Assembly (NCBI RefSeq): GCF_900187645.1
Contig: NZ_FYEE01000008.1
Span: 1-64,000 of the forward strand
Reading direction: 5' to 3'
Origin: Pseudomonas sp. Irchel 3E20
GTDB taxonomy: Bacteria > Pseudomonadota > Gammaproteobacteria > Pseudomonadales > Pseudomonadaceae
DNA length: 64,000 bases
The translations under genes were made by a program, and so were the position numbers. The notes beneath the pieces are model-generated. The model worked only from the letters and a program-made list of their open reading frames with translations. It was not told where the DNA came from and ran no database searches. Positions 1 through 64,000 of this stretch are shown piece by piece (position 1 is the first letter of the stretch; the number at the start of each line of letters is the position of its first letter).

Positions 1-161
<161 letters not shown>

Positions 162-218
162 TCGGCGGCACGCACACCAGGCTCCATTTGGGCGGCAGAC
201 CACGTAATATCGCCGCCC

Positions 219-1115
219 ATGACTGCTATCAATTCCCCCTCGTACATTGGCCGTTTCGCCCCCACGCCCAGCGGCCACCTCCATTTCGGCTCGCTGGTCG
301 CGGCCCTGGCCTCTTACCTCGACGCCCGCAGCGTGGGCGGGCGCTGGCTGCTGCGCATGGAAGACCTCGACCCGCCCCGGGAAGAACCCGGCGCCCAGGC
401 TGCGATCCTCCACGCCCTGGAAAGCTACGGCTTTGAATGGGACGGCGCGATGGTGCGCCAGAGCGAGCGCCACGACGCCTACGCCCAGGTGCTCGATCGC
501 CTGTTCCAGCAAGGGCTGGCCTACGCCTGCACCTGTTCGCGCAAGCAATTGGAGCCCTATGCCGGGATCTACCCTGGCCTGTGTCGCAACCTGGGCCACG
601 CCCGCGAAGGCGCGGCCATCCGTCTGCGGGTGCCGGAGCTGGAATACCACTTTGAGGACCGCGTGCAAGGCCCGTTCCGCCAGCACCTGGGGCGCGAGGT
701 CGGGGATTTCATCATCCGCCGCCGCGACGGGCTCTACGCCTATCAACTGGCGGTGGTGCTGGACGACGCCTGGCAAGGGGTTACCGACATCGTGCGCGGC
801 GCCGACCTGCTGGACTCCACCCCGCGCCAGCTATACCTGCAAGAGCTGCTGGGCCTGGCGCAGCCGCGCTATCTGCACGTGCCACTCATCACCCAACCCG
901 ACGGGCACAAACTGGGCAAGTCGTATCGCTCACCGCCGCTGACCCGCGACCAGGCCACGCCTTTGCTGCTGCGCGCCCTGCGGGCCCTGGGGCAGAACCC
1001 CGGCACCGACCTGGGCGATGCCAGCCCCGGCGAGTTACTGGCCTGGGGCACACGGCACTGGAACGCCGCACTGATCCCGCGCACCCCGGCGCTGCCCGAA
1101 GCGCAATTACGTTGA
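219..1115 (+). CDS. gluQ: Glutamyl-Q tRNA(Asp) synthetase
   Basis: Activates glutamate and transfers it to queuosine at position 34 of tRNA(Asp), a tRNA modification rather than aminoacylation for translation. The 298-residue protein resembles the catalytic half of glutamyl-tRNA synthetase and lacks an anticodon-binding domain, as expected of the family. [15 protein letters not shown] near residue 11 is the HIGH-type ATP-binding motif, and GHKLGKSY is the KMSKS equivalent. [11 protein letters not shown] followed by a Cys (GLCR) matches the zinc-binding arrangement. The ATG at 219 places the catalytic motif at the normal distance from the N-terminus. In other pseudomonads the gene also precedes cbrA. 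The 77-base gap to cbrX is short enough for some read-through transcription. Confidence 0.95.
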
Positions 1116-1192
1116 CGGTGCTTGCAGCCGGGCGCCCATCCGTTACCATCGCCGCACGATTTCGGGCACGCGCATAAGAAAGAGAGGCCAGG

Positions 1193-1369
1193 ATGTACAT
1201 CTATCGTTTGGTCCTGCTCCTGGTAGTGGGGATCTATCTGTTCTCCCCGGCCATCATGGATTGGTGGATCGACGCCACGGGCGCCTGGTATCGCCCTTAT
1301 CTGCTCTGGTTGATCCTGATTGTCGTGACCTTCATTTTGCAGAGCCAGAAAGATGCCGATGAGCTTTAG
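1193..1369 (+). CDS. cbrX: Small membrane protein CbrX, overlapping the start of cbrA
   Basis: A 58-codon ORF running from ATG 1193 to TAG 1367-1369, preceded by a good ribosome site (AGAGAGG, about 8 bases before the ATG). The product has two hydrophobic helices (about residues 5-22 and 38-53) separated by DWWIDATGAW and ends in a charged tail (QSQKDADEL). The last 17 bases overlap the first codons of cbrA in another frame, an arrangement that suggests translational coupling. A small ORF with this position and coupling was described upstream of cbrA in P. putida as cbrX. The assignment here rests on position and size. Its function beyond coupling is unknown. Confidence 0.85.
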   Translation: MYIYRLVLLLVVGIYLFSPAIMDWWIDATGAWYRPYLLWLILIVVTFILQSQKDADEL

Positions 1370-4307
1370 CCTGACCCAGATGATCCTGATTAGCGCCGCG
1401 TACCTGGCGGTGCTTTTCGGCGTGGCCTGGATCAGCGAACGCGGCATGATCCCGCGCTCGATCATCCGCCACCCGCTGACCTACACCCTGTCGCTGGGGG
1501 TTTACGCCAGTGCCTGGGCGTTCTACGGCACGGTGGGGCTGGCCTACCAGTACGGCTATGGCTTCCTGTCCAGTTACCTGGGGGTGTCGGGGGCGTTTTT
1601 GCTGGCGCCGGTGCTGCTGTACCCGATCCTGAAAATCACCCGCACCTATCAGTTGTCGTCGTTGGCCGACCTGTTCGCGTTCCGCTTTCGCAGCACCTGG
1701 GCCGGGGCGCTGACCACCCTCATCATGCTCATTGGCGTGCTGCCGCTGTTGGCCTTGCAGATCCAGGCCGTGGCCGACTCCATCGGCATCCTCACCCGCG
1801 AGCCGGTGCAACACCGCGTGGCCCTGAGCTTTTGCGCGCTGATTATTTTGTTCACGATTTTCTTCGGCTCGCGGCACATCGCCACCCGGGAAAAACACGA
1901 AGGCCTGGTGTTCGCGATTGCCTTTGAGTCGGTCATCAAGTTGATCGCCATCGGCGGCGTCGGCCTCTATGCCCTGTACGGCGTGTTCGACGGCCCGCAG
2001 CAACTGGAGCTGTGGCTGCTGCAAAACCAGACCGCCCTCGCCGCCCTGCACACGCCGTTGCAGGAAGGCCCGTGGCGCACCTTGCTGCTGGTGTTTTTCG
2101 CCTCGGCCATCGTGATGCCGCACATGTACCACATGACCTTCACCGAGAACCTCAACCCCCGTTCGCTGGTGAGCGCAAGCTGGGGCCTGCCGCTGTTTTT
2201 GCTGCTGATGAGCCTGGCGGTGCCGCTGATCCTGTGGGCGGGGCTGAAGCTGGGGGCCACCACCAACCCGGAATACTTCACCTTAGGAATAGGCATCGCC
2301 GCCAACAGCAAGGCCCTGGCCCTGCTGGCCTACATCGGCGGGCTGTCGGCGGCCAGCGGCCTGATTATCGTCACCACCCTGGCGCTGTCGGGCATGGCCC
2401 TCAACCACCTGGTGCTGCCGCTGTACCAGCCGCCCGCCGAGGGCAATATCTACCGCTGGCTGAAGTGGACGCGCCGGGCGCTGATCGTCGCGATCATCAT
2501 GGCCGGCTACGGCTTCTACCTGATGCTGGGCGCCGAGCAAGACCTAGCCAACCTGGGCATCGTCGCCTTCGTCGCCACCTTGCAGTTCCTGCCGGGGGTG
2601 TTGTCGGTGCTGTACTGGCCCACCGCCAACCGCCGCGGTTTCATCGCCGGGCTCCTGGCCGGGACGCTGGTGTGGATGGTGACCATGCTGCTGCCGCTGA
2701 TCGGCAACTTGCAGGGCTTCTATATACCCATCCTGAACATGATCTACGTGCTGGACGACACCAGTTGGCATATGGCGGCCATCGCGTCCCTGGCGGCCAA
2801 CGTGCTGATGTTCACCCTGATCTCCCTGTTCACCAACGCCAGCGCCGAAGAGGCCAGCGCCGCCGAAGCCTGCGCGGTGGACAACGTGCGCCGCCCGCAA
2901 CGGCGCGAATTGCACGCCGCCTCGCCTCAGGAATTCGCCACCCAACTGGCCAAGCCGTTGGGCGCCAAGGCCGCGCAAAAGGAAGTCGAGCAAGCGCTGC
3001 GCGACCTCTACCTGCCCTTCGACGAGCGCCGCCCCTATGCACTGCGGCGCCTGCGCGACCGCATCGAGGCCAACCTGTCCGGGTTGATGGGGCCAAGCGT
3101 GGCCCAGGACATGGTCGAAACCTTCCTGCCGTACAAGGCCGGCGGCGAAAACTACGTCACTGAAGACATCCACTTCATCGAAAGCCGTTTAGAGGACTAC
3201 CACTCGCGCCTCACCGGCCTGGCCGCCGAACTCGATGCCCTGCGCCGCTATCACCGCCAGACCCTGCAAGAGCTGCCCATGGGCGTCTGCTCCCTGGCCA
3301 AGGACCAGGAAATCCTCATGTGGAACAAAGCCATGGAAGAGCTGACCGGCATCGCCGCCCAGCGCGTGGTGGGTTCGCGCCTGAGTACCCTGAGCGACCC
3401 GTGGCGGCAATTGCTGCAAGGTTTCATCGACCTGCCCGACGAGCACTTGCACAAGCAACACCTGGCCCTCGACGGCCAAACCCGTTGGCTGAACCTGCAC
3501 AAAGCCGCCATCGACGAGCCCCTGGCGCCGGGCAACAGCGGCCTGGTGCTACTGGTCGAAGACCTCACCGACACGCAGATGCTCGAAGACAAACTGGTGC
3601 ACTCCGAACGCCTGGCCAGCATCGGCCGGCTCGCGGCGGGGGTGGCCCACGAAATCGGCAACCCGATCACCGGCATCGCCTGCCTGGCGCAGAACCTGCG
3701 CGAAGAACGCGAGGACGACAGCGAGCTGACGGAAATCAGCGGGCAGATCCTCGAACAGACCAAGCGCGTCTCGCGCATCGTGCAGTCGCTGATGAGCTTT
3801 GCCCACGCCGGTGGCCACCAGCACAGCGACGAACCGGTGTGCCTGGCCGAAGTGGCCCAAGACGCCATTGGCCTGCTGGCCCTGAACCGGCGCAATTTCG
3901 AAGTGCAGTTCTACAACCTGTGCGACCCCGAGCATTGGGTCTGCGGCGACCCGCAACGCCTGGCCCAGGTGCTTATCAACCTGCTGTCCAACGCCCGCGA
4001 CGCCTCGCAACCGGGCAATGCCGTGCGGGTCAAGAGCGAAGCCAGCGAGCACACGGTCGACCTGATCGTGGAAGACGAAGGCAGCGGTATTCCCAAGAAC
4101 ATCGTCGACCGTTTGTTCGAACCCTTCTTTACCACCAAGGATCCTGGCGAGGGCACCGGTCTGGGCCTTGCTCTGGTCTATTCAATCGTTGAAGAGCATT
4201 ATGGACAAATCACCATCGACAGCCCGGCTGACCTTGAAAGCCAACGCGGCACCCGTATTCGGGTAACCCTGCCACGTCATGTCGAAGCGACGTCCGCTGT
4301 GAACTGA
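1353..4307 (+). CDS. cbrA: Two-component sensor histidine kinase CbrA (SLC5 transporter-kinase fusion)
   Basis: Membrane sensor kinase that phosphorylates CbrB and controls carbon/nitrogen balance and catabolite repression. The 984-residue protein starts with an SLC5 (sodium-solute symporter) domain of about 13 membrane helices (about residues 1-500). A soluble linker resembling the STAC region follows, then a PAS domain around 625-740. The HisKA H-box is [11 protein letters not shown] with the phospho-acceptor at about His766. The C-terminus holds a HATPase with N box (LLSNARDA), DEGSGIP and [13 protein letters not shown]. The ATG at 1353 overlaps cbrX; an ATG two codons later (1359) is an alternative. 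cbrB follows after 22 bases. Histidine uptake through the SLC5 domain is known in P. fluorescens relatives. Confidence 0.97.
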
Positions 4308-4329
4308 GACCGTCGAGAGAATCGAATCA

Positions 4330-5763
4330 ATGCCGCATATTTTGATCGTCGAAGACGAAACCATTATCCGCTCCGCCCTACGCCGCCTGCTGGAACGCAA
4401 CCAGTACCAGGTCAGCGAGGCGGGTTCCGTGCAGGAAGCACAAGAACGATTCAGCATTCCCACCTTTGACCTGATCGTCAGTGACCTGCGCCTGCCGGGC
4501 GCCCCGGGCACCGAGCTGATAAAACTGGGCCAGGGCACCCCCGTGCTCATCATGACCAGCTATGCCAGCCTGCGCTCGGCGGTGGACTCGATGAAGATGG
4601 GCGCGGTGGACTACATCGCCAAGCCCTTCGACCATGACGAAATGCTCCAGGCCGTGGCGCGCATCCTGCGTGACCGCCAGTCGGCCCAGGCCAGCGGCGA
4701 AAAACCCGCCGGCAAGGCAGCCGCCGGCGGCGACAAGCCAGGCCCGGACAACAGCAACGGCGAGATCGGCATCATCGGCTCCTGCCCGCCGATGCAGGAC
4801 CTCTACGTGAAGATCCGCAAAGTCGCGCCCACCGACTCCAATGTGCTGATCCAGGGCGAGTCCGGCACCGGCAAAGAGCTGGTGGCCCGTGCCCTGCACA
4901 ACCTGTCGCGGCGCGCCAAGGCACCGATGATTTCGGTCAACTGCGCGGCCATCCCGGAAAGCCTGATCGAGTCCGAGCTGTTCGGCCACGAAAAAGGCGC
5001 GTTCACCGGCGCCAGCGCCGGGCGCGCGGGCCTGGTGGAAGCGGCGGACGGCGGCACGCTGTTCCTCGACGAAATCGGCGAACTGCCCCTCGAAGCCCAG
5101 GCCCGCTTGCTACGCGTGTTGCAGGAAGGGGAAATCCGCCGCGTCGGCTCGGTGCAGTCGCAAAAGGTCGATGTGCGCCTGATCGCCGCGACCCACCGCG
5201 ACCTCAAGAGCCTGGCCAAGGTCGGCCAGTTCCGCGAAGACCTCTATTACCGCCTGCACGTGATTGCCCTGAAACTGCCCGCCCTGCGCGAGCGTGGCAG
5301 CGACGTCAACGAAATCGCCAGCGCCTTCCTGGCGCGCCAGAGCGCGCGGGTCAACCGCACCGACCTCACGTTTGCCCCAGACGCCGAGCAGGCGATCCGC
5401 CATTACTCCTGGCCGGGCAACGTGCGCGAACTGGAAAACGCCGTGGAACGCGCGGTGATCCTGTGCGAAAACCCGGAAATCAGTGCCGAACTGCTGGGCA
5501 TCGACATCGAACTCAGCGACCTGGAAGACGACGACTTCATCGGCTTGGCACCACAACAGGGCAGCGCCAACACCACCAGCCACGAACCCACCGAAGACCT
5601 GTCCCTGGAAGACTACTTCCAGCATTTCGTCCTGGAGCACCAGGACCACATGACCGAGACAGAGCTGGCGCGCAAACTGGGGGTCAGCCGTAAATGCCTG
5701 TGGGAACGCCGCCAGCGCCTGGGTATTCCGCGGCGCAAGACGGGTGTGGCCAGCGAGAGCTGA
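4330..5763 (+). CDS. cbrB: Sigma-54-dependent response regulator CbrB (NtrC family)
   Basis: DNA-binding partner of CbrA that activates sigma-54 promoters, including that of crcZ just downstream. The 477 residues contain an N-terminal receiver (phospho-acceptor Asp52 in [11 protein letters not shown], acidic pair Glu8/Asp9). A central AAA+ domain carries Walker A GESGTGKE, the sigma-54-contacting GAFTGA loop ([12 protein letters not shown]) and the Walker B-type sequence [14 protein letters not shown]-terminal Fis-type helix-turn-helix ([20 protein letters not shown]) completes it. An unusual Ser/Glu-rich linker lies between AAA+ and HTH. The gene sits 22 bases after cbrA, with a rho-independent terminator at 5836-5873. 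Confidence 0.97.
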
Positions 5764-5835
5764 TCGGCGTCGCCAGGGGCGTGCGTTACAGGTAACGATG
5801 TGAAAAAACTGTTACCCGTTAACTTTCACGTAACA

Positions 5836-5873
5836 AAAACCGGGGCTTACGGTAACGAAGCCCCGGTTTTTTT
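5836..5873 (+). terminator. Rho-independent terminator of cbrAB
   Basis: A GC-rich stem (AAAACCGGGGCTT pairing with AAGCCCCGGTTTT) around the loop ACGGTAACG is followed by a run of T. It lies 73 bases after the cbrB stop and before the crcZ promoter, so it separates the two transcripts. Confidence 0.9.
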
Positions 5874-5932
5874 GGGCCATGAAAAACCATCGACACCCAG
5901 CCAACCCCTTGTTTCATTGGGCTTTGCAAAAG

Positions 5933-5949
5933 TTGGCACGGCACCTGCT
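5933..5949 (+). promoter_or_regulatory. Sigma-54 (-24/-12) promoter of crcZ
   Basis: TTGGCACGGCACCTGCT has GG at 5935-5936 and GC at 5947-5948, exactly 12 bases apart, and matches the consensus TTGGCACG-N4-TTGCT apart from one base in the -12 box. The predicted start of transcription is about 5959-5961. CbrB, encoded just upstream, is the expected activator. Its enhancer site would lie in the 5874-5932 stretch or within the end of cbrB. Confidence 0.9.
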
Positions 5950-5959
5950 ATGTATTCAG

Positions 5960-6330
5960 TACAAGAACAATAACAAGCAATGCACACGACAATAAAAATA
6001 AGACGAATCGACTCACGCACAATAAAAACAAGACGGCGAGAGGCGCAGCTAACTGATTCTTTTGGAGAGGCGTTGTATTTGGGGCTTGCCCCACAACCAG
6101 GCCGAGAACAATAAAAACTGTCCTAAGACAGAGCCTGAACTGGTTGGATCAATCGAGATCATTGCAACACAGCGATCAAAGCAATCCGTTTGCTCTTGAC
6201 TCCCGATTGGGAGTGTCACAACGGTCAACAGCCTTGTGGCAAGGGCACTCAACAAAAACAAGAAGCCCGAAACCAATAATAAAAACAGAGCATGCAACTA
6301 CTTCTTGGGGAGCTTCGGCTCCCCTTGTAG
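5960..6330 (+). ncRNA. crcZ: CrcZ small RNA, Hfq/Crc decoy
   Basis: The position between cbrB and pcnB, the sigma-54 promoter and the size (about 370 nt) fit CrcZ. The RNA carries repeated A-rich CA motifs of form AANAANAA: at 5963-5976 (AAGAACAATAACAA), 5991-5998, 6021-6030, 6107-6117, 6251-6263 and 6275-6282. Six clusters are visible. These bind the distal face of Hfq together with Crc and so free target mRNAs from catabolite repression. The 3' end is set by the hairpin GGGGAGC-TTCG-GCTCCCC at 6307-6324. Small ORFs on either strand here have no coding character. The exact 5' and 3' ends are inferred. Confidence 0.93.
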
Positions 6331-6333
6331 TTT
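6307..6333 (+). terminator. Terminator of crcZ
   Basis: Perfect seven-pair stem GGGGAGC/GCTCCCC closed by a stable TTCG tetraloop and followed by TTGTAGTTT. It lies about 370 bases from the predicted crcZ start and 150 bases before pcnB. Confidence 0.85.
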
Positions 6334-6483
6334 CCGTAATTGCGCATTTCCCTTGCAGTTTGCCGCTTAAAACACGTGGCTGCTCCAGTCTCCTACACCA
6401 TCCCCCGACTAAATGCTAGAATCCCCGCCCATCATGCGGTCATTCTTCGTTATGGCCGAACATTCCTTCAAACAGTGCATCCC

Positions 6484-7875
6484 ATGCTGAAGAAGCTGTT
6501 CCAGTCATTCCGTTCTCCCCTGCGTCGCACACAGCACCTGCGTAGCACCCCTGAAGTGCTCAACAGCAGCCAACATTCGCTGCAAAAGGCGCAATTCAGC
6601 CGTTATGCGGTGAACATCGTCGAACGCCTGCAAAACGCCGGTTACCAGGCCTACCTGGTGGGTGGTTGCGTGCGCGACATGCTGCTCAACATCACCCCCA
6701 AAGACTTCGACGTCGCCACCAGCGCCACGCCCGAACAGGTCAAGGCCGAGTTTCGTAACGCGCGCATCATTGGCCGTCGGTTCAAGTTGGTGCATATCCA
6801 CTTTGGCCGCGAAATCATTGAAGTAGCGACCTTTCGCGCCAACCACCCGCAAGCCGATGAAGAGGAAGACAGCAACCAGTCCTCACGCAATGAAAGCGGG
6901 CGCATCCTGCGCGACAACGTCTACGGCACCTTGGAAGAAGACGCGCAACGCCGCGACTTCACCATCAATGCCCTGTACTACGACCCGGTCAGCGAGCGCA
7001 TTCTCGATTACGCCAATGGCGTACACGACATCCGCAACCACCTGGTGCGCCTGATTGGCGACCCGCGCCAGCGCTACCAGGAAGACCCGGTACGCATGCT
7101 GCGGGCCGTGCGTTTCGCCGCCAAGCTCAATTTCGGCATCGAGAAGCACACCGCAGCGCCTATCCGCGACCTGGCGCCGATGCTGCGCGAAATCCCGTCG
7201 GCGCGCCTGTTTGAAGAAGTGCTCAAGCTGTTCCTGTCCGGCCACGCCGCCGACACCTTCGAGATGCTGGTCGACCTGCAACTGTTCGACCCGCTATTCC
7301 CGGCCAGTGCCGAGGCGCTGGAGCACAACCCGACCTACACCCACACGCTGATAAGCGAAGCGCTGATTAACACCGACCTGCGTATCAAGCAGAACAAACC
7401 GGTGACCCCAGCCTTCCTGTTCGCTGCCCTGCTCTGGCCGGCCCTGCCCGCCCGAGTGCTGCGCCTGCAAAGCCGCGGCATGCCGCCGATCCCGGCGATG
7501 CAGGAAGCCGCCCACGAGCTGATCGCCGAGCAATGCCAGCGCATCGCCATCCCCAAGCGCTTCACCCTGCCCATCCGCGAGATCTGGGACATGCAGGAAC
7601 GCCTGCCCCGGCGCAGCGGCAAACGCGCCGACCTGCTGCTGGATAACCCGCGTTTCCGCGCTGGCTACGACTTTCTCCTGCTGCGCGAAAGCGCCGGCGA
7701 GCAGACCGATGGCCTGGGCGAATGGTGGACCGACTACCAGGACAGCAACGACAGCGAGCGCCGCGAGATGATTCGCGAACTCAGCGGCAAGGACGACGGC
7801 ACCGGCGCTGCCCCCCGCAAACGTCGGCGCAGTAGCGGCAGCAAGCGTAAACGCGCCGCCGGCGCCGACGACTAA
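6484..7875 (+). CDS. pcnB: Poly(A) polymerase I
   Basis: Adds 3' poly(A) tails to RNA and so promotes RNA decay. The start at 6484 (MLKKLFQSF) gives a 463-residue protein of usual length; the frame stays open upstream into the end of crcZ, but no alternative start is plausible. The nucleotidyltransferase head carries LVGGCVRDMLL and the metal-binding KDFDVATSATP, followed by RRFKLVHIHFG and RRDFTINALYYD. The C-terminus is very basic (RKRRRSSGSKRKRAAG), as in PcnB. Four bases separate it from folK, so the two are probably co-transcribed. The gene following crcZ is a conserved Pseudomonas arrangement. Confidence 0.96.
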   Translation: MLKKLFQSFRSPLRRTQHLRSTPEVLNSSQHSLQKAQFSRYAVNIVERLQNAGYQAYLVGGCVRDMLLNITPKDFDVATSATPEQVKAEFRNARIIGRRFKLVHIHFGREIIEVATFRANHPQADEEEDSNQSSRNESGRILRDNVYGTLEEDAQRRDFTINALYYDPVSERILDYANGVHDIRNHLVRLIGDPRQRYQEDPVRMLRAVRFAAKLNFGIEKHTAAPIRDLAPMLREIPSARLFEEVLKLFLSGHAADTFEMLVDLQLFDPLFPASAEALEHNPTYTHTLISEALINTDLRIKQNKPVTPAFLFAALLWPALPARVLRLQSRGMPPIPAMQEAAHELIAEQCQRIAIPKRFTLPIREIWDMQERLPRRSGKRADLLLDNPRFRAGYDFLLLRESAGEQTDGLGEWWTDYQDSNDSERREMIRELSGKDDGTGAAPRKRRRSSGSKRKRAAGADD

Positions 7876-7879
7876 ACCG

Positions 7880-8356
7880 ATGGAGCGCATCTATATAGGC
7901 CTGGGCAGCAACCTGGCCGCCCCGGCCGAACAACTGCGCCACGCCCTCGAGGCCATGGCGCACCTGCCCCAGACCCGCCTCGTCGGCACGTCCGCGTTCT
8001 ATCAAAGCGACTCCCTGCTCCCCGGCCAACCGCGCTACACCAACGCGGTCGCGGCGCTGGACAGCAGCCTTGAGCCGCTGCAACTGCTGGACGCGCTGCA
8101 AGCCATCGAAAACGACCAGGGCCGCGAACGCCTGGAACGCTGGGGCCCGCGCACCCTGGACCTGGATATCCTGCTGTACGGCGATCGCCTGATCGACGAG
8201 CCGCGTCTCAAAGTCCCCCACTACCAAGTGCACCTGCGGGCATTTGTCCTCTATCCATTGGCGGAATTGGCACCCGCTGACTTGCGCCTGGCCGACGGCC
8301 GCATGCTCAAGGACTTGCTGGCCGATTGCCCGTTTGTCGGCCTCGAACGCCTGTAG
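7880..8356 (+). CDS. folK: 2-amino-4-hydroxy-6-hydroxymethyldihydropteridine pyrophosphokinase
   Basis: Transfers pyrophosphate from ATP to 6-hydroxymethyl-7,8-dihydropterin in folate synthesis. The 158-residue protein opens with IYIGLGSNLAAP and has the HPPK signature RWGPRTLDLDILLYGD (about residues 91-106), with the metal-binding Asp pair in DLDI. The length matches the family (about 160). The gene starts four bases after the pcnB stop and is the last of that unit. A 247-base gap with repeated GTAACA follows before panB. Confidence 0.96.
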   Translation: MERIYIGLGSNLAAPAEQLRHALEAMAHLPQTRLVGTSAFYQSDSLLPGQPRYTNAVAALDSSLEPLQLLDALQAIENDQGRERLERWGPRTLDLDILLYGDRLIDEPRLKVPHYQVHLRAFVLYPLAELAPADLRLADGRMLKDLLADCPFVGLERL

Positions 8357-8385
8357 CCTCGCTGTTTTATTGCTGAAACGCATCA

Positions 8386-8425
8386 GTAACAGGGGTAACA
8401 CCGCAGACGTAACAACGCGGTAACA
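8386..8425. repeat. Four copies of GTAACA between folK and panB
   Basis: GTAACA occurs at 8386, 8395, 8409 and 8420, all on the plus strand, within 40 bases. It lies just after the folK stop and about 180 bases before panB. The related core GTTAC/GTAAC is also repeated after cbrB (5785-5856). It may be a protein-binding array or chance; no known family was recognised. Confidence 0.45.
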
Positions 8426-8603
8426 CATCCAATTGACTTACCGAGTTCTCCTCACGACTATAGGCGTCCCGCTGCCGCCAACCCGGCGCTGAAGGGCGCA
8501 ATCCAGGCCTTATAAGCACGACAACAGACCGTGCGCCTGTATAAACGAAGCATCACGCGCGTTACTCGCAGTAGTTTCCCGGCGCCTGAACGAGGACTTT
8601 TTC

Positions 8604-9404
8604 ATGCCAGACACCACCCTGACCACCCTGCAAGGCCTCAAGCAAAAGGGCGAGAAAATCGCCATGTTGACCTGCTATGACGCCACGTTCGCCCAGGCCT
8701 GCTGCCAGGCTGGCGTGGATGTGCTGCTGGTCGGCGATTCCCTGGGCATGGTGTTGCAAGGCCATGACAGCACGCTGCCCGTCACCAACGCGGAGTTGGC
8801 TTACCACGTCGCGTGCGTCAAACGCGGCAACCAGGGCGCGATGATCGTCGCCGACCTGCCCTTCATGGCCTATGCCACCATCGAACAGGCCCTGCACAAC
8901 AGCGGCCAACTGATGCAGGCCGGCGCCCACATGGTCAAGCTCGAAGGCGCCGCCTGGCTGGCCGAGCCCATCCGCCTGCTGGCCGAACGCGGCGTGCCGG
9001 TGTGCGCACACCTGGGCCTGACCCCGCAATCGGTCAACGTGCTGGGCGGCTATAAAGTGCAGGGGCGCAACGAAGCCCAGGCGCGGCAGATGCGCGCCGA
9101 TGCCATTGCCCTGGAACAGGCCGGTGCGGCGATGATTTTGCTGGAATGCGTGCCGAGCGAACTGGCCGAAGAAATTTCCCACGCGGTAAAAGTGCCGGTG
9201 ATCGGCATTGGCGCCGGCAGCGGCACCGACGGCCAGGTGCTGGTGATCCACGACATGCTCGGCCTGGCCCTGACCGGCCGCTCGCCCAAATTCGTGAAGA
9301 ACTTCATGCAAGGCCAAGCCAGCATCCAGGACGCCTTGAGCGCTTACGTCAAGGAAGTCAAAGCTGTGACCTTCCCCGCCACCGAACACGGGTTTAGCGC
9401 ATGA
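8604..9404 (+). CDS. panB: 3-methyl-2-oxobutanoate hydroxymethyltransferase
   Basis: First committed step of pantothenate synthesis: it transfers a hydroxymethyl group from methylene-tetrahydrofolate to alpha-ketoisovalerate, giving ketopantoate. The 266 residues form a TIM barrel with the diagnostic [11 protein letters not shown] (about residue 20), [19 protein letters not shown] with the Mg-binding Asp, and VKLEGA, with IGIGAG near the end. The ATG at 8604 follows GAGGACTTTTTC, a usable ribosome site. The stop overlaps the panC start by four bases (ATGA), so translation of the two is probably coupled. Confidence 0.97.
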
Positions 9405-10255
9405 ACATGGTCAGAACCGTGCGTGAACTGCGCGCCGCCGTCGCCCGCGCTCGCAGCGAAGGCAAACGCATTGGCCTGGTGCCCACCATGGGCAACCTGC
9501 ACAGCGGCCACGCGGCGCTGGTCACCAAGGCCGCCCAACGCGTCGATTTCGTAGTGGCGAGCATTTTCGTCAACCCACTGCAATTCGGCGCTGGCGAAGA
9601 CCTGGACAAGTACCCGCGCACCTTCGCCGCCGACCAGGAAACCCTGGTGCAGGCCGGGTGCCACCTGCTGTTCGCGCCCACAGTCGAGGAAATGTACCCC
9701 GACGGCATGGCCGGGCAGACCCGCGTCAGCGTTCCGCAACTGTCCGAAGGCCTGTGCGGTGCCAGCCGCCCCGGGCATTTCGAGGGGGTGGCGACGGTGG
9801 TCAGCAAGCTGTTCAACATGGTCCAGCCGGACCTGGCGATTTTCGGCCAGAAAGACTTCCAGCAACTGGCCGTGATCCGCGCTCTGGTGCATGACCTCAA
9901 CCTGCCGATCCAGATCATCGGCGAGCCCACCGTGCGCGCCGAAGACGGCTTGGCGCTGTCCTCGCGCAACGGTTACCTGAGCGCCGAACAACGGGCCATC
10001 GCCCCAGCGCTGTATCGCAGCCTGAGCCAGATCGGCGCGGCCATCGAGCAGGGCGAACGCGACTACCCGGCGTTGCTGGCCGAGCAGAGCCGCGTACTGC
10101 AAGCCGCGGGTTTTCGTCCCGATTACCTGGAAATCCGCCACGCCCTGACCCTGCGCCCGGCCACCGGCGAAGACCGCGACCTAGTGATCCTGGCCGCCGC
10201 GTACCTGGGCGCGACACGGTTGATCGACAACTTGCATGTGAATCTGGATGCCTGA
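9401..10255 (+). CDS. panC: Pantothenate synthetase (pantoate-beta-alanine ligase)
   Basis: Joins pantoate and beta-alanine using [18 protein letters not shown] (about residues 27-41) contains the HIGH-like nucleotide-binding motif, and [11 protein letters not shown] and [11 protein letters not shown] (KMSKS equivalent) follow in the usual order. The length of 284 is typical. The start at 9401 overlaps the panB stop by four bases; ATG 9407 (MVRTVREL) is a possible alternative that would shorten it by two residues. panD follows after 141 bases, so the complete panBCD set is present. Confidence 0.97.
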
Positions 10256-10396
10256 GGGGCATCCCCTGTGGGAGCACACAGGCCCTCCTCACCAGGGCCT
10301 GGTGCCGCCAAAATGCCCTCGCAGACAGCAATTGCTCCCCCTTCCCGCTTCGGGCAAACTGCGCGCCGATTCGGGGTTCTGACCAAGGAAACACTC

Positions 10397-10777
10397 ATGC
10401 ACGCCATCATGCTCAAGGCCAAGTTGCATCGCGCCGAAGTCACCCACGCTGTGCTGGATTACGAAGGCTCCTGCGCCATTGATGGCGAGTGGCTGGACCT
10501 GTCTGGCATCCGTGAATACGAACAGATCCAGATCTACAACGTCGACAACGGCGAACGCTTCACCACCTACGCGATCCGTGGCGAAGAAGGCTCGCGCATG
10601 ATTTCGGTCAACGGCGCGGCGGCCCACAAGGCCAAGGTCGGCGACCGCGTCATCATCTGCGCCTACGCCCACTACAGCGAAGCCGAGTTGCTCAATTTCA
10701 AGCCACGCATGCTGTACATGGCGCCGGGCAACGAACTGAGCCACACCAGCAACGCCATCCCGGTCCAGGTCGCCTGA
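10397..10777 (+). CDS. panD: Aspartate 1-decarboxylase (pyruvoyl enzyme)
   Basis: Makes beta-alanine from aspartate for PanC. The 126-residue proenzyme cleaves itself between Gly24 and Ser25 ([10 protein letters not shown]) to form the pyruvoyl cofactor. The remaining family motifs are present, including [14 protein letters not shown] and the NGAAAH stretch. ATG 10397 is chosen because it gives the conserved N-terminus [15 protein letters not shown] and follows AAGGAAACACTC; the frame extends upstream but without coding character. It closes the panBCD cluster. Confidence 0.97.
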
Positions 10778-10806
10778 ACCTTCGCGCAGCCCTGCGCACC
10801 CGCCCC

Positions 10807-10827
10807 GCCGGCAGCCAACCTGCCGGC
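10807..10827. terminator. GC-rich hairpin after panD
   Basis: Perfect eight-pair stem GCCGGCAG/CTGCCGGC with loop CCAAC, 30 bases after the panD stop. No T-run follows, so termination is only likely, not certain. Confidence 0.4.
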
Positions 10828-11014
10828 GCCGGCCGTTGAAAATAGCCTCCGACAAAATCAAGACAGCTCCAGGCACAAGGTTTATGGTATTGGCCTTGCG
10901 CCAGTAAGCCGTGGTGGCGCAGCTTGACCGGATTTGTCTTGTACCGAACAGGACGTTCCGGGCCGTTCAGTGTCCAAAAGCCAGTCCAAGTTCAAGTTAA
11001 GGAACCCCGCAGCG

Positions 11015-12679
11015 ATGGCGTACTACCGCACTCCCCATGACGTGACCGCTCTGCCTGCCTGGCAGGCGTTGAATGACCACCGCCAGGCCATGCAGGATTT
11101 CAGCATGCGCGAGGCGTTCAACAGCGATCCTCAGCGCTTTAGCCAGTTCACCCTGAGCAGCTGCGGGCTTTTGCTCGACTATTCGAAAAACCTGATTACC
11201 ACCCAAACCCGCGAGCGCCTGGTGACCCTGGCCAACGAGGTCAAGCTCAAGGACGCCATCAAGGCGCTGTTCGAAGGCGAAATCGTCAACTCCTCCGAAG
11301 GCCGCCCGGCGCTGCACACTGCCCTACGCCGCCCGGTGGGCGACAAGTTGTCGGTCAATGGCGTCAACGTCATGCCCGACGTGCACAAGGTGCTCAACCA
11401 GATCACCGAACTGGTGGGCCGCATCCACGATGGCCTGTGGCGCGGCTACACCGAAAAGCCAATCACCGACGTCGTCAACATCGGCATCGGTGGCTCGTTC
11501 CTCGGCCCGGAGCTGGTGTCTGAGGCATTGTTGTCCTACGCCCAGAAAGGCGTGCGCTGCCACTACCTGGCGAACATCGACGGCAGTGAGTTCCATGAAC
11601 TGGCGCAGAAAATCCGCGCTGAGACCACGCTGTTCATCGTTTCGTCGAAATCCTTCAACACCCTCGAAACCCTGAAAAACGCCCAGGCCGCGCGCGCCTG
11701 GTACCTGGCCCAGGGCGGTTCCGAGGCAGAGCTGTACAAACACTTCATCGCGGTGTCGAGCAACAACGCCGCGGCCGTGGCGTTCGGCATCCGTGAAGAG
11801 AACATCTTCCCGATGTGGGACTGGGTCGGTGGGCGCTACTCGCTGTGGTCGGCCATTGGCCTACCGATTGCCCTAGCCATCGGCATGTCCAACTTCAAGG
11901 AACTGCTGTCGGGTGCCTACACCATGGACCAGCATTTCCAGAACGCACCGTTCGAGCAGAACATGCCGGTGCTGCTGGCACTGCTGGGCGTGTGGTACGG
12001 CAACTTCTGGGGCGCGCAAAGCCACGCGATCCTGCCGTACGACCACTACCTGCGCAACATCACCAAGCACTTGCAGCAACTGGACATGGAGTCCAACGGC
12101 AAGAGCGTGCGCCAGGACGGCACACCGGTGTCCACCGACACCGGGCCGGTGATCTGGGGCGGCGTCGGCTGCAACGGCCAGCACGCCTACCACCAGTTGC
12201 TGCACCAGGGCACCCAGTTGATCCCGGCCGATTTCATCGTGCCCATCGTCAGCTTCAACCCGGTGGCCGACCATCACCAGTGGTTGTACGCCAACTGCCT
12301 GTCCCAGAGCCAGGCCCTGATGCTGGGCAAGACCCGCGCCGAAGCCGAAGCCGAACTGCGCGACAAAGGCCTGAGCGAAGACGAAGTGCAGAAACTGGCG
12401 CCGCACAAAGTCATCCCCGGCAACCGCCCCAGCAACACCCTGGTGGTGGAGCGCATCAGCCCCCGTCGCCTCGGCGCGCTGGTGGCGCTGTACGAACACA
12501 AGGTCTTCGTGCAGAGCGTGATCTGGGGTATCAACGCCTTCGACCAATGGGGCGTGGAGTTGGGCAAGGAGCTGGGTAAAGGCGTCTACAACCGGTTGAT
12601 CGGCAGCGAAGAAACCCCGGCCGACGATGCCTCGACCCAAGGTTTGATCGACTACTTCCGCGGGCGTCATCGCGGGTAA
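11015..12679 (+). CDS. pgi: Glucose-6-phosphate isomerase
   Basis: Interconverts glucose-6-phosphate and fructose-6-phosphate, serving mostly gluconeogenesis in pseudomonads, which lack a full Embden-Meyerhof pathway. The start at 11015 ([16 protein letters not shown]) gives 554 residues, close to the usual 549. Signature sequences include [30 protein letters not shown] and, near the C-terminus, [12 protein letters not shown]. The catalytic Glu lies in [10 protein letters not shown]-type context. The open frame extends 81 bases upstream of the chosen ATG without a ribosome site. It stands alone; a REP pair follows and may protect or end the transcript. Confidence 0.97.
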
Positions 12680-12710
12680 GCGGTCACCCTGCCACTTGCT
12701 GTGTGTGTAT

Positions 12711-12800
12711 CTGTGGGAGCGAACCTGCTCGCGATAGCGGTTTTCAGCCAAACCATTAAGGGCTGATAGGCCGCCATCGCGAGCAGGCTCGCTCCCACAG
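12711..12800. repeat. Paired, inverted REP palindromes (BIME-like) after pgi
   Basis: Two REP units face each other: 12711-12740 (CTGTGGGAGCGAACCTGCTC...) and 12771-12800 (...CGAGCAGGCTCGCTCCCACAG), separated by 30 bases. Each contains its own small palindrome (GAGC..GCTC). A TTTTTT run follows at 12804, so the structure may also terminate pgi and the convergent gene at 12818. Confidence 0.9.
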
Positions 12801-12817
12801 TGTTTTTTGGCTCCGCC

Positions 12818-13378
12818 TTACCTGGGCGGATAGTTCGCCAGAATCCGGCTCACGGTCGCGCGCACGGCGGCGCTACGGTCGGCGGGGTTCGGGGAAGTGC
12901 TGAGCAGTTGCTCGTCGCTGCCGCGCCAGACCAGTTTGCCGTCCTTGCCGTCGAGCAGGTCGATCTGCAAGGTCGCCACCTTATAGGTCACGTTGCGGGT
13001 TTCGTTGTACATCGGCGCGCCCCAGTAGCCATTCCACGGGCCGCCCCAGGCGCTGCCGCCGTAGTTAGTGGTGACTTGCTGCTGGCGGTCTTCGACGATC
13101 AGGTAGGTCTGCACGTTCAGGTCCGCCCGCGCCCCGCTCGCTGCCGGGCGCAAGCCGCGCTGGTCCAGTTGTTCGCCCACTGCCTGGCGGATGCGTTGCT
13201 CGGTCAAGTCACTCTTGATCCGCGGGTCGTCGGGGCGGTACTGCAACGCGGGTTCTTTCCAGCTCCAACTGCGATAACCGGCAAAATCGCGGCTGGCATC
13301 GAAGTCGTGGTTGACCTGGTTCGATTGGCAAGCGCTGAGCAACACGGCACAAGCCAGTACAGCGACGTAACGCAGCAT
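12818..13378 (-). CDS. DUF4136 lipoprotein
   Basis: A 186-residue protein with a clear lipoprotein signal: hydrophobic VAVLACAVLLSAC with lipobox LSAC, Cys17 as lipidated residue, followed by QSNQ. The mature part matches the DUF4136 pattern: DFDASRDFAGYRSWSWK near the start, then [25 protein letters not shown], and a C-terminal KLVWRGSDEQL. Proteins of this family are small periplasmic or outer-membrane lipoproteins of unknown role. The next gene upstream (13420-14028) encodes a second member with the same QLDQRGLRP-type motif, so the two look like an old tandem duplication. The spacing of 41 bases suggests co-transcription. Confidence 0.85.
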   Translation of the reverse strand: MLRYVAVLACAVLLSACQSNQVNHDFDASRDFAGYRSWSWKEPALQYRPDDPRIKSDLTEQRIRQAVGEQLDQRGLRPAASGARADLNVQTYLIVEDRQQQVTTNYGGSAWGGPWNGYWGAPMYNETRNVTYKVATLQIDLLDGKDGKLVWRGSDEQLLSTSPNPADRSAAVRATVSRILANYPPR

Positions 13379-13419
13379 GATGTTTCTCCCATGGAAGACA
13401 TGAACGCAAAACCCGATGG

Positions 13420-14028
13420 CTAGCTGGGAGGATACGCCGCCAGGGCGTTTTCCACAGCCTGGCGCAGCGCATCGACGCGCTCGCTCAGGCTGCCCTGGCT
13501 GCTGGCCTCGGCGCTGGCGCTCCAGACCGGTTGGCCGCTGGCGCCATCGAACAGGTGGACCCGCACCACCACCACTTCCACCTCATAGGTGCGCACGATG
13601 GGCACCGTGTTGTACATGCCATAGCCGTTGCCGTAGCGGTTGTAGCCACCATAGCCGCCATAGGCGTAATCGTCGCGGACCTGGCGCAGGCGTTTTTCCA
13701 GGTGCAAGTCGGCGCTGACCGACAAATCCGCCCGGCGGTTATCGTGCACCGGGCGCAGGCCCCGTTGGTCGAGGGCGTCGCTGACCGCTTCGGCCACTTG
13801 CGCTGAATCGGCCCAGGCACTGCCGGCGGGCAGGCGCCCGTCGCGCCAGGCCCAGTTGCGGTAGCGCCCGTAGTCGCGCACGGGCGCCGGGTAGGCGCTG
13901 CGGTCGACGGTGTTGGCCGCTTGCGCCGGCGCGGGCGGCAGGGGTTTGGAGTCGGCGACATAAGGGTTCTGGCTTTGGCAGGCGCCAAGGCTCAGGCACA
14001 ACAGCAGAAGACCAGCACCGCGTTTCAT
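13420..14028 (-). CDS. DUF4136 lipoprotein, second copy
   Basis: ATG at 14028 starts [20 protein letters not shown], a lipoprotein signal with lipobox LGAC, giving a 202-residue precursor; the longer open frame upstream lacks a signal. Mature features parallel the neighbour: [42 protein letters not shown], then a Gly/Tyr-rich insert ([15 protein letters not shown]) and [12 protein letters not shown] at the end. The Gly/Tyr insert is absent from the other copy. Function unknown; by family it is exported and lipid-anchored. A start 22 bases from the methyltransferase stop suggests one transcription unit from the MazG-like gene onward. Confidence 0.82.
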
Positions 14029-14050
14029 CTCGCGCTCCGTTGAGGGCTGC

Positions 14051-14800
14051 CTAGACGGGACGGCAGACCCAGTGCAAGTAACGCCCCAACCCGGCGAACG
14101 CCGGGTGGCGCCTGTGGGCCAGTTCCATTTCGAGCAAATCGGCCAGTTCGGCGCGGGCCTGGAACTCCACCGGCATGTAGTCGTGGAACACCCGCACCCC
14201 GCTTTGGCTTTCGACCTGCCACAAGCCTTCAAGTTGCGCCGCCAGTTCACGCGGATCAAGGGGCTGTTGCGGGGTCAGGCTTTGCTTTTCGCCGGCCATG
14301 TCGTTCTTGCGCATCTTGCGAAAATGCCCTTTGAGCAAGTTGCGGTAGATCAGCGCATCGCGGTTGTAGAACGCCAGGGACAACCAGCCATCGGTGCGGG
14401 TCAGTTGGTGCAGCACCGGCAGGATCGCGTGGGGTTCGGCCAGCCATTCCAGTACCGCGTGGCACAGCACCAGATCATAGGGCTCGGTGAGTTGGCCGAG
14501 CAGGTCTTGCCACGGTGCCTGGATAAAGGTTGCGCTCTGCCCCGCCTCGGCAAAACGCTGGCGGGCGCCTGCGAGCATCGGTTCGGCCGGCTCGGCCAGG
14601 GTCACGTCATGGCCGCGCTGGGCCAGCCACAGCGACATGTGGCCCAGGCCCGCGCCGATATCCAGCACCCGCAGCGGCCGCTCGGGCAGGGTTTGGAGCA
14701 AATCCGCCTGGAGCACCGCCAGGCGAATCGCGCCCTTGGCGCCGCCGTAGATTTTCTCGGCGAAGCGGGTCGCCAACTGGTCGAAATGCCGGTCGCTCAT
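14051..14800 (-). CDS. cmoM: SAM-dependent methyltransferase, CmoM-like
   Basis: The 249-residue protein starts [20 protein letters not shown], a sequence typical of CmoM, which methylates the carboxyl of 5-carboxymethoxyuridine at the wobble position of tRNAs. The class I SAM-binding motif is [18 protein letters not shown], followed by the acidic residue in [27 protein letters not shown] fits the same family. The longer open frame (to 15049) overlaps the MazG-like gene and is rejected. The start overlaps that gene's stop by four bases (ATGA). Confidence is good for methyltransferase, moderate for the tRNA substrate. Confidence 0.75.
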
Positions 14801-15102
14801 GCGCCGAACCGCCGTTCGCTGTCGGCCAGTTTGCTGCGTACCACGTCGTTCATGTCCAACCCCAGCTCGCTGCACAGCAGCAATAGATACAGCACGATGT
14901 CGCCCACTTCCTGGCCGGCGTGGGCCAGTTTGTCGGCGGGCAGTTGGCGCGATTGGTCTTCGCTGAGCCACTGGAAGATTTCCACCAGCTCGGCCATTTC
15001 CACGCTGGCAGCCATGGCCAGGTTTTTCGGGCTGTGGAAGGGCCGCCAATCGTTGCGATCACGGATGGCGTGCAGGCGTTGGGTGAGTTCTACAAGGTTC
15101 AT
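14797..15102 (-). CDS. MazG-like nucleotide pyrophosphohydrolase
   Basis: Short all-helical pyrophosphohydrolase of the MazG/RS21-C6 superfamily, 101 residues from ATG 15102 (MNLVELTQRLHAIRDRNDW). This start is preferred over the one at 15123 because GAGGAG lies six bases upstream of it. The metal-binding ExxE...ExxD pattern is visible: EMAELVEIFQW and EVGDIVLYLLLL. Family members hydrolyse (d)NTPs, often non-canonical ones such as modified dCTP, as a house-cleaning function. It overlaps the methyltransferase start by four bases, so the two are translated together. Confidence 0.82.
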   Translation of the reverse strand: MNLVELTQRLHAIRDRNDWRPFHSPKNLAMAASVEMAELVEIFQWLSEDQSRQLPADKLAHAGQEVGDIVLYLLLLCSELGLDMNDVVRSKLADSERRFGA

Positions 15103-15188
15103 CGGGTTCTCCTCAAGGCGCATAGCTTCGGGGGGTTGGGGTTGGGAAGCAACTGGTGGGTGGCTGGCGCGCGATTTGCTGTGGGTTC

Positions 15189-15213
15189 ATCGCGAGCAGG
15201 CTCGCTCCCACAG
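15189..15213. repeat. Single REP palindrome
   Basis: ATCGCGAGCAGGCTCGCTCCCACAG, the same unit as the second arm after pgi, lying between the MazG-like gene and pbpC. Confidence 0.85.
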
Positions 15214-15246
15214 GCCGATAACCGGCCCGCGATGGCGGCCTAACAC

Positions 15247-17682
15247 TCAGTCCACCACATTGAACTCCACCCGTGCCGTCTGCCCGCCTTCGTCGAGCAC
15301 GCTCAGTTGATAGCGCCCCACGTCGCCGAAAGTGGCGTTGATGCTGTCCTGGTGAGCGCTATCGCCCAGGGGCGCGCCGTTGACGAACCACCAGCGCCGG
15401 CCGTTGCCGCCCAGGGCCGAGAGTTTCAGGCGCAGCCGCTCTTGGCTGGCAGCCGGGCGGCGCAGTTGGTCGCCTTCGCGCACGCCGACAATCGACAGCG
15501 GTGCCGCCGCCGACAGCAGCGGCCCGGGGCATTGCGGGTCGGTGGCCGGCAGGCGTGCCTCGCGGCGCTCGGCCCGGGGCAGCCAGGGTTCCAGCGGCGC
15601 CGGCCACAGCGCTACCTCGCGGGCCACGGCGCCGGGGCACTTGGCGTCCACCCGCAGGCCCTTGTCGTTGACCCAGATGGTTTCCAGCAGGCCCACGCCC
15701 AGCGGTTGGTCCAGCGCCTGCAAGGTGGGCGGCGTGGTGCCGTCCAACGTCCAGGCAAAGCGCTGGCGACGGCAATTGGGGTCGCTGCGGCTCAGCGGTT
15801 GGCCCAGGGGCCAGCAGATCGCCGCTACGCCGACATTAAGCGGCACCGCTTGCACCGGGGCGCTGATGCCCCGCTGGCTGTCGCGGTTAATCAGCACGTC
15901 GTGCACTTGCAGCATCAACGGCGCCGCCGAGGCCAGGCCAAATTGCCCGGGCACCGGCGTGCCGTCGGGGCGGCCGATCCACACACCGATCAGGTAACGC
16001 GGGCCCACGCCCAGGGCCCAGGCGTCGCGAAAGCCGTAGCTGGTGCCGGTTTTCCAGGCCAGCACCGGGCGTTGCACCAGTTCGGCGCGCGGGTCGCGGT
16101 CGGGGCGGGCCTGGCCGCTGAGGATGCGCCGCACGATCCACGCCGCGCCCGGCGACAGCAGCGGCCGCTCGCGCAACTCATCGTCCGGTTGCAGGCGAAT
16201 GGCCGCGCTCTTGCCGCCCCGGGCGAAGGCGCTGTAGCCGCTGACCAGGTCTTCCAGGCGACTGCCCGCGCCGCCGAGGATCAGCGACAGGTTCGGCTCG
16301 GCCAGGGCCGGCAGCGCCAGGGGCATGCCGCCGATGCGCATCTGCGCGGCAAAGCGCTTGGGCCCGTAGGCTTCGAGCAATTGCACGGCGGGCAGGTTGA
16401 GGGAGGTGGACAGCGCGCTGCTGGCCGGCACCGGGCCGCTGAAGCCCATGGAGAAGTTGCCGGGGCGGTAATCGCCGTAACGCCGGGGCACGTCCTGCAA
16501 CAGCGACTCGGAATGGATCAGGCCCTCGTCCAGAGCCATACCGTAAAGGAACGGCTTGAGAGTCGAGCCCGGCGAGCGCAGGGCGCTAATCATGTCGACA
16601 TGGCCGAAGCGGCGGGCGTCGTTGATGTCCACCGAGCCCAGGTAGGCGCGCACCGCCATGGTCTGCGCCTCGACCACCAGAATCGCCGCCGACGTGTGCT
16701 CCGGCAGCCGCGCGCGCCAGCCCAGCAGCAGGTCTTCGAGGCGCCGCTGCAAGGTGGCATCGAGGGTGGTGCGGATCAGCGGTGGGCTGTCGGCGCGGTT
16801 CAGGCGCCGCGCCAGCAGAGGCGCCAGGCTCGGCTCCAGGCGCGGGGCCAGCAGCAACGGTTCTTCCAGGGCCTCATCCACCGCCGGTTGCGGCCAAATA
16901 CCGAACTCGGCCAGGCGCCGCAGCACTTTGTCCCGCGCCACCTGGGCCCGCGCCGGGTGGCGATCGGGGCGCAAGCGGCTCGGCGCCTGGGGCAACACCG
17001 CCAGCAACGCGGCTTCGGCGTGGGTCAGGTGCAGCGGCGATTTACCCAAGTACGCCCAACTGGCGGCCGCCACGCCTTGCAGGGTGCCGCCGAATGGCGC
17101 GCGGTTGAGGTACAGCGCGAGGATCTGGTCCTTGGACAGGTGCCACTCCAACTGCGCGGTGCGCCACAACTGGCGCAACTTGCCGTGCCAGGTCCGCGAA
17201 TGGGGGTCGAGCAGGCGCGCCACCTGCATCGACAGAGTGCTGCCGCCCGACACCACGCGCCCGCCCACCAGGTTCTGCCACGCGGCACGGCCCAGCGCCA
17301 GCGGGTTGACCCCGGGGTGGCGGTAGAACCAGCGGTCTTCGTAGGTCAGCAGGGCATCGAGGTAGTACGGCGACACTTGGTCGGTGGCCACCGGGTAGCG
17401 CCACACGCCGTTGGCATCGGCAAACCGCCACAACGGCGTGCCATCCTCGGCCAGCACCACGCGGGCGAGGTCATCCTGGGGCAGCGGCAAGGGCCAGAGG
17501 CGGTCGGCCAGCCAAAGCAGGGCGAGCAGCAGCAACAGCGTGGCCGCCGCCCAGGGCAAAAACCCCAATAGACGCCGCCCTTTCTGAGGCAGCGGCTCCT
17601 CTTTACTGGCTGTGGCGCCGCTATCGCGGGCAAGCCCGCTCCCACAACGGGTTGGCTGCACAGCAGGGGGTTGCAGGCTCAT
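15247..17682 (-). CDS. pbpC: Penicillin-binding protein 1C
   Basis: Class A-type periplasmic enzyme with one membrane anchor (LLGFLPWAAATLLLLLALLW). A glycosyltransferase domain follows (catalytic Glu in TYEDRWFYRHPGVNP, then GGSTLSMQVARL). The transpeptidase domain has SPGSTLKPF (SxxK), SLN and KTGTSYGFRDAW. A C-terminal PBP1C domain completes it, about 811 residues from ATG 17682. The start is uncertain: codons between 17617 and 17648 are an intact REP palindrome and give the peptide CGSGLARDSGA, so translation may really begin after it (for example near TTG around 17567). It is followed upstream by the divergent small gene at 17781 and stands beside the macroglobulin gene, its common partner. 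Confidence 0.88.
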   Translation of the reverse strand: MSLQPPAVQPTRCGSGLARDSGATASKEEPLPQKGRRLLGFLPWAAATLLLLLALLWLADRLWPLPLPQDDLARVVLAEDGTPLWRFADANGVWRYPVATDQVSPYYLDALLTYEDRWFYRHPGVNPLALGRAAWQNLVGGRVVSGGSTLSMQVARLLDPHSRTWHGKLRQLWRTAQLEWHLSKDQILALYLNRAPFGGTLQGVAAASWAYLGKSPLHLTHAEAALLAVLPQAPSRLRPDRHPARAQVARDKVLRRLAEFGIWPQPAVDEALEEPLLLAPRLEPSLAPLLARRLNRADSPPLIRTTLDATLQRRLEDLLLGWRARLPEHTSAAILVVEAQTMAVRAYLGSVDINDARRFGHVDMISALRSPGSTLKPFLYGMALDEGLIHSESLLQDVPRRYGDYRPGNFSMGFSGPVPASSALSTSLNLPAVQLLEAYGPKRFAAQMRIGGMPLALPALAEPNLSLILGGAGSRLEDLVSGYSAFARGGKSAAIRLQPDDELRERPLLSPGAAWIVRRILSGQARPDRDPRAELVQRPVLAWKTGTSYGFRDAWALGVGPRYLIGVWIGRPDGTPVPGQFGLASAAPLMLQVHDVLINRDSQRGISAPVQAVPLNVGVAAICWPLGQPLSRSDPNCRRQRFAWTLDGTTPPTLQALDQPLGVGLLETIWVNDKGLRVDAKCPGAVAREVALWPAPLEPWLPRAERREARLPATDPQCPGPLLSAAAPLSIVGVREGDQLRRPAASQERLRLKLSALGGNGRRWWFVNGAPLGDSAHQDSINATFGDVGRYQLSVLDEGGQTARVEFNVVD
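17617..17648. repeat. REP palindrome within the predicted 5' end of pbpC
   Basis: GCCGCTATCGCGGGCAAGCCCGCTCCCACAAC matches the REP consensus of the window. In the pbpC frame it encodes the stereotyped peptide CGSGLARDSGA, a recognised sign that a gene start has been placed too far upstream. Confidence 0.88.
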
Positions 17683-17780
17683 GCGCGCAAGGCCATGGTG
17701 CTTGCGGAACTCGGCGCCGGTATCCGCGGCCCAAGGTTCAGGTCCGGCATTGCCGCCCACTTTTTCATCAGGATGCACAT

Positions 17781-18074
17781 ATGCAGGTAGAAAGCTTTTT
17801 CGAGTGGCTCGGCCAGGCGCTGGGCGCGGTGATCCGGTTTATCGTCGATGGGTTGAGCGGGTTGTTCAATGCACTGACTCACGCGGGCGGCAATTTTGTC
17901 GAAGGGCTGTCGCAGACGCTGGGCATGGACACCTCAATCATCAGCATCCTGGCCCTGATCGTGGGCCTGATGCTGCTGTATTCGGCGATCCGCGCCTTTA
18001 TGCGCGCCTCCATCATCATGGGGATCATCTGGCTGCTGCTGGGGTTGTGGCTGTTGAGCTGGGTTATTCATTGA
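17781..18074 (+). CDS. Small membrane protein, function unknown
   Basis: A 97-residue ORF beginning ATG 17781 (MQVESFFEWLGQALGAVIRF), with AGGA 7-8 bases upstream. It has an amphipathic N-terminal half (GLSGLFNALTHAGGNFVEGLSQTLGMD) and two membrane helices at the end (SIISILALIVGLMLLYSAI and IIMGIIWLLLGLWLLSWVI). The frame stays open further upstream but the extension is not hydrophobic and contains no ribosome site. It is divergent from pbpC with less than 100 bases between the likely starts. No family is recognised with confidence; it is probably an inner-membrane protein. Confidence 0.65.
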   Translation: MQVESFFEWLGQALGAVIRFIVDGLSGLFNALTHAGGNFVEGLSQTLGMDTSIISILALIVGLMLLYSAIRAFMRASIIMGIIWLLLGLWLLSWVIH

Positions 18075-18082
18075 GCGATGGC

Positions 18083-18222
18083 TGTAGTTGTAGCAAGCGG
18101 GCTCGCCCGCGCTGGAGTGTGTAGCGCTCCTGAATCGGTACTCAATGAGCGCCGATTACGACAGCGTCGCGGGCGAGCCCGCTTACTACACGATCACTCT
18201 CGCGGGCAAGCCCACTCCCACT
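18083..18222. repeat. REP cluster between the small membrane protein and the macroglobulin gene
   Basis: Three related units: 18083-18113 (TGTAGTTGTAGCAAGCGGGCTCGCCCGCGC), 18163-18190 (inverted, ending GAGCCCGCTTACTACA) and 18196-18222 (TCTCGCGGGCAAGCCCACTCCCACT). The first two form an inverted pair with AGCAAGCGGGCTCG-type arms that differ from the CTCGCTCCCACAG subtype elsewhere in the window. Confidence 0.82.
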
Positions 18223-18246
18223 GGGGCTTGCCCTACTCCTATCCGA

Positions 18247-21200
18247 TCAACGCCCCTTGATAACCATCTGCGCCGGCGCATCGCCCACGGCCTGCCAGTT
18301 GGGCCGGTACATCGACTCCACTTGCGGCGGCGGTACGCGGTAGGTGCCCGGGGTGACGGCACGCGCCAGGTACAGCAAGTGCGTGGTGCCGTAGCCGTCC
18401 AGGTTCAGGGCCGCGACGTAACGGTCATCGCGGAACTCCTGGTGCTTGAGCCCGGCGTTCTGCATCGATTCGCGCCATTCCTTGACCTTGCTGCTGGCGT
18501 TTTCCAGGCTGGCAGCGCTTTGCGCCAGGTTCTGGTTTTCCAGCTCCAGGCCGGCGGGCAGCAGGTCTACCACCAGGGCATCGGGCACGCGCTGCTTGGC
18601 GGCAACGGCAATGTGCACCAGCACCAGGTCGCCGCTGGCCAGGGCATTGAGGTTCAACGGCTGGCCGTTCATGCCCAGGTACTCGCGGCGGATGCTCAGG
18701 TTCTCGCCCCCTGCCACCGGCGCCTGCACCGGATAACCGGAAATGGTCAGTTGCTGATACACCGCTTCGCTGCCTTCATTGCGCAACGACAGCGGCGAGG
18801 CCAGCAGCGGGCCTTCGAGTTTCAACCCCGGTTGGTTGTTGTTCAGCTCGCGGGTTTCGCTGGCGCTACTCAGTTGCGCGGCCCAGGCGCTTTCCGGCTT
18901 GCCCAACAGGCCACGGCCGGCGAGGAACAGCGAGTTGCGTTCCTGGGTCGATAGGTACTGACTGGCCGCCAGTTGATCGGCCAGCTCGAACAGGCGCTCT
19001 TCACGCTTGCCCTTGGCCAGGTCGTTTTCTTCCAGCAGCGCCAGTATCAGCGCTTGATCGCGCAGCGGGCTGCCGTAGTCCGCAAGCCAGCTCTTGCTGC
19101 TGCGGGTGGCGGCCAGGCCGGCGATCAGGGCTTGGTCGGCGCGCGGCTGATCGCCCATTTTCTGCAGGGCCACCGACAGTTGCACCAGCGGCAAGCCAGA
19201 GCGGGCGTCGGTGCGCCGCTCGAACAGGCTGCGCAGGGCGCCCAGCGGTGCCTGCTGGCTGCGGGCCAGAACCAGGCCGGCGTAGGCCTGCACGGCGAAG
19301 CGGGTATGTTCGGCGTTCTCGCTGTAATTGACTTCAATCAGGTTGCGTTCCTGCACATAACGCAGCAGGCGTTCGTTGGCCTTTTTCAGTGCCTCGGGCG
19401 GCACGGCGAAGCCTTGCTCGCGGGCACGCAGCAGGAAATCGGTGACGTAGGCCGTCAGCCAGTATTCCTCTTCGCCGTCCGCGCCCCACAGGCCGAAGCT
19501 GCCGTTGTAGCGCTGCATGCCCAGCAGGCGTTCGATGCCCAGTTCGATCTTGCGTTTGCGCTCCGCCTCTGGCTCGCCTTCCAGGCCCAGGCGCTTGAGG
19601 CTCGCGGCGTCGGCGTAGAGCGAGGGGTAGAGGCCGCTGGTGGTTTGTTCCGAGCAGCCGTAGGGGTAGGCCTTGAGCGCACGGATCTGCTCGCCCAGGT
19701 TCAGCGGCGGGCGGCTTGACAGGCTGAGCAGGGCTTCGCGGCCGGCTGGTTCAAACGCCGCCAACTCGCCTTCGGGCAGGGTCCACGGCTGGTCCTTGAG
19801 CACGGCGCGGTAGTGCTTGAGCATCGCCGGGTAGGCCGGGCGCACGCCCAGGGTCCACTCGCGGGTGAACGGCGGCAGGTTCTCGCCCGGCAGGTCGAGG
19901 CCATTGACCAACACCTTGACCTTGCCCTGGCCAAAACCGCCCAGGGCCTGCACCGGGATCTGCAAGGTGGTGCGCTGGCCCTGGGCCAGTTGCACGCTGT
20001 GGGTGGCTTCGCCCGGCAAGCTCAACTGGCCTTCGGCGCTCAGTTGCACCTGGAGCTTCTGCGCCTTGCCCGACAGGTTGGAAAGGTCCAGGGCGACTTT
20101 GGTCTGGTCGCCCCCGGCGAGGAAGCGCGGCGCCGACAATTCGGCGATCAGCGGCGCGGCAATCACAGTCTTGGCTTGTGCCATGCCGTAGCGCTCGTCG
20201 GTCCAGGCCTGGGCCATCAGGCGCAGTTCGCCGTTGAAGTCAGGGATGTTGACGCTGACTTCCCCTTCGCCCTGGGCGTTGAGAGTCACCGGCGCGCTTT
20301 GCAGGGCGACGATGGTGACGCTGGTGTCCGGGCGTTTACCGCCCTTGGCCAAAGCTGCGTCGCCACCAAAGGCCAGGCTGGCCAAGCGGCCCTGGCCGGC
20401 TTCGATCAACTGCCCATAAACGTCGAGTTGGTCGGCGCCGTAGGCCTTGCGCCCGAACAGGCTGGAGTACGGGTCGGGCGTGGGGTATTCGGTGATGTTG
20501 AGGATGCCCACATCCACCGCAGCCACCAGCACATGCACCTGTTTGGGCACGCTGCCATCGGCGTTTTTCGCCTGGATTTTCACGGTCAGCGGCTGTTTGG
20601 GGCGCATTTTTTCCGGCGCGCTGAGGGTCAGGCCCAATTTGCGTTGCGTGCGATCCAGCGGCAGGTGCAGCACGCCGACGGCGCGTTTGGGGGTGATGTT
20701 GGCCTTGCGCTCGCCCGGGCGGATCACCAAGGCGCTGACGTAGAGGTCATGGCGCGCCCATTTCGGGTCGAGCTGAATGGCGAAGCTCTTGCCCTCGGCC
20801 GGTACGTCGATTTCTTCCCACCACAGCGGGCCTTCGGCCGATTCCACCAACAGGTAGCCCTTGCCGGCGGCGGGCGGGGTCACCGTGACGTTGGCGGTGT
20901 CGCCATCACCGTAGGCGGGTTTGTCCAGGGCCAGTTTGACCTGGTCGGGGCGCACGGCACCGCCTTCGGCGTTGTCCTGGGCGCGGTAGCCGGCCCAGAA
21001 GCGCAGGCTGCTGACCAGCCCGGTCTGCGGGTCTTCGACCTCGACGCGGTACGGGCCCCACTCCACTTGGAAGCTGACCTTGGCGGTGTCGCCGGCCTTG
21101 ATGTTCAGGCTCTGTTCGTCGAGGTTGAGGAATTTCTCGTTGAAGTGGTAGCTCCAGCCGTCACTGTCGGAGTAGTTCCAGTAGTAGTCGCGGCGCTCGC

Positions 21201-23142
21201 GCACCAGGCGCACCTTGAGCTGGTTGGCCGCCAGTTTTTGCCCTTGGTTGTTGGCCACCAGCAGCTCGAACTCCACCGGGCCGTCGCCGTCGGTTTCCTC
21301 GCCGTCGAACAGCGCACGGATACCCGGCAAACGCTCGGCCGGCCACACCGGTTGCACCACGCGGCGGGTGATGGGCCGCCCGCCCGACTCTTGCAGGCTG
21401 GCCTGGACGATCAGCTGCAGCGGCGACTTGGCCTCGGCCCATTTGCTTTCAAGGGCAATGACCGCTTCGCCGTCGGCATCGAGGGCGGTTTCTTCCAGCT
21501 CCAGGTCCTGGCTCAGTTCTTCCTCGGTGACCGAGCCAAACTGATAGCCGGGCAAGGCTTTTACCGCTTCGCGCAATGGCCGCACGTAGACCTGGCCACT
21601 GAGGCGGTTGCCCGCCGCCGGCGCGCCATAGAGGTAGCGGCCGTTGACGTTGATTTCGGCGGTGGCCGCCGGGGTGATCGGCGCGTCGCTGCCTTTGAGT
21701 TCCAGGGCCAGGCGTTCGGGAAGGAAGTCTTCGACGAGAAATTCATAGAGCTGGGGCTTGCCGTCGCCCAGGTCGAACACCAGTTGCCAGCGCCCGGTGG
21801 GCGCTTCGCCGGCCAGTTGCAGTTGATATTGGTAGAGGCCGGAAGCGTCGGCGTCCCAGACGAATTTGCGGCTGACCTGCTCGTCCGGGCGCCGTACTTC
21901 GACGCTGATGGGCTGCGGTTTGACGGCGTTACCGTCGTTATCGCGCAGCAAGGCGTTGAGCAGCACGGTTTCGCCGGGGCGGTAGAGGTCGCGGGGGCCG
22001 AACACGAAGAATTGCAGCGGATGGGCCTGGGGGCCGCCGATGTCGAATTCGGCCAGGTCCAGCGCGGCGCTGTTGAGGCGCAGCAGGCTGGTCTGTTCAC
22101 CCTGGTGGGCGAGCAGCACTTCGGCTTTTTTCGGCAGCGGCAACTGGGCGTGGCCGCCCTTCTCGGTCTTGCCCTGGCCAACCACGCGACCTTCGTTGTC
22201 GAGCAGTTCCAGGCTGACGCCGTCCAGGGCCTTGCCGCCCTCCAGCGCCTGGGCGAACACATCGATGCGGTTCTGGTAACGGTGCACCGACACGCCGATG
22301 TCACTGAGGGTGAAGAGCGTGGCCGGTTGCGAATAGTTGTAGGTGCCCGAGGCGCGCATCACCGCCAGGTACACGCCCGGCTGTTGCAGGGGCTTGAGGC
22401 CGGCGATGGGCAGCAGCAGGGTTTCGCGGGTGTTGCGCGCCGGGTTGAGGTCGAAACGCCCGCCGTAGACCAGTTCGGCCATGGGCAGTAATTCACGCGA
22501 CTCGTAGCTTTGCAGGCTGGTGCTGCGCCCCCACTGGGCGAGGAATGCGGGCAAGGATTCGGGCTTGATGCGGAAGAACTCGACGTCGATCTTGTCGACG
22601 TTCAGCGCGATCACCGGCAGGCCTTCGGCCAGGCGCGTGGGCAGCAGGGTGCCACGGCTGGCGAAACCGACGGTGGCTTGCAGGTCGCGGGTTTCCAGGC
22701 GGCTGATGTGCTCGGCGGCGAGAGTTGCCTCGTTCACCGCGCGCAGCCCGGCGTCAACGGTGAGCACCAGTTTGCGCTGCGGCTCCAGGTGGCGCAGGCG
22801 CAGTTCCATCAGGTTATCCGACAGCTCCCAGGCGCCATCGACCTTGCCGGACTTGCTGTCCACCAGGTGCACGCGGTCGGCGAACTTCTGCTGCGGGTCC
22901 AGGGGGATGGAAAAACTCACCGACAGGGTGCTGGCACCATCCAGTTGCACCTCGGAGACGTCCACCACGCTTAACTCGCGCCCGGCGTAACGCTGCTTGA
23001 GCGCGCTCACATCCGGCGCAGCTTTGGCGGCAGCGGCAGGCGCGGCCGTCGAGGCGGCGGGCGGGGCCGGGTCGGGGGTCGAAGAATCGCAAGCGCTTAG
23101 CAGCGCAAGCGCGCAAGCCAGGAACAGTCCTTTGTTAAGCAT
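18247..23142 (-). CDS. yfhM: Bacterial alpha-2-macroglobulin lipoprotein (YfhM/ECAM type)
   Basis: A 1631-residue periplasmic protease trap. MLNKGLFLACALALLSAC is a lipoprotein signal with lipobox LSAC, followed by a Pro/Ala-rich linker. Repeated macroglobulin beta-domains make up the body, including a long bait/MG region. YPYGCSEQTTSG places the reactive thioester at about Cys1163 (CSEQ), the feature that separates thioester-type ECAM from YfaS-like proteins. A helical thioester domain and a C-terminal receptor-like domain (LYLARAVTPGTYRVPPP) follow. These proteins covalently trap proteases that breach the outer membrane. They are typically encoded beside pbpC, which repairs peptidoglycan, as here, both on the minus strand. 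The very long antisense frames in this gene are shadows. Confidence 0.92.
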   Translation of the reverse strand: MLNKGLFLACALALLSACDSSTPDPAPPAASTAAPAAAAKAAPDVSALKQRYAGRELSVVDVSEVQLDGASTLSVSFSIPLDPQQKFADRVHLVDSKSGKVDGAWELSDNLMELRLRHLEPQRKLVLTVDAGLRAVNEATLAAEHISRLETRDLQATVGFASRGTLLPTRLAEGLPVIALNVDKIDVEFFRIKPESLPAFLAQWGRSTSLQSYESRELLPMAELVYGGRFDLNPARNTRETLLLPIAGLKPLQQPGVYLAVMRASGTYNYSQPATLFTLSDIGVSVHRYQNRIDVFAQALEGGKALDGVSLELLDNEGRVVGQGKTEKGGHAQLPLPKKAEVLLAHQGEQTSLLRLNSAALDLAEFDIGGPQAHPLQFFVFGPRDLYRPGETVLLNALLRDNDGNAVKPQPISVEVRRPDEQVSRKFVWDADASGLYQYQLQLAGEAPTGRWQLVFDLGDGKPQLYEFLVEDFLPERLALELKGSDAPITPAATAEINVNGRYLYGAPAAGNRLSGQVYVRPLREAVKALPGYQFGSVTEEELSQDLELEETALDADGEAVIALESKWAEAKSPLQLIVQASLQESGGRPITRRVVQPVWPAERLPGIRALFDGEETDGDGPVEFELLVANNQGQKLAANQLKVRLVRERRDYYWNYSDSDGWSYHFNEKFLNLDEQSLNIKAGDTAKVSFQVEWGPYRVEVEDPQTGLVSSLRFWAGYRAQDNAEGGAVRPDQVKLALDKPAYGDGDTANVTVTPPAAGKGYLLVESAEGPLWWEEIDVPAEGKSFAIQLDPKWARHDLYVSALVIRPGERKANITPKRAVGVLHLPLDRTQRKLGLTLSAPEKMRPKQPLTVKIQAKNADGSVPKQVHVLVAAVDVGILNITEYPTPDPYSSLFGRKAYGADQLDVYGQLIEAGQGRLASLAFGGDAALAKGGKRPDTSVTIVALQSAPVTLNAQGEGEVSVNIPDFNGELRLMAQAWTDERYGMAQAKTVIAAPLIAELSAPRFLAGGDQTKVALDLSNLSGKAQKLQVQLSAEGQLSLPGEATHSVQLAQGQRTTLQIPVQALGGFGQGKVKVLVNGLDLPGENLPPFTREWTLGVRPAYPAMLKHYRAVLKDQPWTLPEGELAAFEPAGREALLSLSSRPPLNLGEQIRALKAYPYGCSEQTTSGLYPSLYADAASLKRLGLEGEPEAERKRKIELGIERLLGMQRYNGSFGLWGADGEEEYWLTAYVTDFLLRAREQGFAVPPEALKKANERLLRYVQERNLIEVNYSENAEHTRFAVQAYAGLVLARSQQAPLGALRSLFERRTDARSGLPLVQLSVALQKMGDQPRADQALIAGLAATRSSKSWLADYGSPLRDQALILALLEENDLAKGKREERLFELADQLAASQYLSTQERNSLFLAGRGLLGKPESAWAAQLSSASETRELNNNQPGLKLEGPLLASPLSLRNEGSEAVYQQLTISGYPVQAPVAGGENLSIRREYLGMNGQPLNLNALASGDLVLVHIAVAAKQRVPDALVVDLLPAGLELENQNLAQSAASLENASSKVKEWRESMQNAGLKHQEFRDDRYVAALNLDGYGTTHLLYLARAVTPGTYRVPPPQVESMYRPNWQAVGDAPAQMVIKGR

Positions 23143-23414
23143 GGGGCACTCATCGGCAGGGGCATCGAGGGGTTGAACTATATATCACCAGCGCCCACAC
23201 GGCTGTGGCGCCGCTCACATTGACCGACAGAGGGCGGTTTGGTTCGCGGGCGTGGCTGATTTCCCCGTAGCAAACGGGTTTGCCCGCGCGGGGGTGCGCA
23301 GCAACCCCATGGCGACGTTATGCCGTGGCATTTTTACGGCCGCCGCGCAGCCGAGCGCGGGCTGTGCGCCGGGGGGCGGGCAGCTACAATGCCGCCTCTT
23401 GCCTGGAGCCCTTC

Positions 23415-24764
23415 ATGTCTACCCTGCTTAGCGATTGGCGTCACCGCCCCACCCACCGGCGCGTCTGGGCGTTGGCGGCACCGATGATTCTGTCGAACAT
23501 TTCGGTGCCCTTGGTGGCGTTGGTGGACAGCACGGTGATCGGCCATCTGCCCCACGCCCATCAGTTGGGCGCAGTCGCGGTGGGCGCCAGCCTCTATACC
23601 TTTCTCGCCTGGGCGATGGGGTTCCTGCGCATGGGTTCCACTGGGTTCGCCGCCCAGGCGGCCGGGCGCGGCGATGGCGCGGCATTGCGCCAGGTGCTGT
23701 TGCAGGGGCTGTTGCTGGCCATGGGTATGTCGGTGCTGCTGGGGGCGCTGGGAGTTCCGCTGAGTGGCGTGGCCCTGCACTTTATGCAGCCGTCCGCCGA
23801 GCTGGACCAGCTCACCCGCGACTTCTTCCACACCCGCCTCTTCGGCTTGCCCGCCGCGCTGGCCAGTTATGCCCTGGTGGGCTGGTTCCTGGGCACCCAG
23901 AACGCCCGGGCGCCGCTGGCGATTCTGCTGAGCACCAACCTGGTCAACATCGTGCTGAACCTGTGGTTCGTGCTGGAGCTGGACTGGGGCGTGGTCGGTT
24001 CGGCGCGGGCCTCGGTGATTGCCGAGTGGACCGGCGCCCTGATCGGCCTGGCCATGACCCGCAAAGCCCTGCGCGCCTACCCCGGGCACATTGCCTGGGC
24101 CGCGCTGGCGTTGTGGCAGAGCTGGCGGCCGTTGCTGGCGGTGAACCGCGACATTTTTATCCGCAGCCTCGCGTTGCAGTCGGTGTTTTTTCTTATCACG
24201 GTGCAAGGCGCGCGGCTGGGGGACGCCACGGTGGCCGCCAACGCCTTGTTGCTTAACGGCCTGCTGCTCACCGCCCATGCGCTGGACGGCTTGGCCCACG
24301 CGGTAGAGGCACTGTGTGGGCATGCCATCGGCGCCCGCGACCGGCCGGCCTTGCGCCGCGCACTGGTGGTGGCCTGCGGTTGGTCGCTGCTGGCCAGCCT
24401 GGGCTTTGCCGCGCTGTTTGGCCTGGGCGGCCATTTGTTTATCCAGATGCAGACCGACATGCCCGACGTGCGCCAGACCGCGTTCGAGTACCTGCCTTAC
24501 CTGGCACTGCTGCCGTTGATCGCGGTGTGGAGCTATCTGCTGGACGGCTTGTTCATCGGCGCCACCCGCGCCCGGGAAATGCGCAACGGCATGCTGTTGA
24601 CGATGCTGCTGGTGCTGCCCTTCGCCTGGGGGCTACAAGGGCTGGGCAACCATGGGCTGTGGTTGACGTTCCTACTGTTCATGCTGCTGCGCAGTGCAAC
24701 CCTGGCGGTCATCGCCTGGCGCTTGCAGGCCCGCGACCAATGGTTTATCGCCGGCGCCCACTAA
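23415..24764 (+). CDS. MATE-family efflux transporter (DinF-like)
   Basis: A 449-residue membrane protein with about 12 helices. ATG 23415 (MSTLLSDWRHRPTHRRVWALAAPMILSNI) lies 9 bases after GGAGCC. The N-terminal AAPMILSNISVPLVALVDSTVIG and MGFLRMGSTGFAAQAAGRGD match the DinF branch of MATE exporters, which use H+ or Na+ gradients to expel drugs or bile-type compounds. The open frame to 23280 is an upstream extension over a degenerate REP-like stretch (23266-23300) and is not taken as coding. Its 3' end overlaps the stop of the DUF4123 gene by four bases, tail to tail. Confidence 0.88.
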   Translation: MSTLLSDWRHRPTHRRVWALAAPMILSNISVPLVALVDSTVIGHLPHAHQLGAVAVGASLYTFLAWAMGFLRMGSTGFAAQAAGRGDGAALRQVLLQGLLLAMGMSVLLGALGVPLSGVALHFMQPSAELDQLTRDFFHTRLFGLPAALASYALVGWFLGTQNARAPLAILLSTNLVNIVLNLWFVLELDWGVVGSARASVIAEWTGALIGLAMTRKALRAYPGHIAWAALALWQSWRPLLAVNRDIFIRSLALQSVFFLITVQGARLGDATVAANALLLNGLLLTAHALDGLAHAVEALCGHAIGARDRPALRRALVVACGWSLLASLGFAALFGLGGHLFIQMQTDMPDVRQTAFEYLPYLALLPLIAVWSYLLDGLFIGATRAREMRNGMLLTMLLVLPFAWGLQGLGNHGLWLTFLLFMLLRSATLAVIAWRLQARDQWFIAGAH

Positions 24765-25549
24765 CCCGAACGCCCCTCCCACACCTGGCGCAACCGGGCC
24801 AGGCGTTCGCTGGCGCTGCCCGCCGGGCCTTCGGGCACGCTGGCGTAGGGGTAGCGCAGGCGGAGGCGCAGCCAGTCATCGAGCAGCCCATGCTCGCAAA
24901 AACCGTGGCGCAGGCCCTCTTGCAAGTGGCCCCAGATCACCTCGTATTCAAGCTCGGTGTCCAGGCTCCATTGGTAGGCATGGCGCTCCAGCAGGCATTC
25001 TTGCAACTTGCCTTGCTGGCGGCTGTTGAGGCTTTGCTCAATGCGCAAGCGGTGCCCGGGCAGCGCGGGGTTGGTCAGTTGCTGCCAGCCGAGGCTGCCG
25101 ACCGCTTTGTCGGCCCAGGTGCCGCCATGCCAGAACAGCAGCTCGACCGGCCCCAGCCAGCGGCTCAGTTCGGTGGCATCGCAGGCGTCGAAAAAATAGC
25201 TGGCGGTTTGCGGGTTGTAGTAGCTGAGCAACCCCTTGAAGTGCAGGCCGATGGTCACCGTGAGCATGCGCCGCAAATGGCCCAACAGGGTGGGCAGCGA
25301 GGCGTTGCTGCCCAGGAATAACCCTGGCCAGGCCAGAGGTTGGCTACGGCACAGCACGGCCAGCGCGGGGTGGCGCTCCAGGTCGATCAGCACCGGCCCC
25401 TGCTGCGCCAACGCGCGCAAATCGGTGGCCTCGAACAGCGCGTGCCAGTGCCCGTCCAGCAGGTGCGCCTGTTGGCGGGCCTGGGGCGAACCGGGTACAT
25501 CGAGCAAGAACCACTGCGCCGCCTGCTGCGGGATCTGTGCCGGGTTCAT
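24761..25549 (-). CDS. DUF4123 protein, type VI secretion effector adaptor
   Basis: A 262-residue protein from ATG 25549 (MNPAQIPQQAAQWFLLDVP), overlapping the vgrG stop by four bases (ATGA). The DUF4123 pattern includes the N-terminal LLDGHWHALFEATDLRALAQQGPVLIDL, then LGSNASLPTLLGHLRRML, FKGLLSYYNPQTASYFFDAC and FWHGGT. DUF4123 proteins are chaperones that load a specific effector onto a cognate VgrG and normally lie between vgrG and the effector gene. Here the next gene is a convergent MATE transporter that overlaps its end, so no effector is encoded in cis. Either the effector is elsewhere or has been lost. Confidence 0.82.
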   Translation of the reverse strand: MNPAQIPQQAAQWFLLDVPGSPQARQQAHLLDGHWHALFEATDLRALAQQGPVLIDLERHPALAVLCRSQPLAWPGLFLGSNASLPTLLGHLRRMLTVTIGLHFKGLLSYYNPQTASYFFDACDATELSRWLGPVELLFWHGGTWADKAVGSLGWQQLTNPALPGHRLRIEQSLNSRQQGKLQECLLERHAYQWSLDTELEYEVIWGHLQEGLRHGFCEHGLLDDWLRLRLRYPYASVPEGPAGSASERLARLRQVWEGRSG

Positions 25550-27105
25550 GCCGCACCACTCTGGCGGAACCGGGCCAGCGCCCGACAGGTACAGACCCGC
25601 TCCCGGCAGTGTTTGTAACTGCCGCCGGCCGGCAGCATGCACAGCATCACCAGCGGGTGGCCACCTTGCAGCAGCTCCAGCAAACCTTGCTGGCCCTCGC
25701 CTTCATCGCTGTGCCCCGATTGCGCCGGGCGGGCGTCCAGCACCACTTGCGCACCGCACAGGTCAAGCCCGTCACCTTGGGTCTTGACCTGACTCTGGCC
25801 GACATTGAATTGCAACTCGCCATCGCCCTTTATCACCAGTTCCAGGTCGCCGGTCACTTCAATGCCACGCCCGGCCTCCATGAACTGGGTGCGGTCCAGG
25901 GTCGCTTCGATCACGGCGCGGTCCGGCTCCTGAGGCGGGATCATCCATTGCCCGGCATCTGCGGCCGGTACCTGCTGCCCCGCCAGGTAGCCAATAATCA
26001 GCGGGCGGTCAGGGTTGCCTTCGGCAAAACTGACCAGCACCTCCACACCGGGCAGCAAGCCCTTGATCGCTTCCTCAGTGAGCAGCGGCGACACCGCCAC
26101 CCAGCAGTAGTCCGTGGCGGCCCCGCGCCCCGAGTACAGCCATTCAAAACGCAACGCCACCCGCCCCTGGGCAGCATGCACAGACTGATCGCCCAGAGGC
26201 TCGACCACCCACGCCCGCTGGACGATGCCTGTCAGCGGCTCGGCCGGCGGGTGGGCGGGCATGTAGGGCATGTCCAGGGGGTGGGCGCGGAAATGGTTGC
26301 GATAACCGCCGCTGTCGGCCGTATCGGGTGCTCCCCAGCGCCCGCCCTGGTGCTGCACGCCCGTCAGCAGCCACAGGCGGTTACAGGCGCTGCGGCTGTG
26401 CCCGGCCAGCGGCAGGATGACGCCGCTGCGCAGGTCCACCAGGTCACTGTGGCCTTCGACCGGGCCGGGGCTGCCCAGCCCGAGGGGTTCGCGCAATTGC
26501 AGGTGGAAGCGCTCCGTGCCCAGCAGGCGCGGCGGTTGCCGGGCGAAAGCCTGGTGGGTGTCGGCAAACACCAGGCAATGGCCGGCCCGGTGGTGCTCGA
26601 AGTGGTAGTGGATGTTTTCCTGGGCGCACAGGCGCTGGAGAAATTGCAGGTCGGTCTCGCTGTACTGCGTGCAGTAGTCGCGCACCGGGTAGTCGCCGAC
26701 CAGGTCGAAACGCCAGCCATCCTGGTGAATGCCGTGCTCGCGCAACACTTGCATGAGGATTTGCGGCACGCCCAGGTCACTGAACACCCGCTGATTGAAG
26801 CGCTGCCCCAGGCACGCCAGTTTCGGCCCCAGGCGCAAGCGGCATACGGCGGGCCGGGCCAAGGGGTCGGCCTGGACCACGCCGTGGATTTGCCCGTGGA
26901 TGCCGCAACGGCCGTCCATGTGCAAGTAGGCATCGCGGTACATCAGGCGCCCGGCGTCAGGTGCCAAGTCGCCCACCTGCACCTGCAGGTCGAAGACAAA
27001 GGGTGTGCTAATGGCCTCGGTGCCCGTGAACGCCAGCACCTCGAAGCCGCGGCCCTGGCCCGCTATATCCAGACGAAATAAAGGCTCGCAGGCTGGATCA
27101 GGCAT
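25546..27105 (-). CDS. vgrG: VgrG, type VI secretion tip protein
   Basis: The puncture-tip protein of the type VI secretion needle. ATG 27105 (MPDPACEPLFRLDIAG) gives 519 residues, short for the family. The gp27-like part shows FSDLGVPQILMQVLREHGI, YCTQYSETDLQFLQRLCAQENIHYHFEH; the gp5-like part shows QRVALRFEWLY, WVAVSPLLTE and VLVSFAEGNPDRPLIIGYLA. After a short beta region (GELQFNVGQSQVKTQGDGLDL) comes an unusual Cys-rich tail (CMLPAGGS, CRERVCTC). The long upstream open frame has no ribosome site. No T6SS structural genes lie in the window, so this is an orphan vgrG island using a distant apparatus. DUF4123 follows with a four-base overlap. Confidence 0.88.
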   Translation of the reverse strand: MPDPACEPLFRLDIAGQGRGFEVLAFTGTEAISTPFVFDLQVQVGDLAPDAGRLMYRDAYLHMDGRCGIHGQIHGVVQADPLARPAVCRLRLGPKLACLGQRFNQRVFSDLGVPQILMQVLREHGIHQDGWRFDLVGDYPVRDYCTQYSETDLQFLQRLCAQENIHYHFEHHRAGHCLVFADTHQAFARQPPRLLGTERFHLQLREPLGLGSPGPVEGHSDLVDLRSGVILPLAGHSRSACNRLWLLTGVQHQGGRWGAPDTADSGGYRNHFRAHPLDMPYMPAHPPAEPLTGIVQRAWVVEPLGDQSVHAAQGRVALRFEWLYSGRGAATDYCWVAVSPLLTEEAIKGLLPGVEVLVSFAEGNPDRPLIIGYLAGQQVPAADAGQWMIPPQEPDRAVIEATLDRTQFMEAGRGIEVTGDLELVIKGDGELQFNVGQSQVKTQGDGLDLCGAQVVLDARPAQSGHSDEGEGQQGLLELLQGGHPLVMLCMLPAGGSYKHCRERVCTCRALARFRQSGAA

Positions 27106-27293
27106 TGGCGTCTCTCTAACAGGAAGGGCGACTGGGGATTCTCTCCGAGAGACCGGTTCGAGTAGAGAGCAAGAGGGCAGATCAGGAACAGACCTACACA
27201 AAAAACAGACAAACCTACTGGAGCGTTAGGGCAACCCTCGGGTCGCCTGAAAAACCCCTTACATATAGAGGAAAAACCGTACACGCCAAATCG

Positions 27294-27321
27294 AAAACGC
27301 CCCGCATAGGCGGGGCGTTTT
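27294..27321. terminator. Bidirectional terminator between speA and vgrG
   Basis: Perfect twelve-pair stem AAAACGCCCCGC/GCGGGGCGTTTT with loop ATAG. T-runs on both strands let it serve speA (minus) and block transcription from the other side. It lies 22 bases after the speA stop. Confidence 0.92.
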
Positions 27322-27343
27322 CAGGCATAACGAGGCTGCTACC

Positions 27344-29257
27344 TCAAGACGACAGGTACGACGAACGCGTCAGACCCAGGCGCAACGCATCCAGGTATTG
27401 GGTGCGTTCGGCGGCCGTGATCTTGGCGCTGGCCACTTTGTCGCGATAGTGGGTCATCAACTCCTCGGGCGACAAATGCACATAGCGCAGCATGTCCTCG
27501 ATGGTGTCGTGGGTCTCGATGCCGGCGTGGTACACCGTGCCGTTGGGGTTCTGGTAGATGTTCACCGAGTCGGTGTCACCGAACAGGTTGTGCATGTCGC
27601 CGAGGATTTCCTGGTAAGCGCCCACCAGGAAGATGCCCAGCAGATAATCCTCGCCTTCGTTCAAGCCATGGACCGGCAGGCTGGTCTCGATGCTCTGCTC
27701 ATCGACGTACTGCTTGATCTTGCCGTCGGAGTCGCAGGTCAGGTCTTGCAGCACCGCGCGGCGCAGCGGCTCTTCATCGAGGCGGTGTAGCGGCAGGATC
27801 GGCAGCACCTGGCCAATGGCCCAGGTGTCGGGCAGGCTCTGGAACACCGAGAAGTTGCAGATGTACTTGTCGGCTAACTTGTCGTTGAGTTCGTCCAGCA
27901 CCTGGCGGTGGGAGCGTTGGCGGGCCTTGAGGGAGTTGTGCAGGCGCCGGCACACGGCGAAGTAGCACTGCTCGGCCAAGGCTTTTTCGGCCAGGGTCAA
28001 CTTGCCATCGGCGTACTGGGCGGCCACATCGCTCATGTAGTGGGTGGCGCGCCAGTAGGTTTCGGTGACCATCTCAATGTCGGTCGGGCCCAAAAGGTCC
28101 ACCAGCCATTGCACGGTTTCCGGCAGGTTTTCCTTGTTCTCGATCACCGGCACGTCGTCGTTGTGTTTCTCGACATCGGTGACCTGCACCACCAGCATGG
28201 CGTGGTGCGCGGTCAGGGAACGGCCGCTCTCGGAGAAGATGTTGGGGTGCGGCAGGTTCTGCGCGTCGCAGAACTCCTTGAGCATGCCGACCACGACACC
28301 GGCGTAGTCGTCCATGTCGTAGTTGATCGAACTGGCGTTGCGCGAATGAGTGCCGTCGTAGTCCACGCCCAGACCACCACCGACGTCGATGTGATCGACC
28401 GGCAGGCCCAGGTTGCGCAACTCGCCGTAGTAGCGGATAGCTTCCTTGAAGCCGTGCTGGTAGTCCGCCAGGTTGGCGATCTGCGAACCCATGTGAAAGT
28501 GCAGCAGGCGGATGCCTTGGTCCAGGCCCGCGTCGCGGAAACGCTCGACCACCGACAGCAGTTGCGCGGCCGACAAGCCGAACTTGGATTTCTCACCGCC
28601 GGTGTCTGCCCACTTGCTCGACGCCAACGACGACAGACGCACCCGCAGGCCGACCTGAGGCTTGACCTTGAGGGCCTTGGCTTCTTCGATCACCAGTTCA
28701 ACTTCGGACTCTTTCTCGATCACGATGAACACGTTGTGACCCAGCTTCTGCCCCATCAGGGCCAGGCGAATGAACTCGCGGTCCTTGTAGCCGTTGCAAA
28801 CAATGGTGCCGCCCTTGGGCGCCAGGGCCAGCACCGCCAGCAGCTCCGGCTTGGAGCCGGCTTCCAGGCCGATGGACACGTCCTGGGTGGCGATGATGTT
28901 CTCGATCACCGCCTCTTGCTGGTTGACCTTGATCGGGTACAGCGCGGTGTATTTGCTCTGGTATTCCAGGCGCGCGATGTTGGCGTCGAAGGCGCCGGTC
29001 AGTTGGCGTACGCGGTCTTGCAGGATATCGGGGAAGCGCACCAGCAACGGCAGCGACAAACCGCTTTGGCGCAGTTGATCGACTTGCTCGTACAGATCGA
29101 TAGGCGAGCTGTTCGGGCCGTTCGGACGAACTTCGACGCGACCGGCGTCATTGATCGCGAAATATCCGGCCCCCCAATGGCGAATCCCGTAAACACTGCG
29201 GCTGTCCGCAACTGTCCATTGGCTGCCATCGTCTTTGCGTGTGCGTCGTACGGACAT
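27344..29257 (-). CDS. speA: Biosynthetic arginine decarboxylase
   Basis: Decarboxylates arginine to agmatine for putrescine and polyamine synthesis. The 637-residue length matches the family (about 630-660). The PLP-binding Lys is about Lys110 in [66 protein letters not shown] and [17 protein letters not shown] are diagnostic of the SpeA (fold III) type. The ATG at 29257 gives the usual N-terminus. Upstream, towards yciH, is a 223-base leader with a long inverted repeat (29393-29480). The gene order speA-yciH-NUDIX-DUF2333-gcbA is a conserved pseudomonad block. Confidence 0.96.
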
Positions 29258-29392
29258 CGAAGTCCCCTATAAATGAAGTCAAAGAGCACCGGCCCAATCA
29301 GAGGCTGGCGCAGTCTAGAGAATGAAAGTGACGGTTTGCCTGTAAGGGAGGTAGACCTCGCTGCCAGGACAGAGTTTAGAAACCAGTCAGAA

Positions 29393-29480
29393 CAGGCTCT
29401 GTGAAAACCATGGAGACGACGCCAAGCCCTGTAGGAAAACAGGACAAAGAGTCAAGCCGAGGTGGTTTTCACAGAGGCTG
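29393..29480. repeat. Long inverted repeat between yciH and speA
   Basis: Left arm 29393-29410 (CAGGCTCTGTGAAAACCA) and right arm 29463-29480 (TGGTTTTCACAGAGGCTG) pair at 17 of 18 positions around a 52-base loop. An inner hairpin CCTGT/ACAGG sits at 29428-29443. The right arm touches the yciH stop codon. It could be a terminator or leader structure for speA, or the remnant of a small mobile element; no target duplication was seen. Confidence 0.75.
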
Positions 29481-29852
29481 CTAGCCGCCGGACTTCTTCG
29501 CCTTGAAGCCGTGCTTGAGCAACTCGGCCAGCAGCAGTTCGACGTGATCGCCCTGGATCTCGATGACCCCGTCCTTCAACGCCCCGCCCGTGCCGCAGCG
29601 CTTTTTCAGGCTGGTGGCCAGGTCTTTGAGCGCGTCTTCGGCCAGCGGCACGCCGCTGATGGTGGTCACGGTCTTGCCGCCACGGCCCTTGCTTTCGCGG
29701 CGCACGCGGGCAATGCCGTCGCCGGCCGGGAGCAGGGTCTGTTTGCAGATACAGGCCGCCACGGGCTGGCTACAGTCCGGGCAGTGGCGACCTGCGTCGG
29801 TGGAAAATACCAAGCCACCGAGGGCGGCGAAGGATGCGGCTTTTTTGGCCAC
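29481..29852 (-). CDS. yciH: SUI1/eIF1-like translation factor YciH
   Basis: A 123-residue homologue of eukaryotic eIF1 (SUI1 fold), which in bacteria has been linked to start-codon fidelity. The start is a GTG at 29852 (first residues MAKKAASFAALGGLVFSTDAGRHCPDC), chosen because AAGAGGA lies six bases upstream; the longer open frame to 29891 lacks one. The N-terminal CPDC...CICK resembles a zinc-binding knuckle. The SUI1 part has KTVTTISGVPLAEDALKDLATSLKKRCGTGGALKDGVIEIQGDH. The gene is in a block with speA. Confidence 0.9.
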   Translation of the reverse strand: MAKKAASFAALGGLVFSTDAGRHCPDCSQPVAACICKQTLLPAGDGIARVRRESKGRGGKTVTTISGVPLAEDALKDLATSLKKRCGTGGALKDGVIEIQGDHVELLLAELLKHGFKAKKSGG

Positions 29853-30076
29853 CGGCAATCCTCTTGTGAGGACAAAGACTGGTCGAAGCACTTTGGCAAG
29901 GGCCCTCGACCGCGAAGCCCCACTCAGGCAGGGGCAGCGCTACTGAACCGGGCCAGGCCGGTGCAGCTTGAAAAGTCGCGCAGTGTAACGGCAAATTGCC
30001 TACTTGCTAAGAGCCAATTCGCGCAAATTTATGCGACTTTTGCGACTCGCTAAGCAGAGGGTCCGCGGGTGTCTGG

Positions 30077-30613
30077 CTATAGCGGTCGTTTCAGGTAGCG
30101 CTGCAATGCCGCCAGGGAGTCTGGGCAGTAGGGCTTTTCCTTGATCTCGCGCAGCACCACGTCCATGGGCAGGAAATGAGCCCGCTGCACTTCCTCGGGC
30201 TGCAAGCGCAACGGGCCGTCCCAGACCGCGGAAAACGCCGAGCACCACAGGCGATTGCCCGTGTCCTCGAAGTAGAAATGGTCGTGGGCGGTCAACTCGA
30301 CACCGGCCACGCCCAGCTCTTCTTCCAGTTCCCGAGCCGCCGATTCGGCGTAGGTTTCGCCCGCCGCCACCATGCCCCCTGCCGCCACGTCCCAATAAGC
30401 GGGGTAGATGGCTTTGCTCTCGGTGCGCTGATGCACGCACAGCTCACCGGCAGAGTTGAACAGCAGGATGTACGTACCGCGCCCGATCAGGCCGCGTTCG
30501 CGCAAGTCACGTCGCACCAGGGCGCCGAGCAGGTTGTCCTGCTCGTCGACCCAGGCGATGGTTTCGGCATCGGAGGCCGCCCGGTGGGCCGCCTCGTTGG
30601 ACGCATCGACCAT
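30077..30613 (-). CDS. NUDIX hydrolase, YfcD/IDI-like
   Basis: A 178-residue NUDIX protein. The Nudix box GGMVAAGETYAESAARELEEELGV (about residues 79-102) has all key Glu/Arg positions of GX5EX7REUXEEXGU. Upstream is ETIAWVDEQDNLLGALVRRDLRERGLIGRGTYI, typical of isopentenyl-diphosphate isomerase-like members such as YfcD. The substrate is not known. The gene begins just after the DUF2333 stop (three bases between), so they are probably co-transcribed. Confidence 0.88.
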   Translation of the reverse strand: MVDASNEAAHRAASDAETIAWVDEQDNLLGALVRRDLRERGLIGRGTYILLFNSAGELCVHQRTESKAIYPAYWDVAAGGMVAAGETYAESAARELEEELGVAGVELTAHDHFYFEDTGNRLWCSAFSAVWDGPLRLQPEEVQRAHFLPMDVVLREIKEKPYCPDSLAALQRYLKRPL

Positions 30614-30616
30614 GGT

Positions 30617-31684
30617 TCAGCCCTGGGACAGCAGCTGACGCAAGTCGATGACCGCGGCATTGGCCCGGGAAATGTAATTGGCCATCACCAGCGAGTGGTT
30701 GGCCAGCACGCCGAAGCCGCTGCCGTTGAGAATCATCGGGCTCCACACCGGCTCCTGGGACGCCTCCAGTTCACGGATGATCTGGCGCACGCTGACCGTG
30801 GCGTTTTTCTTGGCCAGCACGTCGGCGAAATCGACTTCGATGGCGCGCAGCAAGTGGGACAAGGCCCAAGCCTGGCCACGGGCCTCGTAGAACACGTTGT
30901 CGATCTGCATCCATGGCGTTTCCACCACTTCTTCGTCCACTTGCAGGATCTGCCCCGGCGCCGGCGCCTCGGTTTTCAATGCGGTGTTGAGCTTGACCCG
31001 GCCGACGCTGGCCGACAGGCGCTGCGACAGCGAACCCAGGCGCGTGCCCACATCACCCAGCCAGTTGTTCAGGTTGTCGGCACGGGAGTAGAACAGCGCG
31101 CCCTTCTGGTTCGGGTCGGACAACCGCGCCTGATAGCGGCTCAGGGAGTTGATGCCTTCCTGGTATTCAGACTCGCTGGACGGCAGCACCCAGCTCTTGT
31201 TGTCGAAGTTGAAACGCGGCTCGGCCTTGGCCAGGTCGGCGTCCTCGGCGGACTGCGACTGGGAGCGGGCGAAGTCTTTACGCAGGGCGCGGCTCAAGTC
31301 GCGCACCTGCACCAGCACGCCGTATTCCCAGCTCGGCATGTTGTCCATCCACAGGCCCGGCGGGAAACGGTCGTTGGAAATGTAGCCACCCTGCTTGCTG
31401 AGCAACGTGCCAGCTACGGTCTTGAGGGTTTCCACCGTGGTGTAGCCGATGACCATCGGCTTGCCTTCTTTCTCGGCCGCCACCTGGGCGTTTTGCTGCA
31501 CCGGGAACAGCGCCGGCTCCTGGCTCCAGTACCAACCCAAGGCAATGGCCACCAATAAATACAGGCCGACCAACGTCGCCAACGCGCGGCTGAACAACAG
31601 CCCACCAAAATAGCTGCGGGTCGCCGACTTGGGTTGCGCGGCATGTTCAGGCGCGCTACCTGCGCGGTTCTTCCAGTCCAGCAT
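30617..31684 (-). CDS. DUF2333 family membrane protein
   Basis: A 355-residue protein with one membrane helix (about residues 32-51, LATLVGLYLLVAIALGWYW) and a large periplasmic part. The periplasmic part has VIGYTTVETLKTVAGTLLSKQGGYISNDRFPPGLWMDNMPSWEYGVLVQVRDLSRALR, which defines the DUF2333 family. RADNLNNWLGDVGTRLGSLSQRLSASVGR follows. Its position between the NUDIX gene and the diguanylate cyclase gcbA is conserved. Function is unknown. It is divergent from gcbA across a 259-base promoter region. Confidence 0.85.
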   Translation of the reverse strand: MLDWKNRAGSAPEHAAQPKSATRSYFGGLLFSRALATLVGLYLLVAIALGWYWSQEPALFPVQQNAQVAAEKEGKPMVIGYTTVETLKTVAGTLLSKQGGYISNDRFPPGLWMDNMPSWEYGVLVQVRDLSRALRKDFARSQSQSAEDADLAKAEPRFNFDNKSWVLPSSESEYQEGINSLSRYQARLSDPNQKGALFYSRADNLNNWLGDVGTRLGSLSQRLSASVGRVKLNTALKTEAPAPGQILQVDEEVVETPWMQIDNVFYEARGQAWALSHLLRAIEVDFADVLAKKNATVSVRQIIRELEASQEPVWSPMILNGSGFGVLANHSLVMANYISRANAAVIDLRQLLSQG

Positions 31685-31810
31685 GGCTATGTCCTTTCAG
31701 ATCTGGGGATTCATCGGTTCGACCGCAACCTTACAACAACGTGCCTTTTACCGGCACCGGCGATTGGTTTAAACCCCAACTATCTGCGCCAACGCGCTGA
31801 AGAAGGCAAA

Positions 31811-31826
31811 TTGACCCAGCGGTCAA
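31811..31826. promoter_or_regulatory. Perfect palindrome upstream of gcbA, operator candidate
   Basis: TTGACC-CAGC-GGTCAA is a perfect 16-base inverted repeat with 4-base spacer. It lies between the divergent DUF2333 gene and gcbA, 118 bases before the gcbA start. It is a reasonable operator but no regulator is assigned. Confidence 0.5.
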
Positions 31827-31943
31827 AAACTGAATCGTGCCACCCAGCAGATTATTGACGTACGACACTCATCCCACTGAAAAGAGGTGCTAGCATAGAG
31901 CCACCAGTCGACCTCAGCATGCAGCCTAACTAGTAGTCAGGAT

Positions 31944-33614
31944 ATGACCGAGCCAGAAGACCCCAGCCGCGAGCGCCTCAAGCACCACTTTGCCCAGCGG
32001 GTAATTCATCAGGCACGTCAGATACTTGAGATATGGCAGCGCCTGCAACGCAGTGAGTGGTCCAACGTCGACCTGTCGGAGTTGGGCGAAGCCAACCTGC
32101 GCCTGCTGCGTTTTGCCGAACGCTTCGAGCAACCCGAGCACACGGTGCTGGCCCGCAGCATCAGCCAGGCGCTGCAAGCGGTGGACGCCAACCGCGGGCG
32201 CTTAAGCAGTGAACTCATCACCGACCTCAATCGCCTGATGCAACGCCTGTCGCGCACTGGCCTGCGTCACGGCGACCAGTTCGAGCAAACCTTCCTGCCG
32301 CCGCTGCGCAAACCCATCTACGTGATGCTGCAAGACCACGACCGCGCCGAGCGGCTGGCCAAGCAACTGGAATTCTTCGGCCTCAGCGCCCAGTCCCTAG
32401 ATAGCATCGAGGCGTTCCGCGCCTCCCTGGTCGAACGCCTGCCGGCGGCCATCGTCATGGACGTGGATTTCTGCGGCCCGGGCATGGGCCTGGTACTGGC
32501 CGCCGAAGCCCAGGAAGGCCTGGAGCACAAGCTGCCGCTGCTGTTTTTCAGCCTGCACGAAACCGACACCCCCACACGCCTGGCGGCGGTGCGGGCCGGG
32601 GGCCAGGAGTTTTTGACCGGCACCCTGGAGGCCTCCAGCCTGCTGGAAAAAATCGAGGTGCTGACCTGCGTCGCCCAGTACGAGCCTTATAAAGTGCTGA
32701 TTATCGATGACTCCCGCGCCCAGGCCCTGCACACCGAGCGCCTGCTCAACAGCGCCGGGATCGTCACCCGCACCCTGATCGAGCCGATCCAGGCCATGGC
32801 CGAACTGGCGGACTTCCAGCCCGACCTGATAATCCTCGACATGTACATGCCGGCCTGCACCGGCACGGAACTGGCCAAGGTGATCCGCCACAACGACCGC
32901 TACGTCAGCGTGCCGATCATCTACCTGTCGGCCGAAGACGACCTGGACAAGCAGCTCGACGCCATGAGCGAGGGCGGCGACGACTTCCTCACCAAGCCGA
33001 TCAAGCCGCGCCACCTGATTACCACCGTGCGCAACCGCGCCGCCCGCGCCCGCCACCTCAAGGCGCGCATGGTGCGCGACAGCCTGACCGGGCTGTACAA
33101 CCACACCCACATCCTGCAATTGCTCGAAGACTGCAGCTTCCGTGCGCGGCGCGAGAACAAGCCGCTGAGCTTTGCCATGCTCGACATCGACCACTTCAAA
33201 CGGGTCAACGACAGCCACGGCCACCCCATGGGCGACCGCGTTATCAAGAGCCTGGCGCTGTTTTTGAAGCAGCGGCTGCGCAAGACCGACTTCATCGGGC
33301 GCTACGGCGGCGAAGAATTCGCCATTGTGATGCCCGACACAGACGTTGAATCGGCCTACAAGGTGCTCGACCAAATCCGCCAGCGCTTTGCCGAAATTCA
33401 CTACCCGGCCCAGCCCCAGGATTTGTGGTGCACCTTTAGCGCCGGGGTGGTGGAACTGCGCGAAGGCTCTGACAGCCTGATGATGGCCAGCCAGGCCGAC
33501 GAAGCGCTGTACCGCGCCAAAGATGCCGGGCGCAACCGGGTACAAGCGGCCCAGCAATCAAAGCAAAGTGCCATCTTTTCACCGGAATCCACCGAAGCCG
33601 TCACAACCCCGTAA
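31944..33614 (+). CDS. gcbA: Diguanylate cyclase GcbA (receiver-receiver-GGDEF)
   Basis: Makes c-di-GMP and promotes initial surface attachment in related species. The 556-residue protein has a helical N-terminus (about 1-115), a degenerate receiver (IYVMLQDHDRAERLAKQLEFFGL, about 120-230) and an intact receiver (KVLIIDDSRAQALHTERLL; phospho-Asp in DLIILDMYMPACTGTEL, about 245-360). The C-terminal GGDEF domain carries GRYGGEEFAIVMPD. The inhibitory I-site RKTD lies five residues before GGEEF, so product inhibition is expected. The ATG at 31944 follows a leader with the TTGACC palindrome. Its order with speA and ctpL matches the gcbA (PA4843-type) neighbourhood. Confidence 0.92.
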   Translation: MTEPEDPSRERLKHHFAQRVIHQARQILEIWQRLQRSEWSNVDLSELGEANLRLLRFAERFEQPEHTVLARSISQALQAVDANRGRLSSELITDLNRLMQRLSRTGLRHGDQFEQTFLPPLRKPIYVMLQDHDRAERLAKQLEFFGLSAQSLDSIEAFRASLVERLPAAIVMDVDFCGPGMGLVLAAEAQEGLEHKLPLLFFSLHETDTPTRLAAVRAGGQEFLTGTLEASSLLEKIEVLTCVAQYEPYKVLIIDDSRAQALHTERLLNSAGIVTRTLIEPIQAMAELADFQPDLIILDMYMPACTGTELAKVIRHNDRYVSVPIIYLSAEDDLDKQLDAMSEGGDDFLTKPIKPRHLITTVRNRAARARHLKARMVRDSLTGLYNHTHILQLLEDCSFRARRENKPLSFAMLDIDHFKRVNDSHGHPMGDRVIKSLALFLKQRLRKTDFIGRYGGEEFAIVMPDTDVESAYKVLDQIRQRFAEIHYPAQPQDLWCTFSAGVVELREGSDSLMMASQADEALYRAKDAGRNRVQAAQQSKQSAIFSPESTEAVTTP

Positions 33615-33665
33615 CACAAACGCAATAAATTCAGGCGCTTACCTCTGTCACTGGTAGAGACTTAG

Positions 33666-35630
33666 ATGCGCCTCAAGCGTTTGACCAATCTCAACACCCT
33701 CCTGCTGGTTGCCGTCTGCCTGGCCCTGGCCGCCACCCTGTGGTGGTCGCAGCGGGCGCTGGAGCGCCCCTACCTGCTGATGGAGCGCTACCTGGGCCTG
33801 TCGCAGCAATTCCAGAACCAAGTGGCGCGCAACATCGAAGACTACCTGGCCAACGGCGACGCCCTGCGCTTGAGCAGCGCCAGCCAGGCCATGGATGCCT
33901 TGCAGCAGGAACTGGCGGCCATGCCCGCCGACCTGGCCGAGCGCGTGCGCCCGAGCCTGAGCGAACTCATCGACTTCAGCAAAACCGACCTGTTGGCCGC
34001 CGGCAAACTGGCCGGCGACCCGCAAGCCTTGCTGTTGCAAGCCGAGCGCGAATTGGCGGCCAGTGTCGAGCAACTGAACCAGTACGCCAGCGGCGCCGGC
34101 GCCAACCCTGCCGCGTCGGGCTACTTGCCGCTGCTGTTCAACGCCTCCCAGCACCTCACCACCCTGTCCCTGGCCCGGGAAAAACTGGTCAGCAGCGGGC
34201 GCGCCGAACTGGCCGCCGACGTCGAGCGCGAAGTGGACAACATCCGCGCCCAGGCCGAACGCCTCGACGCCCTCCCCTTGCTCGGCGTCGCTGCCAGCAG
34301 CGACTCCAACAGCAACGACTTCGCAGCGCTGATGGGGCTGGAAAGCAATGAACAGAAGGTCGCCGAAGATGCAGGGATCGGCCTCAAACGTGAACTCAAT
34401 AGCTTGCTGGCCCGTTACCCGGCGGAATTGGCCCGCACCCGCAGCCAAATCGAACAACGGGCTGGCCTGGGCGCCGCCACGCGGCAAAAAATCAGCACCG
34501 TGCAGCTCGCCATCGCCGGCCTCGAACCCACCGTGCGCGCCCAACACGGGCAGATACAAAGCGAAGTGCGGCTGATCCAAGGCCTGATGATCGGCCTGAT
34601 CCTGCTGATCGCACTGTTGATCGACACCTTGCAACGCCGCCTCGCCCGCGTCCTGACCAACCTGGCGCCGGCCCTGTCCACCTGGGCCGAGGGCGATTTC
34701 AGCCGCGACATCAAATTGGGCCCCACCAACCGCGAACTGCATGACATCGAAGCATCCCTCAATCGCCTGCGCGCCTATCTGGTGGACCTGGTGGGCACCA
34801 TCCGCCTCAACGCCGAGCAAGTGGCGGCCAGCAGCCATGCCCTGGCCGAGTTGAGCAGCGGCCTGCACGGCGGCGCCGAGCGCCAGGCCGGGGACACCGC
34901 GCAAATCCGCGATGCGCTCGGCGAGTTGGAAGCCACCATCGTGCAAGTAGCCGGCGACGCCAGCCAGGCCGCCGACGCCAGCCGCCACGCGGGGCTGGCG
35001 GTGGAACACGGGCAGAAAGTCATCGGCCAGAGCCTGACCGGGCTGCACGCTCTGGTGGGCGAAGTGCAGGGCAATGCACAAATGATCGAACACCTGGCCG
35101 AAGAGTCGGCCACCATTGGCGGCGTGCTCACGGTGATCCGCTCGATCGCTGACCAGACCAACCTGCTGGCCCTCAACGCGGCCATCGAAGCGGCCCGCGC
35201 CGGCGAGATGGGCCGCGGGTTTGCGGTGGTCGCCGAAGAGGTGCGCACCCTCGCCCAGCGCACCGCGGGCGCCACCGCCGAAATCCAGACCCTGATCGCC
35301 GGCCTGCAACTGGCCGCGCGCCAGTCGGTGGAAGGCATGCGCGCCCAGGTTGAACACGCCGAAGCCACCGCCAACCAGGCCCAGGCCGCCGACGGCGCAC
35401 TGGACGAAATCGTCGGTGCGATCCAGACCATCGCCGACACCGCCGTGCGCATCGCCGACGTCACCGCACAACAAAGCGGTGCGGTGAGCGAAATCCGCGA
35501 CCACAGCGAGCGCATCCATCTACTGGGCGGCGACAACCTGCTGCGCATCGGCGAAGGCCGCGAGCAAGGCGACCACCTCCTGGCCCTGGGCGGGCAGCTC
35601 AATACGGCGGTCCAGGCGTTTCGGGTGTAG
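33666..35630 (+). CDS. ctpL: Methyl-accepting chemotaxis protein, CtpL-like
   Basis: A 654-residue chemoreceptor. TM1 is at about residues 8-28, then a helical periplasmic sensor of about 270 residues, TM2 ([14 protein letters not shown]) near residue 310, a HAMP-like linker and a cytoplasmic signalling domain. The signalling hairpin carries [20 protein letters not shown] and [15 protein letters not shown]. The CtpL receptor in P. aeruginosa responds to phosphate limitation and aromatic compounds; the symbol rests on synteny (gcbA-ctpL-aroQ) and architecture. The long antisense frame is a shadow. It follows gcbA by 51 bases, giving a motility/attachment pair. Confidence 0.82.
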
Positions 35631-35859
35631 CGCCCGGCCGCTGTTGTGCAGGGATTTTGTAGAACCGAGCCTGCTCGGCGGGGCAGCCTGCGGGCCGGCA
35701 AGATCCGTCCCACACTGACCACAAGCGCGCTGCGGGTCACATATCTCGCGCGAACATCGCTCATCGTGCTGGCTATTGCAGGGAACTGGACAGTCACAAA
35801 GGCTTTGCGGCATAGTCGCCGGGTTCTGACAACTGCACATCGATAACAAGGAACAGCAG

Positions 35860-36315
35860 ATGGCGACCCTACTGGTGCTGCATGGCCCCAACCTGAACCT
35901 GCTCGGCACCCGCGAACCGGGCGTCTACGGGGCAACCACCCTGGCGCAGATCAATCAGGATCTGGAGCAGCGCGCCCGCAATGCCGGCCATCACCTGCTG
36001 TACCTGCAAAGCAACGCCGAGTACGAATTGATCGACCGCATCCACGCCGCCCGCGATGAAGGCGTGGACTTCATTGTGATTAATCCCGCAGCTTTTACGC
36101 ACACAAGCGTCGCATTACGTGACGCGCTGCTAGCGGTGAGCATCCCATTCATCGAAGTGCATTTGTCTAACGTGCACAAACGCGAACCTTTCCGCCATCA
36201 CTCCTACTTCTCAGACGTTGCAGTCGGAGTGATCTGCGGCCTTGGCGCCAGCGGTTATCGACTGGCCCTGGAGGCCGCCCTGGAACAGCTTGAACAACAA
36301 GCTAAACGCCCCTGA
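35860..36315 (+). CDS. aroQ: 3-dehydroquinate dehydratase, type II
   Basis: Dehydrates 3-dehydroquinate in the shikimate pathway. The 151-residue protein is of the type II fold: [16 protein letters not shown] near the start with the catalytic Tyr in GVYGATT (about residue 28), [33 protein letters not shown], and [19 protein letters not shown] with the active-site His. Type II enzymes are dodecamers. It is followed after 24 bases by accB-accC, the usual grouping in pseudomonads. The dipZ gene often found between ctpL and aroQ in relatives is not present. Confidence 0.97.
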
Positions 36316-36339
36316 CCGACCCTTGGGAGTTGACGATTC

Positions 36340-36798
36340 ATGGATATTCGTAAAGTTAAGAAGTTGATCGAACTGCTGGAAGAATCCGGCATCGACGAGC
36401 TGGAAATAAAAGAAGGCGAAGAGTCCGTTCGCATCAGCCGTAACAGCAAGACCCCGCAACAGCAATACTACGCGCCAGCCCCAATGGCCGCGCCGGCAGC
36501 CGCACCTGCTGCTGCCCCGGTAGCCGCCGCTGCACCTGCCGCGCCTACCGCCCCCGTGCTCAACGGCACCGTGGCCCGCTCGCCGATGGTGGGCACTTTC
36601 TATCGCAAATCCTCGCCTACTTCGCCGTCCTTCGTTGAAGTCGGGCAGAGCGTGAAGAAAGGCGACACCCTGTGCATCGTCGAAGCCATGAAGATGATGA
36701 ACCACATCGAAGCTGAAACCAGCGGTGTGATCGAATCCATCCTCGTTGAAGACGGCCAGCCGGTTGAGTACGACCAACCGCTGTTCACCATCGTTTGA
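36340..36798 (+). CDS. accB: Biotin carboxyl carrier protein of acetyl-CoA carboxylase
   Basis: Carries biotin between AccC and AccAD in fatty acid synthesis. Of 152 residues, about 1-35 form the N-terminal helix region ([20 protein letters not shown]), 45-75 a Pro/Ala linker, and 75-152 the biotinyl domain. The biotinyl Lys is Lys118 in EAMKMMN, with a preceding [22 protein letters not shown] thumb. The ribosome site GGGAGTTGACGATTC precedes the ATG. accC follows after 17 bases. Confidence 0.98.
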
Positions 36799-36815
36799 GC
36801 CGCGGAGATTCTTTG

Positions 36816-38177
36816 ATGCACAAACCTGCGAAGTTGGAAAAAGTCCTGATCGCCAACCGCGGTGAAATCGCCCTGCGGATCCTGCGCGCCTGCAAAGAGA
36901 TGGGCATCAAGACAGTCGCCGTGTACTCCAAGGCCGACAAGGAGCTGATGCACCTGGGTCTGGCCGACGAGTCGGTGTGCATTGGCCCGGCACAAGCGGC
37001 CCAGTCCTACCTGCACATCCCGGCGATCATCGCGGCCGCCGAAGTGACCGGCGCCACCGCCATTCACCCCGGCTACGGTTTCCTCGCGGAAAACGCCGAC
37101 TTCGCCGAACAGGTCGAGAACTCCGGTTTCGCCTTCATCGGCCCCAAAGCCGACACCATCCGCCTGATGGGCGACAAGGTATCGGCCAAGCACGCCATGA
37201 TCGCTGCCGGCGTGCCGACGGTTCCGGGTTCCGACGGCCCGCTGCCGGAGGACGAAGAAACCGCCCTGCGCATTGGCCGTGAAGTGGGCTACCCGGTCAT
37301 CATCAAAGCCGCTGGCGGCGGCGGTGGCCGTGGCATGCGCGTGGTGCATAAAGAAGAAGACCTGATCTCCTCGGCGAAACTGACCCGCTCCGAAGCGGGC
37401 GCAGCGTTCGGCAACCCGATGGTCTACCTGGAAAAATTCCTGACCAACCCACGCCACGTGGAAGTCCAGGTGCTTTCCGACGGCCAGGGCCACGCCATCC
37501 ATCTGGGCGACCGCGATTGCTCGCTGCAACGCCGCCACCAGAAGGTCCTTGAAGAAGCCCCGGCACCGGGCATCGACGAGACGGCGCGCCAGGAAGTCTT
37601 TGCACGCTGCGTCAAGGCCTGCATCGACATCGGCTACCGTGGCGCCGGCACGTTCGAGTTCCTCTACGAGAACGGCCGCTTCTACTTCATCGAGATGAAC
37701 ACCCGCGTCCAGGTCGAGCACCCGGTATCGGAAATGGTCACCGGCATCGACATCGTCAAGGAGATGCTGAGCATCGCCGCTGGCAACAAGCTGTCGTTCA
37801 CCCAGGATGACGTGGTAATCCGCGGTCACTCGCTGGAATGCCGGATCAACGCCGAAGACCCGAAAACCTTCATGCCAAGCCCAGGCACGGTCAAGCACTT
37901 CCACGCCCCGGGCGGCAACGGCGTGCGGGTCGACTCGCACCTGTACAGCGGTTATGCAGTGCCGCCGAACTACGATTCGTTGATCGGCAAGCTCATCACC
38001 TACGGCGCCACCCGCGACGAAGCCATGGCACGCATGCGCAATGCCCTGGACGAAATTGTGGTCGACGGGATCAAGACCAACATCCCGCTGCACCGTGACC
38101 TGGTTCGTGATGAAGGCTTCTGCAAAGGCGGAGTCAACATTCACTACCTGGAGCACAAGCTGGCCGCGCAACACTAA
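36816..38177 (+). CDS. accC: Acetyl-CoA carboxylase biotin carboxylase subunit
   Basis: ATP-grasp enzyme that carboxylates biotin on AccB. ATG 36816 ([23 protein letters not shown]) gives 453 residues, matching the family; the frame stays open to 36795 but without a better start. Key motifs are [40 protein letters not shown] (glycine-rich loop), [17 protein letters not shown] and [18 protein letters not shown]. It follows accB in one operon and is closed by a stem after 38193. Confidence 0.98.
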
Positions 38178-38192
38178 GGCCCGCCGCACTAC

Positions 38193-38220
38193 GACAAAGC
38201 CGCCTACGGGCGGCTTTGTC
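38193..38220 (+). terminator. Hairpin after accC
   Basis: Perfect stem GACAAAGCCGCC/GGCGGCTTTGTC with TACG loop, 16 bases after the accC stop. Weak T content follows, so termination is probable rather than certain. Confidence 0.65.
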
Positions 38221-38238
38221 GCATCTGCACTGCTCCTC

Positions 38239-38268
38239 TGTGGCAGCGGGCTTGCCCGCGATGGCGGT
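38239..38268. repeat. REP palindrome between accC and prmA
   Basis: CTGTGGCAGCGGGCTTGCCCGCGATGGCGG matches the REP consensus with one change (GGCAGC for GGGAGC). Confidence 0.8.
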
Positions 38269-38447
38269 GGTTCAGCCCGGCATTTATCGTCGGCCATTAC
38301 GCCCTCACAAGCCCGCCAGCCCCCACACAGGATCTGCCGCACCTCATACCTTGATGCCAGGATTCGTTTTCTGCCCCCCGCTGGCGTAAACTTGCGCGCT
38401 TTCGCAGCCGCACCCGGCTGCACCCTCATTTTTCAAAGGTGCCCGCC

Positions 38448-39326
38448 ATGCCTTGGCTGCAAGTCCGTCTGGCCATCAGCCCAGAACAAGCCGAAACCTA
38501 CGAAGACGCGTTCCTGGAAGTGGGCGCCGTATCGGTGACCTTCATGGACGCCGAAGACCAACCGATCTTCGAGCCCGAGCTCAACACCACGCCGCTGTGG
38601 TCCCACACCCATCTGCTGGCCCTGTTCGAGGACGGCACCGACGCCGACAGCGTCCTGGCCCACATGGAACTGCTGACCGGCGGCCCGTTGCCCGAGCATC
38701 ACAGCGAAATCATCGCCGACCAGGATTGGGAGCGCAGTTGGATGGACAACTTCCAACCCATGCGTTTCGGCCAGCGCCTGTGGATCGTGCCGAGCTGGCA
38801 CGCGGCCCCCGAGCCTGAGGCGGTGAACCTGCTGCTCGACCCGGGCCTGGCCTTCGGCACCGGCACCCACCCCACCACTGCGCTGTGCCTGGAATGGCTC
38901 GACGGCCAGGACCTCAAAGGCTGCGACGTGCTGGACTTCGGCTGCGGCTCCGGCATCCTCGCCATCGCCGCGCTGCTGCTGGGCGCCAAGCAAGCCGTGG
39001 GCACCGACATCGACGTGCAGGCCCTGGAAGCGTCCCGCGACAACGCCGGGCGCAACCACATCGCCGAAGCGCTGTTCCCGCTGTACTTGCCCCAGGACCT
39101 GCCGCAAACCCAGGCCGACGTGCTGGTGGCCAACATCCTCGCCGGCCCGCTGGTGGCCCTGGCGCCACAGCTGTCGAGCCTGGTCAAGCCGGGCGGGCGC
39201 CTCGCGCTGTCGGGCATCCTCGCCGAGCAGGGCGAAGAAGTGGCCGCCGCCTACGCCCAGGACTTTTGCCTCGACCCCATCGCCAATCGCGACGGCTGGG
39301 TGCGCATTAGCGGGCGTCGGCGCTAA
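38448..39326 (+). CDS. prmA: Ribosomal protein L11 methyltransferase
   Basis: Trimethylates ribosomal protein L11. The 292-residue protein from ATG 38448 ([23 protein letters not shown]) has a short N-terminal domain that recognises L11 and a C-terminal SAM domain with [45 protein letters not shown] is diagnostic for PrmA. The GTG three codons upstream (38439) is part of the same frame, but the ATG is preceded by AAAGGTG at the right distance. The accC-prmA-DUF3426-dusB-fis order is conserved in pseudomonads. Confidence 0.96.
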
Positions 39327-39356
39327 AATGGCCGCCCGCCCGAACCGGATAGCCGC

Positions 39357-40577
39357 ATGAGCGACAGCTTCGTCACCCAGTGCCCCCACTGCCAGACCCG
39401 TTTTCGCGTCAGCCACGGCCAATTGAGCGTGGCCCGTGGCGTGGTGCGCTGCGGCTCCTGCCTGCAAGTGTTCAACGCGGCCAAGCAATTGCTGGAGCAA
39501 CGGGGCAAGCAAGTACAGCCGCCCGCTGCCGCCCAACCGCCAGTGCCGCGCGCCATCAGCCAAAAGCAATGGAGCGCCACCGAGCTGGACTTGGACAGCC
39601 TCGACCTCGACAAGGAGCTCGCCCGCCTCGAACAGCGGGAAATCCAGCCCATCACCGACGCCAGCAAACCCCGCGAAGACAGCCTGAGCGCCAGCCGCGA
39701 CAGCCAGGCCGGCGAAGAAGAACAGTGGTCCGACAGCCTGTTCAGCGAATCGGCCGCCGACCGGGCCCTGAATGACGAGCCGCCGGTCAGCGCAGAGCCA
39801 CCCCTGGCCGACGACATCGAAGAAGCCCCGGCCAAGGCCGAGCGCACCGAACCCTCGCTGTCCTTCTCCACCCTCGACCTGGACGACGCCCCCCCGGCCC
39901 CGCCCTTGCGCCTGGAGCAGCAAGCCGCACCGCGCCACGAACGCCTGTCCGCGGCCGACGACCTCGACGAAGCCACGCCGCAACCTGCCGCACCGCGCAA
40001 AAAACGCGAACGCAGCGAACCGCCCATGCACGAAGAAATCCTCCAGGACCTGGAAGACGACCCGCTGCACCTGGACTCGCAAAAACGCCGCTCGCCCTGG
40101 GGCCGCCGTCTACTCTGGGGCCTGCTGATCCTGCTCGCCGCCGGCGCACTGGCCGGGCAGTACATCGCCTACCACTTTGAAGAACTGGCGCGCCAGGATC
40201 AGTACCGCCCGTGGTTCCAGCAACTGTGCCCGCAAATCGGCTGCACCGTGCCGTCCAAGGTCGATATCGCCCGCATCAAGAGCAGCAACCTGGTGGTGCG
40301 CAGCCACCCGGACTTCAGCGGTGCTCTGGTGGTGGACGCGATCATCTACAACCGCGCACCGTTTTCCCAACCTTTTCCGCTGCTGGAGCTACGCTTCGCC
40401 GACCTGAACGGCCACTTGATCGCCAGCCGGCGCTTCAAGCCGGCGGAATACCTGGGCGGCGACCTCGAAGGCGTAGCGGAAATGCCGCCGCAAACGCCCA
40501 TCCACATCGCCCTGGACATCCTTGACCCCGGTACCAAGGCCGTCAATTACAGCCTCAGCTTTCATTCGCCCGAATAA
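39357..40577 (+). CDS. DUF3426 protein with N-terminal MJ0042 zinc ribbon
   Basis: A 406-residue protein. The N-terminus is a zinc ribbon of the MJ0042 type with two CxxC pairs (CPHCQTRFRVSHGQ, CGSCLQVFNA). A long acidic, low-complexity region rich in Pro/Glu/Asp follows, then one membrane helix (LLWGLLILLAAGALAGQYIAYHF, about residue 255). The C-terminal DUF3426 domain contains CPQIGCTVPSKVDIARIKSSNLVVRSHPDFSGALVVDA. It is probably an inner-membrane protein with a periplasmic domain; function is unknown. It lies between prmA and dusB, 30 bases after prmA, with a terminator at 40600-40622. Confidence 0.88.
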   Translation: MSDSFVTQCPHCQTRFRVSHGQLSVARGVVRCGSCLQVFNAAKQLLEQRGKQVQPPAAAQPPVPRAISQKQWSATELDLDSLDLDKELARLEQREIQPITDASKPREDSLSASRDSQAGEEEQWSDSLFSESAADRALNDEPPVSAEPPLADDIEEAPAKAERTEPSLSFSTLDLDDAPPAPPLRLEQQAAPRHERLSAADDLDEATPQPAAPRKKRERSEPPMHEEILQDLEDDPLHLDSQKRRSPWGRRLLWGLLILLAAGALAGQYIAYHFEELARQDQYRPWFQQLCPQIGCTVPSKVDIARIKSSNLVVRSHPDFSGALVVDAIIYNRAPFSQPFPLLELRFADLNGHLIASRRFKPAEYLGGDLEGVAEMPPQTPIHIALDILDPGTKAVNYSLSFHSPE

Positions 40578-40599
40578 AACGGTTCAGCCCACAAGCCCG

Positions 40600-40622
40600 A
40601 CCGCCCATTGACGGCGGTTTTC
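40600..40622 (+). terminator. Terminator after the DUF3426 gene
   Basis: ACCGCC/GGCGGT stem with loop CATTGAC and the T-rich tail TTTTCT, 23 bases after the stop. It separates this gene from dusB-fis. Confidence 0.65.
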
Positions 40623-40773
40623 TGACTGGCTGGCCCGCCGACCAAACCGCTGGCGATAACGCAATAACTGCTCAGATTTTATCCAATTGCGCCTTTAACC
40701 AGTCATCGAGAGCGGGTATCATGCCAACCCTTTTTCGTAGTCTCATGATCCGGCCCCACAACAGGGAAGTCCT

Positions 40774-41787
40774 ATGTCGGCGGTACGCATCGGCCCATAC
40801 ACATTGCACAACGGCTTGATCCTCGCCCCCATGGCGGGCGTCACCGACCAGCCCTTTCGTCAGCTGTGCAAGCGTTTGGGCGCCGGTCTTGTAGTCTCGG
40901 AAATGGTCACCAGCGACATGAGTTTGTGGAACACCCGCAAATCCCGTCTGCGCATGATCCACGAAGGCGATCCCGAGCCCCGCTCGGTGCAGATCGCCGG
41001 CGGCGATGCACAGATGCTCGCGGACGCGGCCCGGGCCAACGTCGAGTTGGGGGCCCAGATTATTGACATCAACATGGGTTGCCCGGCGAAGAAGGTCTGC
41101 AACAAGGCCGCCGGCTCCGCGTTGTTGAAGGATGAAGCGCTGGTCACCGAGATCCTGCACGCCGTGGTGGCGGCGGTCGATGTGCCAGTGACGTTGAAGA
41201 TCCGCACGGGCTGGGACCGGGCGAACAAGAATGGCCTGACGGTGGCGAAGATCGCCGAACAGGCAGGCATCACGGCACTGGCGGTGCATGGCCGCACCCG
41301 CGCCGACCTGTATACCGGTGAAGCCGAGTACGACACCATCGCCGCGATCAAGCAGGCCGTGTCGATCCCGGTCTTTGCCAATGGCGACATCGACTCGGCC
41401 CACAAGGCGCGCCAGGTTCTGGATGCCACCGGTGCCGACGGTCTGTTGATCGGCCGGGCCGCCCAGGGGCGGCCATGGATTTTTCGTGAAATCGAACACT
41501 ATCTGCGTACCGGGCAAATCCTGCCGGCACCGCAGCTGTTCGAGGTGGAACGTATTCTGCTTGAGCATCTGGCCGCACTGCATGCCTTTTACGGGGATGT
41601 CATGGGTGTACGCATTGCGCGCAAGCATGTCGGCTGGTATCTCGCAACCCTGCCGGGCGCCAGGGAGTTTCGCGCCCACTTCAATCGTTTGGATGATACG
41701 GAAGCACAATGCGCCAACGTTCAGGCGTTCTTCGCCGAGCGTTACAAGAGCCTGGCGACAGGGGACGGAGAAGGGGTGGCCGCATGA
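40774..41787 (+). CDS. dusB: tRNA-dihydrouridine synthase B
   Basis: FMN enzyme that reduces uridine in the D-loop of tRNA. The 337 residues start [32 protein letters not shown] (FMN-binding barrel). [21 protein letters not shown] contains the catalytic Cys, and VKIR-equivalent [25 protein letters not shown] and [15 protein letters not shown] complete the pattern. The ATG at 40774 follows AGGGAAGTCCT. Its stop overlaps the fis start by four bases (ATGA), a widespread dusB-fis operon. Confidence 0.96.
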
Positions 41788-42104
41788 CGATGATGACCGA
41801 GACTTTAGTGAGTGGAACAACACCCGTGAGCGACAACGTGAATTTGAAACAGCACCTCAACACACCCAGCGAAGAGGGCCAGACCCTGCGCGGGAGTGTC
41901 GAGAAGGCGCTGCACAATTATTTCGCCCACCTTGAGGGCGCGGCCGTCACGGATGTGTACAACCTGGTGCTCTCCGAAGTCGAGGCGCCGCTGCTCGAAA
42001 GCGTGATGAACTACGTCAAGGGCAACCAGACCAAGGCCAGCGAACTGCTGGGGCTCAACCGAGGCACCTTGCGCAAGAAACTCAAGCAGTACGATTTGTT
42101 GTAA
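41784..42104 (+). CDS. fis: DNA-binding protein Fis
   Basis: Nucleoid-associated factor that bends DNA and controls rRNA and growth-phase transcription. From ATG 41784 the protein is 106 residues, the normal size; ATGs at 41790 and 41793 are alternatives. The N-terminal part ([27 protein letters not shown]) precedes the dimer helices. The C-terminal helix-turn-helix is [27 protein letters not shown]. It overlaps the dusB stop and is closed by a terminator at 42122-42154. Confidence 0.96.
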
Positions 42105-42121
42105 GCATTCAATCAAACCAG

Positions 42122-42154
42122 AAAGGCGAACGGGTCAAACCGGTCGCCTTTTTT
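42122..42154 (+). terminator. Terminator after fis
   Basis: AAAGGCGA pairs with TCGCCTTT (with further CGG/CCG pairing inside) and is followed by TTTTT, 18 bases after the fis stop. It separates dusB-fis from purH. Confidence 0.85.
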
Positions 42155-42185
42155 GCTGACTCCTTTGCTTTTGATGGAAATTGAG

Positions 42186-43793
42186 ATGACCGACCAGACT
42201 ACCCGCCTGCCGATCCGCCGCGCCTTGATAAGCGTTTCCGACAAGACCGGGATCCTCGAATTCGCCCGTGAGCTGGAAGCCCTGGGCGTCGAGATCCTCT
42301 CCACCGGCGGGACATTCAAGCTGCTGCGGGACAACGGCGTGGCCGCAGTGGAAGTCGCGGATTACACCGGGTTTGCAGAAATGATGGACGGTCGCGTCAA
42401 GACCCTGCACCCGAAAATCCACGGCGGCATCCTCGGCCGTCGCGGTATCGACGACGCCATCATGAGCGAGCACGGCATCAAGCCAATCGACCTAGTGGCG
42501 GTCAACCTCTATCCGTTCGAAGCCACCATCAACAAGCCCGGCTGCGACCTGCCGACCGCCATCGAGAACATCGACATCGGCGGCCCGACCATGGTCCGCT
42601 CGGCGGCCAAGAACCATAAAGACGTGGCCATCGTGGTCAACGCCAGCGACTACGCTCAGGTGCTGCAAAGCCTCAAGGCCGGTGGCCTGACCTACGCCCA
42701 GCGTTTCGACCTGATGCTCAAGGCCTTCGAGCACACCGCCGCCTACGACGGCATGATCGCCAACTACATGGGCACCGTGGACCAGGCGGCGCAGACCCTG
42801 TCCACCGAAGGCCGCAGCCAGTTCCCGCGCACCTTCAACAGCCAGTTCATCAAGGCCCAGGAAATGCGCTACGGCGAGAACCCGCACCAGAGCGCGGCGT
42901 TCTACGTGGAAGCCAAGCCTGCCGAAGTGGGCATCGCCACCGCGACCCAACTGCAAGGCAAGGAACTGTCGTTCAACAACGTGGCCGACACCGACGCCGC
43001 GCTGGAATGCGTCAAGAGCTTCGTCAAACCTGCCTGCGTCATCGTCAAGCACGCCAACCCGTGCGGTGTTGCGGTGAGCCCGGACGACGAGGGCGGCATC
43101 CGCCAGGCCTACGAACTGGCCTACGCCACCGACACCGAGTCGGCGTTCGGCGGCATCATCGCCTTCAACCGTGAACTGGACGCCGAAACGGCCAAGGCCA
43201 TCGTCGAGCGTCAGTTCGTCGAAGTTATCATTGCCCCGAGCGTCAGCGCCGAAGCCCGCGCCATCGTCGCCGCCAAGGCCAACGTGCGCCTGCTGGCGTG
43301 CGGCCAGTGGGCGGCTGAACGTGCCGCAGCCTGGGACTTCAAGCGCGTCAACGGTGGCCTACTGGTCCAGAGCCGCGACATCGGCATGATCGGCAGCGAA
43401 GACCTGAAAGTGGTCACCCAGCGCGCGCCGACCGAACAGGAAATCCATGACCTGATCTTCGCCTGGAAAGTGGCCAAGTACGTCAAGTCCAACGCCATCG
43501 TCTACGCCAAGAACCGCCAGACCATCGGCGTCGGCGCGGGCCAGATGAGCCGCGTGAACTCCGCGCGCATCGCCGCGATCAAGGCCGAACACGCCGGCCT
43601 GCAAGTGCAGGGCGCAGTGATGGCGTCGGACGCGTTCTTCCCGTTCCGCGATGGCATCGACAACGCGGCCAAGGCCGGCATCACCGCCGTGATCCAGCCA
43701 GGTGGCTCGATGCGTGATGCAGAAGTGATCGCTGCCGCTGACGAAGCGGGCATTGCCATGGTCTTCACCGGTATGCGCCACTTCCGCCATTAA
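42186..43793 (+). CDS. purH: Bifunctional AICAR transformylase/IMP cyclohydrolase
   Basis: Last two steps of IMP synthesis. ATG 42186 ([30 protein letters not shown]) gives 535 residues, usual for PurH; an in-frame ATG four codons earlier (42174) is possible. The N-terminal cyclohydrolase domain has [14 protein letters not shown] and [15 protein letters not shown], and the C-terminal transformylase has the KHANPCGVA loop and [19 protein letters not shown] with the catalytic Lys-His pair. The neighbours fis and purD fit the usual arrangement. Confidence 0.98.
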
Positions 43794-43815
43794 GGCAGTG
43801 GCCGGTTTTTAGCCA

Positions 43816-43863
43816 CAAGCGGCAAGTTTGAGCAGACCCGCGTCGCCCTTAACTTGCCGCTTG
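43816..43863. repeat. Perfect 13-base inverted repeat between purH and purD
   Basis: CAAGCGGCAAGTT (43816-43828) and AACTTGCCGCTTG (43851-43863) pair fully around a 22-base loop, 23 bases after the purH stop. The 'tandem' ACTTGCAGCTT follows at 43909 and 43923. It could act as a terminator or be the trace of a short repeat family. Confidence 0.65.
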
Positions 43864-43908
43864 CAGCCCTAAAACTTAGAAAATTGCACGCTGACTCAGC
43901 GCTTTTAA

Positions 43909-43933
43909 ACTTGCAGCTTTTGACTTGCAGCTT
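43909..43933. repeat. Two direct copies of ACTTGCAGCTT before purD
   Basis: Identical 11-base copies at 43909-43919 and 43923-43933, in the leader of purD. They share the TTGC/GCTT core with the inverted repeat just upstream. Confidence 0.6.
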
Positions 43934-43965
43934 GCATCTCGCAATGTCCTCCAAAGGAGTCTGAC

Positions 43966-45261
43966 TTGAACGTCCTTATTATTGGCAGCGGTGGCCGTGA
44001 ACACGCCCTGGCGTGGAAAGTCGCCCAGGACCCTCGCGTCCAGAAAGTATTCGTCGCCCCCGGCAACGCCGGCACGGCCATTGAAGCCAAGTGCGAGAAC
44101 GTCGCCATCGACGTGTTGGCCCTGGAACAACTGGCGGATTTCGCGCAGAAGAACGTTTCCCTGACCATCGTTGGCCCGGAAGTACCGCTGGTGGCCGGCG
44201 TGGTTGACCTGTTCCGCAGCCGTGGCCTGGATTGCTTCGGCCCGACCGCTGGCGCCGCCCAGCTCGAAGGCTCGAAGGCGTTCACCAAGGACTTCCTGGC
44301 ACGCCACAAGATCCCCACCGCCGACTACCAGAATTTCACCGAAATCGAGCCGGCCCTGGCTTACCTGCGTGAAAAAGGTGCGCCCATCGTCATCAAGGCC
44401 GATGGCCTGGCGGCCGGCAAAGGCGTGATCGTCGCCATGACTTTGGCTGAAGCCGAGGACGCCGTGCGCGACATGCTCGCCGGCAACGCCTTTGGCGAGG
44501 CAGGTTCGCGGGTAGTTATCGAAGAATTCCTCGATGGTGAAGAAGCCAGCTTCATCGTCATGGTCGATGGCAAGAACGTGCTGCCCATGGCCACCAGCCA
44601 GGACCACAAGCGCGTCGGCGACGGCGACACCGGCCCCAACACCGGTGGCATGGGTGCCTACTCCCCGGCCCCGGTGGTCACAGCCCAAGTCCATCAGCGG
44701 GTCATGGACCTGGTGATCTGGCCGACCGTGCGCGGCATGGCCGAGGAAGGCAACGTCTACACCGGTTTCCTGTACGCGGGCCTGATGATCGACAAGGCCG
44801 GCAACCCGAAAGTCATCGAGTTCAACTGCCGCTTCGGCGACCCGGAAACCCAACCGGTGATGCTGCGCCTGCAATCGAGCCTAGTGCTGCTGGTCGAAGC
44901 CGCCCTGGCGCAAGCCCTGGACAAGGTCGAAGCGCAATGGGACCCGCGCCCGAGCGTCGGCGTCGTGTTGGCGGCGGGCGGCTACCCCGGTGACTACGCC
45001 AAAGGCGTGGCCATCGAAGGCCTGGACGCGGCGGCGGCACTGCAAGGCAAGATCTTCCACGCAGGCACCGCGCTCAAGGACGATCAGGTCGTTACCGCTG
45101 GCGGCCGCGTACTGTGCGCCACCGCCCTGGGCCAAAGCGTCGATGCCGCCCAGCAACAAGCCTACGCCTTGGCCGCCAAGGTTGACTGGCAGGGCTGCTT
45201 CTATCGCAAGGACATCGGCTACCGCGCCATTGCCCGCGAGCGTGGCGAAAATCAGGACTAA
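43966..45261 (+). CDS. purD: Phosphoribosylamine-glycine ligase
   Basis: ATP-grasp enzyme of purine synthesis joining phosphoribosylamine and glycine. The start is a TTG at 43966, supported by AAAGGAG 7 bases upstream and by the conserved N-terminus MNVLIIGSGGREHALAWKVA; no ATG is available. The length, 431 residues, is usual. Motifs include GPEVPLVAGVVD, IVIKADGLAAGKGVIVA, EEFLDGEEASFIVMVDG and FGDPETQPVM. A stem after 45278 may end the transcript. Confidence 0.97.
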   Translation: MNVLIIGSGGREHALAWKVAQDPRVQKVFVAPGNAGTAIEAKCENVAIDVLALEQLADFAQKNVSLTIVGPEVPLVAGVVDLFRSRGLDCFGPTAGAAQLEGSKAFTKDFLARHKIPTADYQNFTEIEPALAYLREKGAPIVIKADGLAAGKGVIVAMTLAEAEDAVRDMLAGNAFGEAGSRVVIEEFLDGEEASFIVMVDGKNVLPMATSQDHKRVGDGDTGPNTGGMGAYSPAPVVTAQVHQRVMDLVIWPTVRGMAEEGNVYTGFLYAGLMIDKAGNPKVIEFNCRFGDPETQPVMLRLQSSLVLLVEAALAQALDKVEAQWDPRPSVGVVLAAGGYPGDYAKGVAIEGLDAAAALQGKIFHAGTALKDDQVVTAGGRVLCATALGQSVDAAQQQAYALAAKVDWQGCFYRKDIGYRAIARERGENQD

Positions 45262-45277
45262 GCTATCCGTTCGGACA

Positions 45278-45300
45278 GGCAGGGGCCCCCGGCCCTTGCC
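45278..45300 (+). terminator. GC-rich hairpin after purD
   Basis: GGCAGGGGCC and GGCCCTTGCC pair with one mismatch around a CCC loop, 17 bases after the purD stop. There is no T-run, so the role is tentative. Confidence 0.45.
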
Positions 45301-45360
45301 GCGCTATTGCAGCGCCGCGCATAGTTACTATCCGGCCTCTATCTACGAAGGGATTTCGCC

Positions 45361-48138
45361 GTGCGCTGGCTCAGGATCGCCATAGGTTTCACCGTCAGCC
45401 TGCTGACCCTGTTCTGTTTGCTCCCGGCCCAGGCCGCGCAAGGCAGTGGCTGGGCGGTATTGCTCGACGAACAGGCCGACCTGCAACTGAGCGACATCCG
45501 CTCCTCGCGCTACACCAACCAATTCAGCCCCATCGAACTCAACCAGCTCAAGGCTGCCGAACCCGATGGCGCACTGTGGCTGCGCTTCAAGCTGCAACCA
45601 GGCAAGCATGAACAACTGCTGCGGGTCTTCGCCCCCGACCTGGCCCACCTCAATCTCTATGTGCTCGATGGCGACAAACTGATCGAGCAGGTCAACACCG
45701 GCAGCGAACCGCCGCGTACCGAACGGCCACTGCCCAGCAGCGATTTCATGCTGGCCTTGCCGCAGAGCCCCAATACCCTCGATGTGTATGTGCGCCTGGT
45801 CTCCGAATACCAGTTACGCCCTCACGTCAGCCTGCAACCGGCGGTAAAGGCCGCGGCGGATCAGGGCCAGACACTGATCTACGGCCTGCTGTTCGGCTGC
45901 CTGGCCATGCTCATCCTGCATAACCTCACACGCTATTCCTACACCCGTTCGCGCAGCAGCCTATGGCTGGCCGCGTGCGAAGCCTTGCTGCTGCTCAGCC
46001 TGCTCCTGCTGCTGAACCTGGCCTCGCCCTGGTTTCCGGGCTGGCACTCGCTGCAGACCCCGGGCGCCTATATCGCGTTACTGCTGACTGCGCCCTGTGG
46101 GCTGATGTTCGCCTACCGGTTTTTCGAGCCCCTGGGCCCGCATCCGCTGAACAAACTGTTGATCGGCGACTTGGTGGTGATTTCCCTGGGTAGCCTGCTG
46201 TTGCTGTTCGTCTCCACCCTGCCACTGAACATCATGACCTACTGCCTGGTGTCGCTGGCCGGCCTGAGCATGCTGTTGGTGGGCGCGTATCACTGGCACA
46301 AGGGCTACCGCCCGGCGCGCCTGTATGTGGTGGCGATGGTGATATTCAACGTCGGCAGCCTCATCATTCTCCCGGCACTGTTGGGCCTGACCCTGGTGTC
46401 GCCGCAGAACCTGATAATGACCCTGCTCGTGTTCATCTGCATCAGCGGCCTGCTGATGAGCGTGGCCCTGGGCGAGCGCCAGCGCAGCATCGCCGAAGAC
46501 CGTTTCAGCGCCAGCCGCGACCTGGCCGCCAGCAATGCCGAGATCAACGCCAAAGCCCAGTTCCTGGCCAAGATCAGCCACGAAATCCGCACCCCGATGA
46601 ACGGCGTGCTGGGCATGACCGAGTTGCTGCTGGGCACACCGCTGTCGGTCAAACAGCGCGACTACGTGCAAACCATCCACAGCGCCGGCAACGAACTGCT
46701 GACCCTGATTAACGAGATTCTCGACATTTCCCGCCTCGAATCCGGGCAGATCGAACTCGATGACGTGCAGTTCGACCTCAACGCCCTGATCGAGGATTGC
46801 CTGAACATCTTCCGCGCCAAGGCTGAACAGCAGAACGTGGAACTCATCAGTTTCATCCAGCCGCAAGTGCCCCGGGTCATCAGCGGCGACCCCACGCGCC
46901 TGCGCCAGGCCCTGTTGAGCCTGCTGGAAAACGCCCTGAAGAAAACCGATGAAGGCGAAATCCTGATTGTCGTCGCCCTGGACGACCGTAGCGCCAAGCC
47001 GCAACTGCGCATCGCCGTCAAAGACAGCGGCGAGCCCATGGAAAGCGACGAGCGCGACGCCCTGCTCAACGCCGAGCTGCACAGCAAGAACTTCCTCTCC
47101 ACCACACGCCTGGGCGCCAACCTAGGGCTGGTGATCGCCCGGCAACTGATCCTGTTGATGAATGGCGAGTTCGGCATCAAGAGCGGCAGCCCCCGTGGCA
47201 GCACCCTGTGGCTGACGTTGCCCCTGGATCCGGAACGCCTAGAACACCCCACCAGCGACCTCGATAGCCCGCTCCAGGGCGCGCGGGTACTGGTAGTGGA
47301 CGACAACGACACGTGTCGCAAAGTCCTGGTGCAGCAGTGCAGCGCCTGGGGCCTGAACGTCAGCGCCGTGCCGTCGGGCAAGGAGGCCCTGGCGCTGCTG
47401 CGCACCAAGGCCCATTTGCGCGACTACTTCGACGTGGTCCTACTCGACCAGAACATGCCCGGCATGACCGGCATGCAACTGGCGGCCAAGATCAAGGAAG
47501 ACCCGAGCCTGAACCACGACATCCTGCTGATAATGCTCACTGGCATCAGCAATGCGCCGAGCAAGATCATTGCGCGCAACTGCGGAATCAAGCGCATCCT
47601 CGCCAAACCCGTGGCCGGCTACACCCTCAAGACCACCCTGGCAGACGAGCTGACCCAACGCAGCAAAGGCCAGACCAAGCCTTACCAAGCCCCACAGGCC
47701 AACCTGCACAATGTCCAGGTACCCGGCGATTTCCGCATCCTGGTGGCCGAGGACAACAGCATCTCCACCAAGGTCATCCGCGGCATGCTGGGCAAACTCA
47801 ACCTGCAGCCCGACACCGCCAGCAACGGCGAAGAAGCGCTGCGCGCCATGAAAGCCACGCGCTACGACCTGGTGCTTATGGACTGTGAAATGCCGATCCT
47901 CGACGGTTTCTCCGCCACCCAACAACTGCGGGCCTGGGAAGTTGGCAACCAGCGCCAGCGCACCCCCATCGTCGCCCTCACCGCCCACATCCTGACCGAG
48001 CACAAAGAACGTGCACGCCTGGCCGGCATGGATGGGCACATGGCCAAACCAGTGGAATTGTCGCAGCTGCGCGAACTGATCGAGCACTGGGTCGCCCAGC
48101 GCGACGCCCATAGCCAAGCCACCGCACCCACCTTGTGA
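45361..48138 (+). CDS. retS: Hybrid sensor kinase RetS
   Basis: Hybrid kinase that inhibits GacS and thereby lowers the Gac/Rsm signal, favouring acute rather than biofilm behaviour. GTG start at 45361 with AAGGGA upstream; the first residues form a signal sequence (TVSLLTLFCLLPAQA). The periplasmic 7TMR-DISM extracellular domain spans about 30-180, followed by the seven-helix membrane domain (190-385). The kinase has FLAKISHEIRTPMNGVLGM (phospho-acceptor His407) and a HATPase that looks divergent (GLVIARQLILLMNGEFGI). Two receivers follow, with DVVLLDQNMPGMTGM and DLVLMDCEMPILDGF. At 925 residues it matches RetS. purD-retS adjacency is conserved. Confidence 0.94.
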   Translation: MRWLRIAIGFTVSLLTLFCLLPAQAAQGSGWAVLLDEQADLQLSDIRSSRYTNQFSPIELNQLKAAEPDGALWLRFKLQPGKHEQLLRVFAPDLAHLNLYVLDGDKLIEQVNTGSEPPRTERPLPSSDFMLALPQSPNTLDVYVRLVSEYQLRPHVSLQPAVKAAADQGQTLIYGLLFGCLAMLILHNLTRYSYTRSRSSLWLAACEALLLLSLLLLLNLASPWFPGWHSLQTPGAYIALLLTAPCGLMFAYRFFEPLGPHPLNKLLIGDLVVISLGSLLLLFVSTLPLNIMTYCLVSLAGLSMLLVGAYHWHKGYRPARLYVVAMVIFNVGSLIILPALLGLTLVSPQNLIMTLLVFICISGLLMSVALGERQRSIAEDRFSASRDLAASNAEINAKAQFLAKISHEIRTPMNGVLGMTELLLGTPLSVKQRDYVQTIHSAGNELLTLINEILDISRLESGQIELDDVQFDLNALIEDCLNIFRAKAEQQNVELISFIQPQVPRVISGDPTRLRQALLSLLENALKKTDEGEILIVVALDDRSAKPQLRIAVKDSGEPMESDERDALLNAELHSKNFLSTTRLGANLGLVIARQLILLMNGEFGIKSGSPRGSTLWLTLPLDPERLEHPTSDLDSPLQGARVLVVDDNDTCRKVLVQQCSAWGLNVSAVPSGKEALALLRTKAHLRDYFDVVLLDQNMPGMTGMQLAAKIKEDPSLNHDILLIMLTGISNAPSKIIARNCGIKRILAKPVAGYTLKTTLADELTQRSKGQTKPYQAPQANLHNVQVPGDFRILVAEDNSISTKVIRGMLGKLNLQPDTASNGEEALRAMKATRYDLVLMDCEMPILDGFSATQQLRAWEVGNQRQRTPIVALTAHILTEHKERARLAGMDGHMAKPVELSQLRELIEHWVAQRDAHSQATAPTL

Positions 48139-48200
48139 GCCGACAGGCTGCCTAACCCCTGATAGACTCTGCGGGCCCTCCCTCGCTGCGAGCTCCCACC

Positions 48201-48797
48201 ATGCTGCATGTGCTGTTCAGCGTTTATCTGAAGATGCTGGTGCTTTACAGCCCGTTCTTCGTCCTGTCGTGCTTTATCAGCCTCACGCGCGGTTATTCCA
48301 GCAAGGAACGCCGGCGTCTGGCTTGGAAAGTCGCCCTCGCGACACTGGTGTCCAGCATTCTGCTGTACCTGTTCGGGCGGGTGATTTTCAGTGTCTTCGG
48401 CATTACCGTGGACGCCTTTCGCATCGGCGCGGGAAGTGTGTTGTTCATTTCGGCGCTGGGCATGGCCCAGGGCAAGTCCGCCGTGCAAACCGACAACGTC
48501 CAGCAGGACGTGACTATCGTGCCGTTGACCATTCCCCTCACCGTCGGCCCCGGCACTATCGGCGCCCTGTTGGTGATGGGCGTCAGCCAGCCACACTGGG
48601 ATGACAAGCTCGCCGCGATCCTCAGCATCGCACTGGCCAGTTTCACCGTGGGCGTGGTGCTCTACCTCTCGCACCGTATCGAACGCATCCTCGGAGACCA
48701 GGGCCTACAGATCGTCAGCCGCTTGATGGGGCTGTTCGTATGTGCCCTGGCGGCACAGATCATCTTCACCGGGATCAGAGGGTATCTGGTGCCTTGA
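48201..48797 (+). CDS. MarC family membrane protein
   Basis: A 198-residue protein with six predicted helices. LYSPFFVLSCFISLTRGY near the start, LFGRVIFSVFGITVDAFRIGAGSVLFISALGMAQ, and DVTIVPLTIPLTVGPGTIGALLVMG are typical of the MarC/YhgN family (formerly linked to multiple antibiotic resistance, now considered of unclear function). The ATG at 48201 follows CGAGCTCCCACC, a weak ribosome site. A stem-loop after the stop marks the border to the AT-rich insert. Confidence 0.88.
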   Translation: MLHVLFSVYLKMLVLYSPFFVLSCFISLTRGYSSKERRRLAWKVALATLVSSILLYLFGRVIFSVFGITVDAFRIGAGSVLFISALGMAQGKSAVQTDNVQQDVTIVPLTIPLTVGPGTIGALLVMGVSQPHWDDKLAAILSIALASFTVGVVLYLSHRIERILGDQGLQIVSRLMGLFVCALAAQIIFTGIRGYLVP

Positions 48798-48803
48798 ATA
48801 TTG

Positions 48804-48829
48804 AGGCCGAAGTTATAAGCCTTCGGCCC
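48804..48829. terminator. Bidirectional terminator after the MarC gene
   Basis: AGGCCGAAG/CTTCGGCCCT stem with TTATAAGC loop between the convergent MarC gene and the unknown gene at 48847. It can serve both. Confidence 0.6.
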
Positions 48830-48846
48830 TTACCCACCCGTGCCAA

Positions 48847-49665
48847 CTAGCCCTTGTACCGGGCAAACCGTCGGCTTAATGCCGCGCTGAAGTAACCGTT
48901 GACCACACTCTCGATCTTGTCTCGGATTCCGGCATAGCGCTGCGGGTTAAACGTGATGTAGGCGTTCCCGTAGAAAATACCGCGCCCAGAACTTTTCCAG
49001 TCGAAGAACAACACCCCGCTGTCATTGCTAACAGTGGTCGCGCGGATGGACCATAACGAGGTGATGATCGCGCCGTTCTTCAACTGATTACAGGGCATCA
49101 CCGCCAGCCTTCCACCACGGGCTTTCACAACCTCGCGATTGAACAGGGTAATGGCCTCGGGTTCCTTCTTCAGGGCCGACAGCGTTGAGTCAGCGATAGC
49201 CCCAAGTACCCCAGCTGCGGGAATCGCTGCTTTAGCCGCGTTAACTCCGGCGAGGATGATATCCGTAACGATATTGTCCATTGTCAGTTGGAGAGAACTT
49301 TTGTCGTATGCGTTGTAACCCGCATCGGCCACAAGACAGCCCGCTTCTTCCATACACTTCAAGAAAGCCAAATACCATCCCTCGGCGTCGCTTACGTCGG
49401 GAACCTCAGCATTGGCCTCCAGTTTTGCGAACTTGATGAGGTTCTCGATAATAAGCATGTTGTCCAGCGAAATATCATCGCCATAACCCACCAAAGAATT
49501 ACTCAGCACCACCGCATCGAAGTCCTTAGTTGGGATGGAAGGGGGTGACAGTACGGACCGGCGCGGGCGGGAAATAAAACTGGCCTTTGTCAAATACTTG
49601 CTTGCGCGAGCCTCTATTCGCGCCACGCACTCGTCTTCATCGTACCGACTCTCAAAATTCTCCAT
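48847..49665 (-). CDS. Unknown protein A, paralogue of the divergent neighbour
   Basis: A 272-residue protein of no family I recognise. No signal peptide. It aligns with the divergent neighbour (49924-50568). SLVGYGDDISLDNMLIIENLIKF...W and the neighbour's NLMSFIEDLSLQDLDDLTDC...W are 41 residues long in both without a gap. Later parts also correspond: ITLFNREVVKARGGRLAVMP with ATLSLDRESLHGRRFQIIP, and GVLFFDWKSSG with GFLFWEWEDN. A hydrophobic Gly/Ala-rich stretch (ILAGVNAAKAAIPAAGVLGAIA, about residues 138-159) has no counterpart in composition in the neighbour. The ATG at 49665 follows AAAGGAATGTGAGTT. Codon usage is less GC-biased than in the surrounding genes. Confidence 0.7.
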   Translation of the reverse strand: MENFESRYDEDECVARIEARASKYLTKASFISRPRRSVLSPPSIPTKDFDAVVLSNSLVGYGDDISLDNMLIIENLIKFAKLEANAEVPDVSDAEGWYLAFLKCMEEAGCLVADAGYNAYDKSSLQLTMDNIVTDIILAGVNAAKAAIPAAGVLGAIADSTLSALKKEPEAITLFNREVVKARGGRLAVMPCNQLKNGAIITSLWSIRATTVSNDSGVLFFDWKSSGRGIFYGNAYITFNPQRYAGIRDKIESVVNGYFSAALSRRFARYKG

Positions 49666-49923
49666 AACTCACATTCCTTTGTAATTAAACATCAAACCCC
49701 ACTGGGGGCTACAACGAGCTTAGACAACACCCGAAAAACCTAAAAAAAAACAATAATTTCAAACCATGTAAAAACCAAAACATAACAACACTTAAATATT
49801 CCGTTACAGCCTCCCCCATGACAAATTAATATTTAATAATGACACTCAACCTTCACGTTTTTTCACCCAATAAACACCGCTCGATAAAAACTTCTATTTC
49901 AATAACCCCACCGAGATCTCATC
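49666..49923. promoter_or_regulatory. AT-rich bidirectional promoter region of the unknown pair
   Basis: A 258-base gap between divergent starts, markedly richer in A/T than any other gap in the window (for example AAAAAAAAACAATAATTT and TTAATATTTAATAATGAC). It must hold both promoters. Such AT-rich stretches are typical targets of MvaT-type silencers, which is only an inference here. Confidence 0.55.
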
Positions 49924-50568
49924 ATGAACAGTCAAACTCCAGCCGGCATGGTCACCGGCCACAACCTGATGTCGTTTATCGAAGACTTATCACTTCAGGA
50001 CCTTGATGATTTGACCGATTGCACCCGTATCGCAACAGCGTCTGCGGACATGGGCCATAACCGTTTCACCAATTCGCAGCTGTGGTTCGAGGAATATGCA
50101 AACACTCTGGACTTTTTAGGCTGGTCCCTGCATGAGGGCGCCATCACTACCCGGACCCGTACTGATGTATCAGGAACGGTGGCCGACTACTTGGTAAAAA
50201 GCGCGCAAAGCATGCAAAACCGGCAACAAGGAAATGCCATGATCGATACACTCGACGCGTTAAAGCCCAACCAACCCGCGACCTTAAGCCTAGATAGGGA
50301 AAGTCTCCATGGGCGGCGTTTTCAGATAATCCCCGCCAGTTATGGCGCGCAGAACAATCTGAGCATTGCAGTCTTCCATCTTGAACTTACCGTACAAATA
50401 GAGCGCACCGGCTTCCTATTCTGGGAATGGGAGGACAACCTGACAAAACTTGTACAACAGCGCGCTGTCTTCACATTGAATAGAACTAAGCTGGAAGATC
50501 GCCGGCAACTACTGGATAAAAAAATTCGCGAAATCACCTTGCCGCGATTTGCTTTGAATAGGCAATAA
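49924..50568 (+). CDS. Unknown protein B, paralogue of the divergent neighbour
   Basis: A 214-residue protein with no recognised family, signal peptide or membrane helix. It aligns with protein A (48847-49665) over most of its length; the shared Trp (LWFEEYANTLDFLGWSL against GWYLAFLKCMEEAGCLV) and the C-terminal beta-rich part (SIAVFHLELTVQIERTGFLFWEWED) mark the family. It is shorter than A because A has about 50 extra N-terminal residues. The ATG at 49924 has no clear ribosome site; M9 or M16 could be used. Function unknown. The divergent layout suggests shared regulation or a two-component effect, such as toxin with cognate partner, but nothing in the sequence proves this. Confidence 0.65.
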   Translation: MNSQTPAGMVTGHNLMSFIEDLSLQDLDDLTDCTRIATASADMGHNRFTNSQLWFEEYANTLDFLGWSLHEGAITTRTRTDVSGTVADYLVKSAQSMQNRQQGNAMIDTLDALKPNQPATLSLDRESLHGRRFQIIPASYGAQNNLSIAVFHLELTVQIERTGFLFWEWEDNLTKLVQQRAVFTLNRTKLEDRRQLLDKKIREITLPRFALNRQ

Positions 50569-50644
50569 CCTTGGCTCAATTCAGAGGCCGCCCCCACTTT
50601 CTCCCATCATTAGCTTGGCTACCCGGCGGGTAGCCAACTCAGGT

Positions 50645-52339
50645 TCAGTGTTTTACACCGTACCAACGCGGCGTATACACCCACTCGCCCCCCTCGGCGC
50701 GAGGGAACGTGCAGGTAGTGGAGGAGCCGATCAACACCATAGTGCGCATATCCACCTGCTCCGGGGTCAAGTCGCCCAGGGTGGTGACCCGCAGGGTCTG
50801 GCCCGGGCGGCCGATGTCGCGGCCCAGCACCACGGGCGTCGCGCCAGTGCGGTGGGTGCGGACGATTTCCAGGGCACGCCCCAGTTGCCAGGGGCGCGAG
50901 CGCGAGATCGGGTTATAGAAAGCCAGCGCCAGGTCGGCCTCGGCGGCAAGGTCCAGGCGTTTTTCGATGATGGCCCAGGGCTTGAGGTTGTCGGACAGCG
51001 ACAACACGCAAAAGTCATGGCCCAAGGGCGCGCCGGCCTGGGCGGCGGTGGCCAGCGAGGCGGAAACCCCGGGCAGGATGTCCAGATCGACGCTGTGCCA
51101 CAACGGGTCGGTGGATTCGTGCAGGGCTTCGAGCACCGCCGCCGCCATGGCGAACACACCGGGGTCGCCAGAGGAGACCACCACCACCGAACGTCCCTGG
51201 GCCGCCAGTTCAAAGGCGTGACGGGCGCGCTGCATTTCTTCGCGGTTGTCGGTGCAGTGCAGCACCTGGTCGTCGCGAAACGGCCCGGCCATACGCACGT
51301 AGGTTTCATAGCCGAGCACGTCGTTGGCCCGCGCCAGTTCGGCCTTGACCGCTGGCACCATGAGTTCGGCGGCGCCGGGGCCCAGGCCGACTACCGCCAA
51401 GCGCCCACGGGGGCGGCCGATATGGGCCGGTTCCAGGGGCCGGGCGGCGACCGCGATGGCCAGGTCGCCTGCGCTGTGCAGCGCCTGCGCGGCCACCGCC
51501 CCTTGGGCCAATTCCAGCGCCGAACCGGCGTGGGTCATGAAACGCAGCGGCACGCCCAGTTCGCGCGCCGCGTCACGCAGCAACGAACTGGCCATCAGAT
51601 GATCCGCCGCCACCAGGCAAGCCAGTGACTGCGCGGCAATCCCCGCTTCATGCAGGCCCACGCGGACCGACGCCGCCAAGCCTTCGCCGGCTGCCGTGAG
51701 CGCCACCAGCACATTGCGTGGGTAGATCAGCAGTTCGTCTGCGGTGGGCGAGCGCTCGGCGTGGCCGACATGGATCGCCAACCGCGCCTGTTCGTCGCGC
51801 AGCAGCGGCGCCGCGTCGAGCCATGGCGCCGCGCCTTCGATGCGCACCGCTTCGCCGGCCAGCAGGTCCGAGACAAAGCGCTTGCCCAGTTCCACGTCAC
51901 CCAGGGTGTAGCCGCCGGGCGGGTTGAGCAGGCAGGTGCCGAAGCGCAGTTCGCCGCTGGTGGTGATGGCGGGCGCCACCTCCAGGGCGGCGGCGATGCC
52001 CCGCGCCAGGTCGTTCACGCCACTGAGGCCGCCCAACAGCGGCACCACCGCGCTGCCGTCCTCGGCCACCGCCAGCACGGCCGGCTCCGCGCCTTTTTCC
52101 AGCAGCAACGGGGCCAGGGTGCGGATGACGATACCTGCGGCGCACAGGGCGATGATCGGCGTGTCTTGCTGGTAGAGCTGACGCAGGGTGGCGCCGAATT
52201 CCTGATACACCCGGTCGGCGCCTTCGACCCGCCCGGCCAGGCCATAAATCAGCGCCTGTGGATAACCTTGCTGGATGCGCCGCGCCGTGGCCAGGCTGCC
52301 GCTACCGAGGATGACAATGGCGAGAGTGGGAGCGCTCAT
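50645..52339 (-). CDS. cobJ: CbiG-CobJ fusion, precorrin-3B C17-methyltransferase
   Basis: A 564-residue fusion. Residues about 1-310 are CbiG/CobE-like: IALCAAGIVIRTLAPLL, VVPLLGGLSGVNDLARGIA (CbiG N-terminal part) and CLVAADHLMASSLLRDAARELGVPLRF (CobE part). Residues about 315-564 are the SAM methyltransferase CobJ (GRLAVVGLGPGAAELM, VVSSGDPGVFAMAAAVLEAL, ISRSRPWQLGRA). CobJ performs C17 methylation and ring contraction in corrin synthesis. ATG 52339 overlaps the cobI stop by one base (TGATG). The gene is last of the minus-strand operon cobG-cobH-cobI-cobJ. Fusion of these modules is known in proteobacteria. Confidence 0.93.
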   Translation of the reverse strand: MSAPTLAIVILGSGSLATARRIQQGYPQALIYGLAGRVEGADRVYQEFGATLRQLYQQDTPIIALCAAGIVIRTLAPLLLEKGAEPAVLAVAEDGSAVVPLLGGLSGVNDLARGIAAALEVAPAITTSGELRFGTCLLNPPGGYTLGDVELGKRFVSDLLAGEAVRIEGAAPWLDAAPLLRDEQARLAIHVGHAERSPTADELLIYPRNVLVALTAAGEGLAASVRVGLHEAGIAAQSLACLVAADHLMASSLLRDAARELGVPLRFMTHAGSALELAQGAVAAQALHSAGDLAIAVAARPLEPAHIGRPRGRLAVVGLGPGAAELMVPAVKAELARANDVLGYETYVRMAGPFRDDQVLHCTDNREEMQRARHAFELAAQGRSVVVVSSGDPGVFAMAAAVLEALHESTDPLWHSVDLDILPGVSASLATAAQAGAPLGHDFCVLSLSDNLKPWAIIEKRLDLAAEADLALAFYNPISRSRPWQLGRALEIVRTHRTGATPVVLGRDIGRPGQTLRVTTLGDLTPEQVDMRTMVLIGSSTTCTFPRAEGGEWVYTPRWYGVKH

Positions 52340-53073
52340 CAGCCTTGCCACCTCTCACCCGGGACGATAATCAGCGAGAAGTAGGGCGACGACATCGGCT
52401 CGACCTGGTCCAGGGCGACGATTTTCTGGTTGGCCATGGTCGCGCGCTCAACGTACAGCGCCCGCTCGGCCAGGCCCAGCTCTTGCAGCACCTGGCGCAC
52501 CTTGGGGAAGTTGCGCCCCAGCTTCATGATGACCGCCGCGTCGGCGTCGCCCAGGCGCCGCTTGAGTTCGTCGTGGGGCAACACACCGGAGAGCACCGAC
52601 AGGCTCTGGTTGCGATAGACCAGCGGCGCGCCCAGCACCGAGGCGCCGCCGAGCATGGAGCACACGCCCGGCACCACTTCGGCCGGGTAGCGCTCGGCGA
52701 GGCGGTCGTGCAGGTACATATAAGAGCCGTAGAAGAACGGGTCGCCTTCGCAGATCACCGCCACATCGCGGCCGGCGTCCAGGTGCGCGGCCACGTCTTG
52801 CGCGGCCACGTCATAGAAGTCGCTGATGACCTGTTCATAGGACAAGGGCGCCGGCAGCGCCTCGGTGGTCACCGGGTAAACCAGCGGCATCAGGGTCTGG
52901 GCCGCTTGCAGGTGGCCTTCGATGATGCCGAAGGCGTTGCCCTTTTTGCCCTTGGCCACGAAGTACGCCACCACCGGCGATTCGCGCAGCAGGCGCAGGG
53001 CCTTGAGGGTAATGAGTTCCGGGTCACCGGGGCCTACGCCCAGGCCGATCAAGCGTCCAGGCTGGGCCATCAT
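52339..53073 (-). CDS. cobI: Precorrin-2 C20-methyltransferase
   Basis: SAM methyltransferase adding the C20 methyl of precorrin-2. The 244-residue protein begins with (M)[25 protein letters not shown], the usual TP-methylase start, then [20 protein letters not shown] and [18 protein letters not shown]. The start is at ATG 53073 or 53070: both are within eight bases of GGAGA, and 53073 overlaps the cobH stop (ATGA). The long upstream frame is the antisense shadow of cobH. It is in the same operon as cobH and cobJ. Confidence 0.94.
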
Positions 53074-53696
53074 TCGATCTCCGTGGCCAAGGCGTTGACG
53101 GCGGCGGCGGCCATGGCGCTGCCGCCCAGGCGACCTTGCATTATCACGAACGGCACGCCACGGCTGTCGGCGGCCAACGCTGCCTTGGACTCGGCGGCGC
53201 CGACAAAGCCCACCGGGAAGCCGAGGATCAGCGCCGGTTTCGGCGCGCCGGCGTCGAGCATTTCCAGCAAGTAGAAGAGCGCGGTGGGTGCGTTGCCGAT
53301 CACCACCACACTGCCCGCCAGGTGCGGGCGCCACAGTTCCAGGGCGGCGGCGGAGCGGGTGTTGCCCAGCTCCCGGGCCAGTTCGGGCACGCGCTCGTCG
53401 CGCAGGGTGCAGATCACCTCGTTGTTGGCCGCCAGCCGCGTGCGGGTCACGCCTTCGGACACCATGCGCGCATCGCACAGGATCGGCGCACCGGCGGCCA
53501 GGGCATCGCGCCCGGCCTGGCCGGCGCCCTCGGAAAACTGCAAGCCATCGATGGCTTCGACCATGCCGCAGGCGTGGATCACCCGTACCGCGAGTTTTTC
53601 CAGGTCGGCGGGGATCCGTTGCAGGTTGGCTTCGGCGCGGATGATCGCGAACGAATGGCGATAGATCTCCTGACCGTCGCGGATGTAATCAAGCAT
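53070..53696 (-). CDS. cobH: Precorrin-8X methylmutase
   Basis: Moves a methyl group from C11 to C12 to form hydrogenobyrinate. The 208-residue protein from ATG 53696 ([25 protein letters not shown]) has [17 protein letters not shown] with the catalytic His, [15 protein letters not shown], and [41 protein letters not shown]. The TGATG overlap with the cobG stop indicates coupling. Confidence 0.95.
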
Positions 53697-55018
53697 CAAG
53701 GGTGGCTCCGTGGGCGGGCGCCGAGTAAGGCGCCCGCCGCTTCAATAGTAAGGTTGCGCGCATGCGGGGCGCCGAAACCCGGCAGCCCCGCAGCGGAGAA
53801 ATACAGGTCGTAATGGCCCGGGGCGACGGCCAGCAGGGTGACGGCCGCCGGGTGGGCGGCGGCGCAGGAGCGCGGGCAGCCCGACAAGTGCACCTCGGTG
53901 CAGCGCTCGGTGCCCTGCAATAGGGCTGCCAGGCGCACGGCGTCGGCCTTGGTGTCGGCCTGGGCCTTGGCGCACCCGGGCGAGCCGGTGCAGGCAATCA
54001 CATGGGCCAGGGCCTGGTCCGCCGAGCCGAGCAGGCCCAGTTGCTCAAGCGCCGCAAGCACCTGCGGGCCGTCCTCGGCGCGGATGTTGGGCAGTAGCAG
54101 GCTTTGCCACGGGGTCAGGCGCAGGCTGCCATCGCCGAACGCCTGCGCCAAGTGAGCGGCACCGCGCAGCTTGGCCGGGTCGAGCCGCCCCAAGGGCGCA
54201 GCAGCGCCGACGTAGACGTAGCCGCTGTCGCCCTGTGGATAAGTGCCCAGGTGCAGACCCGCGGTAGGCGCGGCCCGTTGCCAATCGGCGATGGCCAGCA
54301 GCGGCAGGCGTGTGGCCAGGTCTGCCAGCAACTTATCCACAGGGGTTTCGACCAGCAGTTGGCGCATGCGGTTGTGCTCGGGGCGGGCGTGGTCGAGGAA
54401 CCACTCCAGCACCGCCACCACCAGGTCATGGCCCTGGGCCAGGGGCACCGCCGCCAGAGGTCGATCCCGCAGGCACCCGGCCACGCCGAAGGCCAGCGCC
54501 GGTTGCCCGGCCAAGGTGCAGGCCGAGAGCCAGAGGTCGTGGTGGTGGTCGAGCATGGCCAGGGCTTCGCCGCCATCGAGTTGCACGGCGAACTTGGCCG
54601 ACAACTGGGCAAACCGCGGGTGGCTTTGCAGGGTCGCGAGGATCTGCTGCGCCAGTGGCCGCGTGTCGACCAACCGCTGGCGGTCGATGCCCGCCGTGGG
54701 GCTGAGCATCAAGTTGCGCACATCGTCGCCCGCCACCGTGGTCGGGCCCAGGCCCGCCGCCAGCAGGCTGTCGATCAGGCCTGAGTGATCGGCGCCGATG
54801 CCGCGGATTTGCAGGTTGGCGCGGTTGGTCGCCTCGATCACCCCAGCGGCAAAGCGCTCGGCGCCGTCGGCCACCACCCGCGCCTGGGCCGTGCTGATGG
54901 CACCGCCGGCCAGTTTGATCCGGCAAATACCACCGTCCAACGCCTGGACGATACGCAACAGCCCCGGACAACCGGAGGGGCGCACAGCAACGGGGATCTG
55001 AGGTGAGTTCACGGGCAT
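53696..55018 (-). CDS. cobG: Precorrin-3B synthase (oxygen-dependent)
   Basis: Iron-sulfur monooxygenase that hydroxylates precorrin-3A, the hallmark of the aerobic corrin pathway. The 440-residue protein from ATG 55018 (MPVNSPQIPVAVRPSGCPGLLRI) resembles sulfite/nitrite reductases. The [4Fe-4S]-siroheme-type Cys are in IACTGSPGCAKAQADTKADA and VHLSGCPRSCAAAHPA. The upstream open frame to 55648 overlaps cobL antisense and is rejected. It is first in the minus-strand operon and divergent from cobL across 108 bases, too short for a cobalamin riboswitch. Confidence 0.93.
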   Translation of the reverse strand: MPVNSPQIPVAVRPSGCPGLLRIVQALDGGICRIKLAGGAISTAQARVVADGAERFAAGVIEATNRANLQIRGIGADHSGLIDSLLAAGLGPTTVAGDDVRNLMLSPTAGIDRQRLVDTRPLAQQILATLQSHPRFAQLSAKFAVQLDGGEALAMLDHHHDLWLSACTLAGQPALAFGVAGCLRDRPLAAVPLAQGHDLVVAVLEWFLDHARPEHNRMRQLLVETPVDKLLADLATRLPLLAIADWQRAAPTAGLHLGTYPQGDSGYVYVGAAAPLGRLDPAKLRGAAHLAQAFGDGSLRLTPWQSLLLPNIRAEDGPQVLAALEQLGLLGSADQALAHVIACTGSPGCAKAQADTKADAVRLAALLQGTERCTEVHLSGCPRSCAAAHPAAVTLLAVAPGHYDLYFSAAGLPGFGAPHARNLTIEAAGALLGARPRSHP

Positions 55019-55126
55019 GACCGGTTGGAGAGTAGAGGCACTTCGCTGGCGAAGGCGCGGTATTATGCCTGCTTTGTCCGGCGGCATGAAAAGCCTCGTC
55101 GGACGCTGCATTTTTAAGGAACCGCA

Positions 55127-56338
55127 ATGGCGCCCTGGCTGACGGTAGTGGGAATCGGTGAAGACGGCTTCAGTGGCCTGGGCAAGCAGGCCCGGCGCGC
55201 GCTGTTGGGCGCTGGGCGGATTGTCGGCAGCCCCCGGCAACTGGCGCTGCTGCCCCACTGCATCCGTGGCGAGCGCCACGAATGGCCCCGGCCGTTTTCC
55301 CTGGAACCGCTGCTGGCCCTGCGCGGTGAGGCGGTATGCGTGCTGGCCAGCGGCGACCCCATGCTGTTCGGCGTTGGCGCCAGCCTGGCCCGGCACCTGG
55401 ACAGCACGCAGATGCAGGTGCTGCCCGCGCCCTCCTCTTATTCCCTGGCCGCCGCCCGCCTCGGTTGGCCGTTGCAGGAGCTGGTCACCCTTTCGGTGGT
55501 GGCACGCCCGGTCGCGGCCATCAGCGCGCACCTGCACAGCGGTGCGCGCCTGCTGGTGCTGAGCAACGACGGGCAAAGCCCCGCCGCCGTGGCCCGGCTG
55601 CTGCGCGAGCGGGGTTTCGGCCCCAGCCGCGTCACCGTGCTGGAACACTTGGCGGGCGCAGCCGAACGGCGCGTCGAAGGCCTGGCCTGCGACTGGGCCG
55701 ACCCGCCCATCGCGGACCTCAACCTGATCGCCATCGAGTGCCTCGCCGAGCCCGGCACCCCGCGCCTGTCGCGCCTGGCGGGGCTACCCGACAGCGCGTT
55801 TCGCCACGATGGCCAATTGACCAAACGCGACGTGCGCGCCATCACCCTCGCCCGCCTCGCGCCCCTGCCCGGTGAACTGCTGTGGGATGTGGGCGCCGGC
55901 AGCGGCTCCATCGGCATCGAATGGATGCGCAGCCACCCCGCGTGCCGGGCCCTGGCCATCGAGGCCGATGAAGGCCGCCAAGCCCTGATCGAGCACAACC
56001 GCGACACCCTCGGCGTGCCCGGCCTGCAACTGGTTCGCGGCCAAGCGCCGCAAGCGTTGGAGGGGCTGGAAGCGCCGGACGCGATCTTCATCGGCGGCGG
56101 CGTCACCCGCGACGGCGTGCTCGATCGGTGCTGGGCCAGCCTCAAGCCTGGCGGGCGGCTGGTGGCCAACGCGGTGACCCTGCAAAGTGAAATCGCCCTG
56201 ATGGCTTTTCGCGAGCGCCATGGCGGCGAACTGACCCGTATCCATATCGCCCAGGCCCAGCCCCTGGGGGATTTCGACACCTGGCGCCAAGCACTGCCGA
56301 TCACCGTGCTGGAGGTCGCCAAGGGCCATGATGCGTGA
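55127..56338 (+). CDS. cobL: Precorrin-6Y C5,15-methyltransferase (CbiE-CbiT fusion)
   Basis: Bifunctional methyltransferase that also decarboxylates. The 403 residues comprise an N-terminal CbiE-type TP-methylase ([41 protein letters not shown]) and a C-terminal CbiT-type domain ([39 protein letters not shown]). ATG 55127 follows AAGGAACCGCA. The stop overlaps the cbiD start region (ATGATGCGTGA), so they are translated together. Confidence 0.96.
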
Positions 56339-57428
56339 CGAAACCGCCGAAAAACCGGCGCCCCTGCGCAGCGGCCTGACCACCGGCAGTTGCGCCACGG
56401 CCACCAGCCTGGCGGCGGCGCGCCTGTTGCTGGGCGGCGCGGTGGATGACGCGGTGCACATCACGCTGCCCAAGGGCAAGCAGGTGCAGATGCGCCTGGA
56501 GTTCTGCCGCCTCACCACCCACGGCGCCGAGGCGGGCACGATCAAGGACGCCGGCGACGATCCGGATGTGACCCACGGCGCGCTGCTCTATACCCAGGTG
56601 CGCCTGCAAGCCACGCCGGGGGTTCGCTTCAACGCCGGGCGCGGCGTCGGCACCGTCACCCGCCCGGGGCTGGTGCTGGAGGTGGGCGAGCCGGCGATCA
56701 ACCCGGTGCCGCGCCGCATGATGAGCGAACACCTGGCGCAACTGGCCCGCGAACACGGCTATGGCGGCGGCTTCGAGGTGACAGTGAATGTGCAGGACGG
56801 CGAGGCCCTGGCTCTCAAGACCATGAACCCGCGCCTGGGGATCCTCGGCGGCTTGTCGATCCTGGGCACCAGCGGCATCGTGCGGCCGTTTTCCTGCGCC
56901 GCGTACATCGCCTCGATCCACCAGGGCATCGATGTCGCCAAAAGCAACGGCAACCAGCACATCGCCGCGTGCACCGGCAACGCCAGCGAAGACTGCATGC
57001 GCCGCGTCTATGGCCTGCCGGAAATCGCCCTGATCGAGATGGGCGATTTCGTCGGCGCCGTGCTCAAGCACCTGCGCAAAGTGCCGGTGGCCAAGCTCAG
57101 CCTGTGCGGCGGGTTCGGCAAAATCAGCAAACTCGCCGCCGGGCACATGGACCTGCACAGCCGCCACTCCAGCATCGACCTGGCGCAACTGGCCGGTTGG
57201 GCCGCCGCCGTCGGCGCCGACGAAGCCTTGCAGCAAGCCATACGCGCGGCCAACACCAGCCAGCAGGCCCTGGCAATGGCCAGTGCGGCGGGGGTGGCGC
57301 TGGGCGACGCGGTGTGCCAGCACGCCCTGGCTTTCGCCCGCAGCGTGGTGCCGGCCCAAGTGCAGGTGGAAGTGTTCGCCATCGACCGCCAGGGTGCGGT
57401 GGTCGGCCACGCCGGGGGCTGGGCATGA
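56328..57428 (+). CDS. cbiD: Cobalt-precorrin-5B C1-methyltransferase CbiD
   Basis: Adds the C1 methyl, normally in the anaerobic pathway; pseudomonads use it in place of CobF. The 366-residue protein has [67 protein letters not shown] and [28 protein letters not shown], all typical of CbiD. The start at 56328 (two ATGs in a row) overlaps the cobL stop. It overlaps cobK by four bases. Confidence 0.95.
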
Positions 57429-58162
57429 AGCGCGTGTTGCTGCTGGGCGGCGTCAGCGAAGCCCTGGCCATCGCCCGCCACCTCGGCCCGGCGCACCTCT
57501 ATAGCCTGGCCGGAATCGGCCGCGTGCCGACAGATTTGCAGTGCCCGGTGCGGGTCGGCGGCTACGGCGGCGCCGAGGGGTTGGCGCGGTTTATCGGCGA
57601 GCAGGGCATCGACCTGTTGCTGGACGCCACCCACCCCTACGCCGCGCAGATCAGCGTCAACGCCGCCCACGCGGCGCAGTCCACGGGCATCGCCTGCTGG
57701 GCCTTGCGCCGCCCCGCGTGGCAGGCCGGCGCCGGGGATGACTGGCGTGAGGTGGCCGACTGGGCCGAGTTGATCGCCGCGCTGGCACCGTTCCGGCGGC
57801 CGCTGTTCACCCTGGGCCGCGAGCCCTTGCAGCACCTGGAAGAAATCCCCGCCGCACAGTTCTGGACCCTGCGCGCCCTGGACACCTGCCCCGGCAATGA
57901 GCGCTGCGAAGTGATCGGTGCCCGTGGGCCGTTTCTGCTGGAGGACGAGCGGGCGTTGTTCGCGCGCCGCAACATCGATGTATTGGTGAGCAAGAACAGC
58001 GGCAGCGGCGCCACTGAGCCCAAGCTGCAAGTGGCCCGCGAGCGCGGGGTGCCGGTGCTGATTTTGCGCCGCCCGCCGCTGCCGGCCGTGGCCCGCGAGT
58101 TTACGGCGGTGGCTGAGGTGCTCCAGGCATTGGCCGCCGCAGGCTTGCTCGCCAGCCCTTGA
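57425..58162 (+). CDS. cobK: Precorrin-6A reductase
   Basis: NADPH-dependent reduction of precorrin-6A. ATG 57425 ([30 protein letters not shown]) gives 245 residues and overlaps the cbiD stop (ATGA). [25 protein letters not shown] and [29 protein letters not shown] are diagnostic. The long upstream open frame is a shadow of cbiD. It is last in the plus-strand operon and convergent with radA with four bases between stops. Confidence 0.94.
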
Positions 58163-58166
58163 GGCG

Positions 58167-59534
58167 TTACTCGAACAAGGCGTCCAGGGCTTGTTCCAGG
58201 CGCGTCACGGCGATGATCTGCAACCCCGGCGGCGCTTCTTTGGGCGCATTGCCCTTGGGCACGATGGCGCGCTTGAAGCCGTGCTTGGCCGCTTCCTTCA
58301 GGCGCTCCTGGCCGCTGGGCACCGGGCGCACCTCGCCAGACAGGCCGACCTCGCCGAACACCAGCAAATCGTGGGGCAACGGCCGGTTGCGCAGGCTCGA
58401 CATCACCGCCGCCATCAGCGCCAGGTCGGACGCGGTTTCCAGCACCTTGACCCCGCCCACCACGTTGAGGAACACGTCTTGGTCGTGGGTGGGAATGCCA
58501 CCATGGCGATGCAGCACCGCCAGGAGCATGGCCAGGCGATTCTGGTCCAGGCCCAAGGTGACGCGGCGCGGGTTGGCCAAATGGCTGTCGTCCACCAACG
58601 CCTGGACTTCCACCAGCATCGGGCGGGTGCCTTCCCAGGTGGCCATCACCACGCTACCTGGGACTTCTTCCTGGGCGCGGGTGAGAAAAATCGCTGAAGG
58701 GTTTGAGACTTCCTTCAGGCCTTTGTCGGTCATGCCGAACACGCCCAGTTCGTTGACCGCGCCGAAGCGGTTCTTTACCGCCCGCAACAAGCGCAAGCGG
58801 CCATCGGACTCACCCTCGAAATACAGCACCGTATCGACCATGTGCTCCAGCACCCGCGGCCCGGCCAGCGCGCCTTCCTTGGTGACGTGGCCGACGAGAA
58901 AAATCGCCGTGCCGCTCTGCTTGGCGTAACGCACCAGCAGCGCGGCGCTTTCACGCACCTGGGAGACGCCGCCGGGGGCCGATTGCAGTTGTTCGGTGAA
59001 AATCGTCTGGATGGAGTCGATCACCATTACCTTGGGCTTTTCCTGGCGGGCGGTGGCGATGATGGTTTCGATGCAGGTTTCGGTCATCACCCGCAGCTTG
59101 TCCTGGGGCAGGCCCAGGCGCCGGGCGCGCATGGCCACTTGCTGCTGGGACTCTTCGCCGGTGACGTACAGGGCGGGCATTTTCGCCGCCAGGGCACATA
59201 GGGTTTGCAGGAGGATGGTGGATTTGCCGATGCCCGGATCGCCGCCGATCAACACCACCGAGCCGTCCACCAGGCCACCGCCCAGGACGCGGTCCAACTC
59301 GCCGGAGGCGGTGGAGAAACGCGGGATTTCCTCGACGCTGACTTCGGCCAGGGTCTTGATCTGGGCCTGTTGCCCGGTCCACCCGGTACGCCCGCTGGGG
59401 GGCGCGGCGCCGCCGCTTTCGACCATGGTTTCGGTCAGGGTATTCCAGGCCCCGCACTCGCCGCACTGGCCGGCCCACTTGGGGAAGGTGGCGCCGCACT
59501 CGGTGCAGCCGTACATGCGCTTTGCCTTGGCCAT
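58167..59534 (-). CDS. radA: DNA repair protein RadA
   Basis: Hexameric helicase-like ATPase that extends branch migration in recombination. ATG 59534 (MAKAKRMYGCTECGATFPKWAG) gives 455 residues. The zinc finger CTEC...CGEC is at the start. Walker A is GGDPGIGKST, followed by the RadA-specific KNRFGAVNELGVF and a C-terminal Lon-like domain (VGLSGEVRPVPSGQERLKEA). The longer open frame to 59774 is an extension across the katB end and has no start signal. Confidence 0.96.
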   Translation of the reverse strand: MAKAKRMYGCTECGATFPKWAGQCGECGAWNTLTETMVESGGAAPPSGRTGWTGQQAQIKTLAEVSVEEIPRFSTASGELDRVLGGGLVDGSVVLIGGDPGIGKSTILLQTLCALAAKMPALYVTGEESQQQVAMRARRLGLPQDKLRVMTETCIETIIATARQEKPKVMVIDSIQTIFTEQLQSAPGGVSQVRESAALLVRYAKQSGTAIFLVGHVTKEGALAGPRVLEHMVDTVLYFEGESDGRLRLLRAVKNRFGAVNELGVFGMTDKGLKEVSNPSAIFLTRAQEEVPGSVVMATWEGTRPMLVEVQALVDDSHLANPRRVTLGLDQNRLAMLLAVLHRHGGIPTHDQDVFLNVVGGVKVLETASDLALMAAVMSSLRNRPLPHDLLVFGEVGLSGEVRPVPSGQERLKEAAKHGFKRAIVPKGNAPKEAPPGLQIIAVTRLEQALDALFE

Positions 59535-59578
59535 CTGAACTCCGGGGAAAAACCGCGATGATAGCTCAGGCGCAGCAT

Positions 59579-59612
59579 GCTGCGGGCCGGGGAATTGACG
59601 CCCGCCCGCAGC
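59579..59612. terminator. Hairpin between radA and katB
   Basis: GCTGCGGGC and GCCCGCAGC pair fully around a 16-base loop in the 88-base gap after the katB stop. No T-run follows. Confidence 0.4.
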
Positions 59613-59622
59613 GCCCGATGAA

Positions 59623-61167
59623 TCAATCGCTGAGCTTGGCCGCCAAGGCCTTGACCCGCGCCAGGTCGCCGCCGGCCACTTGGGCCACGCCAGCGCCGTA
59701 CTGCGGGTCGGCCTTATAAAGGAACGAGAGGATGATGTGCTTGCTTTCATCATCGGCCGCGGCCAGGGACGCACCGAAACTGGCGATCAGGTCCTTGCGC
59801 TCCTGTTTGCTGTAGGAGCGGTACAAATCCCCGGCCTGCTTGAAGTTCTGCTCGCGGCTGATCTGCGCCTGCTGGGTGGTGCCCGACAGCGCCAATTGGC
59901 TGGAGCGCGCCGCCGGGGTCTCGTCGCGGGGGGCCAGGCGGCTGGGCTGGTAGTTCACGCCGCCACGGCTTTGGCCGAAGTTCATCACGCCGTCCTGGTT
60001 GCCATTGTTGACCACCACTTTCGGGGCGTTGATCGGCAGTTGCAGGGCGTTGGCCCCAACGCGGTACATCTGCGTGTCGACGTAAGAGAACAGGCGCCCC
60101 TGCAGCAGGCGATCTTCCGACGCCTCGATACCCGGCACCAGGTTGGACGGCGCCATGGCCACTTGTTCGGTTTCCTGGAAGACATTGCCCGGGTTGCGGT
60201 TAAGCACCATTTGCCCGACTTTGCGTTGCGGTACGCCAGGCCAGATCTTGGTGGCATCCAACGGATCAAACTCAAACTTGTACAGGTCTTGCGGCTTTAT
60301 GACTTGCACGTACAAGTCCCATTTGGGGAAGTTGCCTTTCTCGATATTGGCCACCAGATCTTTGGTCATGTGGCTGTATTCATTACTTTGTATTTTATTC
60401 ACGTCGTCTGGCCTCAAATTTTTAACTCCCTGCACGCTTTTCCATTGAAATTTTACGTAGCTCACTTCGCCCTCCGCATTAATCAGTTTGTAGGCATGCA
60501 CACTATTGCCATCCATCTCCCGGTAACTGGCCGGTGTTCCGGAGTTGGCATACAGCTCGGTCAGGGTGCGGGTGGCTTCGGGAACATGGGAGAAAAAATC
60601 AAACCGCTGGGCATCGTTATCCAAGTTAGTGCGCGGGTCGGGTTTAAAGGCATGGACCATGTCGGGAAACTTGATGGCGTCGCGAATAAAGAAGGTAGGC
60701 AAGTTGTTGCCTACCAGGTCCCAATTGCCATCGGCGGTGTAGAACTTGGTGGCGAAACCGCGAGGGTCGCGCAGGGTTTCCGGCGAATGATTACCGTGCA
60801 CCACCGAAGAGAAGCGCACGAACACCGGCGTGCGTTGCCCGGCGGCGAACACCTGGGCCTTGCTCAGGTCACTGAGGCTGTCGGTGACGGTGAACACCCC
60901 GTGGGCGCCGGTGCCACGGGCATGCACCACGCGCTCAGGGATGCGCTCGCGGTCGAAGCGTTGCAGCTTCTGGATCAACTGCACGTCTTGCAGCAAGGTC
61001 GGGCCATGGGCGCCGGCGGTCTGCGAGTTCTGGTTATCACCCACCAACGCGCCGTTGTCGCGGGTCAGGTTGGCGGCTTGGGCACAGACCCCAAGCAGAC
61101 TAAGGGTGAGCATCCCCAAAGCATGGCGATACGGGGGGAAGGCCCCGTAGCTCATCAGCTTTTTCAT
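59623..61167 (-). CDS. katB: Periplasmic catalase KatB
   Basis: Decomposes hydrogen peroxide. ATG 61167 is chosen because GAGGAG lies six bases before it, giving 514 residues with a signal peptide (MLTLSLLGVCAQA, cleavage near AQA). RGTGAHGVFTVT, RFSSVVHGNHSPETLRDPRGFATKFYT (distal heme-side region), FFIRDAIKFPDMVHAFKPDP and the proximal Tyr in RLFSYVDTQMYRVG mark a small-subunit catalase. A central patch (about 60260-60720) is clearly more AT-rich than the rest. KatB homologues are peroxide-induced through OxyR. Confidence 0.94.
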   Translation of the reverse strand: MKKLMSYGAFPPYRHALGMLTLSLLGVCAQAANLTRDNGALVGDNQNSQTAGAHGPTLLQDVQLIQKLQRFDRERIPERVVHARGTGAHGVFTVTDSLSDLSKAQVFAAGQRTPVFVRFSSVVHGNHSPETLRDPRGFATKFYTADGNWDLVGNNLPTFFIRDAIKFPDMVHAFKPDPRTNLDNDAQRFDFFSHVPEATRTLTELYANSGTPASYREMDGNSVHAYKLINAEGEVSYVKFQWKSVQGVKNLRPDDVNKIQSNEYSHMTKDLVANIEKGNFPKWDLYVQVIKPQDLYKFEFDPLDATKIWPGVPQRKVGQMVLNRNPGNVFQETEQVAMAPSNLVPGIEASEDRLLQGRLFSYVDTQMYRVGANALQLPINAPKVVVNNGNQDGVMNFGQSRGGVNYQPSRLAPRDETPAARSSQLALSGTTQQAQISREQNFKQAGDLYRSYSKQERKDLIASFGASLAAADDESKHIILSFLYKADPQYGAGVAQVAGGDLARVKALAAKLSD

Positions 61168-61451
61168 GTGGAACTCCTCTGTATTTATGGAGCGCAACCA
61201 GGTGCGCTCATCAGAGGCTAGTGAGCCAGCGGGGGTTTTCTAAATAGAAATTGCCAGGCCCGGCGATTGAAAAAAATGCCTGGAGGCCCCGGCTCACAAG
61301 GGCTACCCACGGGTGATTGACGGCACCTTGCAAACTTTCTGCAAATCGATGTGTCCGTTATATGGCGTTTTGTAAAAAGCGGTTTCATGCAGGAGTCGTT
61401 TTGCTGACTTACACTGCGCTCACCAATTCAATCTGTATCAAGGAATAACCT

Positions 61452-61865
61452 ATGGGCGTGATAAGTGAGTTCAAGGCCTTCGCGGTCAAGGGCAATGTGG
61501 TGGACATGGCCGTGGGTATTATCATCGGCGCCGCCTTCGGCAAAATCGTTTCATCCTTTGTCGGCGATGTGGTGATGCCACCCATTGGCCTGCTGATCGG
61601 TGGCGTGGATTTCGCTGACCTGGCGATCACGCTCAAGGCAGCACAGGGCGATATCCCGGCGGTCGTGCTGGCCTATGGCAAGTTCATCCAGAGCGTGATC
61701 GATTTCGTCATCGTGGCGTTCGCCATCTTTATGGGCGTCAAGGCCATCAACCGCCTCAAGCGCGAAGAAGCCGTGGCACCGAGCCTGCCCCCGGTGCCGA
61801 CCAAGGAAGAAGAGTTGCTGAGTGAAATCCGCGACTTGCTCAAGGCCCAGCAAAACCGGCCTTGA
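61452..61865 (+). CDS. mscL: Large-conductance mechanosensitive channel
   Basis: Pentameric channel opening under hypo-osmotic shock. The 137 residues include the N-terminal amphipathic helix ([15 protein letters not shown]), TM1 ([24 protein letters not shown]) with the gate glycines, and TM2 ([25 protein letters not shown]). The C-terminus has the charged helix [15 protein letters not shown]. It is divergent from katB across a 284-base region and is followed by a stem overlapping its stop. Confidence 0.97.
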
Positions 61866-61880
61866 GCCCATCGGCTCAAG
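61861..61880 (+). terminator. Hairpin overlapping the mscL stop
   Basis: CTTGAGCC/GGCTCAAG with loop CATC; the stop TGA lies inside the left arm. No T-run, so it may only stabilise the transcript. Confidence 0.4.
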
Positions 61881-61935
61881 GCGACCTTGTGGGAGCAACT
61901 GCCTTACCCCTGCCATTCGCGACCGCCACTCAGTG

Positions 61936-62033
61936 CCGCCCTCGCGAGCAGGCTCGCTCCCACAGAGGAAAAATCAAAACCCCACCCACGCTTCAGTTCA
62001 ATTGTGGGAGCGGGCCCGCCCGCTCCCGCACAA
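61936..62033. repeat. REP cluster between mscL and fprB
   Basis: One unit at 61936-61965 (CCGCCCTCGCGAGCAGGCTCGCTCCCACAG) and a compact palindrome at 62001-62033 (ATTGTGGGAGCGGGCCCGCCCGCTCCCGCACAA). A degenerate half lies at 61886-61926. They sit between convergent genes. Confidence 0.85.
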
Positions 62034-62045
62034 GCACAACGTGCC

Positions 62046-62822
62046 CTACCAATAGTTCTCCACCGCCACCTGCCCTGGCCGACGGCTCAGGCTCAGTTGC
62101 ATGTCACGCTGCTTGAGCAGGTGGCGGGTGTCTTCGATCATTTGCGGGTTACCGCACAACATCACCCGCGAATGCTCCGGCGTCAGCGTCACACCCGCCG
62201 CGCGCTCCAGCTCGCCGTTGGCGATCAGGTCGGTGATGCGGCCATTGAGGGCGCCGGGGTGCTGTTCGCGGGTGACGATGGGGATGAACTGCAATTTGTG
62301 GCCGTACTCGGCCAGGTAGTCGCGCTGGGCCAGCCCCGCGATCAGTTCCTGATACGCCAGCTCCCGCGCCTCGCGCACGCTGTAGACGAGGATGATGCGC
62401 TCGAAGCGCTCCCAAGCCTCGAAGTCCTGCAACACCGACATAAACGGCGCGATCCCGGTGCCGGTCGCCAGCAGCCACAGGTCGCGGCCATCGGCGAAGC
62501 GGTCCAGGGTCAAGAAACCGAAGGCCTGGCGCTCTACCAGCAGGGTGTCGCCGGCCTGCAAGCGGCTCAGCTCGCTGGTGAACTCGCCGCCCGGCACTAC
62601 GATGGAAAAGAACTCCAGGAACTCATCGTGGGGCGAGGACGCCATGGAGTAGGCGCGCCACACCGTCGTGCCATCGGCTTTGGTCACCCCCAGGCGCGCA
62701 AACTGCCCGGCGCGAAAGCGAAACCCCGCATCGCGGCTCGCACGCAGGGTAAACAGGTTGGCGGTCAGGGGCTGGACATCGAGCAGGGTTTGGCGGGTGA
62801 ACTTCTCGGCACTGGCGGTCAT
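62046..62822 (-). CDS. fprB: Ferredoxin-NADP reductase
   Basis: FAD enzyme linking NADPH with ferredoxin or flavodoxin. ATG 62822 (MTASAEKFTRQTLLDV) gives 258 residues, usual for bacterial FPR. FAD-binding WRAYSMASSP (RxYS), VERQAFGFLTL, NADP-binding LLATGTGIAPFMSVLQDF and the C-terminal LCGNPQMIEDTRHLL with terminal VENYW fit subclass I FPR. fprB, with mscL and ppoR as neighbours, follows the order in P. putida; the symbol rests on that. The open frame to 62906 has no ribosome site. Confidence 0.85.
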   Translation of the reverse strand: MTASAEKFTRQTLLDVQPLTANLFTLRASRDAGFRFRAGQFARLGVTKADGTTVWRAYSMASSPHDEFLEFFSIVVPGGEFTSELSRLQAGDTLLVERQAFGFLTLDRFADGRDLWLLATGTGIAPFMSVLQDFEAWERFERIILVYSVREARELAYQELIAGLAQRDYLAEYGHKLQFIPIVTREQHPGALNGRITDLIANGELERAAGVTLTPEHSRVMLCGNPQMIEDTRHLLKQRDMQLSLSRRPGQVAVENYW

Positions 62823-63233
62823 GGGGCACTCCACTGGGCAGGAGCGCCTAGTGTCCCGCAAAGCCCGGTGCAAGAACACCGATAAACCGTAATGGTATAG
62901 GGCCACTTCCCAAGGCGAGCACGCCCTGGCGCCATAGATTGTTTCTACATGCCGCTATCGCGTTTTACCTAACTTAGCCAGCGCTGCAAAAACGATTAAC
63001 CACACAAACCGATATAAAACCCAAACATGCCCCACTGAATGTCGAACAGCATGTAATCCAACTGTTGCACTGATGAATCAGTGCGAATGCACTAAGAATC
63101 AAACCGGACAGGCTGTAACAATTTCCAGACCGAAAAATTTCCTACAGCCAAATATCAGCTGTCCTACACTCGTTTCTGCCGTCTCTGATTCCATGGCGCG
63201 CATCACGGAGTATCCAAGCATGGAGAGTTACCA
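62823..63233. promoter_or_regulatory. Divergent promoter region of fprB and ppoR
   Basis: A 411-base gap with no credible gene; a 65-codon frame at 63073-63270 overlaps the ppoR start and has no coding character. The region is more AT-rich than its neighbours and must contain both promoters. A palindrome ACAGC-N9-GCTGT lies at 63144-63162. Confidence 0.6.
63144..63162. promoter_or_regulatory. Palindrome upstream of ppoR, possible operator
   Basis: ACAGCCAAATATCAGCTGT has perfect ACAGC/GCTGT arms over 19 bases, 72 bases before ppoR. The size and symmetry resemble sites used by LuxR-type regulators, but it does not match a las or lux box well. Confidence 0.3.
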
Positions 63234-63944
63234 ATGGTCATCTGGAAGGAAGCTCAACTACGCCGACTGACTCAAGGCAACGACATACAGACCACATTCG
63301 ATATCGCCCTCAACCTGACCCAAGAGATGGGATTCGAATACTGTGCATTTGCGATAAGCCCCCATTCCCCCGAGCATCACCAACACAACCTGAGGATTAA
63401 TAACTACCCCAACGAATGGAATAAAAAATACGAAACCAGCAACTATCAAAACAGCGATCCAATCGTCCGGCATTGCAGCCATTCCGTGTTGCCGATTGTC
63501 TGGACCGACCAGGCCTTCATCGACTCACCGCATTTGTGGCGCGAAGCCCAGAGCTTTGGCCTGTGCCATGGCTGGTCGCAATCGCTGCATGACTTCCGCG
63601 GTTTTTTCAGCATGCTCAGCCTGGCGCGCAGCCAACAACCCATCACCCCCGGTGAGCTCTATGAAAAGGCCGGCCAACTGATCTGGCTGTGCCATGCCCT
63701 GCACTCAGTCATTGCACAGAAGTTGGTGATGGAAGGTCGATTTCGCCCCGAGAGCAAACTTTCCCTACGGGAAGCCGAAGTGCTGAAGTGGGCCGCCGCC
63801 GGCAAAACCGCAGCGGATATCGCGACGATCCTGAGCCTTTCCGAGCGCACGGTGAATTTCCATATGTGCAGCGCCGTGAAAAAAATGGGGGCCAGCAACA
63901 AAATGTCGGCGGTGGTCAAGGCCGTCAAGGAAGGCATCTTCTGA
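63234..63944 (+). CDS. ppoR: LuxR-type quorum-sensing regulator (PpoR-like solo)
   Basis: A 236-residue transcription factor with an N-terminal acyl-homoserine-lactone domain and C-terminal helix-turn-helix. All expected ligand-pocket residues are present: Trp and Tyr in NEWNKKYE, Asp-Pro in QNSDPIV, Trp in LPIVWTD and Gly in RGFFSML. The HTH has Glu/Leu/Gly in SLREAEVLKWAAAGKT and ERTVNFHMCSAVKKMG. The ATG follows GGAGAGTTACCA. No luxI is in the window, so it looks like a solo, but the window ends 56 bases later. Its place beside fprB and mscL matches P. putida PpoR, which responds to 3-oxo-C6-HSL. Confidence 0.85.
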   Translation: MVIWKEAQLRRLTQGNDIQTTFDIALNLTQEMGFEYCAFAISPHSPEHHQHNLRINNYPNEWNKKYETSNYQNSDPIVRHCSHSVLPIVWTDQAFIDSPHLWREAQSFGLCHGWSQSLHDFRGFFSMLSLARSQQPITPGELYEKAGQLIWLCHALHSVIAQKLVMEGRFRPESKLSLREAEVLKWAAAGKTAADIATILSLSERTVNFHMCSAVKKMGASNKMSAVVKAVKEGIF

Positions 63945-64000
63945 CCCATCGCCCAGACGCCCCACCCGCGCAGGCCTTGGCAACCGATAAACCAGTGAGT

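What the first reader, a model, noticed from the sequence alone, without database searches (positions are those of the whole stretch)
29393..29480. 88-base structured element with 17/18 matching arms before speA
The arms CAGGCTCTGTGAAAACCA and TGGTTTTCACAGAGGCTG flank a 52-base loop containing its own hairpin (CCTGT/ACAGG). It starts right at the yciH stop and lies in the speA leader. It is too long for a simple terminator, so it could be a small non-autonomous mobile element or a polyamine-responsive leader.
Basis: partly seen in the sequence, partly recalled or inferred. Interest (0 to 1): 0.5.

Follow-up and report, generated by a model that had tools for sequence, protein, structure and literature searches.

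The report
Conserved RNA hairpin between yciH and speA
A single-copy, evolutionarily conserved RNA hairpin sits just after the yciH gene and just before the predicted promoter region of the polyamine gene speA in many Pseudomonas; it does not behave like a jumping element, and its exact job is still unknown.

Summary
The 88-base inverted repeat is real (17/18 arms, 52-base loop, inner hairpin) and begins right after the yciH TAG stop on the minus strand. It occurs once in its own genome. Relatives have it at the same yciH-speA site: 81 of 81 genomes with a strong model hit. In 144 of 144 pattern-positive genomes there is one copy. A REPIN of similar size in this window has 85 matching pieces, so the mobile-element reading fails.

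The outer stem is nearly invariant, with a conserved C.C mismatch. The inner hairpin changes sequence while keeping its pairs: 35 double-changed cells against 12.2 in shuffles. Read from yciH to speA, G.U cells outnumber A.C 124 to 8. This indicates a selected RNA structure on that strand.

The hairpin ends 15-16 nt before a conserved AAACTC-N16-TCTA promoter-like box, so it probably lies in the yciH 3' UTR rather than in the speA leader. My best guess is a hairpin that protects the yciH RNA end and marks the gene boundary; no U-tract follows it. A polyamine-responsive leader is unlikely but untested. Some relatives lack it, so it is dispensable. No Rfam family matched; no listed paper describes it.

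The parts
29393..29480 (-). whole hairpin element, read 29480 to 29393 on the minus strand
29463..29480 (-). 5' arm of outer stem (CAGCCTCTGTGAAAACCA), directly after the yciH TAG
   Evidence: 28 departures from consensus in 57 distinct elements
29393..29410 (-). 3' arm of outer stem (TGGTTTTCACAGAGCCTG), nearly invariant
   Evidence: 8 departures, 3 of them one-base deletions, in 57 distinct elements
29426..29445 (-). inner hairpin (GTCCTGT/ACAGGGC in this genome); the counterpart helix covaries in relatives
29481..29891 (-). yciH ORF (SUI1 family), upstream gene; start codon not settled; TAG stop goes with the hairpin in the loci compared
29372..29377 (-). AAACTC, conserved -35-like box of an ECF/AlgU-like promoter (prediction), 15 nt after the hairpin
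   Evidence: box pair in 108 of 110 loci
29352..29357 (-). GGTCTA, -10-like partner (AAACTC-N14-GGTCTA)
29310..29319 (-). TCTAGACTGC, second conserved -10-like motif about 50 nt before speA (prediction)
27344..29257 (-). speA, biosynthetic arginine decarboxylase, downstream gene

Best explanation
SHOWN (by comparison of sequences): the element is a single-copy structured RNA element, encoded on the yciH-speA strand, at one fixed site directly after the yciH stop codon in a large part of the genus Pseudomonas. It has a nearly invariant outer stem of 16-17 pairs with a conserved C.C mismatch, and an inner hairpin maintained by compensatory changes. INFERRED: it forms the 3' untranslated end of the yciH transcript. 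RNA polymerase leaving yciH transcribes it, the RNA folds into a long two-tier hairpin, and this blocks 3'-to-5' exonucleases and insulates the yciH message from the separately promoted speA message that starts downstream. Because the outer stem is fixed in sequence and not only in pairing, I infer that an unidentified protein or nuclease recognises it.
For: Fixed site: in 185 of 186 fetched copies the bases before the element read as the yciH end with TAG, and speA is found within 260 nt in 181; four loci end too early, and in L130 a repeat intervenes. Covariation of the inner helix: 35 double-changed cells against 12.2 +- 3.7 in shuffles, 0 of 500 as high; slid controls give at most 7. Strand: G.U 124 cells in 12 columns against A.C 8 cells in 5 columns, with 49 other non-pairs; two columns hold 95 of the G.U cells, but a third goes G-C 31, A-U 18, G-U 9 with no A.C. 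Inner loops beat shuffles as sense RNA (mean z -1.55) more than as antisense (-0.29); paired Wilcoxon on energies p 1.4e-4, rows related to each other. Outer stem: one C-G to U-A double change and three U-G intermediates. TAG stop in 63 of 63 positive and 0 of 47 negative loci; hairpin to AAACTC 15-16 nt in 63 of 63; box in 63 of 63 positive and 45 of 47 negative loci.
Against: No transcript data were available. No U-tract follows the stem (TTCTGACT here). In 15 of 57 elements the antisense loop folds better than the sense loop. The 3' arm is more conserved than pairing needs and lies a fixed 15-16 nt from the -35-like box, which would also fit a DNA-level role at the speA promoter. 47 of 110 loci lack it, and those that look like losses show no obvious replacement.
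Confidence: 0.5

Rival explanations
1. DNA operator: the 3' arm (with the 5' arm as an auxiliary site) is the binding site of a regulator acting on the speA promoter just downstream.
For: Near-invariant 3' arm; fixed 15-16 nt spacing to the AAACTC box in 63 of 63 loci; 20 contiguous invariant columns CATGGTTTTCACAGAGCCTG in 58 sequences.
Against: The two half-sites are unequally constrained (28 against 8 departures); the inner hairpin covaries and G.U outnumbers A.C, which DNA binding does not explain; the box is present without the hairpin in 45 of 47 negative loci.
Confidence: 0.2
2. 5' leader regulator of speA in read-through mRNA (for example polyamine- or arginine-responsive).
For: Lies between yciH and speA; structured and selected.
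Against: Ends upstream of two conserved promoter-like motifs; the same box is kept in 45 of 47 loci without the hairpin; no Rfam riboswitch or leader match.
Confidence: 0.1
3. Source of a trans-acting small RNA processed from the yciH 3' UTR, the invariant 3' arm being its functional part.
For: Sequence-invariant arm within a stable hairpin.
Against: No expression evidence; an invariant stem arm is buried by pairing; no such sRNA among the titles listed by searches.
Confidence: 0.1
4. Exapted relic of a miniature transposable element: the outer stem descends from terminal inverted repeats of the CAGACTGTGTGAAAAC family.
For: Arm CAGCCTCTGTGAAAAC matches that family's 16-base end at 14 of 16 positions with the same outer CAG/CTG ends; a shortened form in L256 ends TTTTCACAGAGTCTG.
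Against: No interior similarity seen; the model hits in G064, G123 and G181 have best E 0.003 to 0.04 per genome, drawn from 199 genomes, so chance is enough; no target-site duplication recognised by eye; with the pattern used the family is in 5 of 199 genomes.
Confidence: 0.1

Closest known systems
REPIN (paired REP sequences of Pseudomonas; PMC3116915, seen in the search listing)
   Same: Roughly 90-110 bp, two inverted arms with a loop, intergenic; one is in this window at about 18087-18190.
   Different: REPINs are multi-copy: 85 matching pieces of the window's REPIN in this genome, its own site and arms included, against one full-length place for this element; the arms are not alike.
P. 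fluorescens intergenic repeat families (PMC2718517, passages read)
   Same: Size range, inverted repeats, predicted stem-loops.
   Different: The table rows seen give 2 to 621 copies per genome where a family is present; this element has one. Their consensus sequences are in a supplement and were not compared.
3'-UTR stabilising or terminator hairpins (general knowledge)
   Same: Long hairpin directly after a stop codon, structure on the transcribed strand.
   Different: No U-tract; unusually fixed stem sequence; inner covarying hairpin.
speF polyamine leader of Salmonella (PMC6386406, start of abstract seen)
   Same: RNA control near a polyamine decarboxylase gene.
   Different: Here the hairpin lies upstream of the predicted promoter, and no Rfam match was found.

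Membership tests
REPIN / REP | many copies per genome | tested here: not met
   own genome: one place; the other five matches are its own two arms and three pieces of 14-19 bases; one copy in each of the 144 positive genomes of 398
REPIN / REP | GTAG- or CGTC-tagged palindrome (from the title of PMC3733652, listing) | tested here: not met
   arms CAGCCTCTG/CAGAGCCTG; the window's REPIN has GTAG/CTAC ends; compared by eye
MITE / non-autonomous mobile element | found at different sites in related genomes | tested here: not met
   81 of 81 genus genomes with a strong model hit have it at yciH-speA; three more of the 199 have only weak hits elsewhere
MITE / non-autonomous mobile element | target-site duplication | tested here: inconclusive
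   AGCCT(C/G)T is repeated in both arms, but it explains deletion as well as insertion (by eye)
Intrinsic terminator | GC-rich hairpin followed by a U-tract | tested here: not met
   sequence after the stem is TTCTGACT here and similar in relatives; the scan found none but only looks at loops of 3-8
Rfam RNA family | reaches a family's gathering score | tested here: not met
   one chance match, 14.4 bits against a gathering score of 70
Conserved structured RNA | covariation above shuffled and slid controls | tested here: met
   inner helix; the outer stem hardly varies and gives little information
Polyamine-responsive leader | speA expression changes with polyamines through the element | not testable with these tools
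   needs a reporter
3'-end protecting hairpin | yciH RNA 3' ends map to the hairpin base | not testable with these tools
   needs 3'-end sequencing

The most novel reading that the evidence does not exclude
A previously undescribed, genus-specific RNA element whose fixed-sequence outer stem is recognised by a dedicated RNA-binding protein or nuclease and which couples or insulates a SUI1-type translation factor gene (yciH) and polyamine synthesis (speA), possibly recruited from a miniature transposon end.
Probability: 0.2. Interest if true: 0.6.

Novelty: new member of a known kind. Interest (0 to 1): 0.35.

Why it matters
It adds a clear, testable conserved RNA element to plant-associated and soil Pseudomonas, next to a polyamine gene. 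The combination of an invariant stem and a covarying inner hairpin predicts a sequence-specific partner. Natural relatives without it give ready-made controls.

Tried and rejected
Tried without result: Rfam scan; phage and plasmid records (no match); viral contigs with the two-arm pattern (none); promoter/terminator scan (none, but it covers sigma-70 promoters and loops of 3-8 only). A short ORF starting at the ATG of CATGGTTTTC was considered and rejected by eye: some elements lose the ATG (L067, L075) or the frame (L043), and I saw no Shine-Dalgarno before it (sequences). Model hits away from yciH-speA in G064, G123 and G181, and the single other-genus hit G490 (no hairpin arms in the stretch printed), are at chance level; the former led to the MITE comparison, which stays unproven. 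Literature: none of the titles listed by searches describes this element (each list was cut at 6 to 20 papers, except 36 and 55, which were complete at 3 and 4); passages read in PMC2718517, PMC12152252 and PMC7641640; all other papers seen only in listings. The tree uses 465 columns, is rooted at the midpoint, and 47 of its 107 inner branches are drawn open (support under 80), so the number of losses is uncertain. Caution on arm counts: the 139-element set was collected with patterns that fix most arm positions; the 57-element set, from the leader similarity search, was cut out with a pattern that fixes TCTGTGAA and TTTCACAGAGCCTG, plus L064 added by hand.

Full report
What is there. On the minus strand the order is yciH (SUI1 family), the 88-base element, two promoter-like motifs, speA (arginine decarboxylase domains). 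Read in that direction the element is CAGCCTCTGTGAAAACCA, a 52-base loop, TGGTTTTCACAGAGCCTG, directly after the yciH TAG. The one mismatch in the arms is a C.C pair, kept in 56 of 57 distinct elements, U.C in the other.

Copy number and site. In the own genome the 88 bases occur once; the other five listed matches are its own two arms and three pieces of 14-19 bases. A pattern of both arms with a 31-61 base gap is present in 144 of 398 genus genomes and in each of them at exactly one place (the own element is missed because its gap is 62). A covariance model (R1) hit 84 of 199 genus genomes at E <= 1; for 81 of them the best place, compared by eye, lies inside the yciH-speA leader match, and the other three (G064, G123, G181) have weak hits elsewhere. 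In 145 genomes of the order only the own genome and one chance-level hit (G490, E 0.002) appeared. Viral contigs: 0. Phage and plasmid records: none. As a control, an inverted repeat of similar size at about 18087-18190 in the same window, a typical REPIN, has 85 matching pieces in the own genome at E <= 10, its own site and arms included. The element is therefore not a dispersed mobile repeat.

Conservation and structure. From 110 of the 132 leader-matching genomes (22 not fetched), 63 loci carry the element and 47 do not. A total of 186 copies was collected from all loci, with 139 distinct sequences; some loci come from the same genomes. In the 57-sequence alignment 13 of 16 predicted outer pairs never change. 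In 58 distinct elements of equal length, aligned without gaps, the inner helix shows 35 cells with both sides changed and the pair kept, against 12.2 +- 3.7 in shuffles, and slid controls reach 7 at most; the number of pairs with a double change, 5, is less striking (22 of 500 shuffles as high). Outer stem cells are 98.5% paired but nearly invariant and so uninformative. Five further 86-base elements (L013, L070, L073, L131, L242) do not fit this inner layout in register and were left out of that alignment; with them in, the counts are. The structure was drawn from these sequences themselves, and they are related, so the shuffle numbers are not strict probabilities.

Which strand and which molecule. 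In the 58 elements G.U cells outnumber A.C 124 to 8, in 12 against 5 columns, with 49 other non-pairs. Two columns hold 95 of the G.U cells; another column pair runs G-C 31, A-U 18, G-U 9 with no A.C. The inner loops fold more stably than shuffles as sense RNA (mean z -1.55) but hardly so as antisense (-0.29); loop by loop, sense is more stable in 42 and antisense in 15 of 57. A DNA cruciform or operator should not distinguish the strands. One element (L064) has a double change in the outer stem, C-G to U-A, and three others show the U-G intermediate. Against a pure pairing role, the 3' arm is more fixed than the 5' arm: 8 departures (3 of them one-base deletions) against 28 in 57 elements, and 10 against 54 in the pattern-collected 139. 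So the sequence of that arm matters too.

Relation to speA. AAACTC-N14-GGTC[T/C] is found in 63 of 63 positive and 45 of 47 negative loci, and the hairpin ends 15-16 nt before it in all 63. This resembles the AlgU consensus GAACTT-N16/17-TCTNN quoted in PMC7641640 (passage): AAACTC-N16-TCTA matches 4 of 6 bases of the -35 box. It is a prediction only. A second -10-like motif, found with a loose pattern in 104 of 110 loci, lies about 50 nt before speA. If either is the start region, the hairpin is outside the speA leader.

Gain and loss. All 63 positive loci end yciH with TAG; the 47 negative ones use TGA (46) or TAA (1). In one group of negatives the remaining sequence AGCCTCTTCC looks like a deletion between the AGCCT(C/G)T repeats that both arms carry because of the C.C mismatch. 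In L090, grouped with positives, the last yciH codon GGC runs straight into TGAACGG, which in its relatives follows the element. The tree needs at least four changes, and its well-supported branches force three. With midpoint rooting its first split separates 16 negatives from the rest, so the element probably arose inside the genus and was lost more than once; weak branches prevent a firmer statement. The 67 of 199 genus genomes without a leader match were not read at the locus; the model search put no strong element in any of them.

Origin. The arms match the ends of a rare 140-base Pseudomonas repeat at 14 of 16 positions. Without interior similarity, and with chance-level model scores, this is only a lead.

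Function. Best guess (0.5): a 3'-UTR hairpin that protects the yciH RNA end and separates it from speA, with sequence-specific recognition. The structure, strand, site and single copy are shown by comparison; transcription of the hairpin, the protective role and a partner are inferred. Nothing here tests polyamines.

Noticed in passing
window 18087-18190: REPIN-like palindrome pair (GTAGCAAGCGGGCTCGCCCGCG ... CGCGGGCGAGCCCGCTTACTAC) with 85 matching pieces in the own genome, self included.
   Followed up: partly
window 5835-5871: Another perfect 14-bp inverted repeat with a short spacer.
   Followed up: no
L130, about 1800-1960 (minus strand): In P. gingeri A8002 a repeat of about 150 bases lies between the hairpin and the AAACTC box, its core shared with a multi-copy Pseudomonas repeat.
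   Followed up: partly
L269-L281: A 140-base repeat with 16-base ends like CAGACTGTGTGAAAAC, 1 to 6 copies in 5 of 199 genus genomes (G022, G050, G061, G123, G126).
   Followed up: partly
L079 (G176): Tandem duplication of the yciH end and the start of the leader in a locus that lacks the hairpin.
   Followed up: no
window 29352-29377: AAACTC-N14-GGTCTA box upstream of speA, conserved in 108 of 110 loci; AlgU/ECF-like promoter by prediction; the titles listed by one search did not show AlgU control of speA.
   Followed up: partly
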